Origin: Propioniciclava coleopterorum
Lineage (GTDB): Bacteria; Actinomycetota; Actinomycetes; Propionibacteriales; Propionibacteriaceae
Length of the DNA stretch: 64,000 nucleotides
NCBI RefSeq assembly: GCF_011393335.1
Contig: NZ_CP049865.1
Span: 248,001-312,000 of the forward strand
Direction of reading: 5' to 3'
Every line of letters starts with the position of its first letter. The first letter of the stretch is position 1. The translations under genes were made by a program, and so were the position numbers. This document shows positions 1 to 64,000 of this stretch, one piece after another. Under the pieces are notes generated by a model. It saw nothing but the letters and a program-made list of their open reading frames with translations. It ran no database searches and had not been told where the DNA came from.

Positions 1-922
1 CCATGAGCGTGATGAAGCCGAGCTGGCTGACGGTGCCGTAGGCCAGCAGCAGCTTCAGGTCGTCCTGGCGCAGCGCCCGCCAGCCGCCGAGGATCATCGT
101 CAGCGCGCCCAACAGGGTGATGACGGGACGCCACAGCGGCACCGCGGCGAACGCCGGCGCCATCGCGGCGACGAGGTACACGCCGGCCTTCACCATGGTG
201 GCGGCGTGCAGGTAAGCCGAGACCGGGGTGGGCGCGGCCATGGCGCCGGGCAGCCAGAAGTGGAACGGCGCCAGCGCGGACTTGCTCAGCGCCCCCACCA
301 GCATGAGCAGCGCCGCCGCGGTGGCGGCGAGCCCGGTCGGCGGCGCGGCGAGCAGCGCGCTGAGGCTGTAGGAGCCGGTCAGGACGCCGAAGGTCACGAT
401 GCCGACCAGCATCGCCAGGCCGCCGGTGGTGGTGACGATCAGGGCCGTCGTCGCGGCGGCGCGGTTGGCGCGCCGGGACGAGTCGTGGCCGATCATCAGG
501 TAGGAGAAGACGGTGGTGAGCTCCCAGAACACGTAGAGCACGACCAGGTCGTCGGCGGCCACGAGGCCCAGCATGGCGCCGGCGAACGCCACCAGCAGGC
601 CGAGGGTGCGGGCCGGCGGCTTGGCGAAGTACCAGCGGCAGTACACCAGGACGATGAACCCGATCCCGGTCACCAGCAGCCCGAGCAGCCATTGCAGCAG
701 CCCGACGCGGAAGGTCAGGCTCACCCCCAGCGCCGGGATCCAGTCGACGCTCTCGACGTACCCGGCGCCGTCCAGGATCGGACCCGCCTCGGCCAGCAGC
801 AGGCAGAACCCGATCAGGGGGACGATCGCGACGACGAGGAACGCGTTGCGGCCGAACCAGCGGGACCACAAGGACGCCATCGCTCCCACGAGGAAGTGGA
901 GAGCGAGGAGGCCGAGCAGCAC
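1..922 (-). CDS. mrpA: Na+/H+ antiporter subunit A (MrpA/MnhA-like), 3' part cut by window edge
   Basis: This is the N-terminal ~307 residues of a multi-membrane-segment protein of the complex I NuoL/MrpA family, which forms the proton-translocating core of Mrp cation/proton antiporters in the cytoplasmic membrane. It starts at a GTG (MLLGLLALHFLVGAMASLW) preceded by GAAAGGTG. Family landmarks are visible: VLYVFWELTTVFSYLMIGHD (about 115-135), then LSKSALAPFHFWLPGAMAAP and PVSAYLHAATMVKAGVY (about 215-250), which carry the conserved Lys/His residues of the antiporter module. The extra N-terminal hydrophobic segments fit MrpA better than MrpD, but the subunit cannot be fixed because the C-terminus lies outside the window. 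The remaining Mrp subunits would be expected further left. Confidence 0.82.
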   Translation of the reverse strand, partial: MLLGLLALHFLVGAMASLWSRWFGRNAFLVVAIVPLIGFCLLLAEAGPILDGAGYVESVDWIPALGVSLTFRVGLLQWLLGLLVTGIGFIVLVYCRWYFAKPPARTLGLLVAFAGAMLGLVAADDLVVLYVFWELTTVFSYLMIGHDSSRRANRAAATTALIVTTTGGLAMLVGIVTFGVLTGSYSLSALLAAPPTGLAATAAALLMLVGALSKSALAPFHFWLPGAMAAPTPVSAYLHAATMVKAGVYLVAAMAPAFAAVPLWRPVITLLGALTMILGGWRALRQDDLKLLLAYGTVSQLGFITLM

Positions 923-1031
923 GCGGTCACACCTTTCGAGGGATCGTGGCCGGAAGAAAAGTCACGGCCATCCTACCAAGGGCGAGGCCATCGCCCCGTG
1001 TCGGACGGCAACCGTGGGACCGGGACGCCGT

Positions 1032-2315
1032 TCAGAACCGCGGCCCGTACGCCGCCGCGGACGCCAGCGTGGCGTCGAGCTCCGCGCGTCCGGGATCGTT
1101 CGCCTTGACCAGCTTGCGACGCCTCGCCAGGAAGTCGATCAGGACACCCGCGATCAGCAGCACGCCGATGTTGATCAGGATGGTGGCGTCGCCGGCGCCC
1201 GCCTCCCGGTCGAACATGCCCGAGATGTCGATGAACGGCAGCAGCGCCTCGCTCAGCATGTTGTTGACGATGTGGATCGCCACTGCGGCCTCCAGGCCGC
1301 CCGTGCGCCACGTCAGCCAACTGCCCACGAGGGCGAAGGCGACGTAGTACACGTTGAGCCACGGGTCGCCCGCGCCGTGCAACGCCATGAAGACCAGGGC
1401 GGTGACGAGGGTGGACACGCCGAAGCCCACCGCCGGGGCCGGGAACCAGGAGGCGACCACGCGGCCGAGCAGGCCGCGCACGAGGTACTCCTCGCCCGCC
1501 GCCTGGAACGGCGTGGTGAGCAGGATGCCCACGATCATGGGGACGGTGTGGGGCCACAGGCCCACGTCCTGGGGCGGCATGATCGCGTAGCCGATCGCCA
1601 TCAGTACGATCCACAGCGGGGTGAGCACCCCGACGACCAGCCAGAACCAGCGCCAGCGCATCCCGCCGACCACCGAGGTCAGCCAGCGTGGGCGCTGCCC
1701 CACGCACGCCCACGCGGTCAGCATGGCGATCGGGATGCACAGGGCCAGGCTCACGTTGTTGGCGATGAAGAACCCGGGGCCGACGGGGATCTCCCCCGTC
1801 CTGGAGACCTCGGCGAAGTCGACGCCGTCGATGGCCATCCCGATGAACCCGGCGACCCCCGACAGCGCCAGGAAGATGCCGCCCGCCATCAGGAGCGCCA
1901 GCAACGACTTCCACCACCGGTACCGGGGCGCGCGCCAGAACGCGAAGTAGTCCCGGGTTTCGACCGGCAGCGCCGGGCGCAGGTGCGGGGGCAGATCGTC
2001 GGCCGTCGTCGGGACGGGCATCCATCCGGGTTGCGGGACGCCGGGGCCGTACGGGCCGTGGCCGTACTGGCCCTGCGGTCCGTGGCCGTCCGGATCCCGG
2101 GGCCCGGGGCCGTACGGGCCCTGCGGGCCGCCGTAGGGCTGCCCGGGCGGGACCGCATAGCCGTGGCCCGGCGCCGGGGCGCCGTACTCATGACCGGGCT
2201 GCGGGGCGCCGTACCCATGGTCGGGCGCCGGGACGTCGGGGTTCGGCTGCGGCGGCTGCGCGGTCGGGCCGGGCTCGGCCGGTCGCGGTTCGCGGGGATC
2301 GTTGTGTGAAGTCAT
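1032..2315 (-). CDS. CPBP family intramembrane metalloprotease with Pro/Gly-rich N-terminus
   Basis: A 427-residue predicted membrane protease of the CPBP (CAAX protease and bacteriocin-processing) family. The first ~95 residues are a disordered Pro/Gly/Tyr/His-rich tract with repeated HGYGAP/GPYGPG-like units. After that come about eight hydrophobic segments. The family motifs are present in order: GEEYLVRG (EExxxR), FMALHGAGD with the second-motif His, and HIVNNMLSE (HxxxN). These form the metal site within the membrane. I chose the ATG at 2315 because it overlaps the ndk stop (ATGA) and has AGGA just upstream. An in-frame start 11 codons earlier would lie inside ndk. It is probably translationally coupled to ndk. 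Substrate unknown. Confidence 0.85.
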
Positions 2316-2737
2316 CGTCCTGGGGTGGGGTCGAGGGCGGGGAACCACAGTGCGATCTCACGGGCGGCCGACTCGGGCGAGTCGGACGCGTGGACCAGGT
2401 TCCGGGAGCCGGAGGTGGAATGGTCGCCGCGCACGGTGCCGGGCGCGGCCTTGATGCCGTCGGTCGCCCCGTTGAGGGCGCGGACGGCCTCGACGGCGCG
2501 CTCGCCCTCCACGACGAGCGCGACGAGCGGCCCGGACGTGATGAAGGTGCGCAGGCCCGGGTAGAAGGGCTGCTCCAGGTGTTCGGCGTAGTGCCGGTCG
2601 GAGAAGTCGCCGTCGATGACGCGCAGATCCATGGCGGCGATGCCGAGCCCCTTGGCCTCGTAGCGGGCGAGGATCGCTCCCACGAGACCGCGCTCCACGG
2701 CGTCGGGCTTCAGCAGGACCAGCGTGCGTTGCGTCAT
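2312..2737 (-). CDS. ndk: nucleoside-diphosphate kinase
   Basis: A 141-residue cytoplasmic enzyme that moves the gamma phosphate of ATP to nucleoside diphosphates through a phosphohistidine. The family signature NLVHASDS is present with the phospho-accepting histidine at residue 116, and [14 protein letters not shown] opens the protein as in other Ndk proteins. Length is normal. The start is an ATG with TAGTCT seven bases upstream and no Shine-Dalgarno sequence, which suggests a leaderless message. The stop codon overlaps the start of the CPBP protease, so the two are probably co-transcribed. In many actinobacteria ndk lies downstream of folC and a DUF4233 gene, as here. Confidence 0.96.
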
Positions 2738-2744
2738 GGCCGAC

Positions 2745-2750
2745 AGACTA
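2745..2750 (-). promoter_or_regulatory. -10 box for ndk (leaderless)
   Basis: TAGTCT on the minus strand lies seven bases before the ndk ATG. That spacing would put the transcription start at or next to the A of the start codon. No -35 box could be assigned with confidence. Confidence 0.5.
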
Positions 2751-2788
2751 CTGACACGGCGCCGCGGGACGCGCGACGCGCGGGGCGG

Positions 2789-3130
2789 CTAGGACCTCGG
2801 CGTGCTCTGCTCGATGCGCCGGCCCAGGACGAACGACACGACGAACAGCAGCGCGAACGCGCCGCCCACGACGTACATCCACGGCGTCAGCAGGCCCAGC
2901 GCCAGGCCGGCGGCCTGCGCGAGCCACGCGAACACCCACCCGACGGGACGCCGCAGCAGCGCGGCGGCGAGCAGCGGGACGAGCGCGGCCGCTCCCCCGG
3001 CCCCCATCGCCAGGCCGATCGGGACGTCGTCGACCTGGATCATCCCGGGGATGGCCAGCACGAACACCACGACCTCGAAGATCAGCGCCAGGGAGATGGC
3101 GCGGTTCATCGGGTTGTCCTTGCGCAGCAT
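2789..3130 (-). CDS. DUF4233 family small membrane protein
   Basis: A 113-residue protein with about four hydrophobic segments and a short basic tail (FVLGRRIEQSTPRS). It is recognised as the DUF4233 family mainly from its position: small membrane proteins of this family sit directly after folC in many actinobacteria. The ATG at 3130 shares a base with the folC stop (TGATG), so translation is coupled. A second in-frame ATG lies seven codons downstream. No catalytic motif is visible and the function is unknown. Confidence 0.85.
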   Translation of the reverse strand: MLRKDNPMNRAISLALIFEVVVFVLAIPGMIQVDDVPIGLAMGAGGAAALVPLLAAALLRRPVGWVFAWLAQAAGLALGLLTPWMYVVGGAFALLFVVSFVLGRRIEQSTPRS

Positions 3131-4527
3131 CAGTCGTCGTCCTCGTCCTGCAGGTGATCGGGGTCGTAGCCGTCGGCCTCGCCCAGCACGTCGTCGGAGT
3201 CGCGGTCGGCGGCCTGCCGCACCAGCAGCGTCCGGGCCTCGCCGGCGAGCACCACCGACCCGGCGACCAGGATGCCGGCGCCCGCGCCTGCCTGGTCGGC
3301 GAGGGTGACCGCGAGTTCGAGGGCGTCGGGCAGCGAGTCGCGCACGTGGACGCGCTCGGCGCCGAACACGTCGGAGGCGACCTCGCCCAGTTCCTCGGCG
3401 GGCAGGCCGCGGTCGGTGGAGGCGACCTGGGTGCAGACGATCGTGGTGACGCCGTCCTCCAGGACGCGCAGGACGCCCTCGATGTCCTTGTCGGCCATCA
3501 TCCCGACGACCGCGATGAGCGGGGTGAAGTCGAACGCCTCCGCCATCCCGGCCATGGTCGCGGTGGCGCCGTGCACGTTGTGACAGGTGTCGAGCACCAC
3601 GGTGGGGTCGGTGCGGACCACCTCCAGGCGCGCCGGCAACCGGACGGCTCCGAGCCCCTCCGCGAGCACGTCGGACGGCACCGGCTTGCCGCCGAGGAAG
3701 GCCTCCACGGCCGCCACCGCCAGGGCGGCGTTGTGGGCCATGTGCTCGCCGAAGACCGGCAGCAGCAGGTCGTCCACGGGGCCGTCCGCGGTCTCGAGCC
3801 GCAGCACCTGGCCGCCGACCGCGGGCGTGCGACCGATCAGGCCGAACTCCACCCCCTCGCGCACCATCCTGGCGCCCACCTCGCGGCAGCGCTCCATCAG
3901 GACGCGGGCGGCGTCGGGGTGCTGCTCGGCCAGCACGGCGACCGAGCCCTCCTTGATGATGCCGGCCTTCTCGCCGGCGATCTCGGCGATGGTGTCGCCG
4001 AGCAGGTGGGTGTGGTCGAGGTCGACCGGGCACACCACGGCCACCTCGGCGTCGGCGACGCTGGTGGCGTCCCACGTCCCGCCCAGCCCGACCTCGATGA
4101 CGGCGACGTCGACCGGGGCCTGGGCGAACGCCTCGTAGGCCAGCCCGGTCATCACCTCGAAGAACGTCATGCCTACCCCGTCGAGCCGCTGCTCGTCCAC
4201 GATCGACACCAGCGGCATCACGTCGCCGACCAGGGCGTCGAACGCCTCGTGGGAGATCGGCTCCCCGTCGATGCTGATGCGCTCGGTCAGGTCGGAGAGG
4301 TGCGGCGAGCTGACCCGGCCGACCCGCAGGTTCATCGCCAGCAGGATCGACTCGATCATGATGGCGGTGCTGCCCTTGCCGTTCGTCCCGGCCACCTGGA
4401 TGACGGGGTAGGAGCGTTGGGGGTCACCGAGCAGTTCGGTGAGGGCGGCGATCCGGGACAGGCTGGGAGCGACCCGGTGCTCCGGCCATCGCGATTGGAG
4501 CGAGGCGACGATGTCGGCGTGCGTCAT
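3130..4527 (-). CDS. folC: bifunctional folylpolyglutamate synthase / dihydrofolate synthase
   Basis: A 465-residue Mur-ligase-fold enzyme that adds glutamate to dihydropteroate and to folates using ATP. The ATP loop VAGTNGKGSTA is at about 45-55. It is followed by the family segment RVGRVSSPHLSDLTERI and by DVAVIEVGLGGTWDAT, where the Glu/Gly-rich stretch belongs to the central domain. The C-terminal domain contains VVLDTCHNVHGA, the DxAHN-like ligase motif. The acidic tail DDVLGEADGYDPDHLQDEDD is unusual but matches actinobacterial FolC proteins in length. It is the first gene of a folC-DUF4233 pair with overlapping stop and start codons. Confidence 0.95.
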   Translation of the reverse strand: MTHADIVASLQSRWPEHRVAPSLSRIAALTELLGDPQRSYPVIQVAGTNGKGSTAIMIESILLAMNLRVGRVSSPHLSDLTERISIDGEPISHEAFDALVGDVMPLVSIVDEQRLDGVGMTFFEVMTGLAYEAFAQAPVDVAVIEVGLGGTWDATSVADAEVAVVCPVDLDHTHLLGDTIAEIAGEKAGIIKEGSVAVLAEQHPDAARVLMERCREVGARMVREGVEFGLIGRTPAVGGQVLRLETADGPVDDLLLPVFGEHMAHNAALAVAAVEAFLGGKPVPSDVLAEGLGAVRLPARLEVVRTDPTVVLDTCHNVHGATATMAGMAEAFDFTPLIAVVGMMADKDIEGVLRVLEDGVTTIVCTQVASTDRGLPAEELGEVASDVFGAERVHVRDSLPDALELAVTLADQAGAGAGILVAGSVVLAGEARTLLVRQAADRDSDDVLGEADGYDPDHLQDEDDD

Positions 4528-4596
4528 GATCGCACCAGCCTATCCGGCGGGTGTCCGGCTCGGCCGAACCGGCCATGGGGTTTGGGGGCGCCCTTG

Positions 4597-4602
4597 TATC
4601 CT
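4597..4602 (+). promoter_or_regulatory. -10 box for the MauE-like gene (leaderless)
   Basis: TATCCT lies seven bases before the ATG at 4610, and there is no Shine-Dalgarno sequence. The spacing fits a leaderless transcript. Confidence 0.45.
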
Positions 4603-4609
4603 GAGCGGC

Positions 4610-5161
4610 ATGACCGCAGCGCACACGCCCGTCCGGAGCGCCTGGATGGGTTGGGTCGGGTTGCTCGCGCGGCTGGTCCTCGGCGGAGTCCTCCTCGTCG
4701 CCGGCGCCCTCAAGGTGGGGGCCATCGGCGAGTCGATCCTCGCGGTCCGCGCCTACCGGCTGCTCCCCTACGAACTCACCACCGTCGTCGGGACGGTGCT
4801 CCCGTTCGCCGAGGTGCTGCTGGGCCTGCTGTTGATCACCGGCACCTTCACCCGGATCAGCGGCGTCCTGGGCGCGCTGCTCATGGTCGCGTTCATCATC
4901 GGCATCGGCAGCGCATGGGCGCGCGGCCTGACGCTGGACTGCGGCTGCTTCGGCGGCGGCGGAGAGATCTCCGCGGAGGAGGCGTTCGCCGCCTACCCGT
5001 GGGAGATCGCCCGCGACGTCGGGCTGGCCGCCTGCGGCGCCTGGCTGGCGCTGTGGCCGCGCACGCCCTTCTCGCTCGACAACTGGATCTTCGGCGCCCC
5101 CGGCGCCACGCCGGCGGACACCGCGGACGCCGACACCGAACCGCTCACCACAGGCAACTAA
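4610..5161 (+). CDS. MauE/DoxX family redox-associated membrane protein
   Basis: A 183-residue protein with four predicted membrane segments (ARLVLGGVLLVAGALKVG, the region after LPYELTTVVG, GVLGALLMVAFIIGIGSAW and the last hydrophobic stretch). The pair LDCGCFGG between segments 3 and 4 is the cysteine motif of MauE/DoxX-type proteins. These pass electrons between the membrane and extracytoplasmic thioredoxin- or DsbA-like proteins. Two DsbA-like genes follow directly (10 nt gap), so a shared disulfide-handling system is likely. I chose the ATG at 4610 over an upstream in-frame start because the upstream extension has no membrane character and a -10 box lies just before 4610. Confidence 0.88.
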   Translation: MTAAHTPVRSAWMGWVGLLARLVLGGVLLVAGALKVGAIGESILAVRAYRLLPYELTTVVGTVLPFAEVLLGLLLITGTFTRISGVLGALLMVAFIIGIGSAWARGLTLDCGCFGGGGEISAEEAFAAYPWEIARDVGLAACGAWLALWPRTPFSLDNWIFGAPGATPADTADADTEPLTTGN

Positions 5162-5171
5162 GGAGTCCTGC

Positions 5172-5972
5172 ATGGCCAGCAACGCCACGAACCGACGCGA
5201 CCAGCTGCGACGCCAGCAGGAAGCGGCCGCCCGGCAGTCCCGCACCACCCGCATCATCGGCGTGGCCGCCGGCGTCCTGGCGCTCGTCCTGATCGGTGTG
5301 CTGGTCTACGCCTTCGTCTCGCAGCAGCCCAAGGGCGGCGAGACCGGCGGGCCGGGGACCACGCCGCTGGCCGCTCAGATCGTGCCGCCGAACGCCAACG
5401 CCGACAAGGACGGCCTGATCGTCGCCCAGGGCGCCGCGGGGACCCCGACCGTGACGATGTACCTGGACTACCAGTGCCCCAACTGCCGCACCTTCGAGCT
5501 CGGCTACGGCCAGATGCTCGACGACGAGGCGAAGGCCGGCACCTGGACGCTGGAGAACAAGACCATGGTCTTCATGGACAACAACCTCCAGAACACCGCC
5601 TCGACCCGCGCCGCGCTCGCCGCGTCCTGCGCCGCCACCGTGGACCACTACAAGGAGTACAGCCTCGAGGTCTACAACAACCAGGCGCTGCAGGAGGTCC
5701 GCGGCTCGGACGGCTACAGCGACCAGCTGCTGCGCGAGACCATCCCGGCCAAGGTCGGCATCGCCGGGGACCAGCTGAGCACCTTCCAGGCCTGCTACGA
5801 CGGCCGCGCCACGCAGGACTTCGTCGCGGCGGTCGACAAGGCCGCCTACGCCGACGGCGTCACCGGGACCCCGAGCATGGCCGTCAACGGCAAGCTGCTC
5901 AACCTCAGCCTGCTCAAGGACACCTCCCCCGCCGGCCTGAAGGCGTTCATCCTCGCCAACACCGGCGCCTGA
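5172..5972 (+). CDS. membrane-anchored DsbA-like thioredoxin-fold protein (copy 1)
   Basis: A 266-residue protein with a basic cytoplasmic start (RRDQLRRQQEAAARQ), one membrane segment at about 28-50, then an extracytoplasmic thioredoxin-fold domain. The active-site motif is CPNC at residues 102-105, within YLDYQCPNCRTF. The cis-proline loop is TGTPSMAVNGK near the C-terminus. Two more cysteines occur in AASCAAT and FQACYDG, a pattern typical of actinobacterial DsbA-like proteins. It probably forms or reduces disulfides in exported proteins with the preceding MauE-like membrane partner. AAGGAG lies 8 nt before the ATG. The next gene is a clear paralogue, so the two arose by tandem duplication. 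Confidence 0.9.
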   Translation: MASNATNRRDQLRRQQEAAARQSRTTRIIGVAAGVLALVLIGVLVYAFVSQQPKGGETGGPGTTPLAAQIVPPNANADKDGLIVAQGAAGTPTVTMYLDYQCPNCRTFELGYGQMLDDEAKAGTWTLENKTMVFMDNNLQNTASTRAALAASCAATVDHYKEYSLEVYNNQALQEVRGSDGYSDQLLRETIPAKVGIAGDQLSTFQACYDGRATQDFVAAVDKAAYADGVTGTPSMAVNGKLLNLSLLKDTSPAGLKAFILANTGA

Positions 5973-5983
5973 CGGGCCGGGGC

Positions 5984-6733
5984 GTGGCGTCCTCGGCGTC
6001 GCGGCGCGACCAACTCCGCCGGCAGCAACAGGAGGCGGCGGCGCGCCAGAAGCGCACCACGCGGATCATCGGCGTCGCGGTCGGCCTGCTGGCCGCGGTG
6101 CTGGTCGGCGTGCTGGTCTTCGCCCTGGTGAACGCCCCGCAGGCCCCCGCCCCGACGCCGCGGGCCGAGCAGGTGACGCCCCCCTCGGCCAACGCGGACG
6201 CCTCCGCGCTGGTGCTGGGCCGGGGCGCGCCCGGGTCGCCCACGGTGACGGTGTACCTGGACTACCAGTGCCCCAACTGCCGCATCTTCGAGGAGGTCTA
6301 CGGGCCGATGCTGCAGCGCGAGGCCGCCGCCGGCACCTGGACGCTGCAGAACTCCACCATGACGTTCCTGGAGCAGGCGCTCAGCAACACGGCCTCGACG
6401 CGGGCCGCGGTCGCGGCGGCGTGCTCGGCGTTCGCCGACCGCTACGCCGACTTCAACGCGGCGATCTTCTCCCACCAGCCCGCCAACGAGGTGCGCGGCG
6501 CGGTCGGCTACACCGACGAGCTGCTGCGCGCGACGATCCCGGCCGACCTGGGCTTCACCGCCGAGCAGACGACCGCGCTGCAGGCCTGCTACGACGGGCG
6601 CGCGACCGAGGACTTCGTGGCCGGCGTCGACAAGGCCGCCTACGCGTCCGGGGTGAGCGCCACCCCCACCCTGACGGTCGACGGCCGGCCGATCGACCTC
6701 AGCAAGGCGCGCGACGGGTCCCCGACGCGCTGA
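5984..6733 (+). CDS. membrane-anchored DsbA-like thioredoxin-fold protein (copy 2), C-terminal frameshift
   Basis: A paralogue of the preceding gene with the same architecture: basic start RRDQLRRQQQEAAARQ, one membrane segment, YLDYQCPNCRIF with cysteines at residues 96 and 99, and the same extra cysteines (AAACSAF, LQACYDG). It starts at a GTG 11 nt after the stop of copy 1. The reading frame ends early at 6733 (GSPTR). The +1 frame continues PDALKELILLNA to a stop at 6757-6759, which matches the C-terminus of copy 1 (LKAFILANTGA). A missing C in the run at 6720-6723 explains this. The last helix is therefore lost, or the base call is wrong; everything before it is intact. Confidence 0.85.
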   Translation: MASSASRRDQLRRQQQEAAARQKRTTRIIGVAVGLLAAVLVGVLVFALVNAPQAPAPTPRAEQVTPPSANADASALVLGRGAPGSPTVTVYLDYQCPNCRIFEEVYGPMLQREAAAGTWTLQNSTMTFLEQALSNTASTRAAVAAACSAFADRYADFNAAIFSHQPANEVRGAVGYTDELLRATIPADLGFTAEQTTALQACYDGRATEDFVAGVDKAAYASGVSATPTLTVDGRPIDLSKARDGSPTR

Positions 6734-6821
6734 AGGAGCTCATCCTCCTCAACGCGTGAGGACGCCGTCGCGGCGGTTGCCCGCCCCCGGGCCCGAAGTG
6801 ACGGGCGCGTTCGGGACGCCG

Positions 6822-6827
6822 TAAACT
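6822..6827 (+). promoter_or_regulatory. -10 box for valS (leaderless)
   Basis: TAAACT lies seven bases before the valS ATG. A weak TGACGG sits 17 bp upstream of it as a possible -35. No Shine-Dalgarno sequence is present, so valS looks leaderless. Confidence 0.5.
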
Positions 6828-6834
6828 CGCGCGC

Positions 6835-9432
6835 ATGGCTTCGACACCTTCCGCTGACACGTCCACGCCGACCTCGCCCGCGTGGACCGTACCGGAGCGC
6901 CCCGCGCTGGAGGGTCTCGAGGATCGTTGGGTCGCGTCCTGGCGCGACGCCGACACCTACGCCTTCACGCGCCCCGAGCGCCGCGATCAGGTGTTCAGCA
7001 TCGACACCCCGCCGCCGACGGTGTCGGGCTCGCTGCACGTGGGACACGTCTTCAGCTACACCCACACCGACCTGGTGGCCCGCTACCAGCGCATGCGCGG
7101 CAAGCAGGTCTTCTACCCGATGGGCTGGGACGACAACGGCCTGCCCACCGAGCGGCGCGTGCAGAACTACTACGGCGTCCGGTGCGACACGTCGGTCCCC
7201 TACGACCCCGACTTCACGCCGCCGGCCAAGCCCGACCCCAAGAAGCAGATCCCGATCAGCCGCCGCAACTTCATCGAGCTGTGCCACGAGCTGACCTCGG
7301 TGGACGAGAAGGTCTTCGAGGACCTGTGGCGGCGCCTGGGGCTGTCGGTGGACTGGAACACCCTGTACGCGACCATCTCCGACGAGGCCCAGCGCGTCGC
7401 CCAGCTCGCCTTCGTGCGCAACCTGGCGCGCGGCGAGGCCTACCTGTCCGAGGCCCCGACGATGTGGGACGTGACGTTCCAGACCGCCGTGGCCCAGGCC
7501 GAGCTCGAGGCGCGGGAGTACCCGGGCAACTACTACCGGGTGGCGTTCCACGCCGCCGACGGCCCGATCCACATCGAGACGACGCGCCCCGAGCTCATCC
7601 CGAGCGTGTGCGCCCTGATCGCCCACCCCGACGACGAGCGCTACGCCCACCTGTTCGGCACGACCGTCACCTCGCCGGTGTTCGGCGTCGAGATCCCCGT
7701 GCTGGCGCACGCCGCCGCCGAGAAGGACAAGGGCGCCGGCATCGCGATGTGCTGCACGTTCGGCGACCTCACCGACGTGCAGTGGTGGCGCGAGCTCCAG
7801 CTGCCCACCCGCGTGGTGCTGCAGCGCAACGGCCGGCTGCAGCCCGAGGCCCCCGACTGGCTCGTGAACGCCGAGCCCTACGCCGAACTGGCCAACAAGA
7901 CCACGTTCAGCGCCCGCGAGGCCATGGTGGGCCTGCTGCGGGCCGCCGGCGACCTCGACGGCGAGCCCCGCCCCACCCAGCGCATGGCGAACTTCTACGA
8001 GAAGGGCGACAAGCCGCTGGAGATCGTCTCGACGCGGCAGTGGTACCTCACCAACGGCGGCCGGGACGCCGGCCTGCGCGCGACCCTGCTGGAGCGCGGC
8101 CAGGAGCTCGCCTGGGTGCCGGAGTACATGCGGCACCGCTACACCAACTGGGTGGACGGCCTCAACGGCGACTGGCTCATCAGCCGGCAGCGCTTCTTCG
8201 GGGTGCCGTTCCCGATCTGGTACCCGCTGGACGCCGAGGGCGAGCCGGACCACGACCACCCGATCGTCGCCGACGAGGCCTCGCTGCCGGTCGACCCGAC
8301 CTCCGAGCCGGCCCCCGGCTACGAGGAGTCCCAGCGCGGCGTGCCCGGCGGCTTCGTGGCCGACCCCGACGTCATGGACACCTGGGCGACGTCGTCGCTG
8401 AGCCCGCAGATCGTGTGCGGCTGGGAGCGCGACGAGGAGCTGTGGAACCTCACGTTCCCGATGGACCTGGCACCCCAGGCCCACGACATCATCCGGACGT
8501 GGCTGTTCAGCCGCGTCGTGCGCGCCCAGTTGGAGAACCACTCCCTGCCGTGGGTGCGCGCCGCGATCTCCGGCTTCGTGGTGGACCCGGACCGCAAGAA
8601 GATGTCGAAGTCCAAGGGCAACGTCGTCGTGCCGACCGACGTGCTGGACAAGTTCGGCGCGGACGCCGTCCGCTGGCGCGCCGCCATGGCGCGCCCCGGG
8701 CTGGACTCACCGTTCGACGAGACGCAGATGAAGGTCGGACGCCGGCTGGCGATGAAGATCCTCAACGCGTCCAAGTTCGTGCTCGGCATCGCGTCCGAGG
8801 GCGGCACGGTGCCGCAGGCGTCCGCGATCGGGGCGCCGGTCGACCTGGCGATGCTCGCCGCGCTCCGGCAGGTGGTCGACCAGGCCACCGCCGCGTTCGA
8901 GGCGTTCGACTACACCAGCGCGCTCGAGGCGGCCGAGAAGTTCTTCTGGACGTTCTGCGACGACTACCTCGAGCTGGTCAAGGAGCGCGCCTACGGCGCC
9001 CAGGGCGAGGCGGCCGCGGCGTCGGCCCGCGCCGCGCTGGCGACGGCGCTCGGCGTCCAGCTGCGGCTGTTCGCGCCGTTCATGCCGTTCGTGACCGAGG
9101 AGGTGTGGTCCTGGTGGCAGGACGGCTCGGTGCACCACGCGCCGTGGCCCGAGGCGTCCGAGATCTTCGGCGACGGCGATCCGCGCCTGCTCGACGACGT
9201 GTCGGCGGTGCTGATCGGCCTGCGCGGCGCCAAGTCGGCCGCGAAGGTGTCCATGAAGACGCCGCTGAGCTCCGCCACCGTGCAGGGCCCCGCCGATCAG
9301 GTCGAGCGGCTGCAGGCCGTCGAGGACGACCTGCGCGCCGTGGGCCGCGTCGAGGCCTCGGTGGACTGGGTGCCCGGCGGCGACGCGCTGAGCGTCGCGG
9401 CGATCGTCGCGCCGTCCGAGGCGCAGGCGTGA
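6835..9432 (+). CDS. valS: valine--tRNA ligase
   Basis: An 865-residue class I aminoacyl-tRNA synthetase that charges tRNA-Val. The ATP-binding HIGH motif is HVGH in [19 protein letters not shown] (about 62-80). The KMSKS motif appears as KKMSKSKGN (about 588-596). The editing (CP1) domain is seen at [20 protein letters not shown] and onward. The protein is short for a bacterial ValRS. Signatures such as [18 protein letters not shown] match the archaeal-like ValRS found in some actinobacteria. The C-terminal coiled-coil arm of the standard bacterial enzyme is absent. The stop overlaps the GTG start of the following lipoprotein gene. Confidence 0.96.
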
Positions 9433-9908
9433 GCGCCGCGCGTGCGGCGGCCGCCGCCGTGGCGGCCGCGCTGCTCCTGGGCGGCTGCTCGGTCGGGGAT
9501 CGCCTCAACACGGTCAAGCAGGAGGCCGGCAAGGCGGTGCTGCCCAGCATCGCGATCGGGGCCTGCACCAACCTGGACCTCGGTACCTCCGACGTCGCCA
9601 CCGAGGTGGACCAGATCCCGCCGGTCCCGTGCGACAAGCCCCACGGCTGGGAGGCGTACGCCGAGAAGCAGTTCGGCATCGACGACGCCTTCCCCGGCGA
9701 CGCCGTCCTCGCGGGCGAGGCCGAGCAGTACTGCGTGGACTCCTTCGAGGGCTACGTGGGCGCCGACTACGACACCTCCTCGCTCGAGATGCAGTACCTC
9801 TACCCCACCGAGCAGTCCTGGACCCGCCTGGTCGACCGCACCATCACGTGCCTGGTGGGGACGCCGGCGCTCGACCTGGTGGGCAGCGTCAAGGGCTCCG
9901 GGAAGTAG
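9429..9908 (+). CDS. septum formation family lipoprotein
   Basis: A 159-residue predicted lipoprotein with a short Ala-rich signal peptide and lipobox LLLGGC; the lipidated cysteine is about residue 20. The mature part contains [42 protein letters not shown] and YLYPTEQSW. These are hallmarks of the septum-formation domain family found in actinobacterial membrane proteins and lipoproteins. Its role in septation rests on the family name more than on experiment. It begins at GTG inside the last codons of valS (GTGA overlap), so it is coupled to valS. A strong hairpin follows the stop. Confidence 0.83.
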
Positions 9909-9920
9909 CAGCCGGGCCGA

Positions 9921-9978
9921 CCCCGGACGCGGCGAGCCCGCGCGATCAGGCGATCGCGCGGGCTCGTCCGCGTCGGGG
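9921..9978. terminator. bidirectional terminator between the lipoprotein gene and clpX
   Basis: A long, nearly perfect inverted repeat: CCCCGGACGCGGCGAGCCCG and following bases pair with the complementary arm ending CGTCCGCGTCGGGG, around a short AGG loop. It lies between two convergent genes and fits an actinobacterial terminator without a strong U tract. Confidence 0.8.
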
Positions 9979-9983
9979 CGGCG

Positions 9984-11267
9984 TCAGGCCGAGCGGGACC
10001 GCCGCGTGCTGCGGGGCGCCCGGGGCAGCATCCGCGGTTCGGCGCCCTCCCGGACCGTCTCGGCGGTGACCACGACCTGCCCGATGGTGTCGTCGGAGGG
10101 CACGTGGTACATGACGTTGAGGAGGATCTCCTCCAGGATCGAGCGCAGGCCGCGGGCGCCGATGCCGCGCGCCAGCGCCAGCTCCGCGATGGCCGTCACG
10201 GCGTCGTCGGTGAACTCCAGATCCACCCCGTCGAGCTCGAACAGCTTGCGGAACTGCTTGGTGAGCGCGTTGCGGGGCTGCACCAGGATGCGGACCATCG
10301 CGTCCAGGTCGAGGGGGTTGACCGTGGAGATCATCGGGAGTCGCCCGATGAACTCGGGGATCAGCCCAAACGTGTGCAGGTCCTCGGGGCGGACCTCCTC
10401 GAACGGGTTGCGGGTGTCCTTGCGGCGCAGGCCCAGGTCGTTGTTGAAGCCGAGCGGCCGCTTCCCGATGCGGGCGTTGATGATGTCCTCGAGCCCGGCG
10501 AACGCGCCGCCCACGATGAACAGGATGTTCGTCGTGTCGATCTGGATGAACTCCTGGTGCGGGTGCTTGCGCCCGCCCTGCGGCGGCACGGACGCCGTCG
10601 TGCCCTCCAGGATCTTCAGCAGCGCCTGCTGGACGCCCTCGCCGGACACGTCGCGGGTGATCGACGGGTTCTCCGACTTGCGGGCCACCTTGTCGATCTC
10701 GTCGATGTAGATGATGCCCGTCTCGGCCTTCTTCACGTCGAAGTCGGCGGCCTGCAGCAGCTTGAGCAGGATGTTCTCGACGTCTTCGCCGACGTAGCCG
10801 GCCTCGGTGAGCGCGGTCGCGTCCGCCATGGCGAACGGCACGTTCAGCATCCGCGCCAGCGTCTGGGCGAGGTAGGTCTTGCCGCAGCCGGTGGGGCCGA
10901 TGAGGAGGATGTTGCTCTTGCCGAGCTCCACCAGCTCGTCCTCGGCGGCCCGGCGCGGGCTGTTGGCCTGCGCCTGGACCCGCTTGTAGTGGTTGTAGAC
11001 CGCCACGGCGAGCGCCTTCTTGGCGGTCTCCTGGCCGATCACGTACTGGTCGAGGTGCCCGACGATGTCGCGGGGCTTGGGGAGGTCCTCGAGGAGGCCG
11101 ACGTCGGCCCCCTCGGAGAACTCCTCCTCGATGATCTCGTTGCACAGCTCGATGCACTCGTCGCAGATGTACACGCCGGGTCCGGCGATGAGCTTCTTCA
11201 CCTGCTTTTGGCTCTTTCCGCAGAACGAGCACTTCAACAGGTCGGAGGTCTCACCGATGCGAGCCAT
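9984..11267 (-). CDS. clpX: ATP-dependent Clp protease ATP-binding subunit ClpX
   Basis: A 427-residue AAA+ unfoldase that delivers substrates to ClpP. It has the N-terminal zinc-binding domain with cysteines 13, 16, 35 and 38 (CSFC...CDEC). The Walker A loop is [13 protein letters not shown], Walker B is IIYIDEIDK, and the sensor arginine region is [14 protein letters not shown]. The ClpP-docking loop reads LGF (PLGFNN) where many ClpX proteins have IGF. The C-terminus is short and basic ([12 protein letters not shown]). The gene is 34 nt downstream of clpP2 on the same strand, in the usual clpP-clpX order. Confidence 0.97.
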
Positions 11268-11301
11268 GCCACTCCCCTACTTTTCTCGACGCTCGGCGAC
11301 G

Positions 11302-11949
11302 TCAGGCGACGTCTTTGAGCGAGGTGAAGATCTCGTCGATGATGCCGTACTCCTTGGCCTCCTCGGCGGTCAGGAACTTGTCGCGCTCGATGTCGCGGCT
11401 CACCTGCTCGACGCTCTGGCCGGTGTCCTTGGCGAGCATGTGCTCCATCAGGGACCGGATGCGCAGGATCTCGCGGGCCTGGATCTCCAGGTCGGAGCCC
11501 TGCCCGTAGCCGCCCTCGGTGGCCGGCTGGTGGATCAGGATCCGGCTGTTGGGCAGCGCGTACCGCTTGCCCTTCGTGCCCGCCGCCAGCAGCACCGCCG
11601 CCGCCGAGGCCGCCTGGCCCAGGCAGACCGTCGACACGTCGGGCTTGATGTACTGCATGGTGTCGTAGATCGCGGTCAGCGCCGTGAAGGAGCCGCCCGG
11701 GGAGTTGATGTACATGCTGATCGGACGCTCGGGGTCCATCGACTGCAGGCACAGCAGCTGCGCCATCACCGCGTTGGCGATGTCGTCGCTGATCGGGGTG
11801 CCGAGGAAGATGATCCGATCCTCGAACAGCTTGGTGTAGGGGTCGACGCGCCGGACGCCGTAGCTGGTGCGCTCCTCCCACTGCGGGATGTAGTAGTCCA
11901 TCGAGGCGCCACGGGGGGCCAGGCCGCCGGGCATCGCGTTGAAGTCCAT
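11302..11949 (-). CDS. clpP2: ATP-dependent Clp protease proteolytic subunit 2
   Basis: A 215-residue serine protease subunit. The catalytic serine is in GQAASAAAVLLAAG, the histidine in ILIHQPATEGG, and the aspartate in the ERDKFLTAEEA segment. [18 protein letters not shown] is the oxyanion and strand region. In actinobacteria ClpP1 and ClpP2 rings pair to form the active protease, and both genes are adjacent here. The start at 11949 (MDFNAMPGG) is 8 nt after the clpP1 stop and has AAGGACGACC before it. The first ~20 residues are likely a propeptide, as in related ClpP2 proteins. Confidence 0.95.
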   Translation of the reverse strand: MDFNAMPGGLAPRGASMDYYIPQWEERTSYGVRRVDPYTKLFEDRIIFLGTPISDDIANAVMAQLLCLQSMDPERPISMYINSPGGSFTALTAIYDTMQYIKPDVSTVCLGQAASAAAVLLAAGTKGKRYALPNSRILIHQPATEGGYGQGSDLEIQAREILRIRSLMEHMLAKDTGQSVEQVSRDIERDKFLTAEEAKEYGIIDEIFTSLKDVA

Positions 11950-11957
11950 GGTCGTCC

Positions 11958-12608
11958 TTACTGGTTCGGAGCGTTGTCGGCGATCTGGGCCGCGTTGGTG
12001 TACACGTGGTCGATGAAGCCGTACTCGAGGGCCTGCGGCGCGGTGAACCAGCGGTCGCGGTCGGAGTCGGCCTCGATCTGCTCGACGGGGCGTCCGGTGT
12101 GCTCGGCGATCAGTTCGGCCATCTCCTTCTTGGTGGCCAGGATCTGCTCGGCGAGGATCTTGATGTCGGACGCGGTGCCGCCCAGGCCGCCCGAGGGCTG
12201 GTGCATCATGATGCGGGCGTGCGGCAGCGCGTAGCGCTTGCCCTTGGTGCCCGCGCTGAGCAGGAACTGCCCCATGGACGCGGCCAGGCCCATCGCCACC
12301 GTGGCGACGTCGTTGCTGATCCACTGCATGGTGTCGAAGATCGCCATGCCGGCGGTCACCGAGCCGCCCGGGGAGTTGATGTAGAGGTAGATGTCCTTCT
12401 CGGGATCCTCCGCGTTCAGCAGCAGGAGCTGCGCGCAGATGGCGTTCGCGTTGTCGTCGCGAACCTCGGATCCGAGGAAGACGATGCGGTTGGCCAGGAG
12501 GGCCTGGTACACGGAGTCGTTCATGCCGATGCCGCCGGCGCCGACAGCGGCCGAAATGCCAGGAAGTTTTTCGTTCACGTCCCCGAAACTACCTGCACCC
12601 GGTGACAT
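11958..12608 (-). CDS. clpP1: ATP-dependent Clp protease proteolytic subunit 1
   Basis: A 216-residue ClpP-family serine protease subunit. The catalytic serine is in [14 protein letters not shown], the histidine in [11 protein letters not shown], and the aspartate in [29 protein letters not shown] is the conserved ClpP strand. It is the first of the two clpP genes in a clpP1-clpP2-clpX run. The start is uncertain. I used ATG 12608 ([11 protein letters not shown]); a second in-frame ATG at 12524 ([10 protein letters not shown]) would give 188 residues and lose only a likely processed N-terminus. Neither has a strong ribosome binding site. Confidence 0.92.
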
Positions 12609-12651
12609 TTCGGAGCCCCCCGCGCCGCTGTTCGCTGACGGCGGAGACGCG

Positions 12652-12682
12652 ACGACGCCCCGGCCGCTGGCCGGGGCGTCGT
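12652..12682. terminator. terminator after tig
   Basis: A perfect 14-bp stem (ACGACGCCCCGGCC with its complement) and a three-base loop lie just downstream of the trigger factor stop and before clpP1. Readthrough into clpP1 could be reduced by it. Confidence 0.8.
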
Positions 12683-12700
12683 GGGTCCGTGCGAGGGAGA

Positions 12701-14269
12701 TCACTCCGCCGCGTCGGCGTCCTTCTCGGCGGCGGCCTTCTTGGCCGCGGCCTTCTTCGGCTTGGCCTCGGCGTCGGCCTCGTCGGCCTTGTCGGCCTTC
12801 TTGGCGGCGGCCTTCTTCGGCTTGGCCTCGCCCTCGGAGTCGGCCTTGGCCGCCTTCTTGGCGGGTGCCTTCTTGGCCGGGGCCTTCTCGGCGGGCGCGT
12901 CCTCGGCGGACTCGTCGGCGGCGGCCTCGACCAGCGTGCCGTCGGGGCGGATCGCGGCGACGTCGACGACGGCGCCGTCGGTGTCGGTCACGGTCGCCTC
13001 GCCGACGATCGAGCCCAGCACCTTGCTGCGGCGGATCTCGGCCATCCACTCGCCGGCGTGGTTGTGCTCGATCATGTGCTGCATCTCCTGCTCCGGCGAG
13101 GAGCCGGAGGCCTGGGCGCGGCGGAACAGCATCTCGGTGAGCTCGGACTGGTCCACGCCCACCTCGCGCTCGTCGGCGAGCTTGTCGAGGATGATCTGCG
13201 CCTTCAGCGAGGTCTCCGCGTTCTCGGCGACCTGCGCCCAGAACTCGTCGGGGGTCTCGGCGGTCTCGTCCTCGGACTCGGCCAGGTAGTCCTCCACGGA
13301 GTAGCCGGCGCGTGCCAGCTGCTCGGTGATCTGCTGCTTGCGGGCCTCGATCTCGCCGGCCAGCATCGCCTCGGGCAGCTCGAACGGCGTCTTGGCGACC
13401 AGGTCGGAGACCACGGCGTCGCGGGCGGCGTTGAGCTGGTCGACGCGCGCCATGCGCAGCACGGCGTCGGCCAGGTCGGCGCGCATCTCCTCGACCGTGT
13501 CGAACTCGGAGATCATCTGGGCGAACTCGTCGTCGACCTCGGGCAGCGTCTCGGTCTGCACCTTCTCGACGGTGACGGTGACGTCGGCCTTCTCGCCCTT
13601 GGCGGGTCCGCCGACCAACTCGGCGGCGAACTCGGTGCGGTCGCCGGCCTTGAGCCCGGTGACGGCCTCGTCGAGGCCCTCGATCATGCCGCCGGAGCCG
13701 ACCTTGTAGGACAGGCCGGACGCGGAACCCTCGAGGACGGGCTGGCCGTCCTGGCTGGCCTCCAGGTCGATGGTGACGACGTCGCCCTCCTCGGCGGCCC
13801 CGTCCTTGTCCTCGCGGGTGGCGAAGCGCTGACGCATCAGCTCGATGCGCTGCTCGACCTCGGTCTGGTCGGTGGAGACGGGCTCCACCTCGGCGGCGAG
13901 CTCGGAGAACGCCGGCACCTCGAAGTCGGGGCGGACGTCAAGCTCGGCGGTGAACTCGACGACGTCGCCGTCCTCGAGCTTGGTGACCTCGATCTCGGGC
14001 TGGCCCAGCGGCACGACCCCACCCTCGACGACGGCCTGCTCGTACGCGTTCGGCAGGGCGGCGTTGATGGCCTCCTGCAGCACGGCGCCGCGCCCGAAGC
14101 GCTGGTCGATGATGGCGGCGGGCACCTTGCCCTTGCGGAACCCGGGGATGTTCACCTGGCCGGCGATGTCGGCGTAGGCCTTGTCCAGGTGCGGCTTCAG
14201 GTCTGCGAAGGGGATCTCGATGGTCAGCTTGACCCGGGTGGGGCCGAGCTTCTCGACGGTGCTGGGCAC
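12701..14269 (-). CDS. tig: trigger factor (ribosome-associated chaperone and prolyl isomerase)
   Basis: A 522-residue chaperone that binds nascent chains at the ribosome exit. The N-terminal domain holds the ribosome-docking loop in [10 protein letters not shown] (about 42-51). A FKBP-type prolyl isomerase domain follows ([12 protein letters not shown] to about 245), then the C-terminal chaperone arms. The last ~70 residues are a low-complexity tail of Ala/Lys/Pro repeats ([12 protein letters not shown] and [12 protein letters not shown]), longer than in the Escherichia coli protein but common in high-GC actinobacteria. It starts at GTG with AGGAG seven bases upstream. It lies upstream of clpP1-clpP2-clpX, the widespread tig-clpP-clpX order. 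Confidence 0.96.
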
Positions 14270-14308
14270 TGGGTTACTCCTGTTGGTCGACGGTCAGTGG
14301 AACCTCGG

Positions 14309-14379
14309 AGCGGATGACGGGAATCGAACCCGCGTAGCCAGTTTGGAAGACTGGGGCTCTACCATTGAGCTACATCCGC
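14309..14379 (-). tRNA. tRNA-Gly (anticodon TCC)
   Basis: A 71-nt cloverleaf on the minus strand. The acceptor arms GCGGATG and CATCCGC pair, with T as discriminator base. The anticodon loop reads CT-TCC-AA, and the T arm contains GGGTTCGATTCCC. CCA is not encoded. Confidence 0.96.
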
Positions 14380-14446
14380 ATGTGACGCCGATCCAGCCTA
14401 CCGGCGCAGCGACAAGGATGCACACCGAGCCCGGCGTTGCCTCGGC

Positions 14447-14731
14447 TCAGTAACTCCCCCGGGGCCAACTCTGCTCCGATCCGTGGTCGTCGAAGCGCTC
14501 CGCGCGTCGCCGCTCGATGCCCCGCAGCCCGTGCACGAAGGCCGCGACGTCCTCGCGCCGCACCCCGTCGTGCTGCGGCGCGAGCGGCAGGCCGTCGGCC
14601 CCCGGCGCGGCGGCGTCCACCGGGTCGGCTCCCAGTTGCAGCAGCCACCGCCGCACCAGCGGGCCGCCCGCGGCGTCCAGCCGGACGCCGACGCGCGGCC
14701 GCGAGTGCGGGACGGGGACGGACGGGGACAC
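14447..14731 (-). CDS. hypothetical protein at the end of the acyl-CoA operon
   Basis: A 94-residue protein that I do not recognise. It starts at GTG 5 nt after the stop of the crotonase gene and keeps the strong G/C third-position bias of its neighbours, which supports coding. It is Pro- and Arg-rich, with no membrane segment, no cysteine and no clear motif. The segment LLQLGADPVDAAAPGADGLP is the most ordered-looking part. Its place as last gene of the operon suggests co-expression with the acyl-CoA enzymes, but no function can be assigned. Confidence 0.55.
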   Translation of the reverse strand: MSPSVPVPHSRPRVGVRLDAAGGPLVRRWLLQLGADPVDAAAPGADGLPLAPQHDGVRREDVAAFVHGLRGIERRRAERFDDHGSEQSWPRGSY

Positions 14732-14736
14732 GGCGC

Positions 14737-15564
14737 TCAGTCGTCCAGGTGGGCGGTGCGCGGCCCGGGGGTCCCGAGCGACCCGGTGAACGCCGGCGTC
14801 CGCTTGTGCCGGAAGGCGGTCACGCCCTCGGAGAAGTCGTCCGAGGCGCCGGACGCCGCGGACGCCAGGCCCTCCAGAGCCATGCCGAGCCCGAGCCCCG
14901 CCCCGGCGTCGATCGCCTGCTTCGACATCTGCACGGCCAGCGGCGAGCGGTCGGCCACGACGGCGGCCAGGGCGAGGGCGGCGTCCACGACGTCGGCGCG
15001 CGGGGCGACGTCGGTGACCAGCCCCCAGTCCAGAGCGGTGGCGGCGTCGATCGGGGTGCCGGTGAACACCATCCGCTTGGCCCGCGCCGGACCGACGAGC
15101 GCTGGGAGCCGGTCGAGGCCGCCCCAGCCCGGCACCGTGCCGATGGCCACCTCGGTCAGCCCCACCTGCGCGTCGTCGGCGAGCACGCGCAGGTCGCAGG
15201 CCAGCGCGATCTCCAGCCCGCCGCCGAACGCGTCACCGTCCATCGCCGCGATGGTGGGCTGCCGCAGCCGCGCGAGCCGGTCGAAGACCCGGTGCCCGGT
15301 CCGCGTCCAGGTCGACCACATCTGCAGCGCGGTGAGCCGGCGGAAGTGGTGGATGTCCGCGCCGGCGCTGAACACGCGCTCCCCCGCGCTGGTCACGATC
15401 ACGACCCGGACGTCCTCGGAGCGCTCGAGGGCGTCCAGGTGGTCCTCCAGCCGGGCGAGCATCGCGAGCGTGAAGGCGTTGAGCTTGGCGGGCCGGTCGA
15501 GGTGCAGACGAGCGATCCCGTCCTCGACGTGCAGGCCGACCGTGCCCTCGGCGGGGTCGCTCAT
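14737..15564 (-). CDS. enoyl-CoA hydratase/isomerase family protein
   Basis: A 275-residue crotonase-fold enzyme acting on acyl-CoA thioesters. The oxyanion-hole segments are FSAGADIHHF (about 65-75) and FGGGLEIALACDL (about 113-125). The position of the second hydratase glutamate reads VAIGTVPGWGG, so the catalytic pair of a classic hydratase is not fully clear and isomerase or other crotonase chemistry is possible. The ATG overlaps the CoA-transferase stop (ATGA). It belongs to a minus-strand operon for breakdown of a CoA-activated acid, downstream of a LacI-type operator. Confidence 0.85.
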   Translation of the reverse strand: MSDPAEGTVGLHVEDGIARLHLDRPAKLNAFTLAMLARLEDHLDALERSEDVRVVIVTSAGERVFSAGADIHHFRRLTALQMWSTWTRTGHRVFDRLARLRQPTIAAMDGDAFGGGLEIALACDLRVLADDAQVGLTEVAIGTVPGWGGLDRLPALVGPARAKRMVFTGTPIDAATALDWGLVTDVAPRADVVDAALALAAVVADRSPLAVQMSKQAIDAGAGLGLGMALEGLASAASGASDDFSEGVTAFRHKRTPAFTGSLGTPGPRTAHLDD

Positions 15565-17192
15565 CGCTGCACCCGCTCCCGGAGCTCCTGCTGGTCGGGC
15601 AGCGGACGCCGCGGCTCGGCCAGCGTCAGGCCCATCGGGGCGTCGGTGAAGATGCGGGCGTCCATCTCGACCAGGTCGTCGGCCACCGCGAGCGGGATCG
15701 CGGACCGGTCCAGCACGTCCTCCTGCAGCCGGACGCCGGGCGCGATCTCGATCACCGTGAGGCCGGCGTCGCGCAGTTCGAGCACGCAGCGCTCGGTGAC
15801 GTAGCGGACCTTCTGGCCGCGCTCGGCCGCCAGCGCGCCGGCGAAGGAGATCTGGGCCACGTCGGGGACGAACTTCGCGATCGCGCCGTCCTCGTTGATC
15901 GCGAGGCGTCCCTCACCCAGGGTGACGTCCTTGCGGCCGGCGGTGAACTGGCCGGAGAAGACCAGGTTGGGGGCGAAGCCGGTGATGTCGGCGAAGCCGC
16001 CGATGCCGGCCGTGGCGTGCGGGCGCGCCTTCAGCAGCGAGACGTTGACGTCGCCCGCCGAGGACACCTCCATGAAGGAGAGCAGGCCGGCGTCGAAGCC
16101 GCCGCCCTGCAGCAGGGTGAACTGGTCGGAGGACCGCACGATGGCGTCGGGGTTGATGGCGGCGCCGAACTGGAACCCGGTGAGGGGGAAGCCGCCGACC
16201 GGGCCCTGCTCGATGACCCAGGTGACCTGGTCGAAGATGCCCTCCTCCAGCAGGACGCGCGGCACCCCGGCGCTGATCCCGAAGCCCAGGTTGACCACGT
16301 CGTTGCGCGCCAACTCCATGGCGGCGCGGCGGCAGATCACCTTCTCCAGCGAGAACTCCAGCGGCTCGATGGCGTCCAGGTCGCGCAGTTCGTTGCCCGA
16401 GATCGCCGGGTCGTACTCGGCCAGGCCGGTCTGCACCTGGTCGGGCGCCACGACGACCGCGTCGACGAGGATGCCGGGCACCAGCACCTCGCGTGGGTGG
16501 TGCGGCACGTCGGTCAGGCGCTTGACCTGCGCGATGACGACGCCGCCGCTGTTGCGGGCGGCGTAGGCGATGTCGAGGGCGCCCAGCGGCGACGCCTCCT
16601 CCTCGAAGGTGAGGTTGCCGCGCGGGTCGGCGGTGGTGGCCCGGATGAGCGCCACGTCGACGGGGACGGCCGGGTAGAACAGCCACTCCTGGCCGTCGAA
16701 CTGCTCGAGCCGGACGAAGTCGGGGGCGGCGGCGTTCATCTTGGCGCCCTCGACGCGCGGGTCGGCGTAGGTGCCGAGCCCGGACTGGGTGAGGACGCCC
16801 GGCTGGCGCAGCGCGGCGGCGCGGTGCATCTGGTACATGATCCCCGACGGGATGTTGTAGGCCTCGACCTGGCCCGCCGCGATCATCCGCCGCACGGGCG
16901 GGGCGTCCATCGTCGCGGGGCCGGCCGGGAACGAGCCGCCGAGGATGCGGCGCAGCAGGCCGGGCTTGGCGAGGTGGTCGACGCCGGCGATCCCGCTGGA
17001 CATCTCGCCGGAGTTGATGCAGTGCAGCGAGGTGATGCCGGCGGGGTGCGCGGTCTCCTCGAAGCGCTGCCCGATGCCGGCGAGCAGGGCGTCGGGGACC
17101 CCGATCGCCGAGGCCGAGCTCACCGAGACGGTGGCGCCGTCGCCGACGAGTTCGGCGGCCTCGCGGGCGGTGAGGACCGGTGGTGTGCGCAT
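15561..17192 (-). CDS. acyl-CoA:acetate/3-ketoacid CoA-transferase family protein
   Basis: A 543-residue fused alpha-beta family I CoA-transferase. It swaps CoA between a carboxylate and an acyl-CoA through a glutamyl-CoA intermediate. The predicted catalytic glutamate is E328 in WVIEQGPVGGFP. The alpha-like half (1-270) opens with REAAELVGDGATVSVSSASA, and the beta-like half has NLGFGISAGVPRVL. I chose ATG 17192 because the long upstream extension has no homology and overlaps the acyl-CoA dehydrogenase gene. GGAACC lies upstream. A second copy of the LacI-type palindrome is in the 80-bp gap before it. Relatives act on propionate, butyrate or acetoacetate, so the exact acid is unknown. Confidence 0.88.
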   Translation of the reverse strand: MRTPPVLTAREAAELVGDGATVSVSSASAIGVPDALLAGIGQRFEETAHPAGITSLHCINSGEMSSGIAGVDHLAKPGLLRRILGGSFPAGPATMDAPPVRRMIAAGQVEAYNIPSGIMYQMHRAAALRQPGVLTQSGLGTYADPRVEGAKMNAAAPDFVRLEQFDGQEWLFYPAVPVDVALIRATTADPRGNLTFEEEASPLGALDIAYAARNSGGVVIAQVKRLTDVPHHPREVLVPGILVDAVVVAPDQVQTGLAEYDPAISGNELRDLDAIEPLEFSLEKVICRRAAMELARNDVVNLGFGISAGVPRVLLEEGIFDQVTWVIEQGPVGGFPLTGFQFGAAINPDAIVRSSDQFTLLQGGGFDAGLLSFMEVSSAGDVNVSLLKARPHATAGIGGFADITGFAPNLVFSGQFTAGRKDVTLGEGRLAINEDGAIAKFVPDVAQISFAGALAAERGQKVRYVTERCVLELRDAGLTVIEIAPGVRLQEDVLDRSAIPLAVADDLVEMDARIFTDAPMGLTLAEPRRPLPDQQELRERVQR

Positions 17193-17263
17193 GGGTTCAG
17201 GGTTCCTTTCGTGGTTGCTGCCGGTTCGTCGTTCCCCGCCGTACGGGACGGTCGGCGGGCTGG

Positions 17264-17275
17264 TAGATCGATCTA
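17264..17275. promoter_or_regulatory. internal LacI-type operator copy in the acyl-CoA operon
   Basis: A perfect 12-bp palindrome, TAGATCGATCTA, overlaps the stop codon of the acyl-CoA dehydrogenase gene and lies 72 bp before the CoA-transferase start. It repeats the core of the palindrome at 18981-18996 (GTAGATCGATCTA is shared). The central CG step is typical of LacI-family operators. The likely binder is the regulator at 19032. Confidence 0.6.
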
Positions 17276-18454
17276 TTCCTGGGGCGCCGCTGACGTCGCC
17301 CCGCCGCGCCCGAGGAACGCGTCCATGGCCTCGCCGCGCTGGTGCGCGCGGACGGCGCGGCGCCCGAGCATCGTCTCGTGGATCTCGGAGGTGCCGTCGA
17401 AGATCTGCGTGACCTTGGCGTCCCGGTTGAGGCGGTTCACCCACGACGAGGCGACCATCCCCTCGGCGCCGTGGATCTGGACCGCCTCGTCGGTGTGCTC
17501 GCGGGCAGCGTCCGAGGTGAAGAGTTTGGCCATGGAGATGACGTCCTGGTCGCCGCCGTCGCCCCGCGCGAAGGACGCGGCCGCGCGGTCGGTGAGGGCG
17601 CGCGCGGCCTGGTAGGCCGCAGCCATCCGGCCGATCTTGGCCTGGATCGAGGGCAGGTCCCCCAGCACCTTGCCGAACGCCCGGCGGGTCGCGGCCCGCT
17701 CGACGCTGGCGGTCAGAGCGCCGCGCAGCAGGCCGCACGCGTAGGCGGCGGCGTCGATGCGGGCCAGGTTGAGGCCGTCCATCATGCCGCCGAAGCCGTC
17801 CACGGCGAGCACGTCGGTGGCGGGCACGCGGACGGCGTCCAGGCGCAGGACGCCGTTGGGCATGCCGCGCAGCCCGGAGAAGGCGGGGCCGTGCTCCTGG
17901 GTGACGCCGGCGCTGGCGGTGTCGACGACCACGGCGACCGTTCGAGCGTCGCGGGCGTCGTCGTCCAACTTCGCCAGGACGATGGCGTACTGGCCGTTGG
18001 GGGCGTAGCCGACCCACCGCTTCTCGCCGGTCAAAACCAGGTCGCCGCCGTCGCGGCGGGCCACCGTGGCGATGGCGCGCACGTCGGAGCCGGCGTGCGC
18101 CTCGGTGATCCCGAATGCGCCGAACGCCTCGGCGCGCAGCGTGGGCTCGACCCAGCGCTCGACCAGGTGCTGCGGGGCGTACTTCAGCAGCAGGTAGGTG
18201 GTGAGCCGGCCGTTGGCGATGGTGACGGCCGAGGCCATGGAGTGCATCGCGATCCGCTCGGAGGTCTCGACCACGAGCGGGGTCCGGGCGACGTCGAGGG
18301 CGCCGTCCTCGGCCAGCAGCAGCCGCTGGACGCCGATGGCGGCGGCGGCGCGCGTGATGTCGACCGGGAACTCGGCGGTCTCGTCGATCTGGGGGGCTCG
18401 GGCGATGAGGGTGGTCTCGATCAGGTCGTCGAGCCGCGCCAGCAGGTCGGTCAT
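17273..18454 (-). CDS. acyl-CoA dehydrogenase family protein
   Basis: A 393-residue FAD flavoenzyme family member that oxidises acyl-CoA to enoyl-CoA. The family signatures are FGITEAHAGSDV (about 113-124), RWVGYAPNGQYAIV, and RAFGKVLGDLPSIQAKI. The C-terminal active-site loop reads QIFDGTSEIHE. The position usually held by the catalytic glutamate (IYEGT) is Asp353 here, and the alternative glutamate site of isovaleryl-type enzymes reads LNLARIDAA, without Glu. Either Asp serves as base or the substrate is unusual. ATG 18454 overlaps the MaoC gene stop (ATGA), so the two are coupled. Confidence 0.88.
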   Translation of the reverse strand: MTDLLARLDDLIETTLIARAPQIDETAEFPVDITRAAAAIGVQRLLLAEDGALDVARTPLVVETSERIAMHSMASAVTIANGRLTTYLLLKYAPQHLVERWVEPTLRAEAFGAFGITEAHAGSDVRAIATVARRDGGDLVLTGEKRWVGYAPNGQYAIVLAKLDDDARDARTVAVVVDTASAGVTQEHGPAFSGLRGMPNGVLRLDAVRVPATDVLAVDGFGGMMDGLNLARIDAAAYACGLLRGALTASVERAATRRAFGKVLGDLPSIQAKIGRMAAAYQAARALTDRAAASFARGDGGDQDVISMAKLFTSDAAREHTDEAVQIHGAEGMVASSWVNRLNRDAKVTQIFDGTSEIHETMLGRRAVRAHQRGEAMDAFLGRGGATSAAPQE

Positions 18455-18873
18455 CGGGTCTCCTCGTAGCAGTAGAGCAGGTGCTCGGCCACCAGGATCA
18501 GGTCGCCGCGCTGGTTGGTGACGCGCACGTCCGCGACGGCGATGCTGCGGGCGGGCTCGATCCGGGCCACGGTCAACTCGACGCTGACGGTGTCCCCCAG
18601 GAACACCGGCGCCAGGAACCGCACCTTGTCGTAGCCGTAGGACAGCGCGGTCACCCCGTGCTCGGCGCACAGCGCCGAGGACGCCGTGGAGGCGACCCCG
18701 AGCGTGAGGACGCCGTGGGCCACCCGCTGCCCCACGGGGTGCGCGGCCATGTACGCGGCGTTGGTGTGCTGCGGCGCCAGGTCGCCGGTGATGCCCGCGA
18801 ACAGCGTGACATCGGTCTCGGTGACGGTCTTGGCGAAGCGCGCCCGCGCGCCGACCTCGGGGTACTGGCTCAC
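18451..18873 (-). CDS. MaoC-like hot-dog dehydratase
   Basis: A 140-residue hot-dog protein of the MaoC/(R)-hydratase type, expected to hydrate an enoyl-CoA. The hydratase signature is visible as FAGITGDLAPQHTNAAYM (Asp and His at the active site) and GQRVAHGVLTLGVAS. I chose the GTG at 18873 (VSQYPEVGARARF). A longer open frame back to 19020 would run through the operator palindrome and lacks homology. A 19-codon leader frame with a strong ribosome binding site ends in a TGA that overlaps this GTG, so translation is probably coupled to it. First enzyme gene of the operon. Confidence 0.8.
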   Translation of the reverse strand: MSQYPEVGARARFAKTVTETDVTLFAGITGDLAPQHTNAAYMAAHPVGQRVAHGVLTLGVASTASSALCAEHGVTALSYGYDKVRFLAPVFLGDTVSVELTVARIEPARSIAVADVRVTNQRGDLILVAEHLLYCYEETR

Positions 18874-18929
18874 CGGGCCACCCGGACCGGGTTCGGTGCG
18901 GTGCGGCGTGCGCTTCGCGGGCGGGACAT
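18870..18929 (-). CDS. 19-codon leader ORF coupled to the MaoC-like gene
   Basis: ATG 18929 opens [19 protein letters not shown] and ends in TGA at 18872-18870, overlapping the GTG of the hydratase gene. It has the best ribosome binding site in the area (AGGAGGCACGC before ATG), while the hydratase GTG has none of its own. The peptide is Arg-rich. It could serve only to bring ribosomes to the hydratase start. No known leader-peptide family is recognised. Confidence 0.4.
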   Translation of the reverse strand: MSRPRSARRTAPNPVRVAR

Positions 18930-18980
18930 GCGTGCCTCCTGGATCTCCGACCACCTCGGCGTGGGCCGGATGCGCTCCAC

Positions 18981-18996
18981 AGTAGATCGATCTACT
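18981..18996. promoter_or_regulatory. LacI-type operator between the acyl-CoA operon and its regulator
   Basis: A perfect 16-bp palindrome, AGTAGATCGATCTACT, with the central CG typical of LacI-family sites. It lies 36 bp before the divergent lacI-type gene and 52 bp before the leader ORF of the acyl-CoA operon. A second copy sits inside the operon at 17264-17275. Autoregulation and operon control by the adjacent regulator are inferred. Confidence 0.75.
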
Positions 18997-19031
18997 ATGG
19001 AGGGGCAAGTAGGTTTCCATGAGGAGGAAAC

Positions 19032-20060
19032 ATGACGCGCGTGACGCTCAACGACGTCAGCCGAGCGGCAGGTGTTTCGCGCGCGACCGCGTCCCTGGTG
19101 GTCCGCGGCAGCGACCGCATCTCCCCGGCCACGACGGCACGGGTGCGCGCGGCCATGGAGCAACTCGGCTACGTGTACGACCGGGGCGCGGCTCAGCTGC
19201 GCGGTGGCCGCACCATGACCGTCGGCGTCATCGTGCCCGAGATCCGCAATCCCTACCTGGCCGACCTCCTCATGACCATCGAGCAGTCGCTGAGCGCCCA
19301 CGGCTACACCTCCCTGATCGCGCACAGCGGCGAGAGCGTGCGGCGGGAGTCGGAGATCCTGGCCACCATGACCGAGCGCCGCGTCGACGGCGTCCTGGTG
19401 CACCCGTCGCGGACGCTGGACGACGCTCCCCTGGACGAGCACACGTCGCGGTTCGACATCCCGGTCGTCACCATGATGCGGCGACTGGAGGACCGGTTCT
19501 CGTCGGTGACCCCCGACAACGAGCGCGCCGGCGTCCTGATGGGCGAGCACCTGCGCACGCTCGGCGTCCGGTCGGTGACGTTCCTGGGCGGCCCCGCGCA
19601 CTCGTCCGGACGCGCCGACCGGATCGCCGGGATGCGCACGTCCCTGGGCGAGAGCATCGCCTTCGAGCACGGCGAGCAGACCACCACGGCGACCACCTAC
19701 TCCGACGCCGGCCGCACGGCGATGGCGCAGATCTTCGAGCGGGGCGAACTCCCCGACGCGGTGGTCGGCTTCAGCGACATCGTGACGATGGGCCTCTACG
19801 CGGAACTCCACCAGCGCGGCCTGCTCCCGGGCCGCGACGTCGCGGTGGCGAGCTTCGACGACATCTCCATGGCGTCGTGGCTCACCCCGCCGCTCACCTC
19901 CATGGCCGCCGGCGCCGACCAGGTCGGCGTCGCCGCGTCCGAGGAGATCCTCGCCGCGATCGAGCAGGGCCCCGCGCACACCCCGACCCGGCGGCTCATC
20001 CCGCCGGAACTGCGCCTGCGGACCTCGACCCTGGGCTGGCGTCCCCGCCCGACCGCCTGA
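19032..20060 (+). CDS. LacI family transcriptional regulator of the acyl-CoA operon
   Basis: A 342-residue regulator. The LacI helix-turn-helix is at residues 4-30 (TLNDVSRAAGVSRATASLVV), followed by the hinge helix near QLRGGRT and a periplasmic-binding-protein-like effector domain (VGVIVPEIRNPYLADLL to the end). AGGAGGAAAC precedes the ATG. It faces the acyl-CoA operon, and two perfect palindromes flank the operon's first and third gaps. LacI regulators usually sense sugars, so control of an acyl-CoA pathway is less usual. The effector is unknown. Confidence 0.93.
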   Translation: MTRVTLNDVSRAAGVSRATASLVVRGSDRISPATTARVRAAMEQLGYVYDRGAAQLRGGRTMTVGVIVPEIRNPYLADLLMTIEQSLSAHGYTSLIAHSGESVRRESEILATMTERRVDGVLVHPSRTLDDAPLDEHTSRFDIPVVTMMRRLEDRFSSVTPDNERAGVLMGEHLRTLGVRSVTFLGGPAHSSGRADRIAGMRTSLGESIAFEHGEQTTTATTYSDAGRTAMAQIFERGELPDAVVGFSDIVTMGLYAELHQRGLLPGRDVAVASFDDISMASWLTPPLTSMAAGADQVGVAASEEILAAIEQGPAHTPTRRLIPPELRLRTSTLGWRPRPTA

Positions 20061-20245
20061 GACGACCGTCGGCGGACCCGCTTCGGCGAGTGGTCGCGGC
20101 GCGCTCGAAGGCCCCTGCCAGAATCCGATGGGGTGCCACGGGGTGCGCCAACTCCCGGTCAGCGTCAGACTGGCTCATCCTCCGGATGCGCCCGAGAACG
20201 ATCGCGAAGGTGTCACACTCAGGGCAACGATCCCAGGGGGGTGCC

Positions 20246-20791
20246 ATGAAGGACGAACCGCAGGAAGTACCCTTCCTGGAGGTGCGAGGCAAGGTGCCCT
20301 GCCCCGACAACCCCGACCTGGAACTCCAGAGCGGCGGCTGGCGCAACCACGGACGGTTCGATTCGCTCGCCTACGACCTGGTGATCGTGGACAGGGACCA
20401 GCCGGTCCACCCCTCAGGCGACGGGGACGAAGCCGGGGCCACGGTCGCGTCGGCTGAGGGCGGCGAGGCCGCGAAGGACCTCGTTACCGCCGGTCTCGTC
20501 GTTATCGGGCTGGGCACCGCGTGGGCTGTGGGGAGATACGGGCCGTCGGCGATCGCCTGGGCCCAACGCGAAGTGCTCCCCCGCGCCCAGGACCTCTGGA
20601 CGAACGCGTGCAGCGTGCAGCCCTTCCGTCGCTGGTCAACGCTGGGCCGCCGCCAAGCCCTGCCCCTGCAGTTGGAGCCCGGTCTGACCAGCCCCGAGCC
20701 CCTGCCGTGGGCGGCCATCGAGCCGGAGTTGGAACCCGCCAGTGACCCGAACCCGCCCAACCCGGAGGCTGGTCCGCAGCCCGCCCCGTGA
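20246..20791 (+). CDS. hypothetical single-pass membrane protein
   Basis: A 181-residue protein that I do not recognise. The N-terminal ~45 residues include KVPCPDNPDLELQSGGWRNH. One hydrophobic segment at about 76-92 (DLVTAGLVVIGLGTAWAVG) is followed by a tail rich in Pro and Glu (EPLPWAAIEPELEPASDPNP). Start ATG 20246 follows AGGGGGGTGCC. The codon use is less extreme than that of the neighbours, and the gene lies alone between a LacI regulator and a tRNA. That could reflect recent acquisition, which is only a suggestion. Confidence 0.6.
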   Translation: MKDEPQEVPFLEVRGKVPCPDNPDLELQSGGWRNHGRFDSLAYDLVIVDRDQPVHPSGDGDEAGATVASAEGGEAAKDLVTAGLVVIGLGTAWAVGRYGPSAIAWAQREVLPRAQDLWTNACSVQPFRRWSTLGRRQALPLQLEPGLTSPEPLPWAAIEPELEPASDPNPPNPEAGPQPAP

Positions 20792-20851
20792 TGAAGGCGA
20801 AGACTTCTCCGCAGGTCGTTCGTGGCGCGAGGCCACATGCCCTAGACACGG

Positions 20852-20924
20852 TCGGGGCGACAGGACTCGAACCTGCGATCTCCTGCTCCCAAAGCAGGCG
20901 CGCTAGCCACTACGCTACGCCCCG
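20852..20924 (-). tRNA. tRNA-Pro (anticodon TGG)
   Basis: A 73-nt cloverleaf on the minus strand. The acceptor arms CGGGGCG and CGCCCCG pair, with A as discriminator. The anticodon stem is CCTGC/GCAGG and the loop reads TT-TGG-GA. The T arm has GGTTCGAGTCC. CCA is not encoded. Confidence 0.95.
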
Positions 20925-21027
20925 GTTGACGACGTCACTCTACGGGCACGGCGACCCTGGCCCCTAACCGGGGCTCCCCCGCGCGTCGCCGGCACCCTCC
21001 GTTCCCTCGCCCATGCCCCGACCCAGA

Positions 21028-21050
21028 ACGATGAAGCACGGCTTCATCGT
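21028..21050. promoter_or_regulatory. ATGAAGC inverted repeat, possible operator
   Basis: A perfect 10-bp inverted repeat (ACGATGAAGC and GCTTCATCGT) with an ACG spacer. Two further half-sites, GATGAAG at 21051 and CTTCATCG nearby at about 21073, lie between it and the small gene at 21127. The arrangement looks like a cluster of protein-binding half-sites. No regulator can be named. Confidence 0.4.
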
Positions 21051-21126
21051 GATGAAGTAATCCCCGCTTGTCCTTCATCGTCTCCGGGGTCACCGTGGAG
21101 ATGTCGAAGGAGTGAAAGGGGTCGAC

Positions 21127-21363
21127 ATGCCTGGTATCGAAGTCGTGCTCGCGGCGCTGGTGGTCATCGCGGTGATCGGGCAGTTGGAGCGCACCGAGCG
21201 CCGGATGCGGGCCCTGCCGCGGGCGCCCCTGGGCGCCGACGAGGACTCCTTGGCCATCGCCGAGTACCGGCGCGAACTCCGCGAACTGCGCGAGGTCGCA
21301 CAACGCGCGGATCAGAGGGCCCGCACGGGCGAGCGCTTCAACGCCGCGCTGCGGCACCTATGA
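21127..21363 (+). CDS. hypothetical small membrane protein
   Basis: A 78-residue protein with one N-terminal hydrophobic segment (GIEVVLAALVVIAVIG) followed by a charged, probably coiled-coil helix rich in Arg and Glu (YRRELRELREVAQRADQRAR). It starts at ATG 21127 with GAAAGGGG upstream; a GTG 15 bases earlier is badly spaced. The stop is 7 nt before the LysR gene, and the -10 box of that gene overlaps it. No function assigned. Confidence 0.6.
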   Translation: MPGIEVVLAALVVIAVIGQLERTERRMRALPRAPLGADEDSLAIAEYRRELRELREVAQRADQRARTGERFNAALRHL

Positions 21364-21364
21364 T
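21359..21364 (+). promoter_or_regulatory. -10 box for the LysR gene (leaderless)
   Basis: TATGAT overlaps the stop codon of the preceding small gene and lies six bases before the LysR ATG. There is no Shine-Dalgarno sequence. Confidence 0.45.
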
Positions 21365-21370
21365 CCGCCC

Positions 21371-22261
21371 ATGATCGACGTGTCCCGGTTGCGCGTGTTC
21401 CGCGCCGTGGTGGCGGCGGGCTCGATCCAGGCCGCCGCCGCCAGCCTCGGTTACACCCCGTCCGCGGTGAGCCAGCAGGTCGCGGCCCTCAGCCGCGAGA
21501 CCGGCCTCCCCCTCCTGCAGCGTGTCGGGCGGGGCGTCGAGCCCACCGCGGCCGGACTGCACCTCGCGGAGGCGTCCGCGCCGCTGTTCGCCGAACTGGC
21601 CGAGGTCGAGTCCGCCGCCGAGGACCTGCGCACCGGGCGCGTCGGCTCGCTCAGCATGGCCTACTTCACGAGCGCGGCGATGGCGTGGATCCCCGGCGTG
21701 GTCGCCGACGTGCTGGCCCATCACCCCGACCTGCGGCTGGACCTGCGCGTCCTGGAGTTGCCCACCGGCGAGGACGATCACGTCGATGTCGAAGTGCTCG
21801 TCTCCGACGGCGCCCTCGATCCCGCGCCGGGATTCCGCGCGGTCCCGCTGCTCACCGAGCCCTACGTCGTCGTGCTCCCCCGGACGCACCGGCTGGCCGG
21901 GAGCGATCAGGTGGAGGTCGCGGAACTGGCGGGCGAGCGCTGGATCGCGCACGACTCCGCCGACTCCTGGTGCCGACGCCTGACCGAGCGGGCCTGCGTG
22001 TCGGCGGGCTTCGTCCCGCAGTACTCGGTGTACACCCACGGCCACACCACGGCGATCGCCTTCGTCGCGGCGGGGATCGGGGTCGCGGCCATGCCGCTGC
22101 TGTGCGTCCGCGAACTGCCTCCGGACGCCGTCGCGGTGCCGCTGATCCATCCCACGCCCGAGCGCACGATCCACCTGATGGTGCGCCGCTCGGTCGAGCA
22201 CACCGCTCCGGTCCGGCGCGCCCTGGCCGGGCTGGTCGCCGCGGCCGCCGCCCACCCCTGA
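21371..22261 (+). CDS. LysR family transcriptional regulator
   Basis: A 296-residue regulator. The winged helix is at residues 1-60 (LRVFRAVVAAGSIQAAAASL and SAVSQQVAALSRETG), followed by the co-inducer-binding domain (GSLSMAYFTSAAMAWIPGVV onwards). LysR regulators usually control a divergent neighbour, but upstream here is only a small same-strand gene. The convergent secreted hydrolase downstream is not an obvious target. The target and effector are unknown. Confidence 0.92.
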   Translation: MIDVSRLRVFRAVVAAGSIQAAAASLGYTPSAVSQQVAALSRETGLPLLQRVGRGVEPTAAGLHLAEASAPLFAELAEVESAAEDLRTGRVGSLSMAYFTSAAMAWIPGVVADVLAHHPDLRLDLRVLELPTGEDDHVDVEVLVSDGALDPAPGFRAVPLLTEPYVVVLPRTHRLAGSDQVEVAELAGERWIAHDSADSWCRRLTERACVSAGFVPQYSVYTHGHTTAIAFVAAGIGVAAMPLLCVRELPPDAVAVPLIHPTPERTIHLMVRRSVEHTAPVRRALAGLVAAAAAHP

Positions 22262-22268
22262 GCGCGCT

Positions 22269-22298
22269 GCGGGCGGCCGGGGATGCCCGACCGCCCGC
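22269..22298. terminator. bidirectional terminator between LysR and hydrolase genes
   Basis: GCGGGCGGCCGGG pairs with CCCGACCGCCCGC around a GATG loop, with one mismatch. It lies between convergent genes. Confidence 0.7.
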
Positions 22299-22304
22299 GA
22301 CGGA

Positions 22305-23825
22305 TCAGCGGACGCCGATACGGTCCATCACCACTTCGGCGCGCTCCGCGAAGGTGGCGTGGCCCGACTTCGTGAGGTAACCCGCCTGCCGCAACTTGTT
22401 GTCGTGCGCCCGCATCTGGGCGAGGTACTGCGACCGGTTGCGCCAGTTCCGCTCGAACTCGGCCTTCGAGATCGGATGGGCGACGCCGTTCATGTCGAAG
22501 GGACGCGCGAACCCGAGGAACTGCGCCAGCGGCAGCTCCATCAGCCCGTAGCGCAGGCCCCCGAGCACGTTGCCGTGGTCGTCGCGGACCAGGGCGCCGG
22601 CGGCGTCCCGCTGGAACCACTTCGAGGCGGGGAGTTCCTTGCCGGAGCGGTGGTTGTCGATCAGCGCCTGGGTGGCGGCGATCATGGCCGGCTCCATCGG
22701 GTACGGCGTGTAGACCGTCGGGAAGACCCGCTCGGGCCGCCCCGCCTTGCGGAGTTCGGCGTTGTCGGGGACGACGGGCGACATCGAGTAGGTGTGGCCC
22801 GTGCCCGAGACCTGCCAGACGCGGGTCTGGTCGTCCAGGGGACGCGGCATGGTCGCCTCGCGCTGGAACAGGGCGGTGTCGGACTCGGAGTCGACGAAGA
22901 TCCACGGCACGTCGATGTCGACGGGCACGGACGCCGCGGGCGCGCCCTGTCCGGTCGGCTCGCCGTCCCGGATCGCGCGCTCGTTCCAGTTGCCCGCCGC
23001 GGTGAGGTAGCCGTCGAAGACGTGCTGACCGGCGTGCGCCGCGGTCACCGGGTTGTGGAAGTGGTTGACGTAGGTGTTGAGGTAGAGCCCCGACTGCGAC
23101 TGGCCGATGAGGAACACGCCGGTGGGCTTGATGCCGCCGAGGATCTGCCGGCCGGCCTGCGGATCGCGCACCGCGTTCCCCACCTGGGTGAGGATGTCCC
23201 ACACCAGCCCGGTCTCGGTGCAGGGCACGTCGTCGCCGGCCGCGGTGAACGTGTACGCGCAGGCCGCGGTCAGCGGCTCGTCGTACCAGCTCACCGGCGC
23301 GTAGCGCTGCGGGTCGAAGGTGTGGAGGGCGTCGACGTTGACGGGCTTGCTGGTGACGCCGATGTAGGTGTGGCCCTGCTCCAGGACGTCGGTCCACAAC
23401 CGCCGCCACATGTCCTCGATGTCGTAGCCGTTGGACGCGTTGTAGATGTCGACCAGGACGGTGCCGGACGCCTTCTGCGCCCGCGCCGGGTGCCGGACGA
23501 GGATGCGGTTCGTGTAGGGCACCGCGGTCCGGTGCACCGCGAGGGTGCCGTCGGCCCGCGTGTAGACGTTGGCGTGCCCGGTGAGGAAGAACTCCTCCTC
23601 CACGAAGCCGTGGGCGGCCAGGTCGACGGGCACCCGGTGGTGATCGGCCGCGTTGAACGGGTAGGAGCCGCCCTCGCGCGGCACGTGGGTCACCGCGGGG
23701 ACGGCCGTCATCGTGTCGGCTGCGTCGCCCCACGCGGGGCCGGCGGCCGCGGCCGTCGGCGTCATGGTGGCGAGCAGTCCGGCCATTCCGAAGCCGACCA
23801 GCGCGCGTCGTACGGATGTTCGCAT
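22305..23825 (-). CDS. secreted alpha/beta hydrolase domain protein
   Basis: A 506-residue exported protein with a Sec signal peptide (basic MRTSVRRAL, hydrophobic VGFGMAGLLATM, cleavage near AAAAGPA at about 28). The mature part matches large alpha/beta hydrolases of the Abhydrolase_10 type. The nucleophile elbow is GQSQSGLYLNT (about residue 248). Possible acid and histidine residues lie in WIFVDSESD and SGTGHTYSM. Two cysteines (AACAYTF, DVPCTE) could form a disulfide outside the cell. GGAGCATGCAAC precedes ATG 23825. An esterase-like activity is likely; the substrate is unknown. Confidence 0.8.
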   Translation of the reverse strand: MRTSVRRALVGFGMAGLLATMTPTAAAAGPAWGDAADTMTAVPAVTHVPREGGSYPFNAADHHRVPVDLAAHGFVEEEFFLTGHANVYTRADGTLAVHRTAVPYTNRILVRHPARAQKASGTVLVDIYNASNGYDIEDMWRRLWTDVLEQGHTYIGVTSKPVNVDALHTFDPQRYAPVSWYDEPLTAACAYTFTAAGDDVPCTETGLVWDILTQVGNAVRDPQAGRQILGGIKPTGVFLIGQSQSGLYLNTYVNHFHNPVTAAHAGQHVFDGYLTAAGNWNERAIRDGEPTGQGAPAASVPVDIDVPWIFVDSESDTALFQREATMPRPLDDQTRVWQVSGTGHTYSMSPVVPDNAELRKAGRPERVFPTVYTPYPMEPAMIAATQALIDNHRSGKELPASKWFQRDAAGALVRDDHGNVLGGLRYGLMELPLAQFLGFARPFDMNGVAHPISKAEFERNWRNRSQYLAQMRAHDNKLRQAGYLTKSGHATFAERAEVVMDRIGVR

Positions 23826-23947
23826 GTTGCATGCTCCCTTGCATACTCAGTGGACAGGTCGCACAAATCTCCCGGGATTCCACCGTGATTGCACACCGTT
23901 GCCACCTATTGCCAGAGCGGTGCAAGCCGTGCCGGAGCCGCGGCCCC

Positions 23948-24833
23948 CTACCTGCGCAGGGCGCGGGGCGCGTCCCCGGGGACGGTCGCGCGCAGCCGGT
24001 GGAGCCTGTCGGTGGCGGCCACGTAGACGTCGCGCCGGTCGGGGCCGCCGAAGCACAGGTTGGCGACCCGTGCCGGGAAGTCGAGGTGCGCCAACTCCTC
24101 CCCCTCCGCCGAGAGCACCGTGACCCCGGCCCCGTGCGAGGTCCAGACGGCGCCGTCGGCGTCCACCCGCAGCCCGTCGGCGAACCCGCGTCGCGTCGTG
24201 AAGAAGATCCGCCCCTCCCCCACGCGGGAGCCGGCCACCGGGAAAGGCGTGGATGCGCCCCTGCCCGTCGGGGACGCCGGGCTGGTCGGGGCCGGTGTCG
24301 GTGACGTACAGCGTGGCACCATCGGGCGAGAACGCCAGCCCGTTGGGCGCGACCAGGTCGGTGACGACCGGCGCGAGGCTGCCGTCGGCGGGATCGAAGC
24401 GGAACACGTGGCACGCGCCGTACTCCCGGACGCCGGGGTGGCCCTCCTCGGGCACCTCGATCCCGTAGGCGGGGTCGGTGAACCACAGGGCGCCGTCGGG
24501 GCCCACGACGACGTCGTTGGGCGAGTTGAGCCGCGCGGCCCCGTAGCGGTCCACGAGCGGCCGGGTCGTGCCGTCGGGCAGGAGTTCCTCCACGGCGCGC
24601 CGCCCGTGCGAGCACTGGATCACCCGGCCCGAGGAGGTCACGGTCCGCCCGTTGCTGAAGTCGACGCCGGGGACCGCCACCTCGAACCCGTCGCCCCCGG
24701 CGTACCGCAGCACGCGGTCGTTGGGGATGTCGCTGACCAGGAGAACGCCGTCGACCCACGCGGGGCCCTCGAGCCAGCGCGCGCCGCCGGCCAGGTCCGT
24801 GATCCCCGCCGCGGCGTCCCACACCTCGACCAT
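23948..24833 (-). pseudogene. SMP-30/gluconolactonase family protein, one frameshift
   Basis: A six-bladed beta-propeller lactonase of about 295 residues split by one base. The first frame runs from ATG 24833 (MVEVWDAAAGITDLAGGARW, with GGAGGG upstream) through LEGPAWVDGVLLVSDIPNDR, NSPNDVVVGPDGALWFTDPA and LAFSPDGATLYVTDT. These contain the glutamate, asparagine and aspartate metal ligands of the family. Near 24243-24245 the frame changes (an extra A in AAA on the plus strand), and the rest continues as GSRVGEGRIFF, FADGLRVDADGAVWTSHG to DAPRALRR. Removing one base restores a normal protein. This is recent inactivation or a base-call error. Family members open sugar or other lactones. Confidence 0.75.
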
Positions 24834-24977
24834 CGCCGGCTCCCTCCGCTCGGCCCGCGACCGGCGGGCGTCCTGGCCGAGACGATACGCCCCGGCGGGA
24901 GTCCCATCAGGCCACGGCACCACGGTGGGAGCGGAGAGGCGGTCAAGCGCGGCTGTGGGTCGGGACCTCCACGACGC

Positions 24978-26405
24978 TCAGCGCTCGGACCACACCAGCC
25001 ACGCCAGCCCGTCGTGCGTGGGGTGCATCCCGTCGGCGTAGTCGGCGGCCAGCAGCGCGGCCGCCTTGTCGGCCGCCTCGACCGCCGCGGTGCGCAGGTC
25101 GGCCCCCTCGGGGACCGCCCGCAGCAGCGCGACCGACAGCCCGGCCTCCGCCGCGCCCAGCCCGATCGGCTGGCCGGGCAGCCCCGCGCCCAGCTTCCGG
25201 ATCACCGCCCGGACGCCGTCGGCGTGCGCGTCGGGGTCCTGCCGGATCAGCGCCGCCTCCCAGCGCTCCTCGGCGGTCGAGGCGCGCTCCAGCACCAGGC
25301 TGAGGTCGAGCGGCGGGATGCCGAGTCGGAGCGCCCCGAGCCACGCCCACGACGCGATCAGCCCGTCGCCCAGCCCGAAGCGGCGGCCCAGCAGCGCGTC
25401 CATCGCAGCGGCGCCCAGCGCCTCGTCGTGGGTCTCGACGGCGATCGTGGTGGCCAGCAGCGGGCCGAACTGGTCCTCGCGCGCCAGCCAGTCCTCGCGC
25501 TCGAGCCAGTCCAGGGCTGCGCCGGGGTCGGCGACGGCGCGGCGCGACAGCGCTGCCGCCACGACGGCGGCCGCCGCCGTCGGGAGCCCGGCGGGGCGGC
25601 GGCGCAGCAGCCCGGCCGACACCTCGGCGGCCAGGGCGTCCAGGGCGGGGGTGAAGGTGGGACGCAGCCGCGTCACCCCGCGCGGCCCGTGCACCGCGAG
25701 CTCCCGGTGGCCGGGCGAGCCCGTGAGGATGCCGGCCACGTCGTCGCCGACGAGCCGGACGCCGGGGCCGGGCACCAGCGCCTGATCGGGGGTCTCGAAG
25801 CGGATCTCGTCGCCGGGCCGGGCGACGAGATCGGGGATCCAGGCGGGCATCGCGGCGCGGGCGGCGTCCACGTCGGGGATCGACCCGAACTCCAGCCGGG
25901 TGCTGTGCCGCCCGTGGCCGCGCAGCGCCCCGGCGGGGTTGGCCAGGAAGAAGGCGGCCATGCCCGGCTCCAGGGCGTCGGCGCGGCGTCCGGCCGGCAC
26001 GAACGACGGCGTCGGGACGCAGGCGCGCAGGAAGCCCTGGCGCAGCCGCAGGAGCAGGGCGTCGCCGTCCCCGGCCTCGGGCGCGACGACGACGAACCCG
26101 TCGGTCTCGGCGGTCCAGGACCAGCCGACCCAGCCCGGCTCGACCCGCACGACCATGCCCAGGGGCGGCAGCGCCGCCTCGTCGGGTCCGCCGTTGTCCA
26201 GCACGAGTTCGCTGACCCAGACGTCGCCCAGTTCGCGCTGCGCCAGGCGGACGCCGATCTCCCCCACCGTCACGGCGAGGCCGTCCTCGTCGGACGCGGC
26301 CCCCTCGGGCAGGCCGAAGACGAACTCGGCGACGCCGGCGCCGCCCCGGCGGACCAGCAGCCCGCGGCCGCCGCCGGTGACGGCGTAGGTGAACCCGCCC
26401 GTCAC
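24978..26405 (-). CDS. hypothetical protein coupled to nei
   Basis: A 475-residue soluble protein that I do not recognise. It starts at GTG overlapping the nei stop (GTGA). The N-terminal ~230 residues look all-beta, with alternating Gly and Val and many Trp (VEPGWVGWSWTAETDGFVVV). The C-terminal half is helical and Ala/Leu-rich (ALDWLEREDWLAREDQFGPL, MDALLGRRFGLGDGLIASWA). It has no signal peptide, membrane segment or cysteine pair. The overlap implies co-translation with a DNA repair glycosylase, but nothing in the sequence shows a repair role. Confidence 0.75.
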   Translation of the reverse strand: MTGGFTYAVTGGGRGLLVRRGGAGVAEFVFGLPEGAASDEDGLAVTVGEIGVRLAQRELGDVWVSELVLDNGGPDEAALPPLGMVVRVEPGWVGWSWTAETDGFVVVAPEAGDGDALLLRLRQGFLRACVPTPSFVPAGRRADALEPGMAAFFLANPAGALRGHGRHSTRLEFGSIPDVDAARAAMPAWIPDLVARPGDEIRFETPDQALVPGPGVRLVGDDVAGILTGSPGHRELAVHGPRGVTRLRPTFTPALDALAAEVSAGLLRRRPAGLPTAAAAVVAAALSRRAVADPGAALDWLEREDWLAREDQFGPLLATTIAVETHDEALGAAAMDALLGRRFGLGDGLIASWAWLGALRLGIPPLDLSLVLERASTAEERWEAALIRQDPDAHADGVRAVIRKLGAGLPGQPIGLGAAEAGLSVALLRAVPEGADLRTAAVEAADKAAALLAADYADGMHPTHDGLAWLVWSER

Positions 26406-27259
26406 GCGATGGCCTCCGGCAGCCCGCCGATCGCGGTCGGGACGCCGCGGGCGCCGGCCGGCTGGCAGGTCGGGCACCAGTAGAGGTGGCGGCCGGCCAG
26501 GGCCGTGGTCGCGACCGGGGTCCCGCAGACGTAACAGGGCAGGCCCGCGCGCCGGTAGACGTACACCTCCCCGCCGTGCCGGTCGACCCGGGGGTCGCGG
26601 CCCATCGCCTCGGGGGTGTGGTCGCCGGCGACCGTGTCGATCCTCCCCACCTCGACCGCCGCACGCATCAGGATCACGAGGTCGTCCCACACCGCGTCGA
26701 ACACGGACCGGGACAGGCGTTGAGCGGGCAGCATGGGGTCGATGGCGTGCCGGAACAGCACCTCGGCGCGGAAGATGTTCCCCACCCCCGCGAAGACGCT
26801 CTGGTCCATCAGCAGCGCCGCGAACGGCTTGCGGCTGCGCGACACCTTCGCCCAGGCGCGCTCCGGGTCGGCGTCGCCCCGGATCGGATCCGGGCCCGAG
26901 TTGGCGACCACGGCGGCCCGCTCGACCGGGGTGATGAGCCGGCACCACTGCGGACCGCGCAGGTCCGCGGCGCTCGCGCCGTCGGTGAGTCGCAGCCGCA
27001 GGGTCGCGGGATTCGGCGCGGGGAAACTCTGGTTGAACTGGAACTTCCCGATCAGCCCCAGGTGCACCCAGACCGTGCCGGGATCGAAGTCGATGAGCAG
27101 GTGCTTGCCGACCGCGTCGGCACCGACCAGGGAGCCGCCGTCGAGTTGCGCGGCCGAGTCGGCGAACCGCCCCTGCGGGCTGGCCACGGTGAGCGGGCGC
27201 TCCCCGAAGGTGCGTGTGAGCTCGCGGGCGAGCCGGTGGGTCACGTGGCCTTCGGGCAT
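26402..27259 (-). CDS. nei: endonuclease VIII-type DNA glycosylase/AP lyase
   Basis: A 285-residue Fpg/Nei-family base-excision repair enzyme that removes oxidised bases and nicks the DNA. The catalytic start MPEG is intact: Pro2 becomes the Schiff-base residue after Met removal, and Glu3 is the general acid. The helix-two-turn-helix region has DQSVFAGVGNIFRAEVLF. The zinc finger ligands are CYVC and CPTC in the last 45 residues. The sequence fits Nei better than MutM. AGGAGGAGG lies before the ATG. A 475-residue unknown gene overlaps its stop. Confidence 0.92.
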   Translation of the reverse strand: MPEGHVTHRLARELTRTFGERPLTVASPQGRFADSAAQLDGGSLVGADAVGKHLLIDFDPGTVWVHLGLIGKFQFNQSFPAPNPATLRLRLTDGASAADLRGPQWCRLITPVERAAVVANSGPDPIRGDADPERAWAKVSRSRKPFAALLMDQSVFAGVGNIFRAEVLFRHAIDPMLPAQRLSRSVFDAVWDDLVILMRAAVEVGRIDTVAGDHTPEAMGRDPRVDRHGGEVYVYRRAGLPCYVCGTPVATTALAGRHLYWCPTCQPAGARGVPTAIGGLPEAIA

Positions 27260-27304
27260 GGGTCCTCCTCCTGGGCAGTGGGGGCCGATTCTAGTCGCCG
27301 CCGC

Positions 27305-27310
27305 TATGAT
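27305..27310 (+). promoter_or_regulatory. -10 box for the three-gene membrane protein operon
   Basis: TATGAT lies seven bases before the GTG at 27318, with no Shine-Dalgarno sequence. This supports a leaderless transcript and the GTG start over the ATG that lies inside the box itself. Confidence 0.55.
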
Positions 27311-27317
27311 CGCGGGC

Positions 27318-28016
27318 GTGGCGGAGAACACCCCTCGGCGGGCCCTGCCCGACGCACCCGCCCCCACCTCGACCGGCGAGCCCGAGCGCGCCCGGCCGTC
27401 CCGGCTGGCCATCTGGCACGACCGGTACTCGCTGGTCTCCGACATCCTCACCCCGCAGCGCGTGGGCCTGGTCCTCGTGGCCGTCGTCCTGCTCGTCACC
27501 GGCGCGCTGGGCGGCCTCGACGCGGTGCGGGCGGTGGAGGCCGAGGAGATCCCGTCCGCGCAGCCCGGCGAGGCGCTGAGGGTCGCACCCTTCACCATCA
27601 CCGTGACGTCCCTGCGCCAGGGCGAGGCCCTCCCGCCGGTGGCGCGCGCCGAGCCGGGCGTCACCTACTACCTCGCGGTGCTCGACATCACCAACACGGG
27701 CGACACGGTGGTCGACGGCGTGGCCCTGGCGCAGGCGCTGCACCTCGACGCGCCCGGCGTCGACCCGGCCTCGCCGCAGGTCACCCTGTTCCGCGTCGAG
27801 GACTCGCTGCGCGCCCGCGGCTACCAGCCCGGGGTGCCCGTGCCCTCGGTCGCGGTGTGGAAGGCCGACGCGACCGCGGCGCGCCCCGCGGAGGCGACGC
27901 TCACGCTCAGCTCGCTGCGCTGGCACCAGTACTTCTCCTCGGCGGACGCGGCCTGGGAGGTCGACGAACCCGTCCACCGGCTGACCCTGCCCGTCAGGGC
28001 GCTGGCGGTCCCCTGA
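27318..28016 (+). CDS. membrane-anchored extracytoplasmic protein, first of three coupled genes
   Basis: A 232-residue protein with a disordered N-terminal cytoplasmic part (about 50 residues), one membrane segment (VGLVLVAVVLLVTGALGGL) and an extracytoplasmic beta-rich domain. The latter has FTITVTSLRQGEALPP, TYYLAVLDITNTGDTVVDGV and LSSLRWHQYFSSAD. This resembles DUF4352-type immunoglobulin-like domains, but I cannot confirm a family. The stop overlaps the next start (TGATG), so the three genes through 29217 form one translationally coupled unit. Function unknown. Confidence 0.7.
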   Translation: MAENTPRRALPDAPAPTSTGEPERARPSRLAIWHDRYSLVSDILTPQRVGLVLVAVVLLVTGALGGLDAVRAVEAEEIPSAQPGEALRVAPFTITVTSLRQGEALPPVARAEPGVTYYLAVLDITNTGDTVVDGVALAQALHLDAPGVDPASPQVTLFRVEDSLRARGYQPGVPVPSVAVWKADATAARPAEATLTLSSLRWHQYFSSADAAWEVDEPVHRLTLPVRALAVP

Positions 28017-28600
28017 TGCGCCTCACCCGCGACGGCGTGGTCACCGTCCTGCTCGTCATCGCCGCGCTGTTCGTGGGGACCCTGGTCGCCGACCGCGTCC
28101 CGGACGCGCAGGCGGTGCTGGACGCCCGGTACGAGCGCCACGGCGCGGTCGGCGACCCGGTTCAGATGCGCACCGGGACCGTCGCGGTCACGGGCGTCCG
28201 CTCCGCCAAGCAGGTCAGCTCGTTCACCGACACGGCCACCACCCGCGGCATCTGGGTCGTGCTGGACGTGACCTGGCGGCCCTCGACCGAACCCTTCATC
28301 CTCAGCGGCGACGCCGCGCGCATCGAGGCACCCGACGGCCGCCTGTTCGGCGGCTCCTCGGCGCTCATCACCTCCTGCACGCCGACCCAGCCCGGCGTCA
28401 CGTTCGCCTGCTCGTTCGCGTTCGAGATGGATCCCACGGCGCTGGCCGGGTCGCGGGCGCTGTTCCCGGCCGTGAAGGAGCTCGAGGATCCCGACGACAT
28501 CGCCGTGATCGACCTGGGCATCGACCCCGACGAGGCGGCCCGGCTGGCGGCGGCCACCGGCTCGATCCGCGTGCCGGTCACGACCGTGAAGGAGCCGTGA
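28016..28600 (+). CDS. membrane-anchored extracytoplasmic protein, second of three coupled genes
   Basis: A 194-residue protein with an N-terminal signal-anchor (GVVTVLLVIAALFVGTLV) and a domain outside the membrane: MRTGTVAVTGVRSAKQV, WVVLDVTWRPSTEPF and SCTPTQPGVTFACSFAFEMD with two cysteines likely bonded. The pattern again resembles DUF4352-like domains. Its ATG shares a base with the preceding stop and its stop overlaps the next start. No function assigned. Confidence 0.72.
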   Translation: MRLTRDGVVTVLLVIAALFVGTLVADRVPDAQAVLDARYERHGAVGDPVQMRTGTVAVTGVRSAKQVSSFTDTATTRGIWVVLDVTWRPSTEPFILSGDAARIEAPDGRLFGGSSALITSCTPTQPGVTFACSFAFEMDPTALAGSRALFPAVKELEDPDDIAVIDLGIDPDEAARLAAATGSIRVPVTTVKEP

Positions 28601-29217
28601 TGCGCTCCTCGGCGTGGTGGCGGCGCAACCGGATCTGGCTGGCGCTCCTGCTGCCGCTCCTGGCCCTGGCGCTGGCCGCGTCGTCGTTCCGGCTGACCAC
28701 GCTGTACCTGCGCTGGGAGTGGAGCCAGCCGGTCGTCCTGCAGGGCTCGGGCGTCTACACGCAGACCTACCAGGACGTGCAGGACGTCCGCCGGACCCGC
28801 ACCGTGACCGTCGGGGTCGGGCAGGTCGCGCGCACCACCCAACTCGACGACGACCGCGCGGCCCCCGGCACCCAGCTCTGGCTGGTCGAGCTCGACCTCG
28901 CCGCGGCGCCGGATCAGATGCTGGCCGGGTGCGTCATCGAGCTCGAGGACGCCGCGGGCGTCCGCTACGGGACCTTCGGCGCCAAGGTCGACGGCGCCGG
29001 CCGGCCCAACACCCTCCCCGACCGGCCCCACTGCGTGCCGCAGGACGCCCCGGGCCCGGAGCTCAGCTGGGACGGGCACCCGCTGCCCGTCACCGCGCAG
29101 CGGCCCGCGGCGTGGCGGGTGGCCGCGTCGGTGGCGCTGCCCGAGGGGGTCGAGCCCACGGCCGTCCGGGTGATGTGGAACAAGCCGGGCTACGTCAAGG
29201 TGCTGATCCCGCGCTGA
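28600..29217 (+). CDS. membrane-anchored extracytoplasmic protein, third of three coupled genes
   Basis: A 205-residue protein with an N-terminal signal-anchor (RIWLALLLPLLALALAAS) and an extracytoplasmic domain with two cysteines (LAGCVIEL and RPHCVPQ). The ATG at 28600 has AAGGAG seven bases upstream and overlaps the previous stop. A GTG one codon upstream is less well spaced. The last residues YVKVLIPR end a probable beta strand. It is the last gene of the coupled trio; function unknown. Confidence 0.72.
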   Translation: MRSSAWWRRNRIWLALLLPLLALALAASSFRLTTLYLRWEWSQPVVLQGSGVYTQTYQDVQDVRRTRTVTVGVGQVARTTQLDDDRAAPGTQLWLVELDLAAAPDQMLAGCVIELEDAAGVRYGTFGAKVDGAGRPNTLPDRPHCVPQDAPGPELSWDGHPLPVTAQRPAAWRVAASVALPEGVEPTAVRVMWNKPGYVKVLIPR

Positions 29218-29244
29218 TCGCTCGGCGCCGCGCCCGCGGGACGC

Positions 29245-30513
29245 TCAGCGCCGGGTCCCGGCCGCGGGATCGGGCTGCGGCTCGGCCGCCGGCGTCGCCC
29301 GTTGGCTCATCACGATCGCGTTGACCGCCGCGGCGAGCAGGGAAAGGGCCACGACGAAGTAGACGGTGCGTCCGGCCAGCAGCATGTAGGGGGCCAGCGC
29401 GTACTGCCGGGTGTCGTCGCCGGGGCCGAACACCTGCCGGACGCCGAGGTAGGTGAGGACCTGCAGGCTGCTGGCGATGTAGAACACGACGCAGAACATC
29501 ACCATCGACAGCACGCCGGCGCTGGCGATCTTGGCGATGGCCGTGACCGTGTTCTGCACCGGCGTGGTCAGCGGCTCGACCGCCTGGGAGACGACTCGGC
29601 GCACCGGCTGCGGGATGTGGCGCAGCCGCTCGGTCACCTCGTCGTGGGTGTCGACCTTGAACTCGGTGGACTTCAGGGAGGCGCCGAAGACCGCGGCGCC
29701 GATGGCGAGCCAGGCGACCGGCACGATGACGAGGCTCCCGAGTTCGCCCAGGAAGTTCGCCACGGCGTCCACGATCGCCGTCATCTCGGCGCTGATGGAG
29801 CGCAGCCACGCCACGACGCCCGCCCACCACTCGGCCAGCCCGGCGATCGCTCGCCGCGACACCACCCATTCGGTGAGCTGGTCGAGCTGGCTGGTGAACG
29901 CGTTCACCAGCGTGATCATCCACAGCACCTCGATGTAGACCGCGACCGCCGACCACGCCAGGTGCCGGTCGGTGAGCTTGAGCAGCGAGATCAGCTTGCG
30001 CGCGCCCAGCGCCAGGAGCACCAGGACCGCCAGCGCCGCGCCCTCGGCGTACACCGTGCGTCCGAAGTCCACCGAGCCGAGCCCCGCGTTGAGCCCCTCG
30101 GCGGCCGTGGCGTCCATCACGAACAGGCGCGCGTCCTCCTTGAGCAGCCCCGCGGTGGCGTACACCGCCAGGAACGGGATCAGCACCTGAGCGGCCACGC
30201 TGAGGTCGGTGCGCCACCGCTCGGGCCGGGTCACGGACTCGACGACCCCGCGGAACGCCTCCAGCGTCGGGGCGGTGGCGCGCAGCATCAGCACCAGCGA
30301 CAGCAGCGTCGACAGCGGCGCGAACGGCAGGATGAAGATCGCCAGCGTCGGGCTGACGTCCGACACCGCGGTCGTCAGCCACAGGAACCCCATGCGCCCC
30401 GCCCAGCCCGCCAGGAACAGCCCGATGAGCTGGGGCCAGTGGGCGGCCAGGACGCGCGCGCCGTCGATGAACACGCGGCTGAAGGTGCGCAGCGCGTCCG
30501 TGAGGAGGTTCAC
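29245..30513 (-). CDS. hypothetical multi-pass membrane protein
   Basis: A 422-residue protein with about seven to eight hydrophobic segments, among them LIGLFLAGWAGRMGFLWL, TLLSLVLMLRA, ALAVLVLLALGA, LVIVPVAWLAIGAAVFG and VYFVVALSLLAAAVNAIV. A long soluble stretch between segments (KSTEFKVDTHDEVTERLRHI) probably faces the cytoplasm. I find no transporter signature. The C-terminus is Pro/Ala-rich. The gene stands alone between convergent or same-strand neighbours of unrelated function. Confidence 0.8.
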   Translation of the reverse strand: MNLLTDALRTFSRVFIDGARVLAAHWPQLIGLFLAGWAGRMGFLWLTTAVSDVSPTLAIFILPFAPLSTLLSLVLMLRATAPTLEAFRGVVESVTRPERWRTDLSVAAQVLIPFLAVYATAGLLKEDARLFVMDATAAEGLNAGLGSVDFGRTVYAEGAALAVLVLLALGARKLISLLKLTDRHLAWSAVAVYIEVLWMITLVNAFTSQLDQLTEWVVSRRAIAGLAEWWAGVVAWLRSISAEMTAIVDAVANFLGELGSLVIVPVAWLAIGAAVFGASLKSTEFKVDTHDEVTERLRHIPQPVRRVVSQAVEPLTTPVQNTVTAIAKIASAGVLSMVMFCVVFYIASSLQVLTYLGVRQVFGPGDDTRQYALAPYMLLAGRTVYFVVALSLLAAAVNAIVMSQRATPAAEPQPDPAAGTRR

Positions 30514-30541
30514 GGGGTCAAACTACCGCCGACGCCGCCCC

Positions 30542-30572
30542 GGCGTCCGCGTGCCGCCGCCCGGCGGACGCC
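30542..30572 (-). terminator. terminator after rpiB
   Basis: GGCGTCCGC pairs perfectly with GCGGACGCC around a 13-nt loop, directly downstream of the rpiB stop. Confidence 0.6.
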
Positions 30573-31027
30573 TCAGGCGCGGTGGGCGTTCTCGTAGTCC
30601 TCGAGTTCCTTGATGCGCCGGACGTGCCGCGGGTCGTTGGAGAATGGGGTCTCGAGGAAGACCTGCGCCATCGCGAGCGCGTCCTCCAGGCTCTGCATGC
30701 GGCCCCGAGGCTGAGCACGTTGGCGTCGTTGTGCTCGCGGGCCAGGCGGGCCATCACCGTGTTGTAGGCCAGCGCCGCGCGGACGCCCTTGACCTTGTTG
30801 GCTGCGATCTGCTCGCCGTTGCCCGACCCGCCCAGCACGATGCCGAGCGATCCGGGATCCGAGGCGACGGCCTCGGCGGCCGGCAGGACGAACTTCGGGT
30901 AGTCGTCCTGCGCGTCGTAGGCGTCCGCGCCGTGGTCGACGACCTCGTGGCCCAGGGCGGTCAGTTCCTTGACCAGGTACTGCTTGAGGTCGAAGGCGGC
31001 ATGATCGGTGGCAATGTGAACGCGCAT
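30573..31027 (-). pseudogene. rpiB: ribose-5-phosphate isomerase B, one frameshift
   Basis: RpiB interconverts ribose 5-phosphate and ribulose 5-phosphate in the pentose phosphate pathway. The first frame from ATG 31027 gives MRVHIATDHAAFDLKQYLVK and GIVLGGSGNGEQIAANKV. Glu72 in this motif matches the catalytic glutamate of mycobacterial RpiB, which lacks the active-site cysteine of other bacteria. After ANVLSLG the frame breaks at the C run 30703-30706; one more C restores GRMQSLEDALAMAQVFLE through YENAHRA. The corrected protein is about 151 residues, normal for the family. Because rpiB is a core gene and the defect is in a homopolymer, a base-call error is likely. Confidence 0.8.
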
Positions 31028-31134
31028 GTCCCCCAGTGTGGCCCAACCCCGGCGCGGATCGCACGGCTTCTCACGACACCGGAGCGACGCGACGGCGCGG
31101 CGCGCGGCGACCGGCGCCGCCGCGCACCGACCGC

Positions 31135-31737
31135 TCAGGCGAAGATCGGGCCGACCGTCCGGGTCCGCTTGAGCTCGAAGAAGCCGTCGTAGGCCGTGAC
31201 CTTGGAGACGCCGTCGAACAGGTCGCCGGCCTCCTCCCCCGTCGGCGCCGGGGAGATGACGGGCCCGAACAGCGACTTGCCGTTGATGCGCACGACCGGC
31301 GTCCCGACCTCGTCGCCGACCGGGTCCATGCCCTCGTGGTGCGAGCGGCGCAGGTCGTCGTCGCGCTCGTCGGTGTACCCCGCCTCGGCGAGGGCGACGG
31401 GCAGGCCCGCGTCGGCCAGCGCGTTCTCGATCGTGGCGCGGTCGCGCTCCTCCTGGCCGGGGTGGAAGCGGGTGCCGATCGCGGTGTAGAAGTCGCGCAG
31501 CGCCTGCTGCCCGTGTTCACGCTCGACGGCCAGGGCGATGCGGACGGCCGCCCACGAGTTGTCCATGAGCGCGCGGTACCCCTCGGACAGGTCGCGGCCC
31601 TCGTTGAGCACCGACAGGCTCATCACGTGGAAGTCGACGTGGACGTCGCGGACCTTCTCGACCTCGAGCAGCCAGCGCGACGTCATCCAGGCCCAGGGGC
31701 ACGCCGGATCGAACCACATGTCAACGGTTTGCGTCAT
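31135..31737 (-). CDS. DsbA-family protein similar to mycothiol-dependent nitroreductase Rv2466c
   Basis: A 200-residue cytoplasmic thioredoxin-fold protein. The start [20 protein letters not shown] and the segments [18 protein letters not shown] and [16 protein letters not shown] match the Rv2466c family, which uses mycothiol and reduces nitro compounds in mycobacteria. The active site here is CPWA: the first cysteine (residue 13) is kept but the resolving cysteine of CPWC is an alanine, which would favour a monothiol mechanism with mycothiol. TAGGGT lies six bases before the ATG, so it is probably leaderless. Confidence 0.85.
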
Positions 31738-31743
31738 GGGCCA

Positions 31744-31749
31744 ACCCTA
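31744..31749 (-). promoter_or_regulatory. -10 box for the Rv2466c-like gene (leaderless)
   Basis: TAGGGT on the minus strand lies six bases before the ATG at 31737. No Shine-Dalgarno sequence is present. Confidence 0.4.
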
Positions 31750-31841
31750 GCGACGCCCCGCCCCCGGACCCGCGCCGTCCCGGGGCCGGGCGCTAGTGTG
31801 GGGAGGTCCCACTCATCAAAGTGCATTCGAGGATGAACCGC

Positions 31842-34424
31842 ATGTTCCGCGCCAACATCACCCGCGACGAGGCCAACACCCGCAGCCGCCAGTTGCGCAC
31901 CGCCTCGTACGAAGCCCTGGTCGACCTGTCGGGCCGGCTGCCCGACGGCACCCCGCTCGCGCAGCCGGAGGCCACGTTCGTCTCCACCACCACCGCCCGC
32001 TTCTCCTCGATCGCCTGCGTCGCCAACGCGAACGTCATCGCCGACGAGATCCTCAGCGCCACCCTCGACGGCGAGGCCGTGCCGGCGGAGGCCTTCGACG
32101 GGGAGCACCTGACGCTCACCCTCGCCGAGGGCGACCACGAGCTCGTCGTGACCGCCGTCATGCGGTTCTCGCGCACCGGCGAGGGCCTGCACCGCTTCGT
32201 CGACCCCGCGGACGACCGCACCTACCTCTACACGCAGTTCGAGGTGGCCGACGCCCGCCGGATGTACGTCACGTTCGAGCAGCCCGACCTGAAGGCCACC
32301 TTCCAGCTGTCGGTGATCGCGCCGCAGGGGTGGACGGTGCTGTCCAACGCCCCCGCGGTCGAGCCGGTCGCGTCCGGCGACGACCTGGCCCGCTGGGACT
32401 TCCCGGCGACCAAGCGCCTCAGCACCTACATCACCGCGCTGATCGCGGGCGAGTTCCACTCGGTGACCGACGAATACGTGCGCGAGGACGGCTCGGTCAT
32501 CCCCCTGTCGATCCACGTCCGGACCTCGCTCGCCGAGCACCTGGACGCCGACCGCATCTTCGAGACGACCAAGCGGGGCTTCGCGGTGTTCGAGGAGCAC
32601 TTCGGGCAGCCGTACCCCTTCGACGACTACGCCCAGGTCTTCGTGCCGGAGTTCAACTTCGGCGCCATGGAGAACGCGGGCTGCATCACGTTCCGCGACG
32701 AGTACATCTTCCGCAGCCGCCAGACGTCGGCCTCCTACGAGTCGCGCGACAACACGATCCTGCACGAGATGGCCCACATGTGGTTCGGCGACCTGGTGAC
32801 CATGGTCTGGTGGGACGACCTGTGGCTGAACGAGTCCTTCGCCGAGTGGGCGTCCCACTTCGCCCAGGAGGAGATCCGCGCCCGCTTCGGCGACCGGGCC
32901 AACCCGTGGGCGACGTTCACCAACAGCCGCAAGACGTGGGCCTACCGGCAGGACCAGCTCCCCTCGACGCACCCCATCGCCGCCGACATGGTCGACCTGG
33001 AGGCGGTGGAGCTGAACTTCGACGGCATCACCTACGCCAAGGGCGCCTCGGCGCTGCGCCAGCTCGTCGCGTTCGTCGGCAAGGACGACTTCCTCGCCGG
33101 CGTCCGGGCATACTTCGCCAAGCACGCGTGGGGCAACACCCAGCTGCCGGACCTGCTGGACGAGCTCGAGGTGGCCTCGGGCCGCGACCTGAGCTTCTTC
33201 TCCAGCCAGTGGCTGCAGACGGCCGGGGTCAACACGCTGGCCGCCGACTGGGACGAGCGGGACGGCGCGTTCACCCGGTTCGCGATCCGGCAGTGGGCCT
33301 CCCCGCAGTGGCCCACGCTGCGCCGACACCGCATCGCGGTCGGCCTGTACAACCTCGTCGACGGCGTCCTGACGCGCACCGACCGGGTCGAGACCGACAT
33401 CGACGGCGAGTCCACCGACGTGCCCGAGCTCGTCGGCAAGCCGCGCCCCGACCTGCTGCTGCTCAACGACGACGACCTCACCTACGCCAAGATCCGGCTC
33501 GACCCGCGCTCGCTGGCCACCCTGGTGGGCAACGTGCACCTGCTGGACGACGAACTCGCCCGCGCGCTGGCCTGGGGCGCCACCTGGGATCTGACCCGCG
33601 ACGGCGAGATGTCGGCCTCCGACTACGTCGACTTGGTGCTGCGCGGCGTCGGCGTCGAGACCGACCTCACCGCCGTGACCGCGCTGCTGGGGCAGGCGCG
33701 GCTGGCCGTGGACTACTACGCGCCGCGCGCCGACCGCAAGGCGCTGGCCCAGCGGTTCACCGCGGGGCTGGCCCAGCTGCTCAAGGACGCCGCCCCCGGC
33801 TCGGACCATCAGCTCGCCCTCACCCGCGCGCTGGCCCTGTCGATCGGCTCGGAGCCGGGCGCGGCGGTGCTGAAGGCGTGGCTCGACGGCGAGGAGGTGC
33901 CCGAGGGGCTCGTCCTGGACGCCGACCTGCGCTGGCGGCTGCTCACCGAGCTGGCCCGCGTCGGCGCGGCCGGCGAGGCCGAGATCGCCGCCGAGCTCGC
34001 GGGCGACCGCACGGCGACCGGCGCGGAGAAGGCGGCCGGCGCCCGCTCGGCCTCCCGCGACGCGGACGCCAAGGCCGCCGCGTGGCGGGCCGCGACCGCC
34101 GAGGACACCGCGAACGAGACGCACTTCCAGATCGCGTCGCAGTTCTGGCAGCTCGATCAGGACGAGATCCTCGCGCCCTACACGGACGCGTACCTCGACG
34201 TCGTGGCCGAGATCGGCGCGCAGAAGGGACGCTGGGCGACGGCGTCCACGACGATCCGCCAGCACGTGCTGGGGCTGCTGTTCCCGCGCCCGCTGGCCGA
34301 CCGCACCTTCCTCACCAAGCTGGACGCCTTCCTGGCCGACCACGACCTGCCGGACTCGGTGAAGCGGCTCGTCCTGGAGCGCCGCGACGACGCCCTGCGC
34401 GCGCTGCACAACCAGGGGGCGTGA
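31842..34424 (+). CDS. pepN: aminopeptidase N (M1 zinc metallopeptidase)
   Basis: An 860-residue cytoplasmic M1 peptidase that trims N-terminal residues from peptides. The substrate-binding motif FGAMENAG and the zinc site HEMAHMWFG with the downstream glutamate in NESFAEWAS are intact (about 280-330). The N-terminal MFRANITRDEANTRSRQL is typical for actinobacterial PepN proteins. The C-terminal ERAP1-like helical domain runs to the end. I chose ATG 31842 because CGAGGA lies at good distance and homologues begin with this stretch. In-frame GTG 31821 and ATG 31833 are alternatives. The next gene starts 17 nt after the stop. Confidence 0.94.
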   Translation: MFRANITRDEANTRSRQLRTASYEALVDLSGRLPDGTPLAQPEATFVSTTTARFSSIACVANANVIADEILSATLDGEAVPAEAFDGEHLTLTLAEGDHELVVTAVMRFSRTGEGLHRFVDPADDRTYLYTQFEVADARRMYVTFEQPDLKATFQLSVIAPQGWTVLSNAPAVEPVASGDDLARWDFPATKRLSTYITALIAGEFHSVTDEYVREDGSVIPLSIHVRTSLAEHLDADRIFETTKRGFAVFEEHFGQPYPFDDYAQVFVPEFNFGAMENAGCITFRDEYIFRSRQTSASYESRDNTILHEMAHMWFGDLVTMVWWDDLWLNESFAEWASHFAQEEIRARFGDRANPWATFTNSRKTWAYRQDQLPSTHPIAADMVDLEAVELNFDGITYAKGASALRQLVAFVGKDDFLAGVRAYFAKHAWGNTQLPDLLDELEVASGRDLSFFSSQWLQTAGVNTLAADWDERDGAFTRFAIRQWASPQWPTLRRHRIAVGLYNLVDGVLTRTDRVETDIDGESTDVPELVGKPRPDLLLLNDDDLTYAKIRLDPRSLATLVGNVHLLDDELARALAWGATWDLTRDGEMSASDYVDLVLRGVGVETDLTAVTALLGQARLAVDYYAPRADRKALAQRFTAGLAQLLKDAAPGSDHQLALTRALALSIGSEPGAAVLKAWLDGEEVPEGLVLDADLRWRLLTELARVGAAGEAEIAAELAGDRTATGAEKAAGARSASRDADAKAAAWRAATAEDTANETHFQIASQFWQLDQDEILAPYTDAYLDVVAEIGAQKGRWATASTTIRQHVLGLLFPRPLADRTFLTKLDAFLADHDLPDSVKRLVLERRDDALRALHNQGA

Positions 34425-34441
34425 GCCGGGAGGTGGCGGCG

Positions 34442-35575
34442 ATGACCCGCGTGGGCGACGTGGTCGGGTGGCTCGAGGCGGCCTACCCGCCCGCGCTGGC
34501 CGAGGAGTGGGACCGCGTGGGCCTCAGCGTCGGCGATCCCGACGCCGAGGTGTCCGGCGTGCTGTTCGCGGTCGACGTGACCGACGCGGTCGCCGACGAG
34601 GCCGTGGAGCGCGGCGCCCAGCTCATCGTGAGCCACCACCCGCTGCTGCTGCGCGGCATCCACGCGGTGCGCGCCGACGAGCCCAAGGGGCGTGTCCTGA
34701 TGCGGCTGATCCGCGCCGGGGTCGCCGTGTTCTCCGCGCACACCAACGCCGACGCCGGGACCGCCGGCGTCGCGGACGCCCTGGCCGACGCCGTCGGCCT
34801 GGTGGAGCGGCGTCCGATGCTGCCGGCGGAGGGCGCCGGGCTGGACAAGCTGGCCGTGTTCGTCCCGACCGGGGACGCCGACGCCGTCCAGGACGCGCTG
34901 TTCGCCGCCGGCGCCGGCCGGGTCGGCGACTACGCCGAGTGCTCGTTCCGCTCGGAGGGCACGGGCCAGTTCCGGCCGCTGGCGGGCGCGCACCCCACGC
35001 TGGGGACGGTCGGCGCGGTCGAGCGCGTCGAGGAGGTCCGCCTCGAGGTGGTGCTCCCCCGCGCGCGCCGCTCGGCCGTCCTGGCCGCCCTGCTCGCGGC
35101 CCACCCGTACGAGACCCCCGCCTTCGACCTGATCGAGCTGGTGCCCGCGGCGTCCGGCCTGGGCCTGGGGAGGGTGGGGCGACTGCCGCAGCCCGTCACC
35201 GCGGCCGCCCTGGCGCAGCGCCTGGCGCGGGCCGTCCCGGCGACCGCCGGCGGCGTCCGGCTCGGCGGGGACCCCGACCGGGAGATCAGCACCGTCGCGG
35301 TGCTCGGCGGCGCGGGCGACTCGCTGCTGGACGCCGCCCGGCGCCTCGGCGTCGACTGCTACGTCACCGGCGACCTGCGCCACCACCCCTCCCAGGACTT
35401 CCTGGCCCACGACGGCGCCCCCGCGCTGATCGACGTGCCGCACTACGCCGCCGAGTGGCTCTGGTTGCCCCACGCCGAGGAGCTGGTGCGCCGCCGGGCG
35501 AGCGCGGAGGGCGTCGAGCTCGCCACCCACGTCTCCACGCTGGTGACCGATCCGTGGGTGGCCGCCTTCCGCTGA
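34442..35575 (+). CDS. Nif3-like dinuclear metal center hexameric protein
   Basis: A 377-residue protein of the NIF3/YbgI family, which forms toroidal hexamers with a two-metal site. Metal ligands are visible as IVSHHPLLLRG, FSAHTNADAG and, at the other end, LIDVPHYAAEWLW. The YqfO-type insert (about 130-235) carries HPTLGTVG and AAHPYETPAFD. The family's reaction is not settled; GTP cyclohydrolase-like and metal-storage roles have been suggested. ATG 34442 has GGGAGG eight bases upstream. It is just downstream of pepN and probably co-transcribed. Confidence 0.92.
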   Translation: MTRVGDVVGWLEAAYPPALAEEWDRVGLSVGDPDAEVSGVLFAVDVTDAVADEAVERGAQLIVSHHPLLLRGIHAVRADEPKGRVLMRLIRAGVAVFSAHTNADAGTAGVADALADAVGLVERRPMLPAEGAGLDKLAVFVPTGDADAVQDALFAAGAGRVGDYAECSFRSEGTGQFRPLAGAHPTLGTVGAVERVEEVRLEVVLPRARRSAVLAALLAAHPYETPAFDLIELVPAASGLGLGRVGRLPQPVTAAALAQRLARAVPATAGGVRLGGDPDREISTVAVLGGAGDSLLDAARRLGVDCYVTGDLRHHPSQDFLAHDGAPALIDVPHYAAEWLWLPHAEELVRRRASAEGVELATHVSTLVTDPWVAAFR

Positions 35576-35590
35576 TGGAACCGGTTCCAT
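35575..35590. promoter_or_regulatory. LacI-type operator over the GH43 promoter
   Basis: A perfect 16-bp palindrome, ATGGAACCGGTTCCAT, with a central CG. It covers the likely -35 region (TTCCAT 35585-35590); TAGGAT at 35607-35612 is a possible -10 at 16 bp spacing. This is the classic position for repression. The LacI-DUF6807 regulator downstream is the likely binder. Confidence 0.7.
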
Positions 35591-35654
35591 AGACTTCGTT
35601 GTTCGATAGGATTATTTGCAGGCGCCGGCCGCGGCGCCCCGACGACGGAGAGCC

Positions 35655-37136
35655 ATGATCCCCTACGCCAACCCGATCCTCGATTCCGATTTCCCCGACC
35701 CGGACGTCACCCGGTTCGGGGATTCGTTCGTCCTGGTCGCGTCGAGCTTCAACCGCACCCCCGGACTCCCGATCCTCACCTCCGACAACCTGGTCGACTG
35801 GAGCTACGCGAGCCACGCGCTGGCCGCCGTGCCCCCCGCCGTGGGCCACTTCGACCTCCCGCGCCGCGGCGGCGGCGTGTGGGCGCCGTCGATCCGCACG
35901 CACGAGGGCCGCCTGGTGGTCGTCTACCCCGACCCCGACCACGGCATCTTCGTGACGACCGCGCCCGCGCCGCAGGGTCCGTGGACCGAGCCGCACCTGC
36001 TGATCCCGGGCCAGGGGCTCATCGACCCGTGCCCGCTGTGGGACGACGACGGCCGCGCCTACCTGGTGTTCGGGTGGGCCCGCAGCCGCGCCGGGTTCAA
36101 GAACCGGCTCAGCGTCGTCGAGGTCGATCCGGGCCTGACGACGCCGATCGGCCCCCTCCGCACCGTGATCGACGGCGACGCGATCGAGGGCATGATCACC
36201 GTGGAGGGCCCGAAGTTCTACCGGCGCGACGGCTGGTACTGGATCTTCGCCCCCGCCGGCGGCGTGGCGACCGGGCATCAGGTCGTGTTCCGCTCCCGCT
36301 CGGTCTGGGGGCCCTACGAGCATCGCATCGTCCTGGAGCAGGGCGACAGCCCCGTGAACGGGCCGCACCAGGGCGGCTGGGTGACCGCGCCGGACGGCAG
36401 CGACTGGTTCGTCCACTTCCAGGACCGCGGCCCCTACGGCCGGGTCGTGCACCTGCAGCCGATGGGCTGGGGCGCCGACGGCTGGCCGTGGATGGGCGAC
36501 GAGGGGACCCCCGTGCTGACGTGGCCGCGCGGCGCGGAGACCCGGCCCGCCTCGGCGGGCGAGCCCGATCGCGCCGACGACTTCACCGGCCCGCTCAACC
36601 CCGCCTGGCACTGGCAGGCGACGCCCGGGGCGGACTGGGCGCGCTGCGCCGGAGGCGTCCTGAGCCTCGAACTGGTGCCCCACCCCACCACCGAACTGCG
36701 CACCTTCCCGGGGATGCTGGGCCAGTCCCTGCCCGGCTACCCGTGCGAGGTCGAGGTCGAGGTCGACCTGGACGCCGACGCGCCGGACGGCTCGCGCGCC
36801 GGGCTCGCCGTGTTCGGCCACGCCTACGCGTTCGTCGGGCTGGAGCGCCGCGCCGGTGCGACGTACGCGATCCGGGTCAGCAGCGCCGAGCTGGGGGCCG
36901 AGACCGTCGAGGAGGCCGTCGCGTGCGCCGGACCCCTGCGGGTGCGGCTCGTGACGGACGCCGCCGCCCGGGTGACGCTCGGCGCGCAGGGTGCCGGCGC
37001 GGCGTTGCCCGAGGCGACGTTCCAGGCCACCGAGGCGCACTGGATCGGCTCGGACCTGTGCCTGTTCGCCCAGCGTCCCATCGGCACGCCCGCCGCGCGG
37101 GCGAGCTTCACGGGCTGGCGCCTCACGCGGATCTGA
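35655..37136 (+). CDS. glycoside hydrolase family 43 protein
   Basis: A 493-residue intracellular glycosidase with no signal peptide. The five-bladed propeller has the GH43 general base in DSDFPDPDVTRFGDSF (about residue 12-14), the pKa-modulating aspartate in GLIDPCPLWDDDGRAYLVF, and the general acid glutamate in ITVEGPKFYRRDGWYW. A C-terminal beta-sandwich (about 310-493; DDFTGPLNPAWHWQATPG) is the accessory domain seen in beta-xylosidase/arabinofuranosidase subfamilies. The likely substrates are short xylo- or arabino-oligosaccharides, by family. A palindromic operator lies over the promoter, and the convergent neighbour is a LacI-type regulator fusion. GGAG precedes ATG 35655. Confidence 0.88.
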   Translation: MIPYANPILDSDFPDPDVTRFGDSFVLVASSFNRTPGLPILTSDNLVDWSYASHALAAVPPAVGHFDLPRRGGGVWAPSIRTHEGRLVVVYPDPDHGIFVTTAPAPQGPWTEPHLLIPGQGLIDPCPLWDDDGRAYLVFGWARSRAGFKNRLSVVEVDPGLTTPIGPLRTVIDGDAIEGMITVEGPKFYRRDGWYWIFAPAGGVATGHQVVFRSRSVWGPYEHRIVLEQGDSPVNGPHQGGWVTAPDGSDWFVHFQDRGPYGRVVHLQPMGWGADGWPWMGDEGTPVLTWPRGAETRPASAGEPDRADDFTGPLNPAWHWQATPGADWARCAGGVLSLELVPHPTTELRTFPGMLGQSLPGYPCEVEVEVDLDADAPDGSRAGLAVFGHAYAFVGLERRAGATYAIRVSSAELGAETVEEAVACAGPLRVRLVTDAAARVTLGAQGAGAALPEATFQATEAHWIGSDLCLFAQRPIGTPAARASFTGWRLTRI

Positions 37137-37142
37137 GCCGGC

Positions 37143-37173
37143 GGCGTCCCGGGCGGTGAGCGTCCGGGACGCC
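37143..37173. terminator. bidirectional terminator between GH43 and the LacI fusion
   Basis: GGCGTCCCGG pairs perfectly with CCGGGACGCC around an 11-nt loop between convergent genes. Confidence 0.75.
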
Positions 37174-37184
37174 GGCGCGCCCGG

Positions 37185-39089
37185 TCAGGTCGCGCGGGTC
37201 AGTTCGTCGATCTCGTCGCGGTCCAGCAGCGCGTCCAGCAGCAACACCCGCAGGCCCAGCGTGAGGCTCTCCCCCGCCGGCAGCGTCAGGGGCCGGTCCC
37301 ACGCCAGCGACGGCCCCAGGCCGGTGTAGTCGGAGGTGCGGCCGAACCACGGCCGCTCCTCGCCGGGCAGCTGGGTGAAGACGACGGTGAGCGGGTCCTG
37401 GGCGTTGACGCCGGCGACCCACGGGACGACGCGGCCGTTGATGGCGGGTTCGCCCTCGCCGTCGGGCGCGATCAGGCGCTCGACCCGGCCCTCGGCGAAC
37501 CGCCAGAACAGCCCGGCGTACCCGGCGCCGGGGCGTCCCCGGACGCCCGGGCTGGAGAACGTGAGGTCGCCGCTGGACGCGGTGAGCACCGAGCGCCACG
37601 TGAGGGCCCAGCCGCCGCCGTCCGGCAGCAGCGACGCGGAGAGCTTCCGCTGCTCCTCCAGCAGCACCTCCCCGGTCTGGGTCAGCCAGGCGAGGCGCTC
37701 CTCCAGGGCGGCCTCGTCGCCCTCGACGACCCGGTGGTCCTGGACGATCTGCTGGCCGTGGTTGGGCAGCAGCGTCGCGCCCGAGCCCGGGACGTAGGTG
37801 CGGCCGCCCCAGAACGAGGTGCCGTTGACCTCCGGCGGCGCGAGCGAGAGGCCGTACTGGTGGCGGTGGTTCTCCGGATGGGCCGCCGTCACCACGCGGC
37901 CGCCCAGCGTCCGGAGGGGATGGAGGTACGGGCGACGGGCGTGCACCGTGGGCATGCCCGAGCCGTCGTGGTAGGCGGCCAACTCGAGGTCGCCGGCGAG
38001 CAGGGCCTCGCGCCCGGCGGTGGTGCGCCACTGCGGCGGGATCGCCGCGCGTCCGCGCTGCCTCTGGTGCGCCGCCCGGGACTTGGCGGCCGGGGCGGCC
38101 CCCGTGGAGTTACGCGCGACCAAGCGCGGGGCGAACGGGGCGCCGGCCGGCTGCTCCGAGCCCGTCAGCAGCCCGGCCAACTGCTGCCAGGCCAGGTCGC
38201 CCAGGGCGCGGTGCCCGACGCCCAGCGTGGTCAGCGCCGGCAGCGCGAAGCCGGCCAGGTCGATGTCGTCGAAGCCGACCACGGACACGTCGCGCGGCAC
38301 GGAGACCCCGACCTGACCGAAGTGGCTCAGCAGGCCGAACGCGACCAGATCGTTGAACGCCACCACCGCGCTCGCGCCGGTGTCCAGCACCCGCGGCGCG
38401 GCCTCGAAGCCGTCCTGCATCTGGTAGCCGGCGCGCAGCGAGACGACCCGCAGGTACGGGTGGTCGGCCTGCACCTCCTCCCAGGCGTCGCGCCGGGCGC
38501 GGTCGCCTGAGCTCTCGGCCGGGCCGCCCAGGTAGACGATGTCCTGGTGCCCCAGCCCGATGAGGTGGTCGACGGCGATGTGGATGCCGGCGCGGTAGTC
38601 GATGGTGAGTCCGGGCGGGCAGACGGCGGAGCCGGCGGGGCGCCCGACCACGAGCGCCGGCTGGATCTCGGCCAGGGTGGGCACCAGCGCCTCGTCGGTG
38701 GCGCGCGGCGAGACCCACAGCACGGCGTCGCAGCGGGCGCGCGCGTCCCGGGCCATCTGCAGTTCGAGGTCGGGGTCGGGACCGGTCTCGGTGACCAGCA
38801 CGCGGTAGCCGGCCGCCGAGGCCGACTCCATGATCCCCTCGACGATCCGCTGGAACATCGGGTTGCCGAGCTCGGGCACGAGCACGGCGATCGCCTGGGT
38901 GCGCCCCAGCGACAGCGAGCGCGCGGCGCTGCTGGGGTGGTAGGCCAGCTCGGACGCGACCCGCCGGACGCGCTCGGCGAGCACGGGGTCGACGGTGGTC
39001 TGGCCGTTCATCACGCGCGACACGGTCGCCGGCGACACCGCCGCGGCCTTCGCGACATCGCTGATCGTTACTCGGGCTCGTTCCGCCAC
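37185..39089 (-). CDS. LacI family regulator fused to a C-terminal DUF6807 (PmoA-like) domain
   Basis: A 634-residue protein, almost twice the usual LacI length. Residues 1-55 hold the helix-turn-helix (TISDVAKAAAVSPATVSRVM). Residues 60-335 form a sugar-binding-type effector domain (IAVLVPELGNPMFQRIVEGI; VVAFNDLVAFGLL; VVGFDDIDLAGF). After a basic linker (RAAHQRQRGRAAIPPQWR), residues ~365-630 match the DUF6807/PmoA-like domain: LHPLRTLGGRVVTAAHPENH, then RHQYGLSLAPPEVNGTSFWG. The latter corresponds to the HHRG...NGxxFW signature of that family. Starts at GTG. The DUF6807 part may bind or modify a sugar-like ligand; this is inference. It probably represses the convergent GH43 gene through the palindrome at 35575. 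Confidence 0.88.
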   Translation of the reverse strand: MAERARVTISDVAKAAAVSPATVSRVMNGQTTVDPVLAERVRRVASELAYHPSSAARSLSLGRTQAIAVLVPELGNPMFQRIVEGIMESASAAGYRVLVTETGPDPDLELQMARDARARCDAVLWVSPRATDEALVPTLAEIQPALVVGRPAGSAVCPPGLTIDYRAGIHIAVDHLIGLGHQDIVYLGGPAESSGDRARRDAWEEVQADHPYLRVVSLRAGYQMQDGFEAAPRVLDTGASAVVAFNDLVAFGLLSHFGQVGVSVPRDVSVVGFDDIDLAGFALPALTTLGVGHRALGDLAWQQLAGLLTGSEQPAGAPFAPRLVARNSTGAAPAAKSRAAHQRQRGRAAIPPQWRTTAGREALLAGDLELAAYHDGSGMPTVHARRPYLHPLRTLGGRVVTAAHPENHRHQYGLSLAPPEVNGTSFWGGRTYVPGSGATLLPNHGQQIVQDHRVVEGDEAALEERLAWLTQTGEVLLEEQRKLSASLLPDGGGWALTWRSVLTASSGDLTFSSPGVRGRPGAGYAGLFWRFAEGRVERLIAPDGEGEPAINGRVVPWVAGVNAQDPLTVVFTQLPGEERPWFGRTSDYTGLGPSLAWDRPLTLPAGESLTLGLRVLLLDALLDRDEIDELTRAT

Positions 39090-39141
39090 AGTGGTGCTTC
39101 AGTCCTCACGCTCGGCGCCTCGACGTTGAGGCGACGGTTGC

Positions 39142-39345
39142 TCAGGCCTGCTCGATCTCCGTGCCGGCGGACTGGCTGCGGCGGAACCACTCGGGACCCA
39201 TCACGATGAGCGCCACGACCGCAGAGATGGCGAGCGGAATGCCCAGGACTAGCGCGCCGATGTTCCACAGCGTCGGGTCGTACACCTCGGGCCAGCCCGG
39301 GACGGTGTGCGTTTCCAGTAGGGGGAACAGGGCGACATGCGACAT
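39142..39345 (-). CDS. hypothetical small membrane protein
   Basis: A 67-residue protein with one hydrophobic segment (IGALVLGIPLAISAVVALIV) and a short polar tail (GPEWFRRSQSAGTEIEQA). The N-terminus MSHVALFPLLETHTVPGWPE has no signal-peptidase site. It starts at ATG 39345 with TAGCAT seven bases upstream. It is divergent from pyrR, with about 90 bp shared between them. No function assigned. Confidence 0.65.
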   Translation of the reverse strand: MSHVALFPLLETHTVPGWPEVYDPTLWNIGALVLGIPLAISAVVALIVMGPEWFRRSQSAGTEIEQA

Positions 39346-39352
39346 GCGCGAA

Positions 39353-39358
39353 ATGCTA
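39353..39358 (-). promoter_or_regulatory. -10 box for the small membrane protein gene (leaderless)
   Basis: TAGCAT on the minus strand lies seven bases before the ATG at 39345, without a Shine-Dalgarno sequence. Confidence 0.4.
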
Positions 39359-39417
39359 GCGGACAACTGAGATAGATTGGTCCCTCGATCGGCGCGGGGT
39401 CTCCCGCGTCCGTTTCG

Positions 39418-39429
39418 AGTCGGAGGGGC
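39418..39429 (+). promoter_or_regulatory. possible PyrR-binding RNA element overlapping the pyrR ribosome binding site
   Basis: AGTCGGAGGGGC just before the pyrR start resembles the PyrR anti-antiterminator loop consensus (ARUCCNGNGAGGYU) with one base missing, and it contains the GGAGG Shine-Dalgarno sequence. In mycobacteria PyrR is thought to repress by blocking translation at such a site. A similar control here is inferred. Confidence 0.35.
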
Positions 39430-39436
39430 AACCAGG

Positions 39437-39985
39437 TTGAGCGCAGCAGGCGACTCCCGGGTCATCTGGGACAGTGACGACATCTCCCGGGCGTTGAAGC
39501 GCATCGCCCACCACATCCTCGAGTCCAACAAGGGCGGCGACGACCTGCTGCTGCTGGGGATCCGCACCCGCGGCGTCCCCCTGGCGCACCGGTTGGGCGC
39601 GGCGATCGCGCAGGCCGAGGCCGACGTGCCGGTCGGGGAACTCGACATCACCATGTACCGCGACGACCTGCGGCGGAACCCGACGCGCGCGGTCGGCCCG
39701 ACGCGGGTGCCGGTGTCGGTGGATGGCCGCACGGTGGTCCTGGTGGACGACGTGCTCTTCTCCGGACGCACCATCGCCGCGGCCATGGAGGCGCTGAAGG
39801 ATCTGGGACGCCCGAAGGCGATCCGGTTGGCCGTCCTCATCGACCGGGGACGCCGCGAGCTGCCGATCCAGGCCGACTACGTGGGCAAGGACCTGCCCAC
39901 CGCGCCCGACGAGCACGTCCGCGTCACGCTGGCCGAGACCGACGGCGAGGACCTGGTCACCATCGTCTCCGCGAAGGGGGCCTGA
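39437..39985 (+). CDS. pyrR: bifunctional pyrimidine operon regulator PyrR / uracil phosphoribosyltransferase
   Basis: A 182-residue PRTase-fold protein that binds pyr mRNA when UMP is high and has weak uracil phosphoribosyltransferase activity. The PRPP loop is [18 protein letters not shown] (about 94-112). [20 protein letters not shown] at the N-terminus and [16 protein letters not shown] fit the family. The start is TTG 39437 with GGAGG ten bases upstream; the longer open frame to 39377 has no homology. Its stop overlaps the pyrB start (TGATG). First gene of pyrR-pyrB-pyrC. Confidence 0.93.
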
Positions 39986-40923
39986 TGCGTCACCTGCTGA
40001 GCGCGGCCGACCTGAGCCGCGACGAGGTCGTCTCGCTGCTGGACGTGGCCGAGGAGATGCACGAGGTGCAGCGCCGGCCCATCAAGAAGATCCCCGCGCT
40101 GCGCGGCCGCACCATCATCAACATGTTCTTCGAGGACTCCACCCGGACGCGTTCCTCGTTCGAGATCGCCGGCAAGTGGATGAGCGCCGACACCATCAAC
40201 GTGTCCGGCAAGGGATCCAGCGTCAGCAAGGGCGAGTCCCTGCGCGACACGATGATGACCCTGGACGCCATGGGCGTGGACTGCTTCGTGATCCGGCACG
40301 GCTCCTCCGGTGCCGTCGCGCAGGCGGCCGGGTGGGTGAAGGCGCACGTCGTCAACGCCGGGGACGGCCAGCACGAGCACCCGACCCAGGCGCTGCTGGA
40401 CGCCTACACGATGCGCCGCCACTTCCGCGACCAGAGGCTGGCGGAGGGCTTCGCCGGCAAGCGGATCGCCATCGTCGGCGACCTGCTGCACAGCCGGGTG
40501 GTGCGCAGCAACGTTCTGCTGCAGCGCACCCTCGGCGGCCAGGTCACCCTCGTCGCTCCCCCGACGCTGCTCCCGACCGGGGTGGAGCGCTGGGGCGTCA
40601 ACGTCACCAGCGACTTCGACTCGGTGCTGGAGCGCGCCGACGTGGTCATGATGCTGCGCGTCCAGCGGGAGCGGATGTCGGGCGGCTTCTTCCCCACGGC
40701 GCGCGAGTACGCCACCGACTACGGGCTGACGCCGCAGCGGCTGGCCCGGCTCAAGCCCACCGCCGCGATCATGCACCCGGGCCCGATGAACCGCGGCGTC
40801 GAGATCTCCAGCGAGGCGGCCGACGCGGCCTCGTCCCGGGTGCTGGACCAGGTTTCCGCGGGCGTGGCCGTCCGCATGAGCGTGCTGTACCACCTGCTGG
40901 GTGGGGAAGGAGAGGCCCGATGA
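39985..40923 (+). CDS. pyrB: aspartate carbamoyltransferase catalytic subunit
   Basis: A 312-residue enzyme joining carbamoyl phosphate and aspartate, the second step of pyrimidine synthesis. The carbamoyl-phosphate site [16 protein letters not shown] is at about 48-63, and [12 protein letters not shown] and [11 protein letters not shown] are family segments. The C-terminus has [12 protein letters not shown]. The start shares a base with the pyrR stop and the stop overlaps the pyrC ATG, so pyrR-pyrB-pyrC is translated as a unit. No pyrI regulatory subunit is present, as usual in actinobacteria. Confidence 0.97.
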
Positions 40924-42182
40924 GCCTGCTGATCACCGGGGCCACCCTGGCCGACGGCACCACGACCGACCTGGCCGTCGCCGACGGCCGGCTGATCGAT
41001 CCGGCCGACGCGCCGGCCGACGCCGAACGCATCGACGCCGCCGGGCTGCTGGCCCTGCCCGGTCTGGTCGACCTGCACGCGCACCTGCGCGAGCCGGGCC
41101 ACGAGGACGCCGAGACGGTCGACTCCGGCACGCAGGCGGCCGCCCGCGGCGGCTACACCGCCGTGTTCGCGATGCCCAACCTCGACCCGACCACGGACAC
41201 CGGCGAGGCGGTCGCCCACCTGCTGGAGATCGTCGCCCGCGACGCGCACTGCGAGGTCGTCCCGATCGGCGCGGTGACCAAGGGACGCGAGGGCACCGAG
41301 CTCGCCGAGCTCGGGCTGATGGCCGCCCGCGGCGTCACGATGTTCTCCGACGACGGCGCCTGCGTCGACGACGCGCTGATCATGCGCCGGGCGCTGACCT
41401 ACCTCAAGCCGTTCGGCGGCGTCGTCGCGCAGCACGCGCAGGATCCCCGCCTGGCGGGCCCCGGCGCCTGCTGCCACGAGTCGGAGATCTCCGGACGCCT
41501 CGGGCTGCCCGGCTGGCCGAGCGTCGCCGAGTCGACGATCATCGCCCGCGACGTCCAGCTGGCCGAGTTCACCGGTGGGCGCTACCACGCCTGTCACATC
41601 TCGACCGCGGAGAGCGTGGACGTGATCCGCTGGGCCAAGAAGCGCGGCGTCGACGTCACCGCCGAGGTCACGCCGCACCACCTGCTGCTGGACACCCCGC
41701 ACGTGGAGGGCTTCGACACCACCTTCAAGGTCAACCCGCCGCTGCGGACGTCCGAGCACATCGAGGCGCTGCGCGAGGCGCTGGCCGACGGCACGATCGA
41801 CGTGGTCGCCACCGACCACGCGCCGCACGCGCAGCAGGACAAGGACCACCCCTTCGACGTCGCCTCCCCCGGCATGCTCGGGCTCGAGCAGTCGCTGGCG
41901 GTCGTCGTGGACGTCATGGTGAACTCCGGCCGCATGGACTGGGCGACCCTGGTCGAGCGGATGTCCGCCGCGCCGGCCCGGATCGGCCGGCTCGCAACGC
42001 AGGGGCGTCCGCTCGCGGTGGGCGAGCCCGCCCACCTGGTCCTGGTCGACCCGTCCCGCCGCGCGACCGTGGACCGGTCGGCGTCGGCGTCCCGCTCGCG
42101 CAACAACCCGTACCACGGCGTCGACCTCCCCGACCCGGTCCAGCTGACCGTGTGGCGGGGCGGTGTCACGTGGAGGCGCTGA
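40920..42182 (+). CDS. pyrC: dihydroorotase
   Basis: A 420-residue amidohydrolase that cyclises carbamoyl aspartate to dihydroorotate. Metal ligands are seen in [16 protein letters not shown] (HxH), in the histidines of [11 protein letters not shown] and [10 protein letters not shown], and in the aspartate of [26 protein letters not shown] is the substrate loop. It is of the type I class typical of Gram-positives. ATG 40920 overlaps the pyrB stop (ATGA). The GTG of the next gene lies 13 bp before its stop. Confidence 0.96.
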
Positions 42183-42889
42183 CCCCGACCCGCACCCCTG
42201 CACCGCCGCGCCCCGAGCCGCGCGTCCGGTGGCTCGCGCGCCGGCTCGCGCCGCTGGCGTACCTGCCGTTGTTCCTGGGCTGGTACTTCCTGCTGGAGGG
42301 CCGCCCCGCGGCGGGGATGATCGACGTGTCCAGCCCGCTGGACGCCCTGATCCCGTTCGACGAGCGCTGGATCGTGGGCTACCTCGCCTGGTTCGTGTAC
42401 CTGCTCGGCTTCGTGGCGTGGCTGTACGTCAAGGACTGGCGCGCCGGCGCGGAGATCCCCCGCCTCGCCTTCTTCCTGATCGTCGGCATGACGGCGTGCC
42501 TGATCGGCTACACGCTGTGGCCCTCCACCCAGACGCTGCGTCCGGAGGTGTACCCGCGCCCGGGCCCGCTCACCGACCTCGTCGCCGGCCTGCAGGGCTT
42601 CGACGACCCCTCGAACGTCTTCCCGAGCCTGCACGTCTACACCTCCCTGGTGGTCGCGTTCTGCCTGGCGGCGAGCCGGTACGTGCGCCGCCGCTGGGTG
42701 AAGGCGGCCTCGTGGGCGTTGTGCCTGGTGATCGCGGCGTCCACGTGCTTCCTCAAGCAGCACTCGATCCTGGACGCCTTCGGCGCGGCCGCCCTGTTCG
42801 GCCTGGTGTGGCTGGCGTGGCGCGCCTGGACCCGGCGCGCGTGGACCCGGCGGCGCGCCGGAACGAGCCCAGCCCCCGCGAGCGAGTAA
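42170..42889 (+). CDS. PAP2 superfamily phosphatase-like membrane protein
   Basis: A 239-residue protein with about six membrane segments. The phosphatase motifs of the PAP2 superfamily are visible: NVFPSLHVYTS (PSxH) at about 147-157 and CFLKQHSILDAFGA (HxxxD) at about 190-203. The first RP motif is weak, as in PAP2_3/inositol-ceramide-type members. It probably removes phosphate from a lipid on the outer face of the membrane. It starts at GTG inside the end of pyrC (13-bp overlap). The C-terminus WTRRAWTRRRAGTS shows a small in-frame duplication. Followed by a repeat array. Confidence 0.8.
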   Translation: MEALTPTRTPAPPRPEPRVRWLARRLAPLAYLPLFLGWYFLLEGRPAAGMIDVSSPLDALIPFDERWIVGYLAWFVYLLGFVAWLYVKDWRAGAEIPRLAFFLIVGMTACLIGYTLWPSTQTLRPEVYPRPGPLTDLVAGLQGFDDPSNVFPSLHVYTSLVVAFCLAASRYVRRRWVKAASWALCLVIAASTCFLKQHSILDAFGAAALFGLVWLAWRAWTRRAWTRRRAGTSPAPASE

Positions 42890-42890
42890 C

Positions 42891-43010
42891 CGCCCCCGCA
42901 CGCGACGAGCCGCCCCCGCTCGCGACAAGCCGCCCCCACTCGCGACAAGCCGCCCCCACTCGCGACAAGCCGCCCCCGCAAGCGACCAAACGCCCCCGTT
43001 CGGGTCAGTC
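42891..43010. repeat. 20-bp tandem repeat array after the PAP2 gene
   Basis: Six contiguous units of 20 bp with consensus CGCCCCCRCTCGCGACAAGC. Units 2-4 are nearly identical and the outer ones diverge. There are no spacers between units. The array is non-coding, begins two bases after the PAP2 stop, and runs into the inverted repeat at 42999-43042. Nothing else is recognised up to the uxuB-like gene at 43176. Confidence 0.75.
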
Positions 43011-43042
43011 GCCCCGTAGGAACGGGGGCAACTGACCTGAAC
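42999..43042. terminator. long imperfect hairpin downstream of the repeat array
   Basis: GTTCGGGTCAGTCGCCCC pairs with GGGGGCAACTGACCTGAAC, with two differences, around a short GTAGGAAC-containing loop. It lies between the convergent PAP2 and UxuB-like genes and may end transcription from either side. The right arm is followed by a partial further copy (GAACGGGGGCAACTG). Confidence 0.6.
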
Positions 43043-43175
43043 GGGGGCAACTGGAACGGGAGCGCCCGTCAGCAGGCACTCAGCGCGCGGGCACGTCGGC
43101 GCGCCGACCGCACCGGCACGCAGCGCCCATGGCGCGCCTGCGCCCTTCAGCAACCGCATGCGCGTGCAGCGGGGC

Positions 43176-44546
43176 TCAGGCCGCGGCGGCCTCCAGCTCG
43201 CGGGCCAGCGCCAGGATCGACTCCCGGGCGCCGGCGTCGTCGATGCCGAGGTAGTCGGACGCCTTCGCCACCGACTCCTCCAGCGTCCCGGCGCCGATGG
43301 ACGCGACCACGTCGGCCTTGGCGTCGTTGACCGGGGCGCCCAGACCGCGGGTGTGCAGCACCCAGGCGGCGACCGCCCGCTCGGCGCCGATGGGCTCGCC
43401 GCCCGCGGCGCGTTCCGCGTTCAGCGCCGGGACGATGCGGATCGGGATCTTCACCGAGCCGTCGGCGGCGATGCGGGAGAGCTGGTCCTTCATGCGCGGG
43501 TTGCCGAAGCGCTCCAGCAGCGCGGCGCGGTAGGCGTCCACCTCGGCGGCGGGCAGCGGCAGGTGCTTGGCGGCGACGTCCCACCACTGATCGACCCACC
43601 CGGCCACCACCGGGTCGCTGATCGCCTCGTAGACGGTCGGACGCCCGACGATGGTCGCCGCGTACGCCATCAGCGAGTGCGAGCCGTTGAGCAGCCACAG
43701 CTTGCGCAGTTCGTGCGGGGTGATGTCGTCGACGAACTGGACGCCGGCGTCCTCCCACGCGGGGCGTCCGGCCTTGAAGTCGCCGGCGATGACCCACTCG
43801 GTGAACGGCTCGGTGGCCACCGCGGCGGGGTCCTCGATGCCCCGGTCGGCGGCCAGCGCTTCGCGGGCCTCCTCGGAGATCGACGGGGTGATCCGGTCCA
43901 CCATCGTCGTCGCGAACCCGACGTTGTCGGCCATCCAGTCGGACAGGGTGGGGTCCACGGCGGCGGCCAGCGAGGTGAGGACGCCCGCGACCATGTGGCC
44001 GTTGTCCGGGACGTTGTCGCCGGGCAGGAAGGTGATCGGGCCGGCGCCGGCCTCGCGGCGCGCCAGCAGGCCGGCCACGAACTTGCCGGGGGCGGTGGTC
44101 ACCGCGGTGAGGTCGCCGGCCTTCAGGGCGGCCACGTCGGCCTGCACGGCCTCGGCGCTCAGGTCCACGCCGCCGTCGGCGCCGGGCAAGTAGCCCGCCT
44201 CGGTGATCGTGGAACTGACGATGGCGACCGCGGGGTCGCGGAAGTACTCGACGAACCGGGCGACGTCGCTGCCGCTGTGCGTGGCCGAGATCGCGCTGAT
44301 CACCTCGTAGTCGTTGCCCTCGGGGTTCTGCACGATGAGCTCGTACAGGCCGTCCTGCTCGGCCATGGCCTCGGCCATCGCCACCGAGCGTCCGGTGAAG
44401 GCGGCGATCCCCCACTGTGCGGCGTCCGGCGCCTTCTCGGTGTACATGGCCTCGTGGGCGCGGAAGAAGTTGCCCAGACCGAGATGGACGATGCGGACGG
44501 GTGCGGCGGGCCGGCCGTCCTGGGCGCGGGTGAGTCGACGGGTCAC
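43176..44546 (-). CDS. uxuB: mannitol dehydrogenase family oxidoreductase, probable fructuronate reductase
   Basis: A 456-residue NAD(P)-dependent enzyme of the long-chain mannitol dehydrogenase family. The nucleotide-binding start is VRIVHLGLGNFFRAHEAMY, and the catalytic K-x5-N-x2-H pattern appears as RKLWLLNGSHSLMAY. The family includes mannitol, mannonate (UxuB) and altronate (UxaB) oxidoreductases. I assign fructuronate reductase because glucuronate isomerase is in the same locus. It starts at GTG with AGAAAGG upstream. It is divergent from a LarA-family gene, with a 147-bp gap holding GGCAAC half-sites also found before the regulator and uxaC. UxaB remains possible. Confidence 0.82.
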   Translation of the reverse strand: MTRRLTRAQDGRPAAPVRIVHLGLGNFFRAHEAMYTEKAPDAAQWGIAAFTGRSVAMAEAMAEQDGLYELIVQNPEGNDYEVISAISATHSGSDVARFVEYFRDPAVAIVSSTITEAGYLPGADGGVDLSAEAVQADVAALKAGDLTAVTTAPGKFVAGLLARREAGAGPITFLPGDNVPDNGHMVAGVLTSLAAAVDPTLSDWMADNVGFATTMVDRITPSISEEAREALAADRGIEDPAAVATEPFTEWVIAGDFKAGRPAWEDAGVQFVDDITPHELRKLWLLNGSHSLMAYAATIVGRPTVYEAISDPVVAGWVDQWWDVAAKHLPLPAAEVDAYRAALLERFGNPRMKDQLSRIAADGSVKIPIRIVPALNAERAAGGEPIGAERAVAAWVLHTRGLGAPVNDAKADVVASIGAGTLEESVAKASDYLGIDDAGARESILALARELEAAAA

Positions 44547-44600
44547 GTCAAGGCCTTTCTGGTGCGGGCAACAAACCCTTGCAGCCTACGGTGGCGTCAC

Positions 44601-44615
44601 TTGCCATCGCGGCAA
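44601..44615. promoter_or_regulatory. inverted repeat in the uxuB-larA intergenic region
   Basis: TTGCCATCGCGGCAA is a 5-5-5 inverted repeat between the divergent genes. Its half-site TTGCC also occurs in the palindrome before the lacI-type gene. It is a candidate binding site for the locus regulator. Confidence 0.45.
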
Positions 44616-44638
44616 ACGGGCCGAACTGGACCATTGTT

Positions 44639-44652
44639 GGCAACCGGTGGCC
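44639..44652. promoter_or_regulatory. candidate operator before the LarA-family gene
   Basis: GGCAACCGGTGGCC is a near-palindrome with one mismatch against the perfect GGCAACAAGTTGCC found before the lacI-type gene. It lies 41 bp before the LarA-family start. A further GGCAACCGAT half-site follows at 44660. Confidence 0.5.
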
Positions 44653-44693
44653 GTAAGCTGGCAACCGATCTCACCACCACGCAGGAGGACGCC

Positions 44694-45977
44694 GTGACGC
44701 AGCACATCGCCCCACCCGTCGACACCATCGGCGGGCCGCACCTCACCGTGAGCGATGCCGAGTTGGACGCCTTCGTCGCCCGGAACTTCGCGGAGGTCGA
44801 CTTCGACGGCAAGCGCGTCGTGCTGGTGGTGCCCGACGGCACGCGCAGCTGCCCCCTGCCGCTGCTGCTGCGCACCGTGCACCGCCACCTGATCGACCGG
44901 GTCGCGTCCCTCACCACGGTGATCGCCCTGGGCACCCACTCCTACATGGAGCCCGACGAGATCGACGCGTGGTTCGGCGTCGAGGCGGGCAGCACGCTCG
45001 CCGACACCTACCCCGGCATGACCGTGGTGAACCACGAGTTCCTCGACCACGACAAGGTCGTCACCCTCGGCACGCTCACCGCGGACGAGATCTCCGTGAT
45101 GACCGACGGCATGGTCGCCGAGGACGTCGTGGTCGAGATGAACCGGTACGTCGCCGAGGCCGACATCAACCTGGTGATCGGCCCGGTCTTCCCCCATGAG
45201 GTCGTCGGCATCTCCGGCGGCAACAAGTACTTCATCCCGGGCTGCAGCACCCACGACGCGATCGACCTGTCGCACTGGGTGGGCGCGCTCATCGGCCTGG
45301 AGACCATGATCGGCACGCCGGGCATCACCCCGGTGCGGGCGATCATCGACGCCGGTTCGGCGATGATCCCCGGCCTGCGGCTCGCGCTCTGCCTGGTGGT
45401 GCAGTCCGGCTCCGGGGAGATCGAGTCGGTCTCGTTCGGCACCAGCGAGGAGTCCTGGGCAGCCGCCGCCGACGTGGCGTCGCAGACCCACGTGGTGTAC
45501 GTCGAGGAGCCGTTCAAGAAGGTCATCGCGATGATGCCGACCCGCTACGACGACATCTGGACCGCCGCCAAGGGCTGCTACAAGATGCAGCCCGCGATGG
45601 CCGACGGCGGCGAGGTGATCATCTACGCCCCGCACGTCACCGAGGTGTCCGAGCAGCACCCCGAGATCTACGACATCGGCTACCACTGCATCGAGTACTT
45701 CACCAAGCAGTGGGAGAAGTTCTCCCACCTGCCCAAGGGCGTCCTGGCGCACTCGACCCACGTGCGCGGCACCGGCACCTACGACCCGGACACCGCCACG
45801 GAGCACAACCGGATCAAGGTGACGTTGTGCACCCAGATCCCCGAAGAGGTCTGCGCCTCGGTGAACCTCGGCCACCTGGCCCTGGAGGACGCCGACTTCG
45901 ACGCCTGGAACGCCGACCCCGACGTCTTCGTCCAGGAGAACGCCGGCGAGGTGCTGTACCGCCTCAAGACCGACTGA
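44694..45977 (+). CDS. LarA superfamily (nickel-pincer) racemase/epimerase, candidate aldonate 2-epimerase
   Basis: A 427-residue protein of the lactate racemase (LarA) superfamily. Residues matching the known LarA active site are present at close spacing: Arg51 in VPDGTRSC, His82 in ALGTHSYMEP, His168 in FPHEVVG, Lys178 in GISGGNKYFIPG (the lysine that carries the nickel-pincer cofactor) and His194 in DLSHW. The 10- and 16-residue spacings around Lys178 equal those of LarA H174-K184-H200. Some LarA homologues epimerise D-gluconate at C2. Next to UxuB- and UxaC-type enzymes, D-mannonate/D-gluconate interconversion is a reasonable guess. GTG start with AGGAGG. LarB, LarC and LarE are not in the window. 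Confidence 0.85.
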   Translation: MTQHIAPPVDTIGGPHLTVSDAELDAFVARNFAEVDFDGKRVVLVVPDGTRSCPLPLLLRTVHRHLIDRVASLTTVIALGTHSYMEPDEIDAWFGVEAGSTLADTYPGMTVVNHEFLDHDKVVTLGTLTADEISVMTDGMVAEDVVVEMNRYVAEADINLVIGPVFPHEVVGISGGNKYFIPGCSTHDAIDLSHWVGALIGLETMIGTPGITPVRAIIDAGSAMIPGLRLALCLVVQSGSGEIESVSFGTSEESWAAAADVASQTHVVYVEEPFKKVIAMMPTRYDDIWTAAKGCYKMQPAMADGGEVIIYAPHVTEVSEQHPEIYDIGYHCIEYFTKQWEKFSHLPKGVLAHSTHVRGTGTYDPDTATEHNRIKVTLCTQIPEEVCASVNLGHLALEDADFDAWNADPDVFVQENAGEVLYRLKTD

Positions 45978-45983
45978 GCCGAC

Positions 45984-46006
45984 CGGCCGCCGTCCCACGG
46001 CGGCCG
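45984..46006 (+). terminator. terminator after the LarA-family gene
   Basis: CGGCCGCCG and CGGCGGCCG form a perfect nine-pair stem with a TCCCA loop seven bases after the stop codon. Confidence 0.7.
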
Positions 46007-46110
46007 CCCCGTCCCGAGCACGAACACAGGCTCGATCGAGCACGACGAGCGCACCGCCCGGCGTCGCGGCCCACAGGCGAGCGCACCGCCCCGGGGGTCG
46101 CGGTCCGCCG

Positions 46111-46348
46111 CGATGGCCCACCAGCGCGCCGAGACGGCGCACCCGGCTGCCAGGCGACTGATCCATGGACCGGGCTCTCGGGACGGAACATCAACAACGG
46201 CGCACTCGCGCCCCGAATCCCCGGCATCCGCCCTTGTGGAGTCTCCGCAGATCGGCGCGAGTGCGCGATTCTTGATTTTCCTCGGTGGACAGCACCGAGA
46301 CGGCCGGGCCCCTGGAGAGGTCGAAGCGTTCGGGTGTTCGCACAGCCG
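46111..46348. repeat. structured direct repeat, copy 1 (~238 bp)
   Basis: First of two adjacent, diverged direct copies. The best kept part (46185-46281) is a large inverted repeat: GGAACATCAA and GCACTCGCGCC on the left pair with GGCGCGAGTGC and TTGATTTTCC on the right, around a conserved 41-nt loop containing CCGAATCCCCGGCAT and GCCCTTGTGGAGT. The inner 11-bp stem is perfect. Open frames run through it on both strands but show no protein family, so I read it as non-coding. Confidence 0.7.
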
Positions 46349-46587
46349 CGACGGCCCACCAGGGCGCCGCGACTGCGCACCGGGCCGCCAGGAAGGGATG
46401 CCGCGCCCGGGCTCTTGGGGCCGGAAATCAACAACGACGCACTCGCGCCCCGAATCCCCGGCATTTGCCCTTGTGGAGTTCCGCAGATCGGCGCGACTGC
46501 GCGATTCTTGATTTTCCTCGGTGGACAGCACCCCAGACAGCCCCGGCCGGCTGCAGGCGAAGCGTTCGGTGTCCGCACAGCCCGGGA
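46349..46587. repeat. structured direct repeat, copy 2 (~238 bp)
   Basis: Second copy, directly after the first. The hairpin core is 46423-46517: GGAAATCAA and GCACTCGCGCC pair with GGCGCGACTGC (one mismatch) and TTGATTTTCC. The outer stem is better here than in copy 1, while the inner stem is better in copy 1. Loop bases are mostly kept. The pattern suggests a mobile or duplicated palindromic element or a structured RNA. Confidence 0.7.
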
Positions 46588-46916
46588 CAAGTGGCCGGCG
46601 CCACCAGGTCGCTCGTCTCGAACGCGTCCAGCTACGCCACGTCCCGCTCGGCTCTGCCGATCACCGCTCCATCAGCAGATCCAGCGCGTCACGTCCAGCA
46701 GGGCGCTCCCCAGTCGCCGGTTGCCCATGCGCCCGCGGGCGCCCTCGATCAGTCGCCGGTTGCGGGCCCATGCGCCCGCAGGCCTCGACACGGCAGGACG
46801 CCTCTCGAGGGGCCGTTCGGTGACCCGGCGATCCCACGCGCCCCCGCGTGCTCTCGATGGTGCGCGAGGTGGTCAGACCACAAGAGACCCGACGCTTCAG
46901 TGGGGCCCGCACAGCG
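46588..46916. other. non-coding stretch with a 39-bp duplication
   Basis: No credible gene is visible. CAGTCGCCGGTTGC occurs at 46711 and 46750, and CCATGCGCCCGC follows each, at 46725 and 46768. The G/C third-position pattern of real genes is missing. Together with the two repeats before it, the region looks like decayed or repeat-derived sequence between two uronate-locus genes. Confidence 0.5.
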
Positions 46917-47924
46917 TCAGGCGGCCGGTCCCGTGGACTGGCGGACGATCAGGCGCACCGGGACCAGGACGGGGCCCGTCTCGGGCGACTTGTGACCCGT
47001 CAGGGTCGCGGTGATGTACCGGACGGCCGAGTCCCCCAGCATCGTCAGCGGGGCCGCCACCGTGGTGAGGCCGGGCGTGACGAGCGCGGACGCGAAGATG
47101 TTGTCGAAGCCCACCACGCTGACCTGCTCGGGCACCTTGATGCCGCGCTCGGACAACCCCTGCATCAGCCCGATGGCCATCAGGTCGTTGAAGCACAGCA
47201 CCGCCTTGAGCCGGCGGGCCGCGATCACCTCGGCGGCGCCGCGGCCGCCCTGCAGCGTGGGCGCGAACGGCCCGACGCGGTGCTCGGTGAAGCCCAGCTC
47301 CCGCGCGGACTCCCGCACGGCGCGCCAGCGCATCCCGTCGGCCCAGGACGCCTCGGGCCCGGCCAGGTAGGTGATGTTGCGGTGCCCCAGCGCCAGGAGG
47401 TGCTCGGCGGCCTTGCGGACGCCGTGGGCCATGTCCGGGACGATGCAGTGCAGCCCGGACACGCGCCGGTTGAGGATGACCACCGGCAGCGACTTGGCCA
47501 GGGTCCGCAGTTCGGTGTCCGACAGGCGGGAGCTCGCGATGATGAGGCCGTCCAGCAGCGGCAGCGAGCGGCGCAGCATCTCGCGCTCCAGCGCCTCCGA
47601 CTCCTGCGCGTCGTTCAGCGTCACCACGAAACCGGCCTCCGCCGCGGCGGCCTGACAGCCCCGGATCACCCGGAAGTTGAACGGGTTGGTGATGTCGGCC
47701 ACGGCGAGCCCCAGCACCTTGGTGGTCGTCTTCGCCGCGGCGCGGGTGACCTCGCGGCTCCGGTAACCCAGCTCCTCGGCGACCTGCCGGATCCGCTCCG
47801 CCGTCTGGGCGCTCACGCGGCCGGGGCGGGAGAAGGCTCGGGACACGGTCGACGGGCTCACCCCGGCGACGCGCGCCACGTCATAGATCGTTGCATCCGA
47901 CCCCGTGCCCGCCTCATTGACCAT
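46917..47924 (-). CDS. LacI family regulator of the hexuronate locus
   Basis: A 335-residue regulator. The helix-turn-helix is at residues 11-37 (TIYDVARVAGVSPSTVSRAF), with the hinge near REVTRAAAKTTTK and the effector domain from VLGLAVADITNPFNFRVIRG. ATG 47924 has a -10 box seven bases upstream and a perfect GGCAACAAGTTGCC palindrome just behind it, so autoregulation is likely. The same half-sites occur before uxuB/larA and before uxaC/gnd. A uronate or aldonate effector is inferred from the locus. Confidence 0.92.
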   Translation of the reverse strand: MVNEAGTGSDATIYDVARVAGVSPSTVSRAFSRPGRVSAQTAERIRQVAEELGYRSREVTRAAAKTTTKVLGLAVADITNPFNFRVIRGCQAAAAEAGFVVTLNDAQESEALEREMLRRSLPLLDGLIIASSRLSDTELRTLAKSLPVVILNRRVSGLHCIVPDMAHGVRKAAEHLLALGHRNITYLAGPEASWADGMRWRAVRESARELGFTEHRVGPFAPTLQGGRGAAEVIAARRLKAVLCFNDLMAIGLMQGLSERGIKVPEQVSVVGFDNIFASALVTPGLTTVAAPLTMLGDSAVRYITATLTGHKSPETGPVLVPVRLIVRQSTGPAA

Positions 47925-47931
47925 GGCTGGG

Positions 47932-47937
47932 AGCCTA
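47932..47937 (-). promoter_or_regulatory. -10 box for the hexuronate lacI-type gene (leaderless)
   Basis: TAGGCT on the minus strand lies seven bases before the ATG at 47924. The adjacent palindrome would occupy the spacer between -10 and -35. Confidence 0.5.
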
Positions 47938-47944
47938 GCAAGTT

Positions 47945-47958
47945 GGCAACAAGTTGCC
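47945..47958. promoter_or_regulatory. palindromic operator before the hexuronate lacI-type gene
   Basis: GGCAACAAGTTGCC is a perfect 14-bp palindrome seven bases upstream of the -10 box. The extended left flank GCAAGTTGGCA is repeated before uxaC at 49593-49603. Confidence 0.65.
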
Positions 47959-48069
47959 CCGCCGTTCGGGCAAGTTCGCGGGTCGAGTTTGGCCCCCGCG
48001 CCGGGTTCGGGGCCCCGTCCGGACGGGCACGGATCCATGGAGGCCCGGGACGGCGTCCGGGGAACGAGA

Positions 48070-48098
48070 AGGGCGGCCCCGCGTCGCGGGACCGCCCT
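48070..48098 (-). terminator. terminator after uxaC
   Basis: AGGGCGGCCCCGCG pairs with CGCGGGACCGCCCT (one mismatch) around a short GT loop, 15 bases downstream of the uxaC stop. Confidence 0.75.
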
Positions 48099-48113
48099 GG
48101 CTCGTGGGTCGGC

Positions 48114-49538
48114 TCAGACCTCGAGGTTGAACGCCTTCTTGGGCAGGTCCACCACGAACTGGGTAGCCAGGTCCTCGGCCTCGTCGATCTCGAGGCGGTG
48201 CTGGACGACCAGGTTCGCCAGGTACGCCGAGTCGATCCGGCGGGCCAGGTCGTGCCGGGCCGGGATCGACATGAACGCGCGGGTGTCGTCCACGAAGCCG
48301 GTCGTCTTGTAGAAGGTGCCGTACTCGGTCACCGACGAGCGCCAACGCATGATGGCGTCGGGGGCGTCGATGAACCACCACGGCGGGCCCACGTAGACCG
48401 ACGGGTAGAACCCGGCGAGCGGGCCGACCTCGCGGCTGTAGACCGTCTCGTCCTGGCCGAACAGGATCACCCGGAAGTTCGGGTTGGTCCCGAACGCGTT
48501 GAGCATGGGACGCAGCGACTCCACCGTCTCGAACGCGACCGGGATGTCGCCGCCGACGTCGGCGCCGAAGCGGTCGAACGTGGCCTGGTGATGGTTGCGG
48601 GCCACGGCCGGGTGCAGCGTCATGACGAGGCCGTCCTCGGACGCCATCCGCGCCATCTCGAACATGAACGTGCGGCGCAGCGCGTCGGTCTCCTGCGCGC
48701 TCGCCTCGCCGCGGCGGGCGCGGGCGTAGACGGCCTCGGCCTCGTCGGCGGGCAGCGGCTGCGTGCCCAGGTCCATGTGGGCGTGGTCGCTGGACACCGC
48801 ACCCATGCTCTTGAAGAACTGCCGACGGTTCTCCATGGCGGCGACCCAGCCGGCGAAGGTGTCGGTGTTCTCCCCCGACTTCTCGCCCAGGGCGTCGATC
48901 AGGTCGTTCCAGCCGTCGCGTCCGGCCTCGAGGTACTTGTCGGGGCGGAACGTCGGGACGATCGTGGTCGCGACCGAGTCGTCGGCGGCGAGCGTGGCGT
49001 GGTGCTCCAGGTCGTCCAGCGGGTCGTCGGTGGTCGCCAGGAACGAGATGTTGAACTGGTCCAGCAGCGCGCGCGGCTTGAAGGCGTCCGTGGCGAGCTT
49101 GGCGTTGATCGTGTCGTAGATCTCGTCGGCGTTCTCGGCCGAGGGGCGCTGGTCGATGCCGAAGATGTCGACGAGCTCCATCTCCATCCAGTACTTCATC
49201 GGCGTCCCGCGGAACAGCTCGTAGTGCGAGGAGAAGATGCGCCAGGCCTCGCGGGCCTGCTCCTCGGTGAAGTCCGTGCGACCCACCGGCACGCCGAGAT
49301 CGGCGAGGTCGACGCCCTGGCCGTGCAGGATGCGGTTCACGTAGTGGTCGGGCGTGAGCAGCAGGTCGGTGGCGTTCTTGAAGGGGATGTCGTCGGCGAT
49401 CCAGACCGGGGGCACGTGCCCGTGCGGCGAGATGATCGGGAGGTCCTTGACTTGCTCGTAGAGCTTGCGTGCGACCGCGCGCGTCTGCGGCTCTGCAGGG
49501 AACAGGCGGTCCGGGTGGAGGGTCAACGGCTGCTTCAT
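48114..49538 (-). CDS. uxaC: glucuronate isomerase
   Basis: A 474-residue enzyme that isomerises D-glucuronate to D-fructuronate or D-galacturonate to D-tagaturonate, the entry step of hexuronate breakdown. Family segments include PLTLHPDRLFPAEPQTRAVA, PIISPHGHVPPVWIADD with the HxH-like metal site, and YPSVYVGPPWWFIDAPDAI near the end. Length is normal. ATG 49538 is used because upstream codons lack homology. It is divergent from the 6-phosphogluconate dehydrogenase gene, with operator-like repeats between them, and belongs with the UxuB-like and LarA-family genes. Confidence 0.95.
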   Translation of the reverse strand: MKQPLTLHPDRLFPAEPQTRAVARKLYEQVKDLPIISPHGHVPPVWIADDIPFKNATDLLLTPDHYVNRILHGQGVDLADLGVPVGRTDFTEEQAREAWRIFSSHYELFRGTPMKYWMEMELVDIFGIDQRPSAENADEIYDTINAKLATDAFKPRALLDQFNISFLATTDDPLDDLEHHATLAADDSVATTIVPTFRPDKYLEAGRDGWNDLIDALGEKSGENTDTFAGWVAAMENRRQFFKSMGAVSSDHAHMDLGTQPLPADEAEAVYARARRGEASAQETDALRRTFMFEMARMASEDGLVMTLHPAVARNHHQATFDRFGADVGGDIPVAFETVESLRPMLNAFGTNPNFRVILFGQDETVYSREVGPLAGFYPSVYVGPPWWFIDAPDAIMRWRSSVTEYGTFYKTTGFVDDTRAFMSIPARHDLARRIDSAYLANLVVQHRLEIDEAEDLATQFVVDLPKKAFNLEV

Positions 49539-49606
49539 GGCGTCATTGTTGCCGCGAACCGGGCTCCTGTCAGGCGAAAGGCCGCCGTTGCGGCAAGTTG
49601 GCATCA

Positions 49607-49618
49607 GGTTGCGCAACC
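49607..49618. promoter_or_regulatory. candidate operator between uxaC and gnd
   Basis: GGTTGCGCAACC is a perfect 12-bp palindrome with a central CG, 69 bp before the uxaC start. It is followed by CGATTTC, much like GCAACCGATCTC before the LarA-family gene. GCAAGTTGGCA lies just to its left and GGTTGGCAATC to its right. Confidence 0.55.
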
Positions 49619-49763
49619 GATTTCCCACCGGTTGGCAATCAGTGACCGACGGGGGTGCTTTCGGGCAAGATGGGGGTGATACAGCGCGCGGATCGGGCGT
49701 CCGGGTCGGACGACGCCCTCCGTGCCTGGCGTTCCATCACCGACAAGAAGGACACCCACTTTC

Positions 49764-51224
49764 ATGAGCGAGAAGACTGGCAGCGCCCAGATCGGCGTCA
49801 TCGGCATGGCCGTCATGGGCTCCAACCTGGCGCGCAACTTCGCCAACCACGGGTACCGCACGGCGATCTACAACCGCACCTGGGCCAAGACCGAGGCGGT
49901 CGCCAAGGATCACCCCGAGGCCAACTTCATCGCGTCGGAGGACCTGGGCGAGTTCGTGGACTCCCTGGAGAAGCCCCGCCGCATCGTCATCATGGTCAAG
50001 GCGGGCGCCGGCACGGACGCCACGATCGACGCGCTCATCCCGCTGCTGGAGCCGGGCGACATCGTCGTCGACGGCGGCAACGCGTTCTTCCAGGACACCC
50101 GCCGCCGCGAGGAGAAGCTGCGCGCGCACGACCTGCACTTCGTCGGCGCGGGCATCTCCGGCGGCGAGACCGGCGCGCTCGAGGGTCCCTCGATCATGCC
50201 CGGCGGCTCGCCGCACTCCTACGAGTACGTCGGCAAGATGCTGGAGGACATCTCCGCCAAGGTCGACGGCCCGAACGGCGAGGAGCCCTGCTGCACCTAC
50301 ATCGGCACCGACGGCGCCGGCCATTTCGTCAAGATGGTCCACAACGGCATCGAGTACGCCGACATGCAGTTCATCGGCGAGGCCTACGACCTGCTCAAGG
50401 GCGCCGGGCTGTCCGCCGCTGAGGCCGCCGACGTCTTCGCCCAGTGGAACACCGGCGACCTGGACTCCTACCTGATCGAGATCACCTCCGAGGTGCTGCG
50501 CCAGACCGACGCCGAGACCGGCAAGCCGCTCGTCGACGTGATCGTGGACGCCGCCGGCATGAAGGGCACCGGCACCTGGACCGTGCAGGAGGCCCTCAAC
50601 CTGGGCGTCCCCGCGGCCGCCATCGCCGAGGCCGTGTTCGCCCGCGCCGCGTCCTCCAGCCCCGAGCTCCGCAAGGCCGCCGAGGCCGCGCTGACGGGTC
50701 CGGACGGCGTCGTCGAGGTCGAGGACCGGGCCGCGTTCGTCGAGGACGTCCGGCAGGCGCTGTGGGCGTCCAAGGTCATCGCCTACGCCCAGGGCCTGCA
50801 CCTGATCAAGGTCGCCGCCAAGGACTACGGCTGGGACATCGACGTGGCCGCGGTCGCCCGCATCTGGCGCGCCGGCTGCATCATCCGCGCCAAGCTGCTG
50901 GACCGCATCGCCAACGAGTACGCCGCCGGCAACCTCGAGACGCTGCTCGAGGCCCCGTCCATCGCGTCCGGCCTGGCCGAGTCCAACCCGGCGTGGCGCC
51001 GCGTCGTGGCCAAGGCCACGCTGGCGGGCGTCCCGATCCCGGGCTTCAGCTCGGCGCTGTCCTACTACGACCTGGTCCGCGCGCCCCGCACCAACGCCGC
51101 GCTGACCCAGGGCCTGCGCGACTTCTTCGGGTCGCACACCTACCGCCGCGTCGACAAGGAAGGCACCTTCCACACCGTGTGGTCGGGTGACCGCTCCGAG
51201 GTCAACGCCGAGGACACCCACTGA
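49764..51224 (+). CDS. gnd: 6-phosphogluconate dehydrogenase (decarboxylating)
   Basis: A 486-residue enzyme that converts 6-phosphogluconate to ribulose 5-phosphate with reduction of NADP. The nucleotide-binding start is IGVIGMAVMGSNLARNFANH. The substrate motif is GAGISGGETGALEGPSIMPG, and the catalytic lysine lies in GHFVKMVHNGIEYADM. GSHTYRRVDKEGTFHTVW is the typical C-terminus. ATG 49764 has AAGAAGGA upstream. Divergent from uxaC; in the proposed uronate route it would use 6-phosphogluconate made from gluconate. No gluconokinase gene is in the window. Confidence 0.96.
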   Translation: MSEKTGSAQIGVIGMAVMGSNLARNFANHGYRTAIYNRTWAKTEAVAKDHPEANFIASEDLGEFVDSLEKPRRIVIMVKAGAGTDATIDALIPLLEPGDIVVDGGNAFFQDTRRREEKLRAHDLHFVGAGISGGETGALEGPSIMPGGSPHSYEYVGKMLEDISAKVDGPNGEEPCCTYIGTDGAGHFVKMVHNGIEYADMQFIGEAYDLLKGAGLSAAEAADVFAQWNTGDLDSYLIEITSEVLRQTDAETGKPLVDVIVDAAGMKGTGTWTVQEALNLGVPAAAIAEAVFARAASSSPELRKAAEAALTGPDGVVEVEDRAAFVEDVRQALWASKVIAYAQGLHLIKVAAKDYGWDIDVAAVARIWRAGCIIRAKLLDRIANEYAAGNLETLLEAPSIASGLAESNPAWRRVVAKATLAGVPIPGFSSALSYYDLVRAPRTNAALTQGLRDFFGSHTYRRVDKEGTFHTVWSGDRSEVNAEDTH

Positions 51225-51238
51225 TCGGGTGACCCCGC

Positions 51239-51274
51239 ACGAACGCCCCGGAGCCTCGGCTCCGGGGCGTTCGT
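51239..51274. terminator. bidirectional terminator after gnd
   Basis: ACGAACGCCCCGGAGCC pairs perfectly with GGCTCCGGGGCGTTCGT. It lies between gnd and the convergent regulator remnant. Confidence 0.85.
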
Positions 51275-51298
51275 CGTCTGCGGGAGATGTCGGGCGGA

Positions 51299-54192
51299 TC
51301 AGCGCGAGGCGGCGGTGTACCATGCAGCCGCCTCGGCCCGGCTCCGCGCCCCCACCTTCCCCAGAATCGCCGACACATGCACCGACGCCGTCTTCGGCGA
51401 AATGAACAACACCCGCGCAATCTCCGGATTCGACAATCCCTGCGCCACCAACCCCAACACCTCACGCTCCCGCGCCGTCAACTCATCAGCACCCGCACGC
51501 CCCCGCGCCTCGAACGCCCCACCCCGACGCGCCCACCGACCCAACCGCGCACACCCGTGGCCGGGGCGTCGCGCGCGATCGCGGCGAACGTCTCCGCGGC
51601 CCCGGCGGCGTCGCCGGCCAGGGCCTGGACGCCCGCGAACTGGAACGCCACGACGTGGCGCGTCGTGCGCTCGACGTCGTCCTGGGCGGCCCGGTCGGCA
51701 GCCGCGCGCCAGGCCGCCGTGCGGGTCTCGGACGGGACGTCACGGCCGCCCGCAACAGTCGGGCCAGTTCGGCCTTCCAGCCGCGGCGCAGCACGCGCAG
51801 GTCGGCGTCGACCGCGGCCAGTACGGCTCGGGCGGCCTCGCCCTGATCGGCCCTGCGGGCCAGTTCGGCCGCCCACAGCACCGCCGGCAGCGCCTCGACG
51901 CGCAGGCCGGCGACCTGATCGCTCGGGAGCGTCATCGCCTCGGCGGCCGCCGTCATGACCCGCTGCAGCCCGGCGTCCGCCTGGGCCTGGGGCCCCTCCA
52001 GCAGAGCGACGACCGCCTGCTCGAGCGCGAAGCGGGAGGTGCCGATCTGCTCCTGCTCGTCATCGGACAGATCGACCTCCGCCGGGTCCTCCGCCTCCTC
52101 GGTCGGGCGGGGCGATCGTCCCAGAACAGGGACCGCCTCTCCAGGCGGCGGCAGAAGGACCGGAACGCGACGTCACTCGGCAGGAGCATCCACGCGCGCC
52201 GGGCCATCCGCCGGCCCTCCTCTCCCTCGCCCAGCCCGATCAGCGCCTCGGCCAGGTTGCTGAGAATCAGCACGCCGTGACCACGCTCCACCCCGACGGC
52301 GACGGCGTCGGCGTAGGCGGACCGCCCTTCCTGCACGGCGTCCGCGAACCGGCCGGCGCGCGTCAGGACGTCGATGAGGTTCGCACGCGGCACCATCTGC
52401 ATCGCCGGATCCGCCTCGTGGCTCACCGCCTTCCGGGTGAGGCGCTCGACCTCGTCGAAGTCCCCCGAACGCTCGGCGATGATCCCCTGTGCGGTCGCCG
52501 CCATCCCCCGCAGCTGCTCATCGTCGAGCAGGTCGGCTAGCCGCGCAGCCTCGCGCGCCTGGGCGGGCGCCGCCGTGGTGTCACGGCTGTTGCCCCGAGC
52601 AGGGCGAGCGCCTCCGAGCGGACGCGCATCGCGTCCGGCTCGTCGAGACCCGCCACGAGACGCTCGGCCTCCCGCACGTGCCGAAGGCCGGCCTCCGTCC
52701 CCTGGACGCCTACCTGCGCCAAGCCGAGCTCGAGTTCCATGCGGGCCCGATCAACGGTGGTGAGCCCCTCACGTGCAAGCACCTCCTCGGCCAGCCGCAT
52801 CGCCCGGCGGACCTCTCCCGAGATCCGGATCACGTTGACGGTGCGGGCCGCGAGGGCCATGAACTCGCCCGCCGAGACCCGTGTCGTCGGCGCGACCTTG
52901 TCCCAGAGCGCCAGGAGTCGTTCGCCGCACTGCGCCTCGGTGGGCACCGCGAGGGCCCGACGCGCCTGTCGCAGCGCCACGGCCGTGGCCCGGAACGCCG
53001 CCTCGTCGTCGCGGGCCGCGACCCAGTGGGCCGCCGCCTCCACGGCCGGCCCGGCGTCGCCGCCGTCCACGCGGGCCTGGAGCACGGTCGCGTAGGCGCG
53101 GTGGAGCGCCAGTCGCTGGCCGGAGAGGAGTTCGTCGTAGACCGCCTCCTGGATCAGCGCGTGCCGGAAGGCGTAGCCGTCGCCCTCGGGCTGGATCACG
53201 CCGGCCCAGACGGCGCTGGCCAGCCCGGCGTCCAGGTCGAGGGGGCGGCCCTGGGCCGCGGCGGCGAGGACGTCATGGGCCACGAAGACGCCGCCGACGG
53301 CGAGCACGTCCACGACGGCCCGCGGGTTGGCGTCCAGCCCGTCAACCCGGGCCAGGACGACGTCGCGCAGGGTGCTGGGCAGCGGGGCGTCGCCGAGCCG
53401 GACGAGCTCCTCCACGAAGAAGGGGACGCCTTCGCTGCGGGCCACCAGCCGCGCGGCCTCCTCGGGCCCGACCTCGCGCCCCAGCAGACGGCTGGCCTGG
53501 TCGGCGACCCCGTCGGCGTCCAGTCGGGTCAGCTCGACGGTGGTGACGGCCCGGTTGCGCTCCAGTTCGACCAGCACCGATCGCAGCGGATGACCGCGGC
53601 CCAGGTCCTCACCGCGGTAGCTGCCGATCAGCGTCAGGTGCCGCCCGCGCAGCGTGGACGCGAACGTGCGCAGCAACGCCAGGGTCGCCGCGTCGGCCCA
53701 GTGCAGATCCTCGATGACGAGCACGAGGTGATGGTCCTGCGACAGCGCCTCGATGACGCGCTCGACGGCCTCGGCGACGTAGTCCCCCGAGCCCGGCGGC
53801 ACCGGCTCGTCGGTGCGGAGCTCGGGCACGAGCGTCGCCAGGGTCGCCAGGACGGCCGGCGACCCCGCCGCGCGACGCAGGTCGGTCTCCCCCACCGCCT
53901 GGCCCAGTTCGTGCAGGAGTCGGCGCACCGGGGCGAACGGGGCACCGATCGTCCCGAGATCGACGCACTGCCCGGTCGCCACGACGGGCGCCATCGCCGC
54001 CCCCGCGGTGTGCCGGGCGAGCGCCTCGGTCAGCAGGCGCGTCTTGCCGATGCCCGCCTCTCCACGCAGCAGCACGACCCGCGCACGCCCCGTCACGCCC
54101 TCGGCCAGGGCGTCGGTGAGAACGGCGAGTTCCTCGCCCCGGCCGACCAGGGCGACCTCAGCCCCCATCACGGGTTCATCGTGGCTCGTCAC
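51299..54192 (-). pseudogene. LAL-type LuxR family regulator with AAA ATPase domain, four frameshifts
   Basis: A large ATP-binding LuxR regulator (about 960 residues if repaired). The first frame from GTG 54192 has VGRGEELAVL, Walker A RGEAGIGKTRLLTEAL and Walker B LVLVIEDLHWAD. It then runs through helical repeats to about 52590. There the frame changes to LADLLDDEQLRGMAATAQG, changes again near 52109 (GGGG run) to TEEAEDPAEVDLSDDEQE, near 51745 to PSETRTAAWRAAADRAA, and near 51550 to the C-terminal LuxR helix-turn-helix LTAREREVLGLVAQGLSNPE. The last ~240 bp use many T-ending and TTG codons, unlike the rest. Probably a true pseudogene, though some indels may be base-call errors. Confidence 0.75.
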
Positions 54193-54306
54193 CACGCCCC
54201 CCGACAAGGGGAGCCTGCACCCGTCCACGGACGGGTGAGCCTCCCCTTCCGGGACGCGGTCGGCCGGTGCCGGGGACCCGGGGACGGCGCCCACCGAGGA
54301 CAGCGC

Positions 54307-54336
54307 GACGCCCGACCGGGCTGCCGGTCGGGCGTC
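54307..54336 (-). terminator. terminator after the small gene at 54347
   Basis: GACGCCCGACCGG pairs perfectly with CCGGTCGGGCGTC around a GCTG loop. Confidence 0.75.
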
Positions 54337-54346
54337 GAAAGGGCGA

Positions 54347-54553
54347 TCATGCGGCGGGCGACGGGGTGGGTGCGGGGCGCAGGTGGAGCCGCAGGCGGGC
54401 CAGCAGCCCCACCGGCACCGGACGCGTCACCGGCGCGTGCTCCGACACCACCGAGGGCCGCTCGGCGCGCCGACGCATCATCTCCACCTCGCGCTCCATG
54501 CGGGACCGCTCCTGCTGCGCGAGGGTGAAAGTGGTGAAAGTGGTGACGTCCAT
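54347..54553 (-). CDS. hypothetical small protein
   Basis: A 68-residue basic protein with no recognised family. It has the best Shine-Dalgarno sequence of the area (AAGGAG, seven bases before ATG 54553) and its own terminator, which together support a real gene. The first part, TTFTTFTLAQQERSRMEREV, is followed by EMMRRRAERP, likely a short helix; the C-terminus is Leu/Arg/Pro-rich. It contains no clear membrane segment. The 260 bp between it and the next gene hold no gene that I can see. Confidence 0.6.
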   Translation of the reverse strand: MDVTTFTTFTLAQQERSRMEREVEMMRRRAERPSVVSEHAPVTRPVPVGLLARLRLHLRPAPTPSPAA

Positions 54554-54813
54554 GACCGAACTCCTTGACCTGGATGCCGGCTCCCTGCCGACAACAGAAG
54601 ACTCCGCTCCAAGGCCCCCACCCGCCTATCGGACGATCGCCCTATCTTCGCCGGGCGACGTCCTAGTCGGAGGCCTTCTGCGCCCGGATCGGGGCGGCGA
54701 ACGCCTCACCCGCGCCTCAGAACGCGACCCAACGGCTCAGATCCGCCGCCCCGGCGGCGGACGTGGGGCGTCCGGTGGGAATGCGCAGGCCCCATGCCGC
54801 TGTTGTGCTGAGC

Positions 54814-55539
54814 ATGAAGATCGACATCTGGTCCGACATCGCCTGCCCCTGGTGCTACATCGGGCTGACCCGCTTCGAGCGTGCGCTCGCCGGCTTCGAG
54901 CACGCCGAAGGGGTCCAGGTCGTCCATCACAGCTTCCAGCTCGATCCCACGCTGCCCGAGTCGTTCGACGGCACCGAGGCCGAGTACCTGGCAGCGCGCA
55001 AGGGCGGCTCGGTCGCCGACATGCGCGCCATGTTCGCCCACGTCGCCCGTGCGGCCGCGACCGAGGACCTCACGATGGACTTCGACACCCTCGTGGTGGC
55101 CAACTCCCGCCGCGCCCACCGGCTGCTGCACGCGGCCCGCGACGCCGACCCCACCGGCGGCGTCCAGCGTCGCCTGGAGGACGCGCTGTTCCGCGCCCAC
55201 TTCACCGACGGCGAGTCCATCTCCGACGCCGACGTGCTGGTGCGTCTGGCCGTCGCCGCGGGCATGGACGCCGACCTGGCGCGCGCCGCCCTGGACGACC
55301 CGGAGCGCGACGCGCAGGTGGCGGCCGACATCGCCCGGGCGTCCCAGCTGGGGATCAGCGGCGTCCCGTTCTTCGTGCTGGCCGACAAGTACGGCATCTC
55401 GGGCGCGCAGCCGCTGGAGGCCTTCACCCAGGCGCTCGCGCAGGTGTGGGACGAGATCCACCCGCGCGTCGAGCCGCTGAAGGTGCCCGGCCTGGAGGGC
55501 TTCTCCGGCGGTCAGGCCTGCGGTCCCGACGGCTGCTGA
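54814..55539 (+). CDS. DsbA family oxidoreductase, FrnE-like
   Basis: A 241-residue cytoplasmic thioredoxin-fold protein. The active site is CPWC at residues 11-14 in IWSDIACPWCYIGLTRFE. The helical insert (about 60-170) and SGVPFFVLADKYGISGAQP with the cis-proline match the FrnE family. An extra CGPDGC motif ends the protein; many actinobacterial FrnE proteins have such a C-terminal cysteine pair. Likely a thiol-disulfide exchange enzyme, possibly in oxidative stress. I used ATG 54814; an in-frame GTG at 54763 would add 17 residues that do not fit the fold. Confidence 0.9.
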   Translation: MKIDIWSDIACPWCYIGLTRFERALAGFEHAEGVQVVHHSFQLDPTLPESFDGTEAEYLAARKGGSVADMRAMFAHVARAAATEDLTMDFDTLVVANSRRAHRLLHAARDADPTGGVQRRLEDALFRAHFTDGESISDADVLVRLAVAAGMDADLARAALDDPERDAQVAADIARASQLGISGVPFFVLADKYGISGAQPLEAFTQALAQVWDEIHPRVEPLKVPGLEGFSGGQACGPDGC

Positions 55540-55573
55540 GGCGCCATCGGCCCGGGTGCGTCGGGTCGCCGCG

Positions 55574-56391
55574 TCAGCCCAGCGCCGCGTAGGCGGCGTC
55601 CAGCAGCGGCTCGGGCGGACACTCCAGACCGGTGAACAGCCGGATCTGATCCAGCGCCTGCCCGACCAGCAGGTCGATCCCGGACAACTGCACGATCCCG
55701 GCGGCGCGCGCCGCCCGGTCCAACGCCGTCGGGTAGTGGTTGTACGTGGCGTCGAAGGCCGCGCCCGTGAGGCGCGCCAGGCCGGCGGCCGTCGCCTCGG
55801 GCAGCGGGGCGCTGACCGTGGACACCAGCACGTCGACGGCGTCGGCGTCGGGAATCTCGCCCCAGACCCCGTACTGCAGCCGGACGCCGAGCCGCTCCGC
55901 CAGGCCGGCGAGGCTGGCGCGGGCGTTGGCCTCCGAGCGCGCCAGGATCAGCGCGTCGGTGACGCCGAGGTCGGCCAGCGAGAACAGCGCCGAGCGCGCC
56001 GTCGCGCCGTTGCCGAGGACGATCGCCGAGGACGCCTCCCGCACGCCGGCGCGTCCCAGGGCTCCGATCAGACCGGTGACGTCGGTGTTCTCCACCCGCG
56101 CCGGCTCGTCGCCCCGCGCGAAGACGAACGTGTTGCCCGAATCGAGCAGCCGGGCGCGCTCCGACGCCTCGCCCAACGCCAGCACCGCGTGCTTCAGCGG
56201 CGCCGTGCACGACAGGCCGACCCACTCGGGCCGCAGCCCGCGACGAAGCCGGCCAGGTCGTCGGCGTCGAGCTCGTGACGCCCGTAGTCCCAGGCGTCCT
56301 CGATGCCCAGCACCCGGTACGCCGTGCCGTGGATGAGCGGGCTGAGCGAGTGCTGGATCGGCTTGCCGGCCACCGCGCAGCGTCGGATCAC
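55574..56391 (-). pseudogene. aroE: shikimate dehydrogenase, one frameshift
   Basis: AroE reduces 3-dehydroshikimate to shikimate. The first frame from GTG 56391 gives CAVAGKPIQHSLSPLIHGTA, the shikimate-binding start. It breaks at the C run 56237-56239. One more base restores GLRPEWVGLSCTAPLKHAVL with the catalytic lysine, then NTDVTGLIGAL, VLGNGATARSAL (NADP loop) and the C-terminal GIDLLVGQALDQIRLFTG. The repaired protein is about 272 residues, normal for the family. The GTG overlaps the stop of the thioesterase gene. As aroE is usually needed, a base-call error is likely. Confidence 0.82.
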
Positions 56392-57259
56392 GCCAGACCC
56401 TCCGCGCCGATGGCCGCCCAGCGCCGCGCCGCGTCGTGCAGTTCGTCCGGCAGCGGCTGCGGGCGTCCGTCGGCGTCGCCGTGCACGAGGACGGTGGTGG
56501 ACCGCGCGAGCACCGCGCCGCCCTCGGGGTCCACGACCTCGGCGGCCAGGGTCATGGACGTGCGCCCGAGGCGTCCGATCGCGGTGCGGACCTCGTACGG
56601 CGCCAGCCGGTGCTGCATCTGGGCCAGGTAGCGCAGGTCCTGCCGGGCGACCATCCAGGTGTGCTCCACCTCGGCGCCCCGCCCGGTGATGGCGTTGTCG
56701 AGCAGCGGCTCCTTCAGGGCGATCCGCGCCTCGGCGACGTAGTCGAAGAACACCACGTTGTTGACGTGGCCGTAGGTGTCGACGTCGGACCAGCGCACCG
56801 TGATCGGGTGCCGGTGGTAGCCGTCCCCGACCCGGAAGTCGCCCAGGGGCGCGAAGGCGTCCAGCTCGGTGCTGCGCTCGGCGAACCAGGCCCGCTCCGG
56901 CGGGCCAGCCGCGCCGGGCGGTGCGCCGCGAAGTCGAAGTTGGCCATCAGCGTCCGGGCGCGGGCCACGAGGCGTTCGCCCTGGAACACCTCGTAGCCGA
57001 GGTCGAACTGCGCCGCGCCGACCCGCCCGACCCACAGGTCGACGTCCACGTCCTCCCCGCCGAACCAGACCGGACCCAGGTACTCCACCCGGTGCTCGAC
57101 GACGATGATCCCGTCGCCGAGCAGGTGGCCCTGCGGGCTGTTCAGCAGGAAGTCGACGCGCGCCTCCTGCAGGTAGTCCAGGATGCTGGCGTTGTTGGCG
57201 TGCCCCTGGGCGTCGAGGTCGACCCAGCGCAGCGGGACGCGGACGCGGTAGGCCTCCAA
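56388..57259 (-). pseudogene. acyl-CoA thioesterase with two hot-dog domains, one frameshift
   Basis: A double 4HBT-type hot-dog thioesterase of about 290 residues after repair. Domain 1 begins at TTG 57259 (RVRVPLRWVDLDAQGHANNA), with the catalytic-region motif VDLDAQGHANN. The frame breaks near the G run 56902-56904. Domain 2 has HPITVRWSDVDTYGHVNNVV and ends IGAEGLA. Both domains keep the Asp/Asn pattern of active enzymes. The TTG start follows GAGGACTGAG and overlaps the end region of fadD, so a fadD-thioesterase pair is likely. One missing base in a homopolymer explains the split. Confidence 0.78.
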
Positions 57260-57260
57260 C

Positions 57261-59072
57261 TCAGTCCTCGACCTCGTACATCGAGTCGACCAGGTCCGCG
57301 TAGTCCTTCGCGATCGCGGAGCGCCGCAGCTTCATGTTCGCCGTGACGCCGCCCTGCTCGACGGTCAGCTCGTGGTCGAGGATCGCGTACTTCTTGACCG
57401 TCTCCCAGCGCTCCAGCTTGGCGTTGGCCCGCCGCAGGAACCGGTCGATGGACTCCCGCATCTCGGGGAGCTGGGTCACCTCGGCGTAGCTCATGCCCTC
57501 CTTGCCGTGCCGCGTGGCCCAGTTCTCGACCGCGGCCGGGTCCAGGGTGAGCAGCGCGGAGATGTACTTGCGGCCGTCCCCGACCGCGACGGCCTGCGAC
57601 ACGTAGGGGATGTTGGCGGCCAGCGCGCCCTCGACCTTCTGCGGGGCGACGTACTTGCCGCCCGACGTCTTCATCAGGTCCTTCTTGCGATCGGTGATCC
57701 GCAGGTAGCCGTCGGCGTCCAGCTCGCCGATGTCGCCGGTGTGGAACCAGCCGTCGGCGTCCAGCACCTCGGCGGTCTGCTCGGGATCCTTGTGGTAGCC
57801 GCGCATCACGCCCGGCCCCTTGAGCAGCACCTCGCCGTCCTCGGCGATCCGGAACTCCGAGCCGGGCAGCGCCGGGCCGACCGTGCCGAAGCGCGGCGTG
57901 CTCGGCACGTTGACCGACGCCACCGCCGACGTCTCGGTCGAGCCGTAGCCCTCCACGACGACGATGCCGGCCGAGTAGAACCACTCCTGCACCTGCTCGC
58001 TCAGCTTGGCCGAGCCGGAGATGAAGAACTCGATGTTGCCGCCCATCTTCTCCTTCAGCGAGGAGAAGACCAGCTTGTCGGCGATCTTGTAGGCGATGCC
58101 CATCGCGAACGGCAGCGGCTTGCCCTCGAGGCGGTACGGGCGCGACTCGCGGCCCACCGCGAACGCCCAGCGGGCGATCTTCGCCTTCACGCCCGTGGCC
58201 GTCTTGGCCTTCACCGCGTTGCGCACCTTCTCGAAGATGCGGGGGGCGCCGCACATGAAGCTGGGGTGGGTCTCGCCCAGGCCCGGGACGATCTGCTCGA
58301 GTCGGCCGTCGACCACGGACGCGAACCCGATCTGCAGCTGGATCATCATGACGGCCTTGCCGAACACGTGGCTCAGCGGCAGCCAGAAGTACTGCAGCGA
58401 GTCCGGACCGATGATCTCGAGCTGGTCGACCGCGACGCCCTCGTAAGTCCAGTTGCTGTGCAGCAGTTCGACGCCCTTGGGCAGGCCCGTGGTTCCGGAG
58501 GTGTAGATGAGGGTCGCCAGCGAGTCGGGGCGGGTCGCCGCCACGGCGTCCTCGACCGCGCGCGGGTTCTCGGCCAGGTGCGCCCGGCCCTTCTCGCGGA
58601 GGGCGTCCAGGCTGTAGGCGTCCTCGTCGCTGCCGTCGAGCAGGATGGCCGCGCGCAACTGCTCGGCGCCGACGAGCTCGCGGAGCTTGGCCAGCTGCTC
58701 GGGGTTCTCCGCGACGAAGAAGTGCGAGTCCGAGTGCGTGATGATGTGGGCGAACTCCTCGCCCTGGGTGTTCGGGTACACCGTCGTGGTCGCGCCGCCG
58801 GCGCAGTTCGTGGCCAGGTCCATGAGGACCCACTCGATGCGCGTGTTGGACGCGATGGCGACGCGTTCCTCCGGCTGCAGGCCCAGGGCGAGCAGGCCCG
58901 CGGCGATCTCCCAGACGATGTCGCGCGTCCGGCGCCAGCTCAGGCTGACCCAGTCGCCGTGGTCGTCGGGATAGCGGAACGCCTCGTTGTTGGGCGTCGC
59001 TTCCACTCGCCCGCTGAACATCGCCCCGACCGTGGGTGGCCGGTTGTCGAGCACGTGCTGGATGTCGGTCAT
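57261..59072 (-). CDS. long-chain fatty acid--CoA ligase (AMP-binding), FadD15-like
   Basis: A 603-residue adenylate-forming enzyme that activates fatty acids to acyl-CoA. The AMP-binding signature is LIYTSGTTGLPKGVEL (about 178-193). Core motifs are VEGYGSTETSAV, GWFHTGDIGELDADGYLRIT and DRKKDLMKTSGGKYV, with the catalytic lysine of the C-terminal domain in KLERWETVKKYAI. The insert of about 100 residues (PSFMCGAPRIFEKVRNAVKA onwards) is typical of FadD15-type ligases. ATG 59072 has GGAAAGGA upstream. The hot-dog thioesterase gene follows directly, perhaps balancing the acyl-CoA pool. Confidence 0.93.
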   Translation of the reverse strand: MTDIQHVLDNRPPTVGAMFSGRVEATPNNEAFRYPDDHGDWVSLSWRRTRDIVWEIAAGLLALGLQPEERVAIASNTRIEWVLMDLATNCAGGATTTVYPNTQGEEFAHIITHSDSHFFVAENPEQLAKLRELVGAEQLRAAILLDGSDEDAYSLDALREKGRAHLAENPRAVEDAVAATRPDSLATLIYTSGTTGLPKGVELLHSNWTYEGVAVDQLEIIGPDSLQYFWLPLSHVFGKAVMMIQLQIGFASVVDGRLEQIVPGLGETHPSFMCGAPRIFEKVRNAVKAKTATGVKAKIARWAFAVGRESRPYRLEGKPLPFAMGIAYKIADKLVFSSLKEKMGGNIEFFISGSAKLSEQVQEWFYSAGIVVVEGYGSTETSAVASVNVPSTPRFGTVGPALPGSEFRIAEDGEVLLKGPGVMRGYHKDPEQTAEVLDADGWFHTGDIGELDADGYLRITDRKKDLMKTSGGKYVAPQKVEGALAANIPYVSQAVAVGDGRKYISALLTLDPAAVENWATRHGKEGMSYAEVTQLPEMRESIDRFLRRANAKLERWETVKKYAILDHELTVEQGGVTANMKLRRSAIAKDYADLVDSMYEVED

Positions 59073-59303
59073 CGTCGATCCTTTCCAGGGCCTGCCGTCT
59101 CCGCCCCCGTTCATCGTTGCGTCAGTCTAGGGGGCAACAACCGCGAACGCCCCTGTGCACCCGCCGATTCCGGTCCGCGGGTCGCGCTCGCGCGCTACGT
59201 TGAGCGGACTGGAGGCGGGCGATCCTTCGACCGGCGGTGGTCGCCGGGCGGCCGCCGTGGCCGTCCCTCGAACCGTGGACCCGCGCTCCGCGCCGAGGCT
59301 GTC

Positions 59304-59930
59304 ATGAGGATGTGGGTACGGGCCGGGTTCCTCCTGGTCGCGACGCTGCTGCTCGCCGGATCGGGGTGCCGGGCGACCCTGCTGCTGCCGATCGCGTGGC
59401 CGTGCGCCCTCCCCTGGGTGTGCTGGGGATACACCGCGTTCCTGGGCGTCCTGCTGCTCACCCGGGCGGTCACCGGCTGGCCGGCGGTCGCCCTGGCCGC
59501 CCTGTCCGGGATCCCCGCGGGCATCGGGCTGAGCCGGGTCGGCTACGTCGCGGACGTGGCCGGGATGGCGCTGTGGGGCACGGGCGTCGTCCTGGCGATC
59601 GCCGTCCCGGTCAGCCTGGCCGTCTTTCCCGCCCGCCGCCGGAACTGCGTGGGAGCCGCCCTGTCCTGCGTCCCGCTGCTCACCGCCTTCCTGCTCAACC
59701 CCTACGCCGCCCACGCGTCCTGGCCGGCCTGGACCGCCATGGCCCTCCTGATGGGAATGGTGTTCGGGTTGGCGCGGCTCACGGTGAGTGGGGTGCGTCG
59801 CCTCGCCGACCGTCCGGGCTCGGTCAGCGCGGCCGCGGCCCTGGCCTGCCCCATCGCCGCCCTGGCCACGGTCATGGCGGTCGCGACCTGGTGGCTCGGG
59901 TTCGCTCTCAAGGTCGGCTCCGTCCTCTGA
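59304..59930 (+). CDS. hypothetical multi-pass membrane protein
   Basis: A 208-residue protein with about six hydrophobic segments (FLLVATLLLAGSGC, AFLGVLLLTRAVTGW, VVLAIAVPVSLAVF, LLMGMVFGLARL and ALATVMAVATWWLGFAL). It is rich in Trp and Cys for a membrane protein. The start AGSGC loosely resembles a lipobox but lacks the usual hydrophobic residue at -3, so lipidation is doubtful. ATG 59304 has GAGG upstream. No family recognised. Confidence 0.65.
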   Translation: MRMWVRAGFLLVATLLLAGSGCRATLLLPIAWPCALPWVCWGYTAFLGVLLLTRAVTGWPAVALAALSGIPAGIGLSRVGYVADVAGMALWGTGVVLAIAVPVSLAVFPARRRNCVGAALSCVPLLTAFLLNPYAAHASWPAWTAMALLMGMVFGLARLTVSGVRRLADRPGSVSAAAALACPIAALATVMAVATWWLGFALKVGSVL

Positions 59931-60010
59931 GGGCACGCGGAGGCACCCTGGGGCGGCTCACCACCGCGGTGGAACGTGCCAATATCCCCGTCGGCGCAGG
60001 CTCCGGCGGC

Positions 60011-60016
60011 TAGAAT
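60011..60016 (+). promoter_or_regulatory. -10 box for the marR-like gene (leaderless)
   Basis: TAGAAT lies six bases before ATG 60023. No Shine-Dalgarno sequence is present. The likely promoter serves both the regulator and the oxidoreductase gene after it. Confidence 0.5.
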
Positions 60017-60022
60017 GTCGAC

Positions 60023-60478
60023 ATGCCGAAAACGTCCGCCCGCTGGCTCAGCCAGGAGCAGCAGCTCGTGTGGCGGTCCTACCTCGACGCCGTCGCGAAG
60101 ATCGACCGGCACCTCGACGATCGGCTGCGCCCGTTCGGACTCGACCTGGGCGAGTACGAGATCCTGGTGCGGCTGTCGGAGTCCGAGGGTCGGCAGATGC
60201 GGATGTCCGACCTGGCGGCGGCCGCGCGGCAGTCCCGCTCGCGCCTCACGCACACCGTCACCCGCATGGAGCGCAAGGGCCTGATCCTGCGCACCCCCTG
60301 CCCGGACGACCGCCGCGGCGTGGTGGCCGAGCTCACCGAGGCGGGTCTGGACCTGCTGCGGGACGCCGCCCCCGAGCACGTCGCCTCGGTGCGCGACGTG
60401 TTCATCGACGCGGTCGAGCCGTCCGATTTCGCGGCCCTGGGACGCGCCATGGCGGCCGTGAACGCCGTGACACACTGA
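60023..60478 (+). CDS. MarR family transcriptional regulator
   Basis: A 151-residue winged-helix regulator. The recognition region is RMSDLAAAARQSRSRLTHTVTRM (about 57-80) and the wing is LRTPCPDDRRGVVAELT, the typical DxRxxxxxLT pattern. One cysteine in the wing (PCPDDRR) could be redox-sensitive. It lies 4 nt before a large FAD/Fe-S oxidoreductase gene and probably controls its own promoter and that gene. Confidence 0.92.
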   Translation: MPKTSARWLSQEQQLVWRSYLDAVAKIDRHLDDRLRPFGLDLGEYEILVRLSESEGRQMRMSDLAAAARQSRSRLTHTVTRMERKGLILRTPCPDDRRGVVAELTEAGLDLLRDAAPEHVASVRDVFIDAVEPSDFAALGRAMAAVNAVTH

Positions 60479-60482
60479 CGCG

Positions 60483-63305
60483 GTGACCGTGACCAGCCGC
60501 AACCCCGGGGCGGCGGCGTCCGACCCTGCCACCGCGCTTCCCGGCGTCGACGCGACCACCCTGACCCGCGGGTTGTACTCCACCGACGCCTCCCTGTACC
60601 GCGTGGTGCCCGCCGGGGTCGCCGTGCCGCGCGATCGCGCGGAACTGGAGGCCCTGGTGGACGCCGCCCGCGCCGCCGGCGTCCCGCTGACGCTGCGCGG
60701 GGCCGGCACCTCGTGCGCGGGCAACGCGGTCGGGCCGGGCGTCGTCGCCGACGTCGCCCGCCACCTGACCGTCATCCACGAGCTGGACGCCGACGCCGCG
60801 CTCGCCGTCGTCGACCCGGGCGTGGTGCAGGACGTGCTGTCGCGCCGCGCCCAGACCGTGGGGCTCCGCTTCGGGCCCGACCCGTCCACGTTCACCCGCT
60901 GCACCATCGGCGGCATGATCGGCAACAACGCCTGCGGCCCGCGCGCCCTGGGCTACGGCCGCACCTCCGACAACGTGGTCGCCCTCGACGTCATCACTGG
61001 GACCGGCGAGCGGCTCACTCTCGACTCCCGGACCGACCTGCGGGCGTCGGACTCCCCCACGCTGCGCGCCCTGCACGCGCTCGTCATGGCCAACCTCGGC
61101 GTGATCCGCACCCAGTTCGGCCGGTTCGGCCGGCAGGTCTCGGGCTACTCGCTCGAGTGGCTGCTGCCTGAGAACGGCTTCGACGTCGCCAAGTTCCTGG
61201 CCGGCACCGAGGGCACGCTCGCGGTCGTCACCCGCGCGACGGTGCGCCTCGTCGCCGACGCGCCCTTCACGACCATGGTGGCGCTCGGCTACCCGACCAT
61301 GCCGGACGCCGCGGACGCGATGCCCGCGATCCTGCCGTTCCGGCCCACCGCCGTGGAGGGCATGGACGCCCGCATCGTCGACGTCGTCCGGCGCACGCTC
61401 GGCGCGGGGGCGGTGCCGCCGCTGCCGGCCGGCGAGGGCTGGGTGTTCGTCGAGCTCACCGACGACGACGAGGCCCGCCTGCTGGAGCGGGCCGACGCGC
61501 TGCTCGCGACGTCCGGCTGCCTGGAGGGCGAGGTCGTCACCGACACGGCCAAGGCCGACCGGCTGTGGAAGATCCGCTCCGACGGCGCCGGCCTGGCGGG
61601 GGTGAGCCTGGCGCGTCCGGCGTACGCGGGCTGGGAGGACGCCGCGGTCCCGCCCGAGAAACTCGGCGACTACCTGCGCGACTTCGACGCCCTGCTGGTC
61701 GAGCACGACCTGGAGGGGCTGCCGTACGGCCACTTCGGCGACGGCTGCGTCCACTGCCGCATCGACTTCCCGCTCACCCAGGTCGACGACGGCGGCGCCC
61801 GCTACCGGGCCTTCGTCGAGGCGGCGGCCGCGCTGGTGGCGTCCTACGGCGGCTCCCTGTCCGGCGAGCACGGCGACGGGCGGGCCCGCTCCGAACTGCT
61901 GGCCACCATGTACTCCCCCGAGGCGATCGCGCTGTTCGGGCAGGTCAAGGCGATCTTCGACCCCGACGGGCTGCTCAACCCGGGCGTGCTGGTCGACCCG
62001 GCCGGCGTGGACGCCGACCTGCGCGCCCCGCAGGTGCGCCGCTCGCCGCTGTTCCTGGCCGACCCCGGCTTCGTCGAGGACGTGCACCGGTGCACCGGCG
62101 TCGGCAAGTGCGTGGCGGCGAACCTGTCGGGTGTCATGTGCCCCAGTTGGCAGGCGACCCGCGAGGAGAAGGACTCCACCCGGGGCCGCGCGCGCATCCT
62201 GCAGGAGATGATCAACGGCACGCTGGTGACCGACGGCTGGCGCAGCCCCGAGGTGCACGAGGCGCTCGACCTGTGCCTGTCCTGCAAGGGGTGCTCGCGC
62301 GACTGCCCCACCGGCACCGACATGGCCGCCTACAAGTCGCGGGTGCAGTACGAGGCGTTCAAGGGACGCCCGCGCCCCCTGGACCACTACTCGATGGGCT
62401 GGCTGCCGCGCTGGGGCCGGCTGGTCAGCAGCAACCCCGTCCTGCCGCGGCTCGCCAACGCCGTGCTGCAGACGCCGCTGCTCTCCGGCCTGGCCAAGCG
62501 GCTCGCCGGGGTCGACGCCCACCGGGGCATGCCGCGGTTCGCCCCCGGATCGCGCCGGGCCGCCGCGCGCCGCTCGGTGGAGGGGAAGGTCGGCGCCAAG
62601 GGCGAGGTCGTCCTGTGGGTCGACTCGTTCTCGGACGCCTTCGCCGGCGACCACGTCGCCACCACCGCCGCCGTGCTGCTGGCCAACGGCTGGACGCCCC
62701 GGCTGCTGGAGCGCAAGGCCTGCTGCGGGCTGACCTGGATCACGACCGGCCAGCTCGACGGCGCCACCCGGGAACTGCGCAACGCCACCGACGTGCTCCA
62801 CCCCCACGTGGCGCGCGGGCTGAAGGTCGTCGGCACCGAGCCCAGCTGTCTGGCGGTGTGGCGCTCGGACGCCCTCGAGCTCATCCCGGACGACCGGCGC
62901 GTGGCCGAGGTCGCGGCGTCGGTGATGACCCTGGCGGAGTTCCTGGACGCCGACGCCGCCTTCGAGGTGCCCGACCTGTCCGGCCACACCATCGTCGCCC
63001 AGCCGCACTGCCACGAGGCGTCGGTCATGGGGTGGGCCGCCGAGGCGTCCCTGCTCGCCAAGACGGGCGCGAAGGTCGTCAAGGTGCAGGGCTGCTGCGG
63101 CCTGGCCGGCAACCACGGCATGATCGCGGGCCACTACGACTTCTCGGTGTCGGTGTTCGGCACCAACCTCGGCCCCGCCCTGGACGCCGCCGGCCCCGAC
63201 GCGATCGTGCTCGCCGACGGGTTCTCCTGCCGCACCCAACTGGAGGACCTGCGCGGCCTGCAGGCGCTGACGTTCGCCGAACTCCTGGCAGCTCATCACT
63301 CCTGA
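60483..63305 (+). CDS. FAD-binding and 4Fe-4S oxidoreductase, D-2-hydroxyacid dehydrogenase type
   Basis: A 940-residue fusion of a FAD-linked oxidase with an iron-sulfur/CCG-domain subunit. The PCMH FAD domain has LRGAGTSCAGNAVGPGVV (about 76-93) and IGGMIGNNACGPRALGYG. The FAD-oxidase C-terminal domain holds GHFGDGCVHCRI and LSGEHGDGRARSELL. Two 4Fe-4S clusters are expected from CTGVGKCVAANLSGVMC (about 536) and CLSCKGCSRDCPTG (about 598). Two CCG-type motifs follow: KACCGLTWITTGQ and QGCCGLAGNHGM. Relatives oxidise D-lactate or glycolate-like acids and pass electrons to quinone. GTG start 4 nt after the marR-like stop. Confidence 0.92.
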   Translation: MTVTSRNPGAAASDPATALPGVDATTLTRGLYSTDASLYRVVPAGVAVPRDRAELEALVDAARAAGVPLTLRGAGTSCAGNAVGPGVVADVARHLTVIHELDADAALAVVDPGVVQDVLSRRAQTVGLRFGPDPSTFTRCTIGGMIGNNACGPRALGYGRTSDNVVALDVITGTGERLTLDSRTDLRASDSPTLRALHALVMANLGVIRTQFGRFGRQVSGYSLEWLLPENGFDVAKFLAGTEGTLAVVTRATVRLVADAPFTTMVALGYPTMPDAADAMPAILPFRPTAVEGMDARIVDVVRRTLGAGAVPPLPAGEGWVFVELTDDDEARLLERADALLATSGCLEGEVVTDTAKADRLWKIRSDGAGLAGVSLARPAYAGWEDAAVPPEKLGDYLRDFDALLVEHDLEGLPYGHFGDGCVHCRIDFPLTQVDDGGARYRAFVEAAAALVASYGGSLSGEHGDGRARSELLATMYSPEAIALFGQVKAIFDPDGLLNPGVLVDPAGVDADLRAPQVRRSPLFLADPGFVEDVHRCTGVGKCVAANLSGVMCPSWQATREEKDSTRGRARILQEMINGTLVTDGWRSPEVHEALDLCLSCKGCSRDCPTGTDMAAYKSRVQYEAFKGRPRPLDHYSMGWLPRWGRLVSSNPVLPRLANAVLQTPLLSGLAKRLAGVDAHRGMPRFAPGSRRAAARRSVEGKVGAKGEVVLWVDSFSDAFAGDHVATTAAVLLANGWTPRLLERKACCGLTWITTGQLDGATRELRNATDVLHPHVARGLKVVGTEPSCLAVWRSDALELIPDDRRVAEVAASVMTLAEFLDADAAFEVPDLSGHTIVAQPHCHEASVMGWAAEASLLAKTGAKVVKVQGCCGLAGNHGMIAGHYDFSVSVFGTNLGPALDAAGPDAIVLADGFSCRTQLEDLRGLQALTFAELLAAHHS

Positions 63306-63519
63306 GATGAACGAGCGACTGCGTCTGCCAACTCTCTGGCAACCGCCCCGAACCAAGTGAGCCACTTCTTCAAGTAACCTTGCTCCGACAAGGGGAGACG
63401 AGTTAGGTTGCCTGGGACAACGACGGTCCCGAGATCACTGGACATGCCCTGGGAAGTAGGGATGCACCAGCCCCCCTGACACTGGCGACGCTGCTGTCGG
63501 CGAGTGAAAGGTACATCTC

Positions 63520-64000
63520 ATGCCCGGAATGGCGCCTCCGCCCCATGGAGGCCAGAACCACGATCCGCAACGCCCTCAGCCAGGTGGCTCCGGCGGCTCA
63601 CCCTGGGGCGGGCAGCAGCCGCCGCAATACCAGGGGCAGCAACCGGCCTCTCCATACCAGGGACAGCAGCCGCCTCATCTCCAGGGGCAACAGCCGCCCC
63701 CGCCGTACTACGCGCAACAGCCGCCCCCGCCGTACTACGGGCAACAGCCGCCCCCGCAGCACCAGGGACAGCCGCCTCACTACCCAGGTCAGCAGCCCCA
63801 GTACTTCATGGCACCGCCTTCCCAGGCGCCCAAGCGCCCGTGGTACAGGTTGAAGCGCACGTGGTTCATCGGTGTTCCCGTACTCCTGTTCATCCTGATG
63901 AATCCTGTAGGCGGCGGGGCAGGCTCGACACCCACCGCCGCGACCCCGCCGGCCGTCGCCGGAACGGCTGTCAAGCAGTCCGCGCCGCCTGAGGTGCTCA
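63520..64000 (+). CDS. Pro/Gln-rich membrane protein, 3' end cut by window edge
   Basis: A frame open to the end of the window (160 codons visible). The first ~95 residues are low-complexity with imperfect repeats such as PYQGQQPP, PPPPYYAQQPPPPYYGQQPP and HYPGQQPQYF. Then come basic PKRPWYRLKRTW, a membrane segment (FIGVPVLLFILMNPVGG) and the start of an outside region rich in Thr/Ala/Pro. ATG 63520 has GAAAGG eight bases upstream. Such proteins in actinobacteria often carry a C-terminal DUF4352-like or other domain, which lies beyond the window here. Gene lies alone after a 214-bp gap. Confidence 0.75.
   Translation, partial: MPGMAPPPHGGQNHDPQRPQPGGSGGSPWGGQQPPQYQGQQPASPYQGQQPPHLQGQQPPPPYYAQQPPPPYYGQQPPPQHQGQPPHYPGQQPQYFMAPPSQAPKRPWYRLKRTWFIGVPVLLFILMNPVGGGAGSTPTAATPPAVAGTAVKQSAPPEVL

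What the first reader, a model, noticed from the sequence alone, without database searches (positions are those of the whole stretch)
44694..45977. LarA homologue with active-site spacing preserved but a divergent substrate region
Arg51, His82, His168, Lys178 and His194 line up with the LarA residues R75, H108, H174, K184 and H200; two of the spacings (10 and 16 residues) are identical. The cofactor motif reads SGGNKYFIPG in place of SGGRKS, and the stretch between the first two histidines is about 20 residues longer. This points to a working nickel-pincer enzyme with a different substrate.
Basis: partly seen in the sequence, partly recalled or inferred. Interest (0 to 1): 0.55.

Follow-up and report, generated by a model that had tools for sequence, protein, structure and literature searches.

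The report
Nickel-pincer sugar-acid epimerase in glucuronate cluster
This gene encodes a nickel-cofactor enzyme that most likely flips one carbon of a sugar acid (mannonate to gluconate) so that glucuronic acid can be used through the pentose phosphate pathway; it is a relative of enzymes already known, not a lactate racemase.

Summary
Window 44694-45977 (+) encodes a 427-aa LarA homologue with the cofactor and catalytic residues in register (D48, R51, H82, H168, K178, H194, K293). The "divergent substrate region" is not new: it is that of the known D-gluconate 2-epimerases (GntE). By sequence (205 vs 33 bits), fold (Z 48.9 vs about 33) and tree it goes with GntE2 of Thermotoga maritima, not with lactate or malate racemases. 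Its neighbours are uxaC, a UxuB-like dehydrogenase, a LacI regulator and gnd. In 90 related loci, nearly all actinobacterial, this set recurs, with beta-glucuronidase, gluconokinase-like kinases and larB/C/E. Mannonate dehydratase (PF03786) was found in 1 of 49 named carrier genomes. Best explanation: a D-mannonate/D-gluconate 2-epimerase that lets glucuronate enter the pentose phosphate pathway. Loose ends: this genome has UxuA elsewhere and no gluconokinase was recognised in it; the assayed actinobacterial GntE1 has KM 120 mM for D-mannonate, so the native substrate is unproven. New member of a known kind; modest interest.

The parts
44694..45977 (+). LarA homologue, predicted NPN-dependent D-mannonate/D-gluconate 2-epimerase (GntE-type), 427 aa
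43176..44546 (-). long-chain mannitol dehydrogenase family, UxuB-like, predicted fructuronate reductase; divergent from larA
   Evidence: Pfam Mannitol_dh; NCBIfam D-arabinitol dehydrogenase 257.4 and fructuronate reductase 234.6 bits, both below cut-offs; PDB 1lj8 mannitol dehydrogenase 225.8 and 4im7 211.2 bits
46917..47924 (-). LacI-family regulator (longest ORF starts at 48038; the start at 47924 is my gene caller's choice)
   Evidence: Pfam LacI and Peripla_BP_3; start
48114..49538 (-). uxaC, uronate isomerase (longest ORF starts at 49628)
   Evidence: Pfam UxaC 283.6 bits; NCBIfam PRK02925 541.3 bits, cut-off 387; start
49764..51224 (+). gnd, NADP-dependent 6-phosphogluconate dehydrogenase (longest ORF starts at 49722)
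   Evidence: NCBIfam TIGR00873 631.6 bits, cut-off 426.7; start
44639..44652 (.). candidate LacI operator GGCAACCGGTGGCC between uxuB and larA
   Evidence: 1 mismatch to GGCAANCGNTTGCC
47945..47958 (.). candidate LacI operator upstream of lacI, if lacI starts at 47924
   Evidence: 2 mismatches
49612..49625 (.). candidate LacI operator between uxaC and gnd, if uxaC starts at 49538
   Evidence: 2 mismatches

Best explanation
The gene encodes a nickel-pincer-nucleotide (NPN) enzyme of the GntE type that interconverts D-mannonate and D-gluconate by inverting C2. NPN made by LarB, LarE and LarC (genes elsewhere in the same genome) would be bound through K178, with H194 ligating nickel; H82 and H168 act as acid/base on the C2 hydroxyl, a hydride moves to the cofactor, a 2-keto acid forms and is re-reduced on the other face. 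In the pathway, UxaC turns glucuronate into fructuronate, the UxuB-like dehydrogenase reduces it to D-mannonate, this enzyme makes D-gluconate, and a kinase plus Gnd carry it into the pentose phosphate pathway without mannonate dehydratase or the KDPG route. Shown here: residues, fold, clade, gene neighbourhood, cofactor genes, rarity of UxuA in carriers. Inferred: the chemistry (from LarA), the substrate, the flux. Unresolved in this genome: which kinase acts on gluconate.
For: Closest solved chain by sequence is 4nar, T. maritima GntE2 (205.1 bits; lactate racemase 2yjg 32.6). AlphaFold model pLDDT 94.2, pTM 0.91: 4nar Z 48.9, 2.0 A over 404 aa, 32% id; Isosphaera broad-spectrum LarA 34.9; LarA 5huq 33.0; Mar2 27.4. 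GntE signature E,V,A,H from PMC11770544 (passage) found as E169, V170, A352, H353, invariant in the 42-sequence alignment. Tree of 81 rows: 69 clade members plus 4nar on one side, three other PDB chains and 8 other actinobacterial LarAHs on the other, SH-aLRT 99, with long-branch warnings. Neighbours within 9 kb in 90 loci: LacI 49, UxuB-like 48, UxaC 46, LarE 32, LarB 27, LarC 21 (23 with a small cluster named by eye), beta-glucuronidase 20, Gnd 17, FGGY kinase 15, GPH transporter 9 (names). UxaC in 14 of 17 strong carriers against 33 of the other 279 genomes. UxuA in 1 of 49 named carrier genomes searched and 1 of 17 carriers in the class sample. LarB, LarE, LarC adjacent in the own genome and over their cut-offs. 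Shared palindrome upstream of larA in 34 of 88 loci, UxaC 25 of 49, beta-glucuronidase 11 of 20, Gnd 6 of 17.
Against: No activity test. The own genome has a full-length UxuA beside a TRAP transporter and KDPG-aldolase-family genes, so mannonate could leave the classical way; T. maritima, where GntE2 was assayed, also has UxuA (controls), so having GntE does not mean UxuA is replaced. No gluconokinase recognised in the own genome: TIGR01313 none; FGGY hits weak, those scanned classed as xylulokinase, glycerol kinase or unassigned. 5 of 17 carriers lack both gluconokinase types tested. The UxuB-like protein is below every specific cut-off. C. glutamicum GntE1 has KM 120 mM for D-mannonate and its discoverers suggested another native substrate (PMC7583248). 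30 of 90 loci show none of UxaC, UxuB, beta-glucuronidase nearby (some contigs are short). The palindrome was found before 0 of 16 FGGY kinases and 0 of 28 LarB, and its genome-wide count in the own genome is not above its control (9 against 18).
Confidence: 0.77

Rival explanations
1. Same NPN epimerase chemistry, but the native substrate is another uronate-derived acid: an aldarate (D-glucarate/D-mannarate, as suggested for C. glutamicum GntE1), D-altronate, or glucuronate itself at C5.
For: KM of GntE1 for D-mannonate is 120 mM and its discoverers proposed uronic or aldaric acids. The own genome has a glucarate-dehydratase-like gene (746 bits, cut-off 828.7) followed by a KDPG-aldolase-family and a KDG-kinase-like gene, and one operator-like site lies shortly before an ABC-transporter gene upstream of them. 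The reductase could make altronate rather than mannonate; its specificity is unresolved.
Against: Recurrent partners are UxaC, a UxuB-like reductase, FGGY kinases that score best as gluconokinase, and Gnd, which fit an aldonate that ends as 6-phosphogluconate. No glucarate dehydratase is among the 10 neighbour clusters whose representatives I scanned; most small clusters were not named. The operator site may be chance.
Confidence: 0.16
2. In this species the enzyme runs backwards: D-gluconate to D-mannonate, then UxuA, KDG kinase and KDPG aldolase, because a gluconokinase is missing.
For: UxuA, KDPG-aldolase-family and KDG-kinase-like genes present; no gluconokinase recognised.
Against: The two nearest species with the same cluster, P. 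flava and P. soli, gave no UxuA match, so the conserved cluster does not depend on it. The cluster holds uxaC, which feeds mannonate, and gnd adjoins it. Absence of a gluconokinase rests on two searches only.
Confidence: 0.05
3. Lactate or other short-chain hydroxyacid racemase.
For: LarA superfamily membership and conserved catalytic residues.
Against: F175/F176 of LarA are E169/V170; 55.5 bits against a 460 cut-off for NCBIfam lactate racemase; tree and fold place it with GntE2.
Confidence: 0.01

Closest known systems
GntE2 (LarAH20), T. maritima D-gluconate 2-epimerase, PDB 4nar
   Same: Fold (Z 48.9), NPN and catalytic residues, Glu after the catalytic His, Trp in helix 11, Ala-His in helix 14, longer stretch between the first two His; gnd in its operon (PMC3750489 passage)
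   Different: 31-32% identity; Val170 for Ser156, Ala292 for Gly286; UxaR (GntR family) rather than a LacI regulator beside it; a different phylum
GntE1 (LarAH19), Corynebacterium glutamicum
   Same: Actinobacterial; uronic-acid gene context; G2E activity reported (PMC7583248, passages and one section)
   Different: Its sequence was not in hand, so identity was not tested; KM for D-mannonate 120 mM. An uncultured Corynebacterium homologue (L069) is 53% identical to the window protein
Rodionova et al. 2012 proposal of mannonate to gluconate (gntE) in Thermotoga
   Same: Same pathway idea
   Different: Seen only as cited in PMC6978723 and PMC3750489 (passages); there it is proposed for galacturonate; the original is not held
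Lactobacillus suebicus mannonate kinase plus 6-phosphomannonate 2-epimerase (PMC6978723, passages)
   Same: Also links the uronate isomerase route to 6-phosphogluconate
   Different: Phosphorylation comes first; genes unidentified; the word nickel does not occur in the paper's main text
LarA lactate racemase
   Same: Cofactor and catalytic residues, overall fold
   Different: Residues after the catalytic His, clade, scores

Membership tests
LarA superfamily (NPN enzymes) | Cofactor-binding R75, K184, H200 of LarA | tested here: met
   R51, K178, H194, invariant in the 42-sequence alignment
LarA superfamily (NPN enzymes) | Catalytic D72, H108, H174, K298 of LarA | tested here: met
   D48, H82, H168, K293, invariant in the 42-sequence alignment
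LarA superfamily (NPN enzymes) | LarB, LarC, LarE in the same genome | tested here: met
   L038 7911-10868 = G000:C1 69910-72867, all over cut-offs
LarA superfamily (NPN enzymes) | Bound NPN and nickel | not testable with these tools
   needs protein
GntE, D-gluconate 2-epimerase | Signature E, V, A, H at LarA F175, F176, W358, T359 | tested here: met
   E169, V170, A352, H353; the last two were placed through 4nar A351/H352, not against LarA directly, since the LarA stretch in hand ends before them. PMC7583248 instead equates W358 with N348 of GntE2, which is G349 here
GntE, D-gluconate 2-epimerase | Nearest fold and clade are GntE2 | tested here: met
   the tree carries long-branch warnings and used aligned stretches of the PDB chains
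GntE, D-gluconate 2-epimerase | Converts D-mannonate to D-gluconate | not testable with these tools
   needs an assay
GntE, D-gluconate 2-epimerase | Gluconokinase available in the genome | tested here: inconclusive
   none recognised in the own genome; found in 12 of 17 carriers by one of two tests
NCBIfam NF052594 NPN_18_hexonate | Score at or above the 500-bit cut-off | tested here: not met
   168.5 bits, best of 6 families
LarA lactate racemase (NCBIfam NF033504) | Score at or above the 460-bit cut-off | tested here: not met
   55.5 bits
LarA lactate racemase | Phe-Phe after the catalytic His | tested here: not met
   E169-V170
Malate racemase (NCBIfam LarAH6 and LarAH5 families) | Score at or above cut-offs 500 and 462 | tested here: not met
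   93.2 and 78.5 bits

The most novel reading that the evidence does not exclude
This clade is a nickel-dependent D-mannonate 2-epimerase that stands in for mannonate dehydratase across Actinomycetota: a LacI regulon (operator GGCAANCGNTTGCC) of beta-glucuronidase, uxaC, uxuB, the epimerase and gnd routes glucuronides to 6-phosphogluconate, making growth on glucuronides nickel-dependent. It would settle the open native substrate of LarAH group 19. In the full-text library I found no paper stating this: 'nickel-pincer' + 'glucuron' gave 0 papers; 'gnte' + 'mannonate' + 'glucuronate' gave 2 (PMC6978723, read in passages; PMC7953866, seen only in the listing); 'mannonate' + 'gluconate' + 'epimerase' + 'lara' gave 3. 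Subscription papers are mostly not covered.
Probability: 0.5. Interest if true: 0.5.

Novelty: new member of a known kind. Interest (0 to 1): 0.35.

Why it matters
It gives a concrete, testable substrate for a branch of the nickel-pincer superfamily whose native substrate was left open. If right, glucuronide use in many Actinomycetota depends on nickel and runs without mannonate dehydratase, a pathway that would look incomplete if only the classical enzymes are sought (inference).

Tried and rejected
Rodionova 2012: not held. Direct placement of C. glutamicum GntE1: not achieved. Pfam Lar_N did not ring in the C. glutamicum control genome although UxaC, LarC and TIGR01313 did; strain or sensitivity unknown, but Lar_N did match the uncultured Corynebacterium homologue L069 (81.7 bits). 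Finding the gluconokinase through the LacI operator: 9 sites with up to 1 mismatch in the genome, fewer than the 18 of the reversed control; in the 3-kb loci around them I saw no kinase, judging the called proteins by eye. The class-sample test of UxuA among UxaC-positive genomes (1 of 14 carriers against 11 of 33 non-carriers) gives Fisher p 0.077 alone; adding the 26 named searched genomes with UxaC on the locus gives 2 of 40 against 11 of 33, p 0.002. These sets may share genomes, relatedness is not controlled, completeness of the named genomes was not told, and enolase-superfamily mannonate dehydratases were not searched. NCBIfam group 18 membership and lactate racemase rejected on cut-offs. 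Literature searches (1 and 5 papers, listings only) gave nothing to the point.

Of the 90 kept, one (L062) is labelled Acidobacteriota, and in two (L074, L126) the LarAH call was a fragment. L050 and L124 carry identical proteins, so at least one genome may count twice. For the tree, 84 of the 90 were at least 395 aa; I thinned 15 of these, and of 13 other LarAHs used 8 (L029 a fragment; L022, L023, L025, L030 without a frame). For one search I gave 50 of the 80 named loci, mostly isolates. Only 12 of the 30 possible permutations of the half-site were run as motif controls.

Full report
What is there. Window 44694-45977 (+) is a 427-codon gene with a GTG start. Pfam Lar_N matches at 1.9e-20. 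The nearest proteins in named genomes are from Propioniciclava flava (87% in the best segment) and P. soli (79%), so the window most likely lies in Propionibacteriaceae, in a 3.67-Mb single-contig genome at C1:248001-312000.

All five are where stated, and two more catalytic residues are present. Aligned with LarA (2yjg): D48/D72, R51/R75, H82/H108, H168/H174, K178/K184, H194/H200, K293/K298; aligned with GntE2 (4nar): D38, R41, H73, H154, K164, H180, K287. R41, K164 and H180 are those the GntE discoverers named as cofactor residues (PMC7583248, passages). The 20-residue expansion between the first two histidines is mostly shared by GntE2 (81 residues, against 86 here and 66 in LarA). All seven residues are invariant in the 42-sequence alignment.

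What it is. The best solved relative by sequence is 4nar at 205.1 bits; lactate racemase 2yjg scores 32.6. NCBIfam's best is the putative hexonate epimerase model NPN_18 at 168.5 bits, below its 500 cut-off; lactate racemase scores 55.5 against 460. All 42 members of the alignment match the hexonate model at E up to 0.001, but also four other LarA-superfamily models. AlphaFold on that alignment gave pLDDT 94.2 and pTM 0.91. Superposition: 4nar Z 48.9, 2.0 A, 404 residues; Isosphaera racemase 34.9; holo-LarA 5huq 33.0; malate racemase 27.4; Foldseek also ranks 4nar first. A quick tree of 81 rows put 69 clade members plus 4nar on one side and the LarA, Isosphaera and Mar2 chains with eight other actinobacterial LarAHs on the other, SH-aLRT 99, with long-branch warnings. 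The published GntE signature E, V, A, H (PMC11770544, passage) reads E169, V170, A352, H353 here; the register of the last two rests on 4nar.

The surroundings. On the minus strand lie a UxuB-like dehydrogenase (43176-44546), a LacI regulator and uxaC; on the plus strand, gnd. I called genes in 97 loci and kept 90 with a clear LarAH. Within 9 kb: LacI 49, UxuB-like 48, UxaC 46, LarE 32, LarB 27, LarC 21 (23 if a small cluster, named by eye, is added), beta-glucuronidase 20, Gnd 17, FGGY kinase 15, GPH transporter 9. 60 of 90 have UxaC, UxuB or beta-glucuronidase; 40 have both UxaC and UxuB; 36 have a cofactor gene; 29 have Gnd or the FGGY kinase, 25 of these together with a uronate gene. Cluster names come from one or two representatives each. 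The FGGY representative scores best with gluconokinase (347.7 bits) but under its cut-off of 648.55; the beta-glucuronidase, LarB, LarE, LarC, Gnd and UxaC representatives pass theirs; the UxuB-like one does not.

Presence and absence. In 296 genomes of the class, 30 have any match, 17 of them strong (E below 1e-100). UxaC is in 14 of those 17 and in 33 of the other 279 (Fisher p 5e-10). UxuA over its cut-off is in 16 of 296, and in 1 of 17 carriers, the window's own genome. In 49 named carrier genomes, UxuA matched in one, Nakamurella lactea. The KDPG-aldolase family is not found in 9 of 17 carriers. A gluconokinase is found in 12 of 17: TIGR01313 over cut-off in 8, an FGGY relative of 46-55% identity in 4 more. 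These patterns fit the epimerase as a bypass of mannonate dehydratase, though UxuA is uncommon in this class anyway.

Regulation. A palindrome GGCAANCGNTTGCC (up to 2 mismatches) lies between 250 bases upstream and 40 bases inside the start of LarAH in 34 of 88 loci; 12 permuted motifs gave 0 to 7 of 90. Other genes: UxaC 25 of 49, beta-glucuronidase 11 of 20, LacI 20 of 54, Gnd 6 of 17, UxuB 9 of 52, LarE 4 of 34, LarC 2 of 26, LarB 0 of 28, GPH 1 of 11, FGGY 0 of 16, unnamed genes 37 of 991. I derived the motif from the same LarAH upstream regions, so the LarAH count, and that of genes sharing its intergenic region, is partly circular. Of six sites in the 64-kb window, three fall in this cluster's intergenic regions, two of them only with my choice of start codons.

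The cofactor. LarB, LarE and LarC sit together at G000:C1 69910-72867, outside the window, over NCBIfam cut-offs. No second Lar_N match was found in the genome, so the cofactor genes presumably serve this enzyme.

How it works. From LarA chemistry (recalled, and as summarised in PMC11770544): transient oxidation of C2 by hydride transfer to the cofactor, a 2-keto acid, return on the other face. For D-mannonate the intermediate would be 2-keto-D-gluconate and the product D-gluconate. This is inferred, not shown.

What does not fit. The own genome has UxuA next to a TRAP transporter and a GntR regulator, with no UxuB-like gene that I could see among the called neighbours, KDPG-aldolase-family and KDG-kinase-like genes, and no recognised gluconokinase. 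P. flava and P. soli gave no UxuA match, so UxuA looks like an addition to an older epimerase route, but this is inference. T. maritima itself has both GntE and UxuA (controls). The high KM of GntE1 for D-mannonate remains unexplained. The dehydrogenase's specificity is unresolved by sequence.

Known or new. The reaction, cofactor, fold and pathway idea are published: proposed by Rodionova 2012 (seen only as cited), assayed for GntE1 and GntE2 in PMC7583248 (passages and one section) and for a third GntE in PMC11770544 (passages). PMC7583248 already notes that group 19 has a uronic-acid context. This protein is most likely a member of that group or close to it; I could not test that directly. 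What I add is the recurrent regulon with gluconate-side enzymes and the near absence of mannonate dehydratase in carriers.

Noticed in passing
window 46107-46582: A unit of about 237 bp is present twice in tandem (about 85% identical) between larA and lacI, in no called gene; elsewhere I compared only a few stretches of this genome and three related loci and saw no other copy.
   Followed up: partly
L039 7771-12728 (G000:C1 2263770-2268727): uxuA lies with DctM, DctQ and DctP transporter genes and a GntR regulator, in a genus where the two nearest species gave no UxuA match.
   Followed up: partly
L160 2152-3665 (G000:C1 2872651-2874164): Glycerol kinase reads as two overlapping frames (368 and 158 aa), as if frame-shifted or mis-sequenced.
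   Followed up: no
L168 1501-1514 (G000:C1 135775-135788): An operator-like palindrome shortly before an ABC-transporter permease gene, upstream of glucarate-dehydratase-like, KDPG-aldolase-family and kinase genes; may be chance.
   Followed up: no
L157 1579-3012 (G000:C1 42078-43511): FGGY kinase of unassigned substrate between a short-chain dehydrogenase and a FAD-linked oxidase; a candidate for the missing gluconokinase.
   Followed up: no
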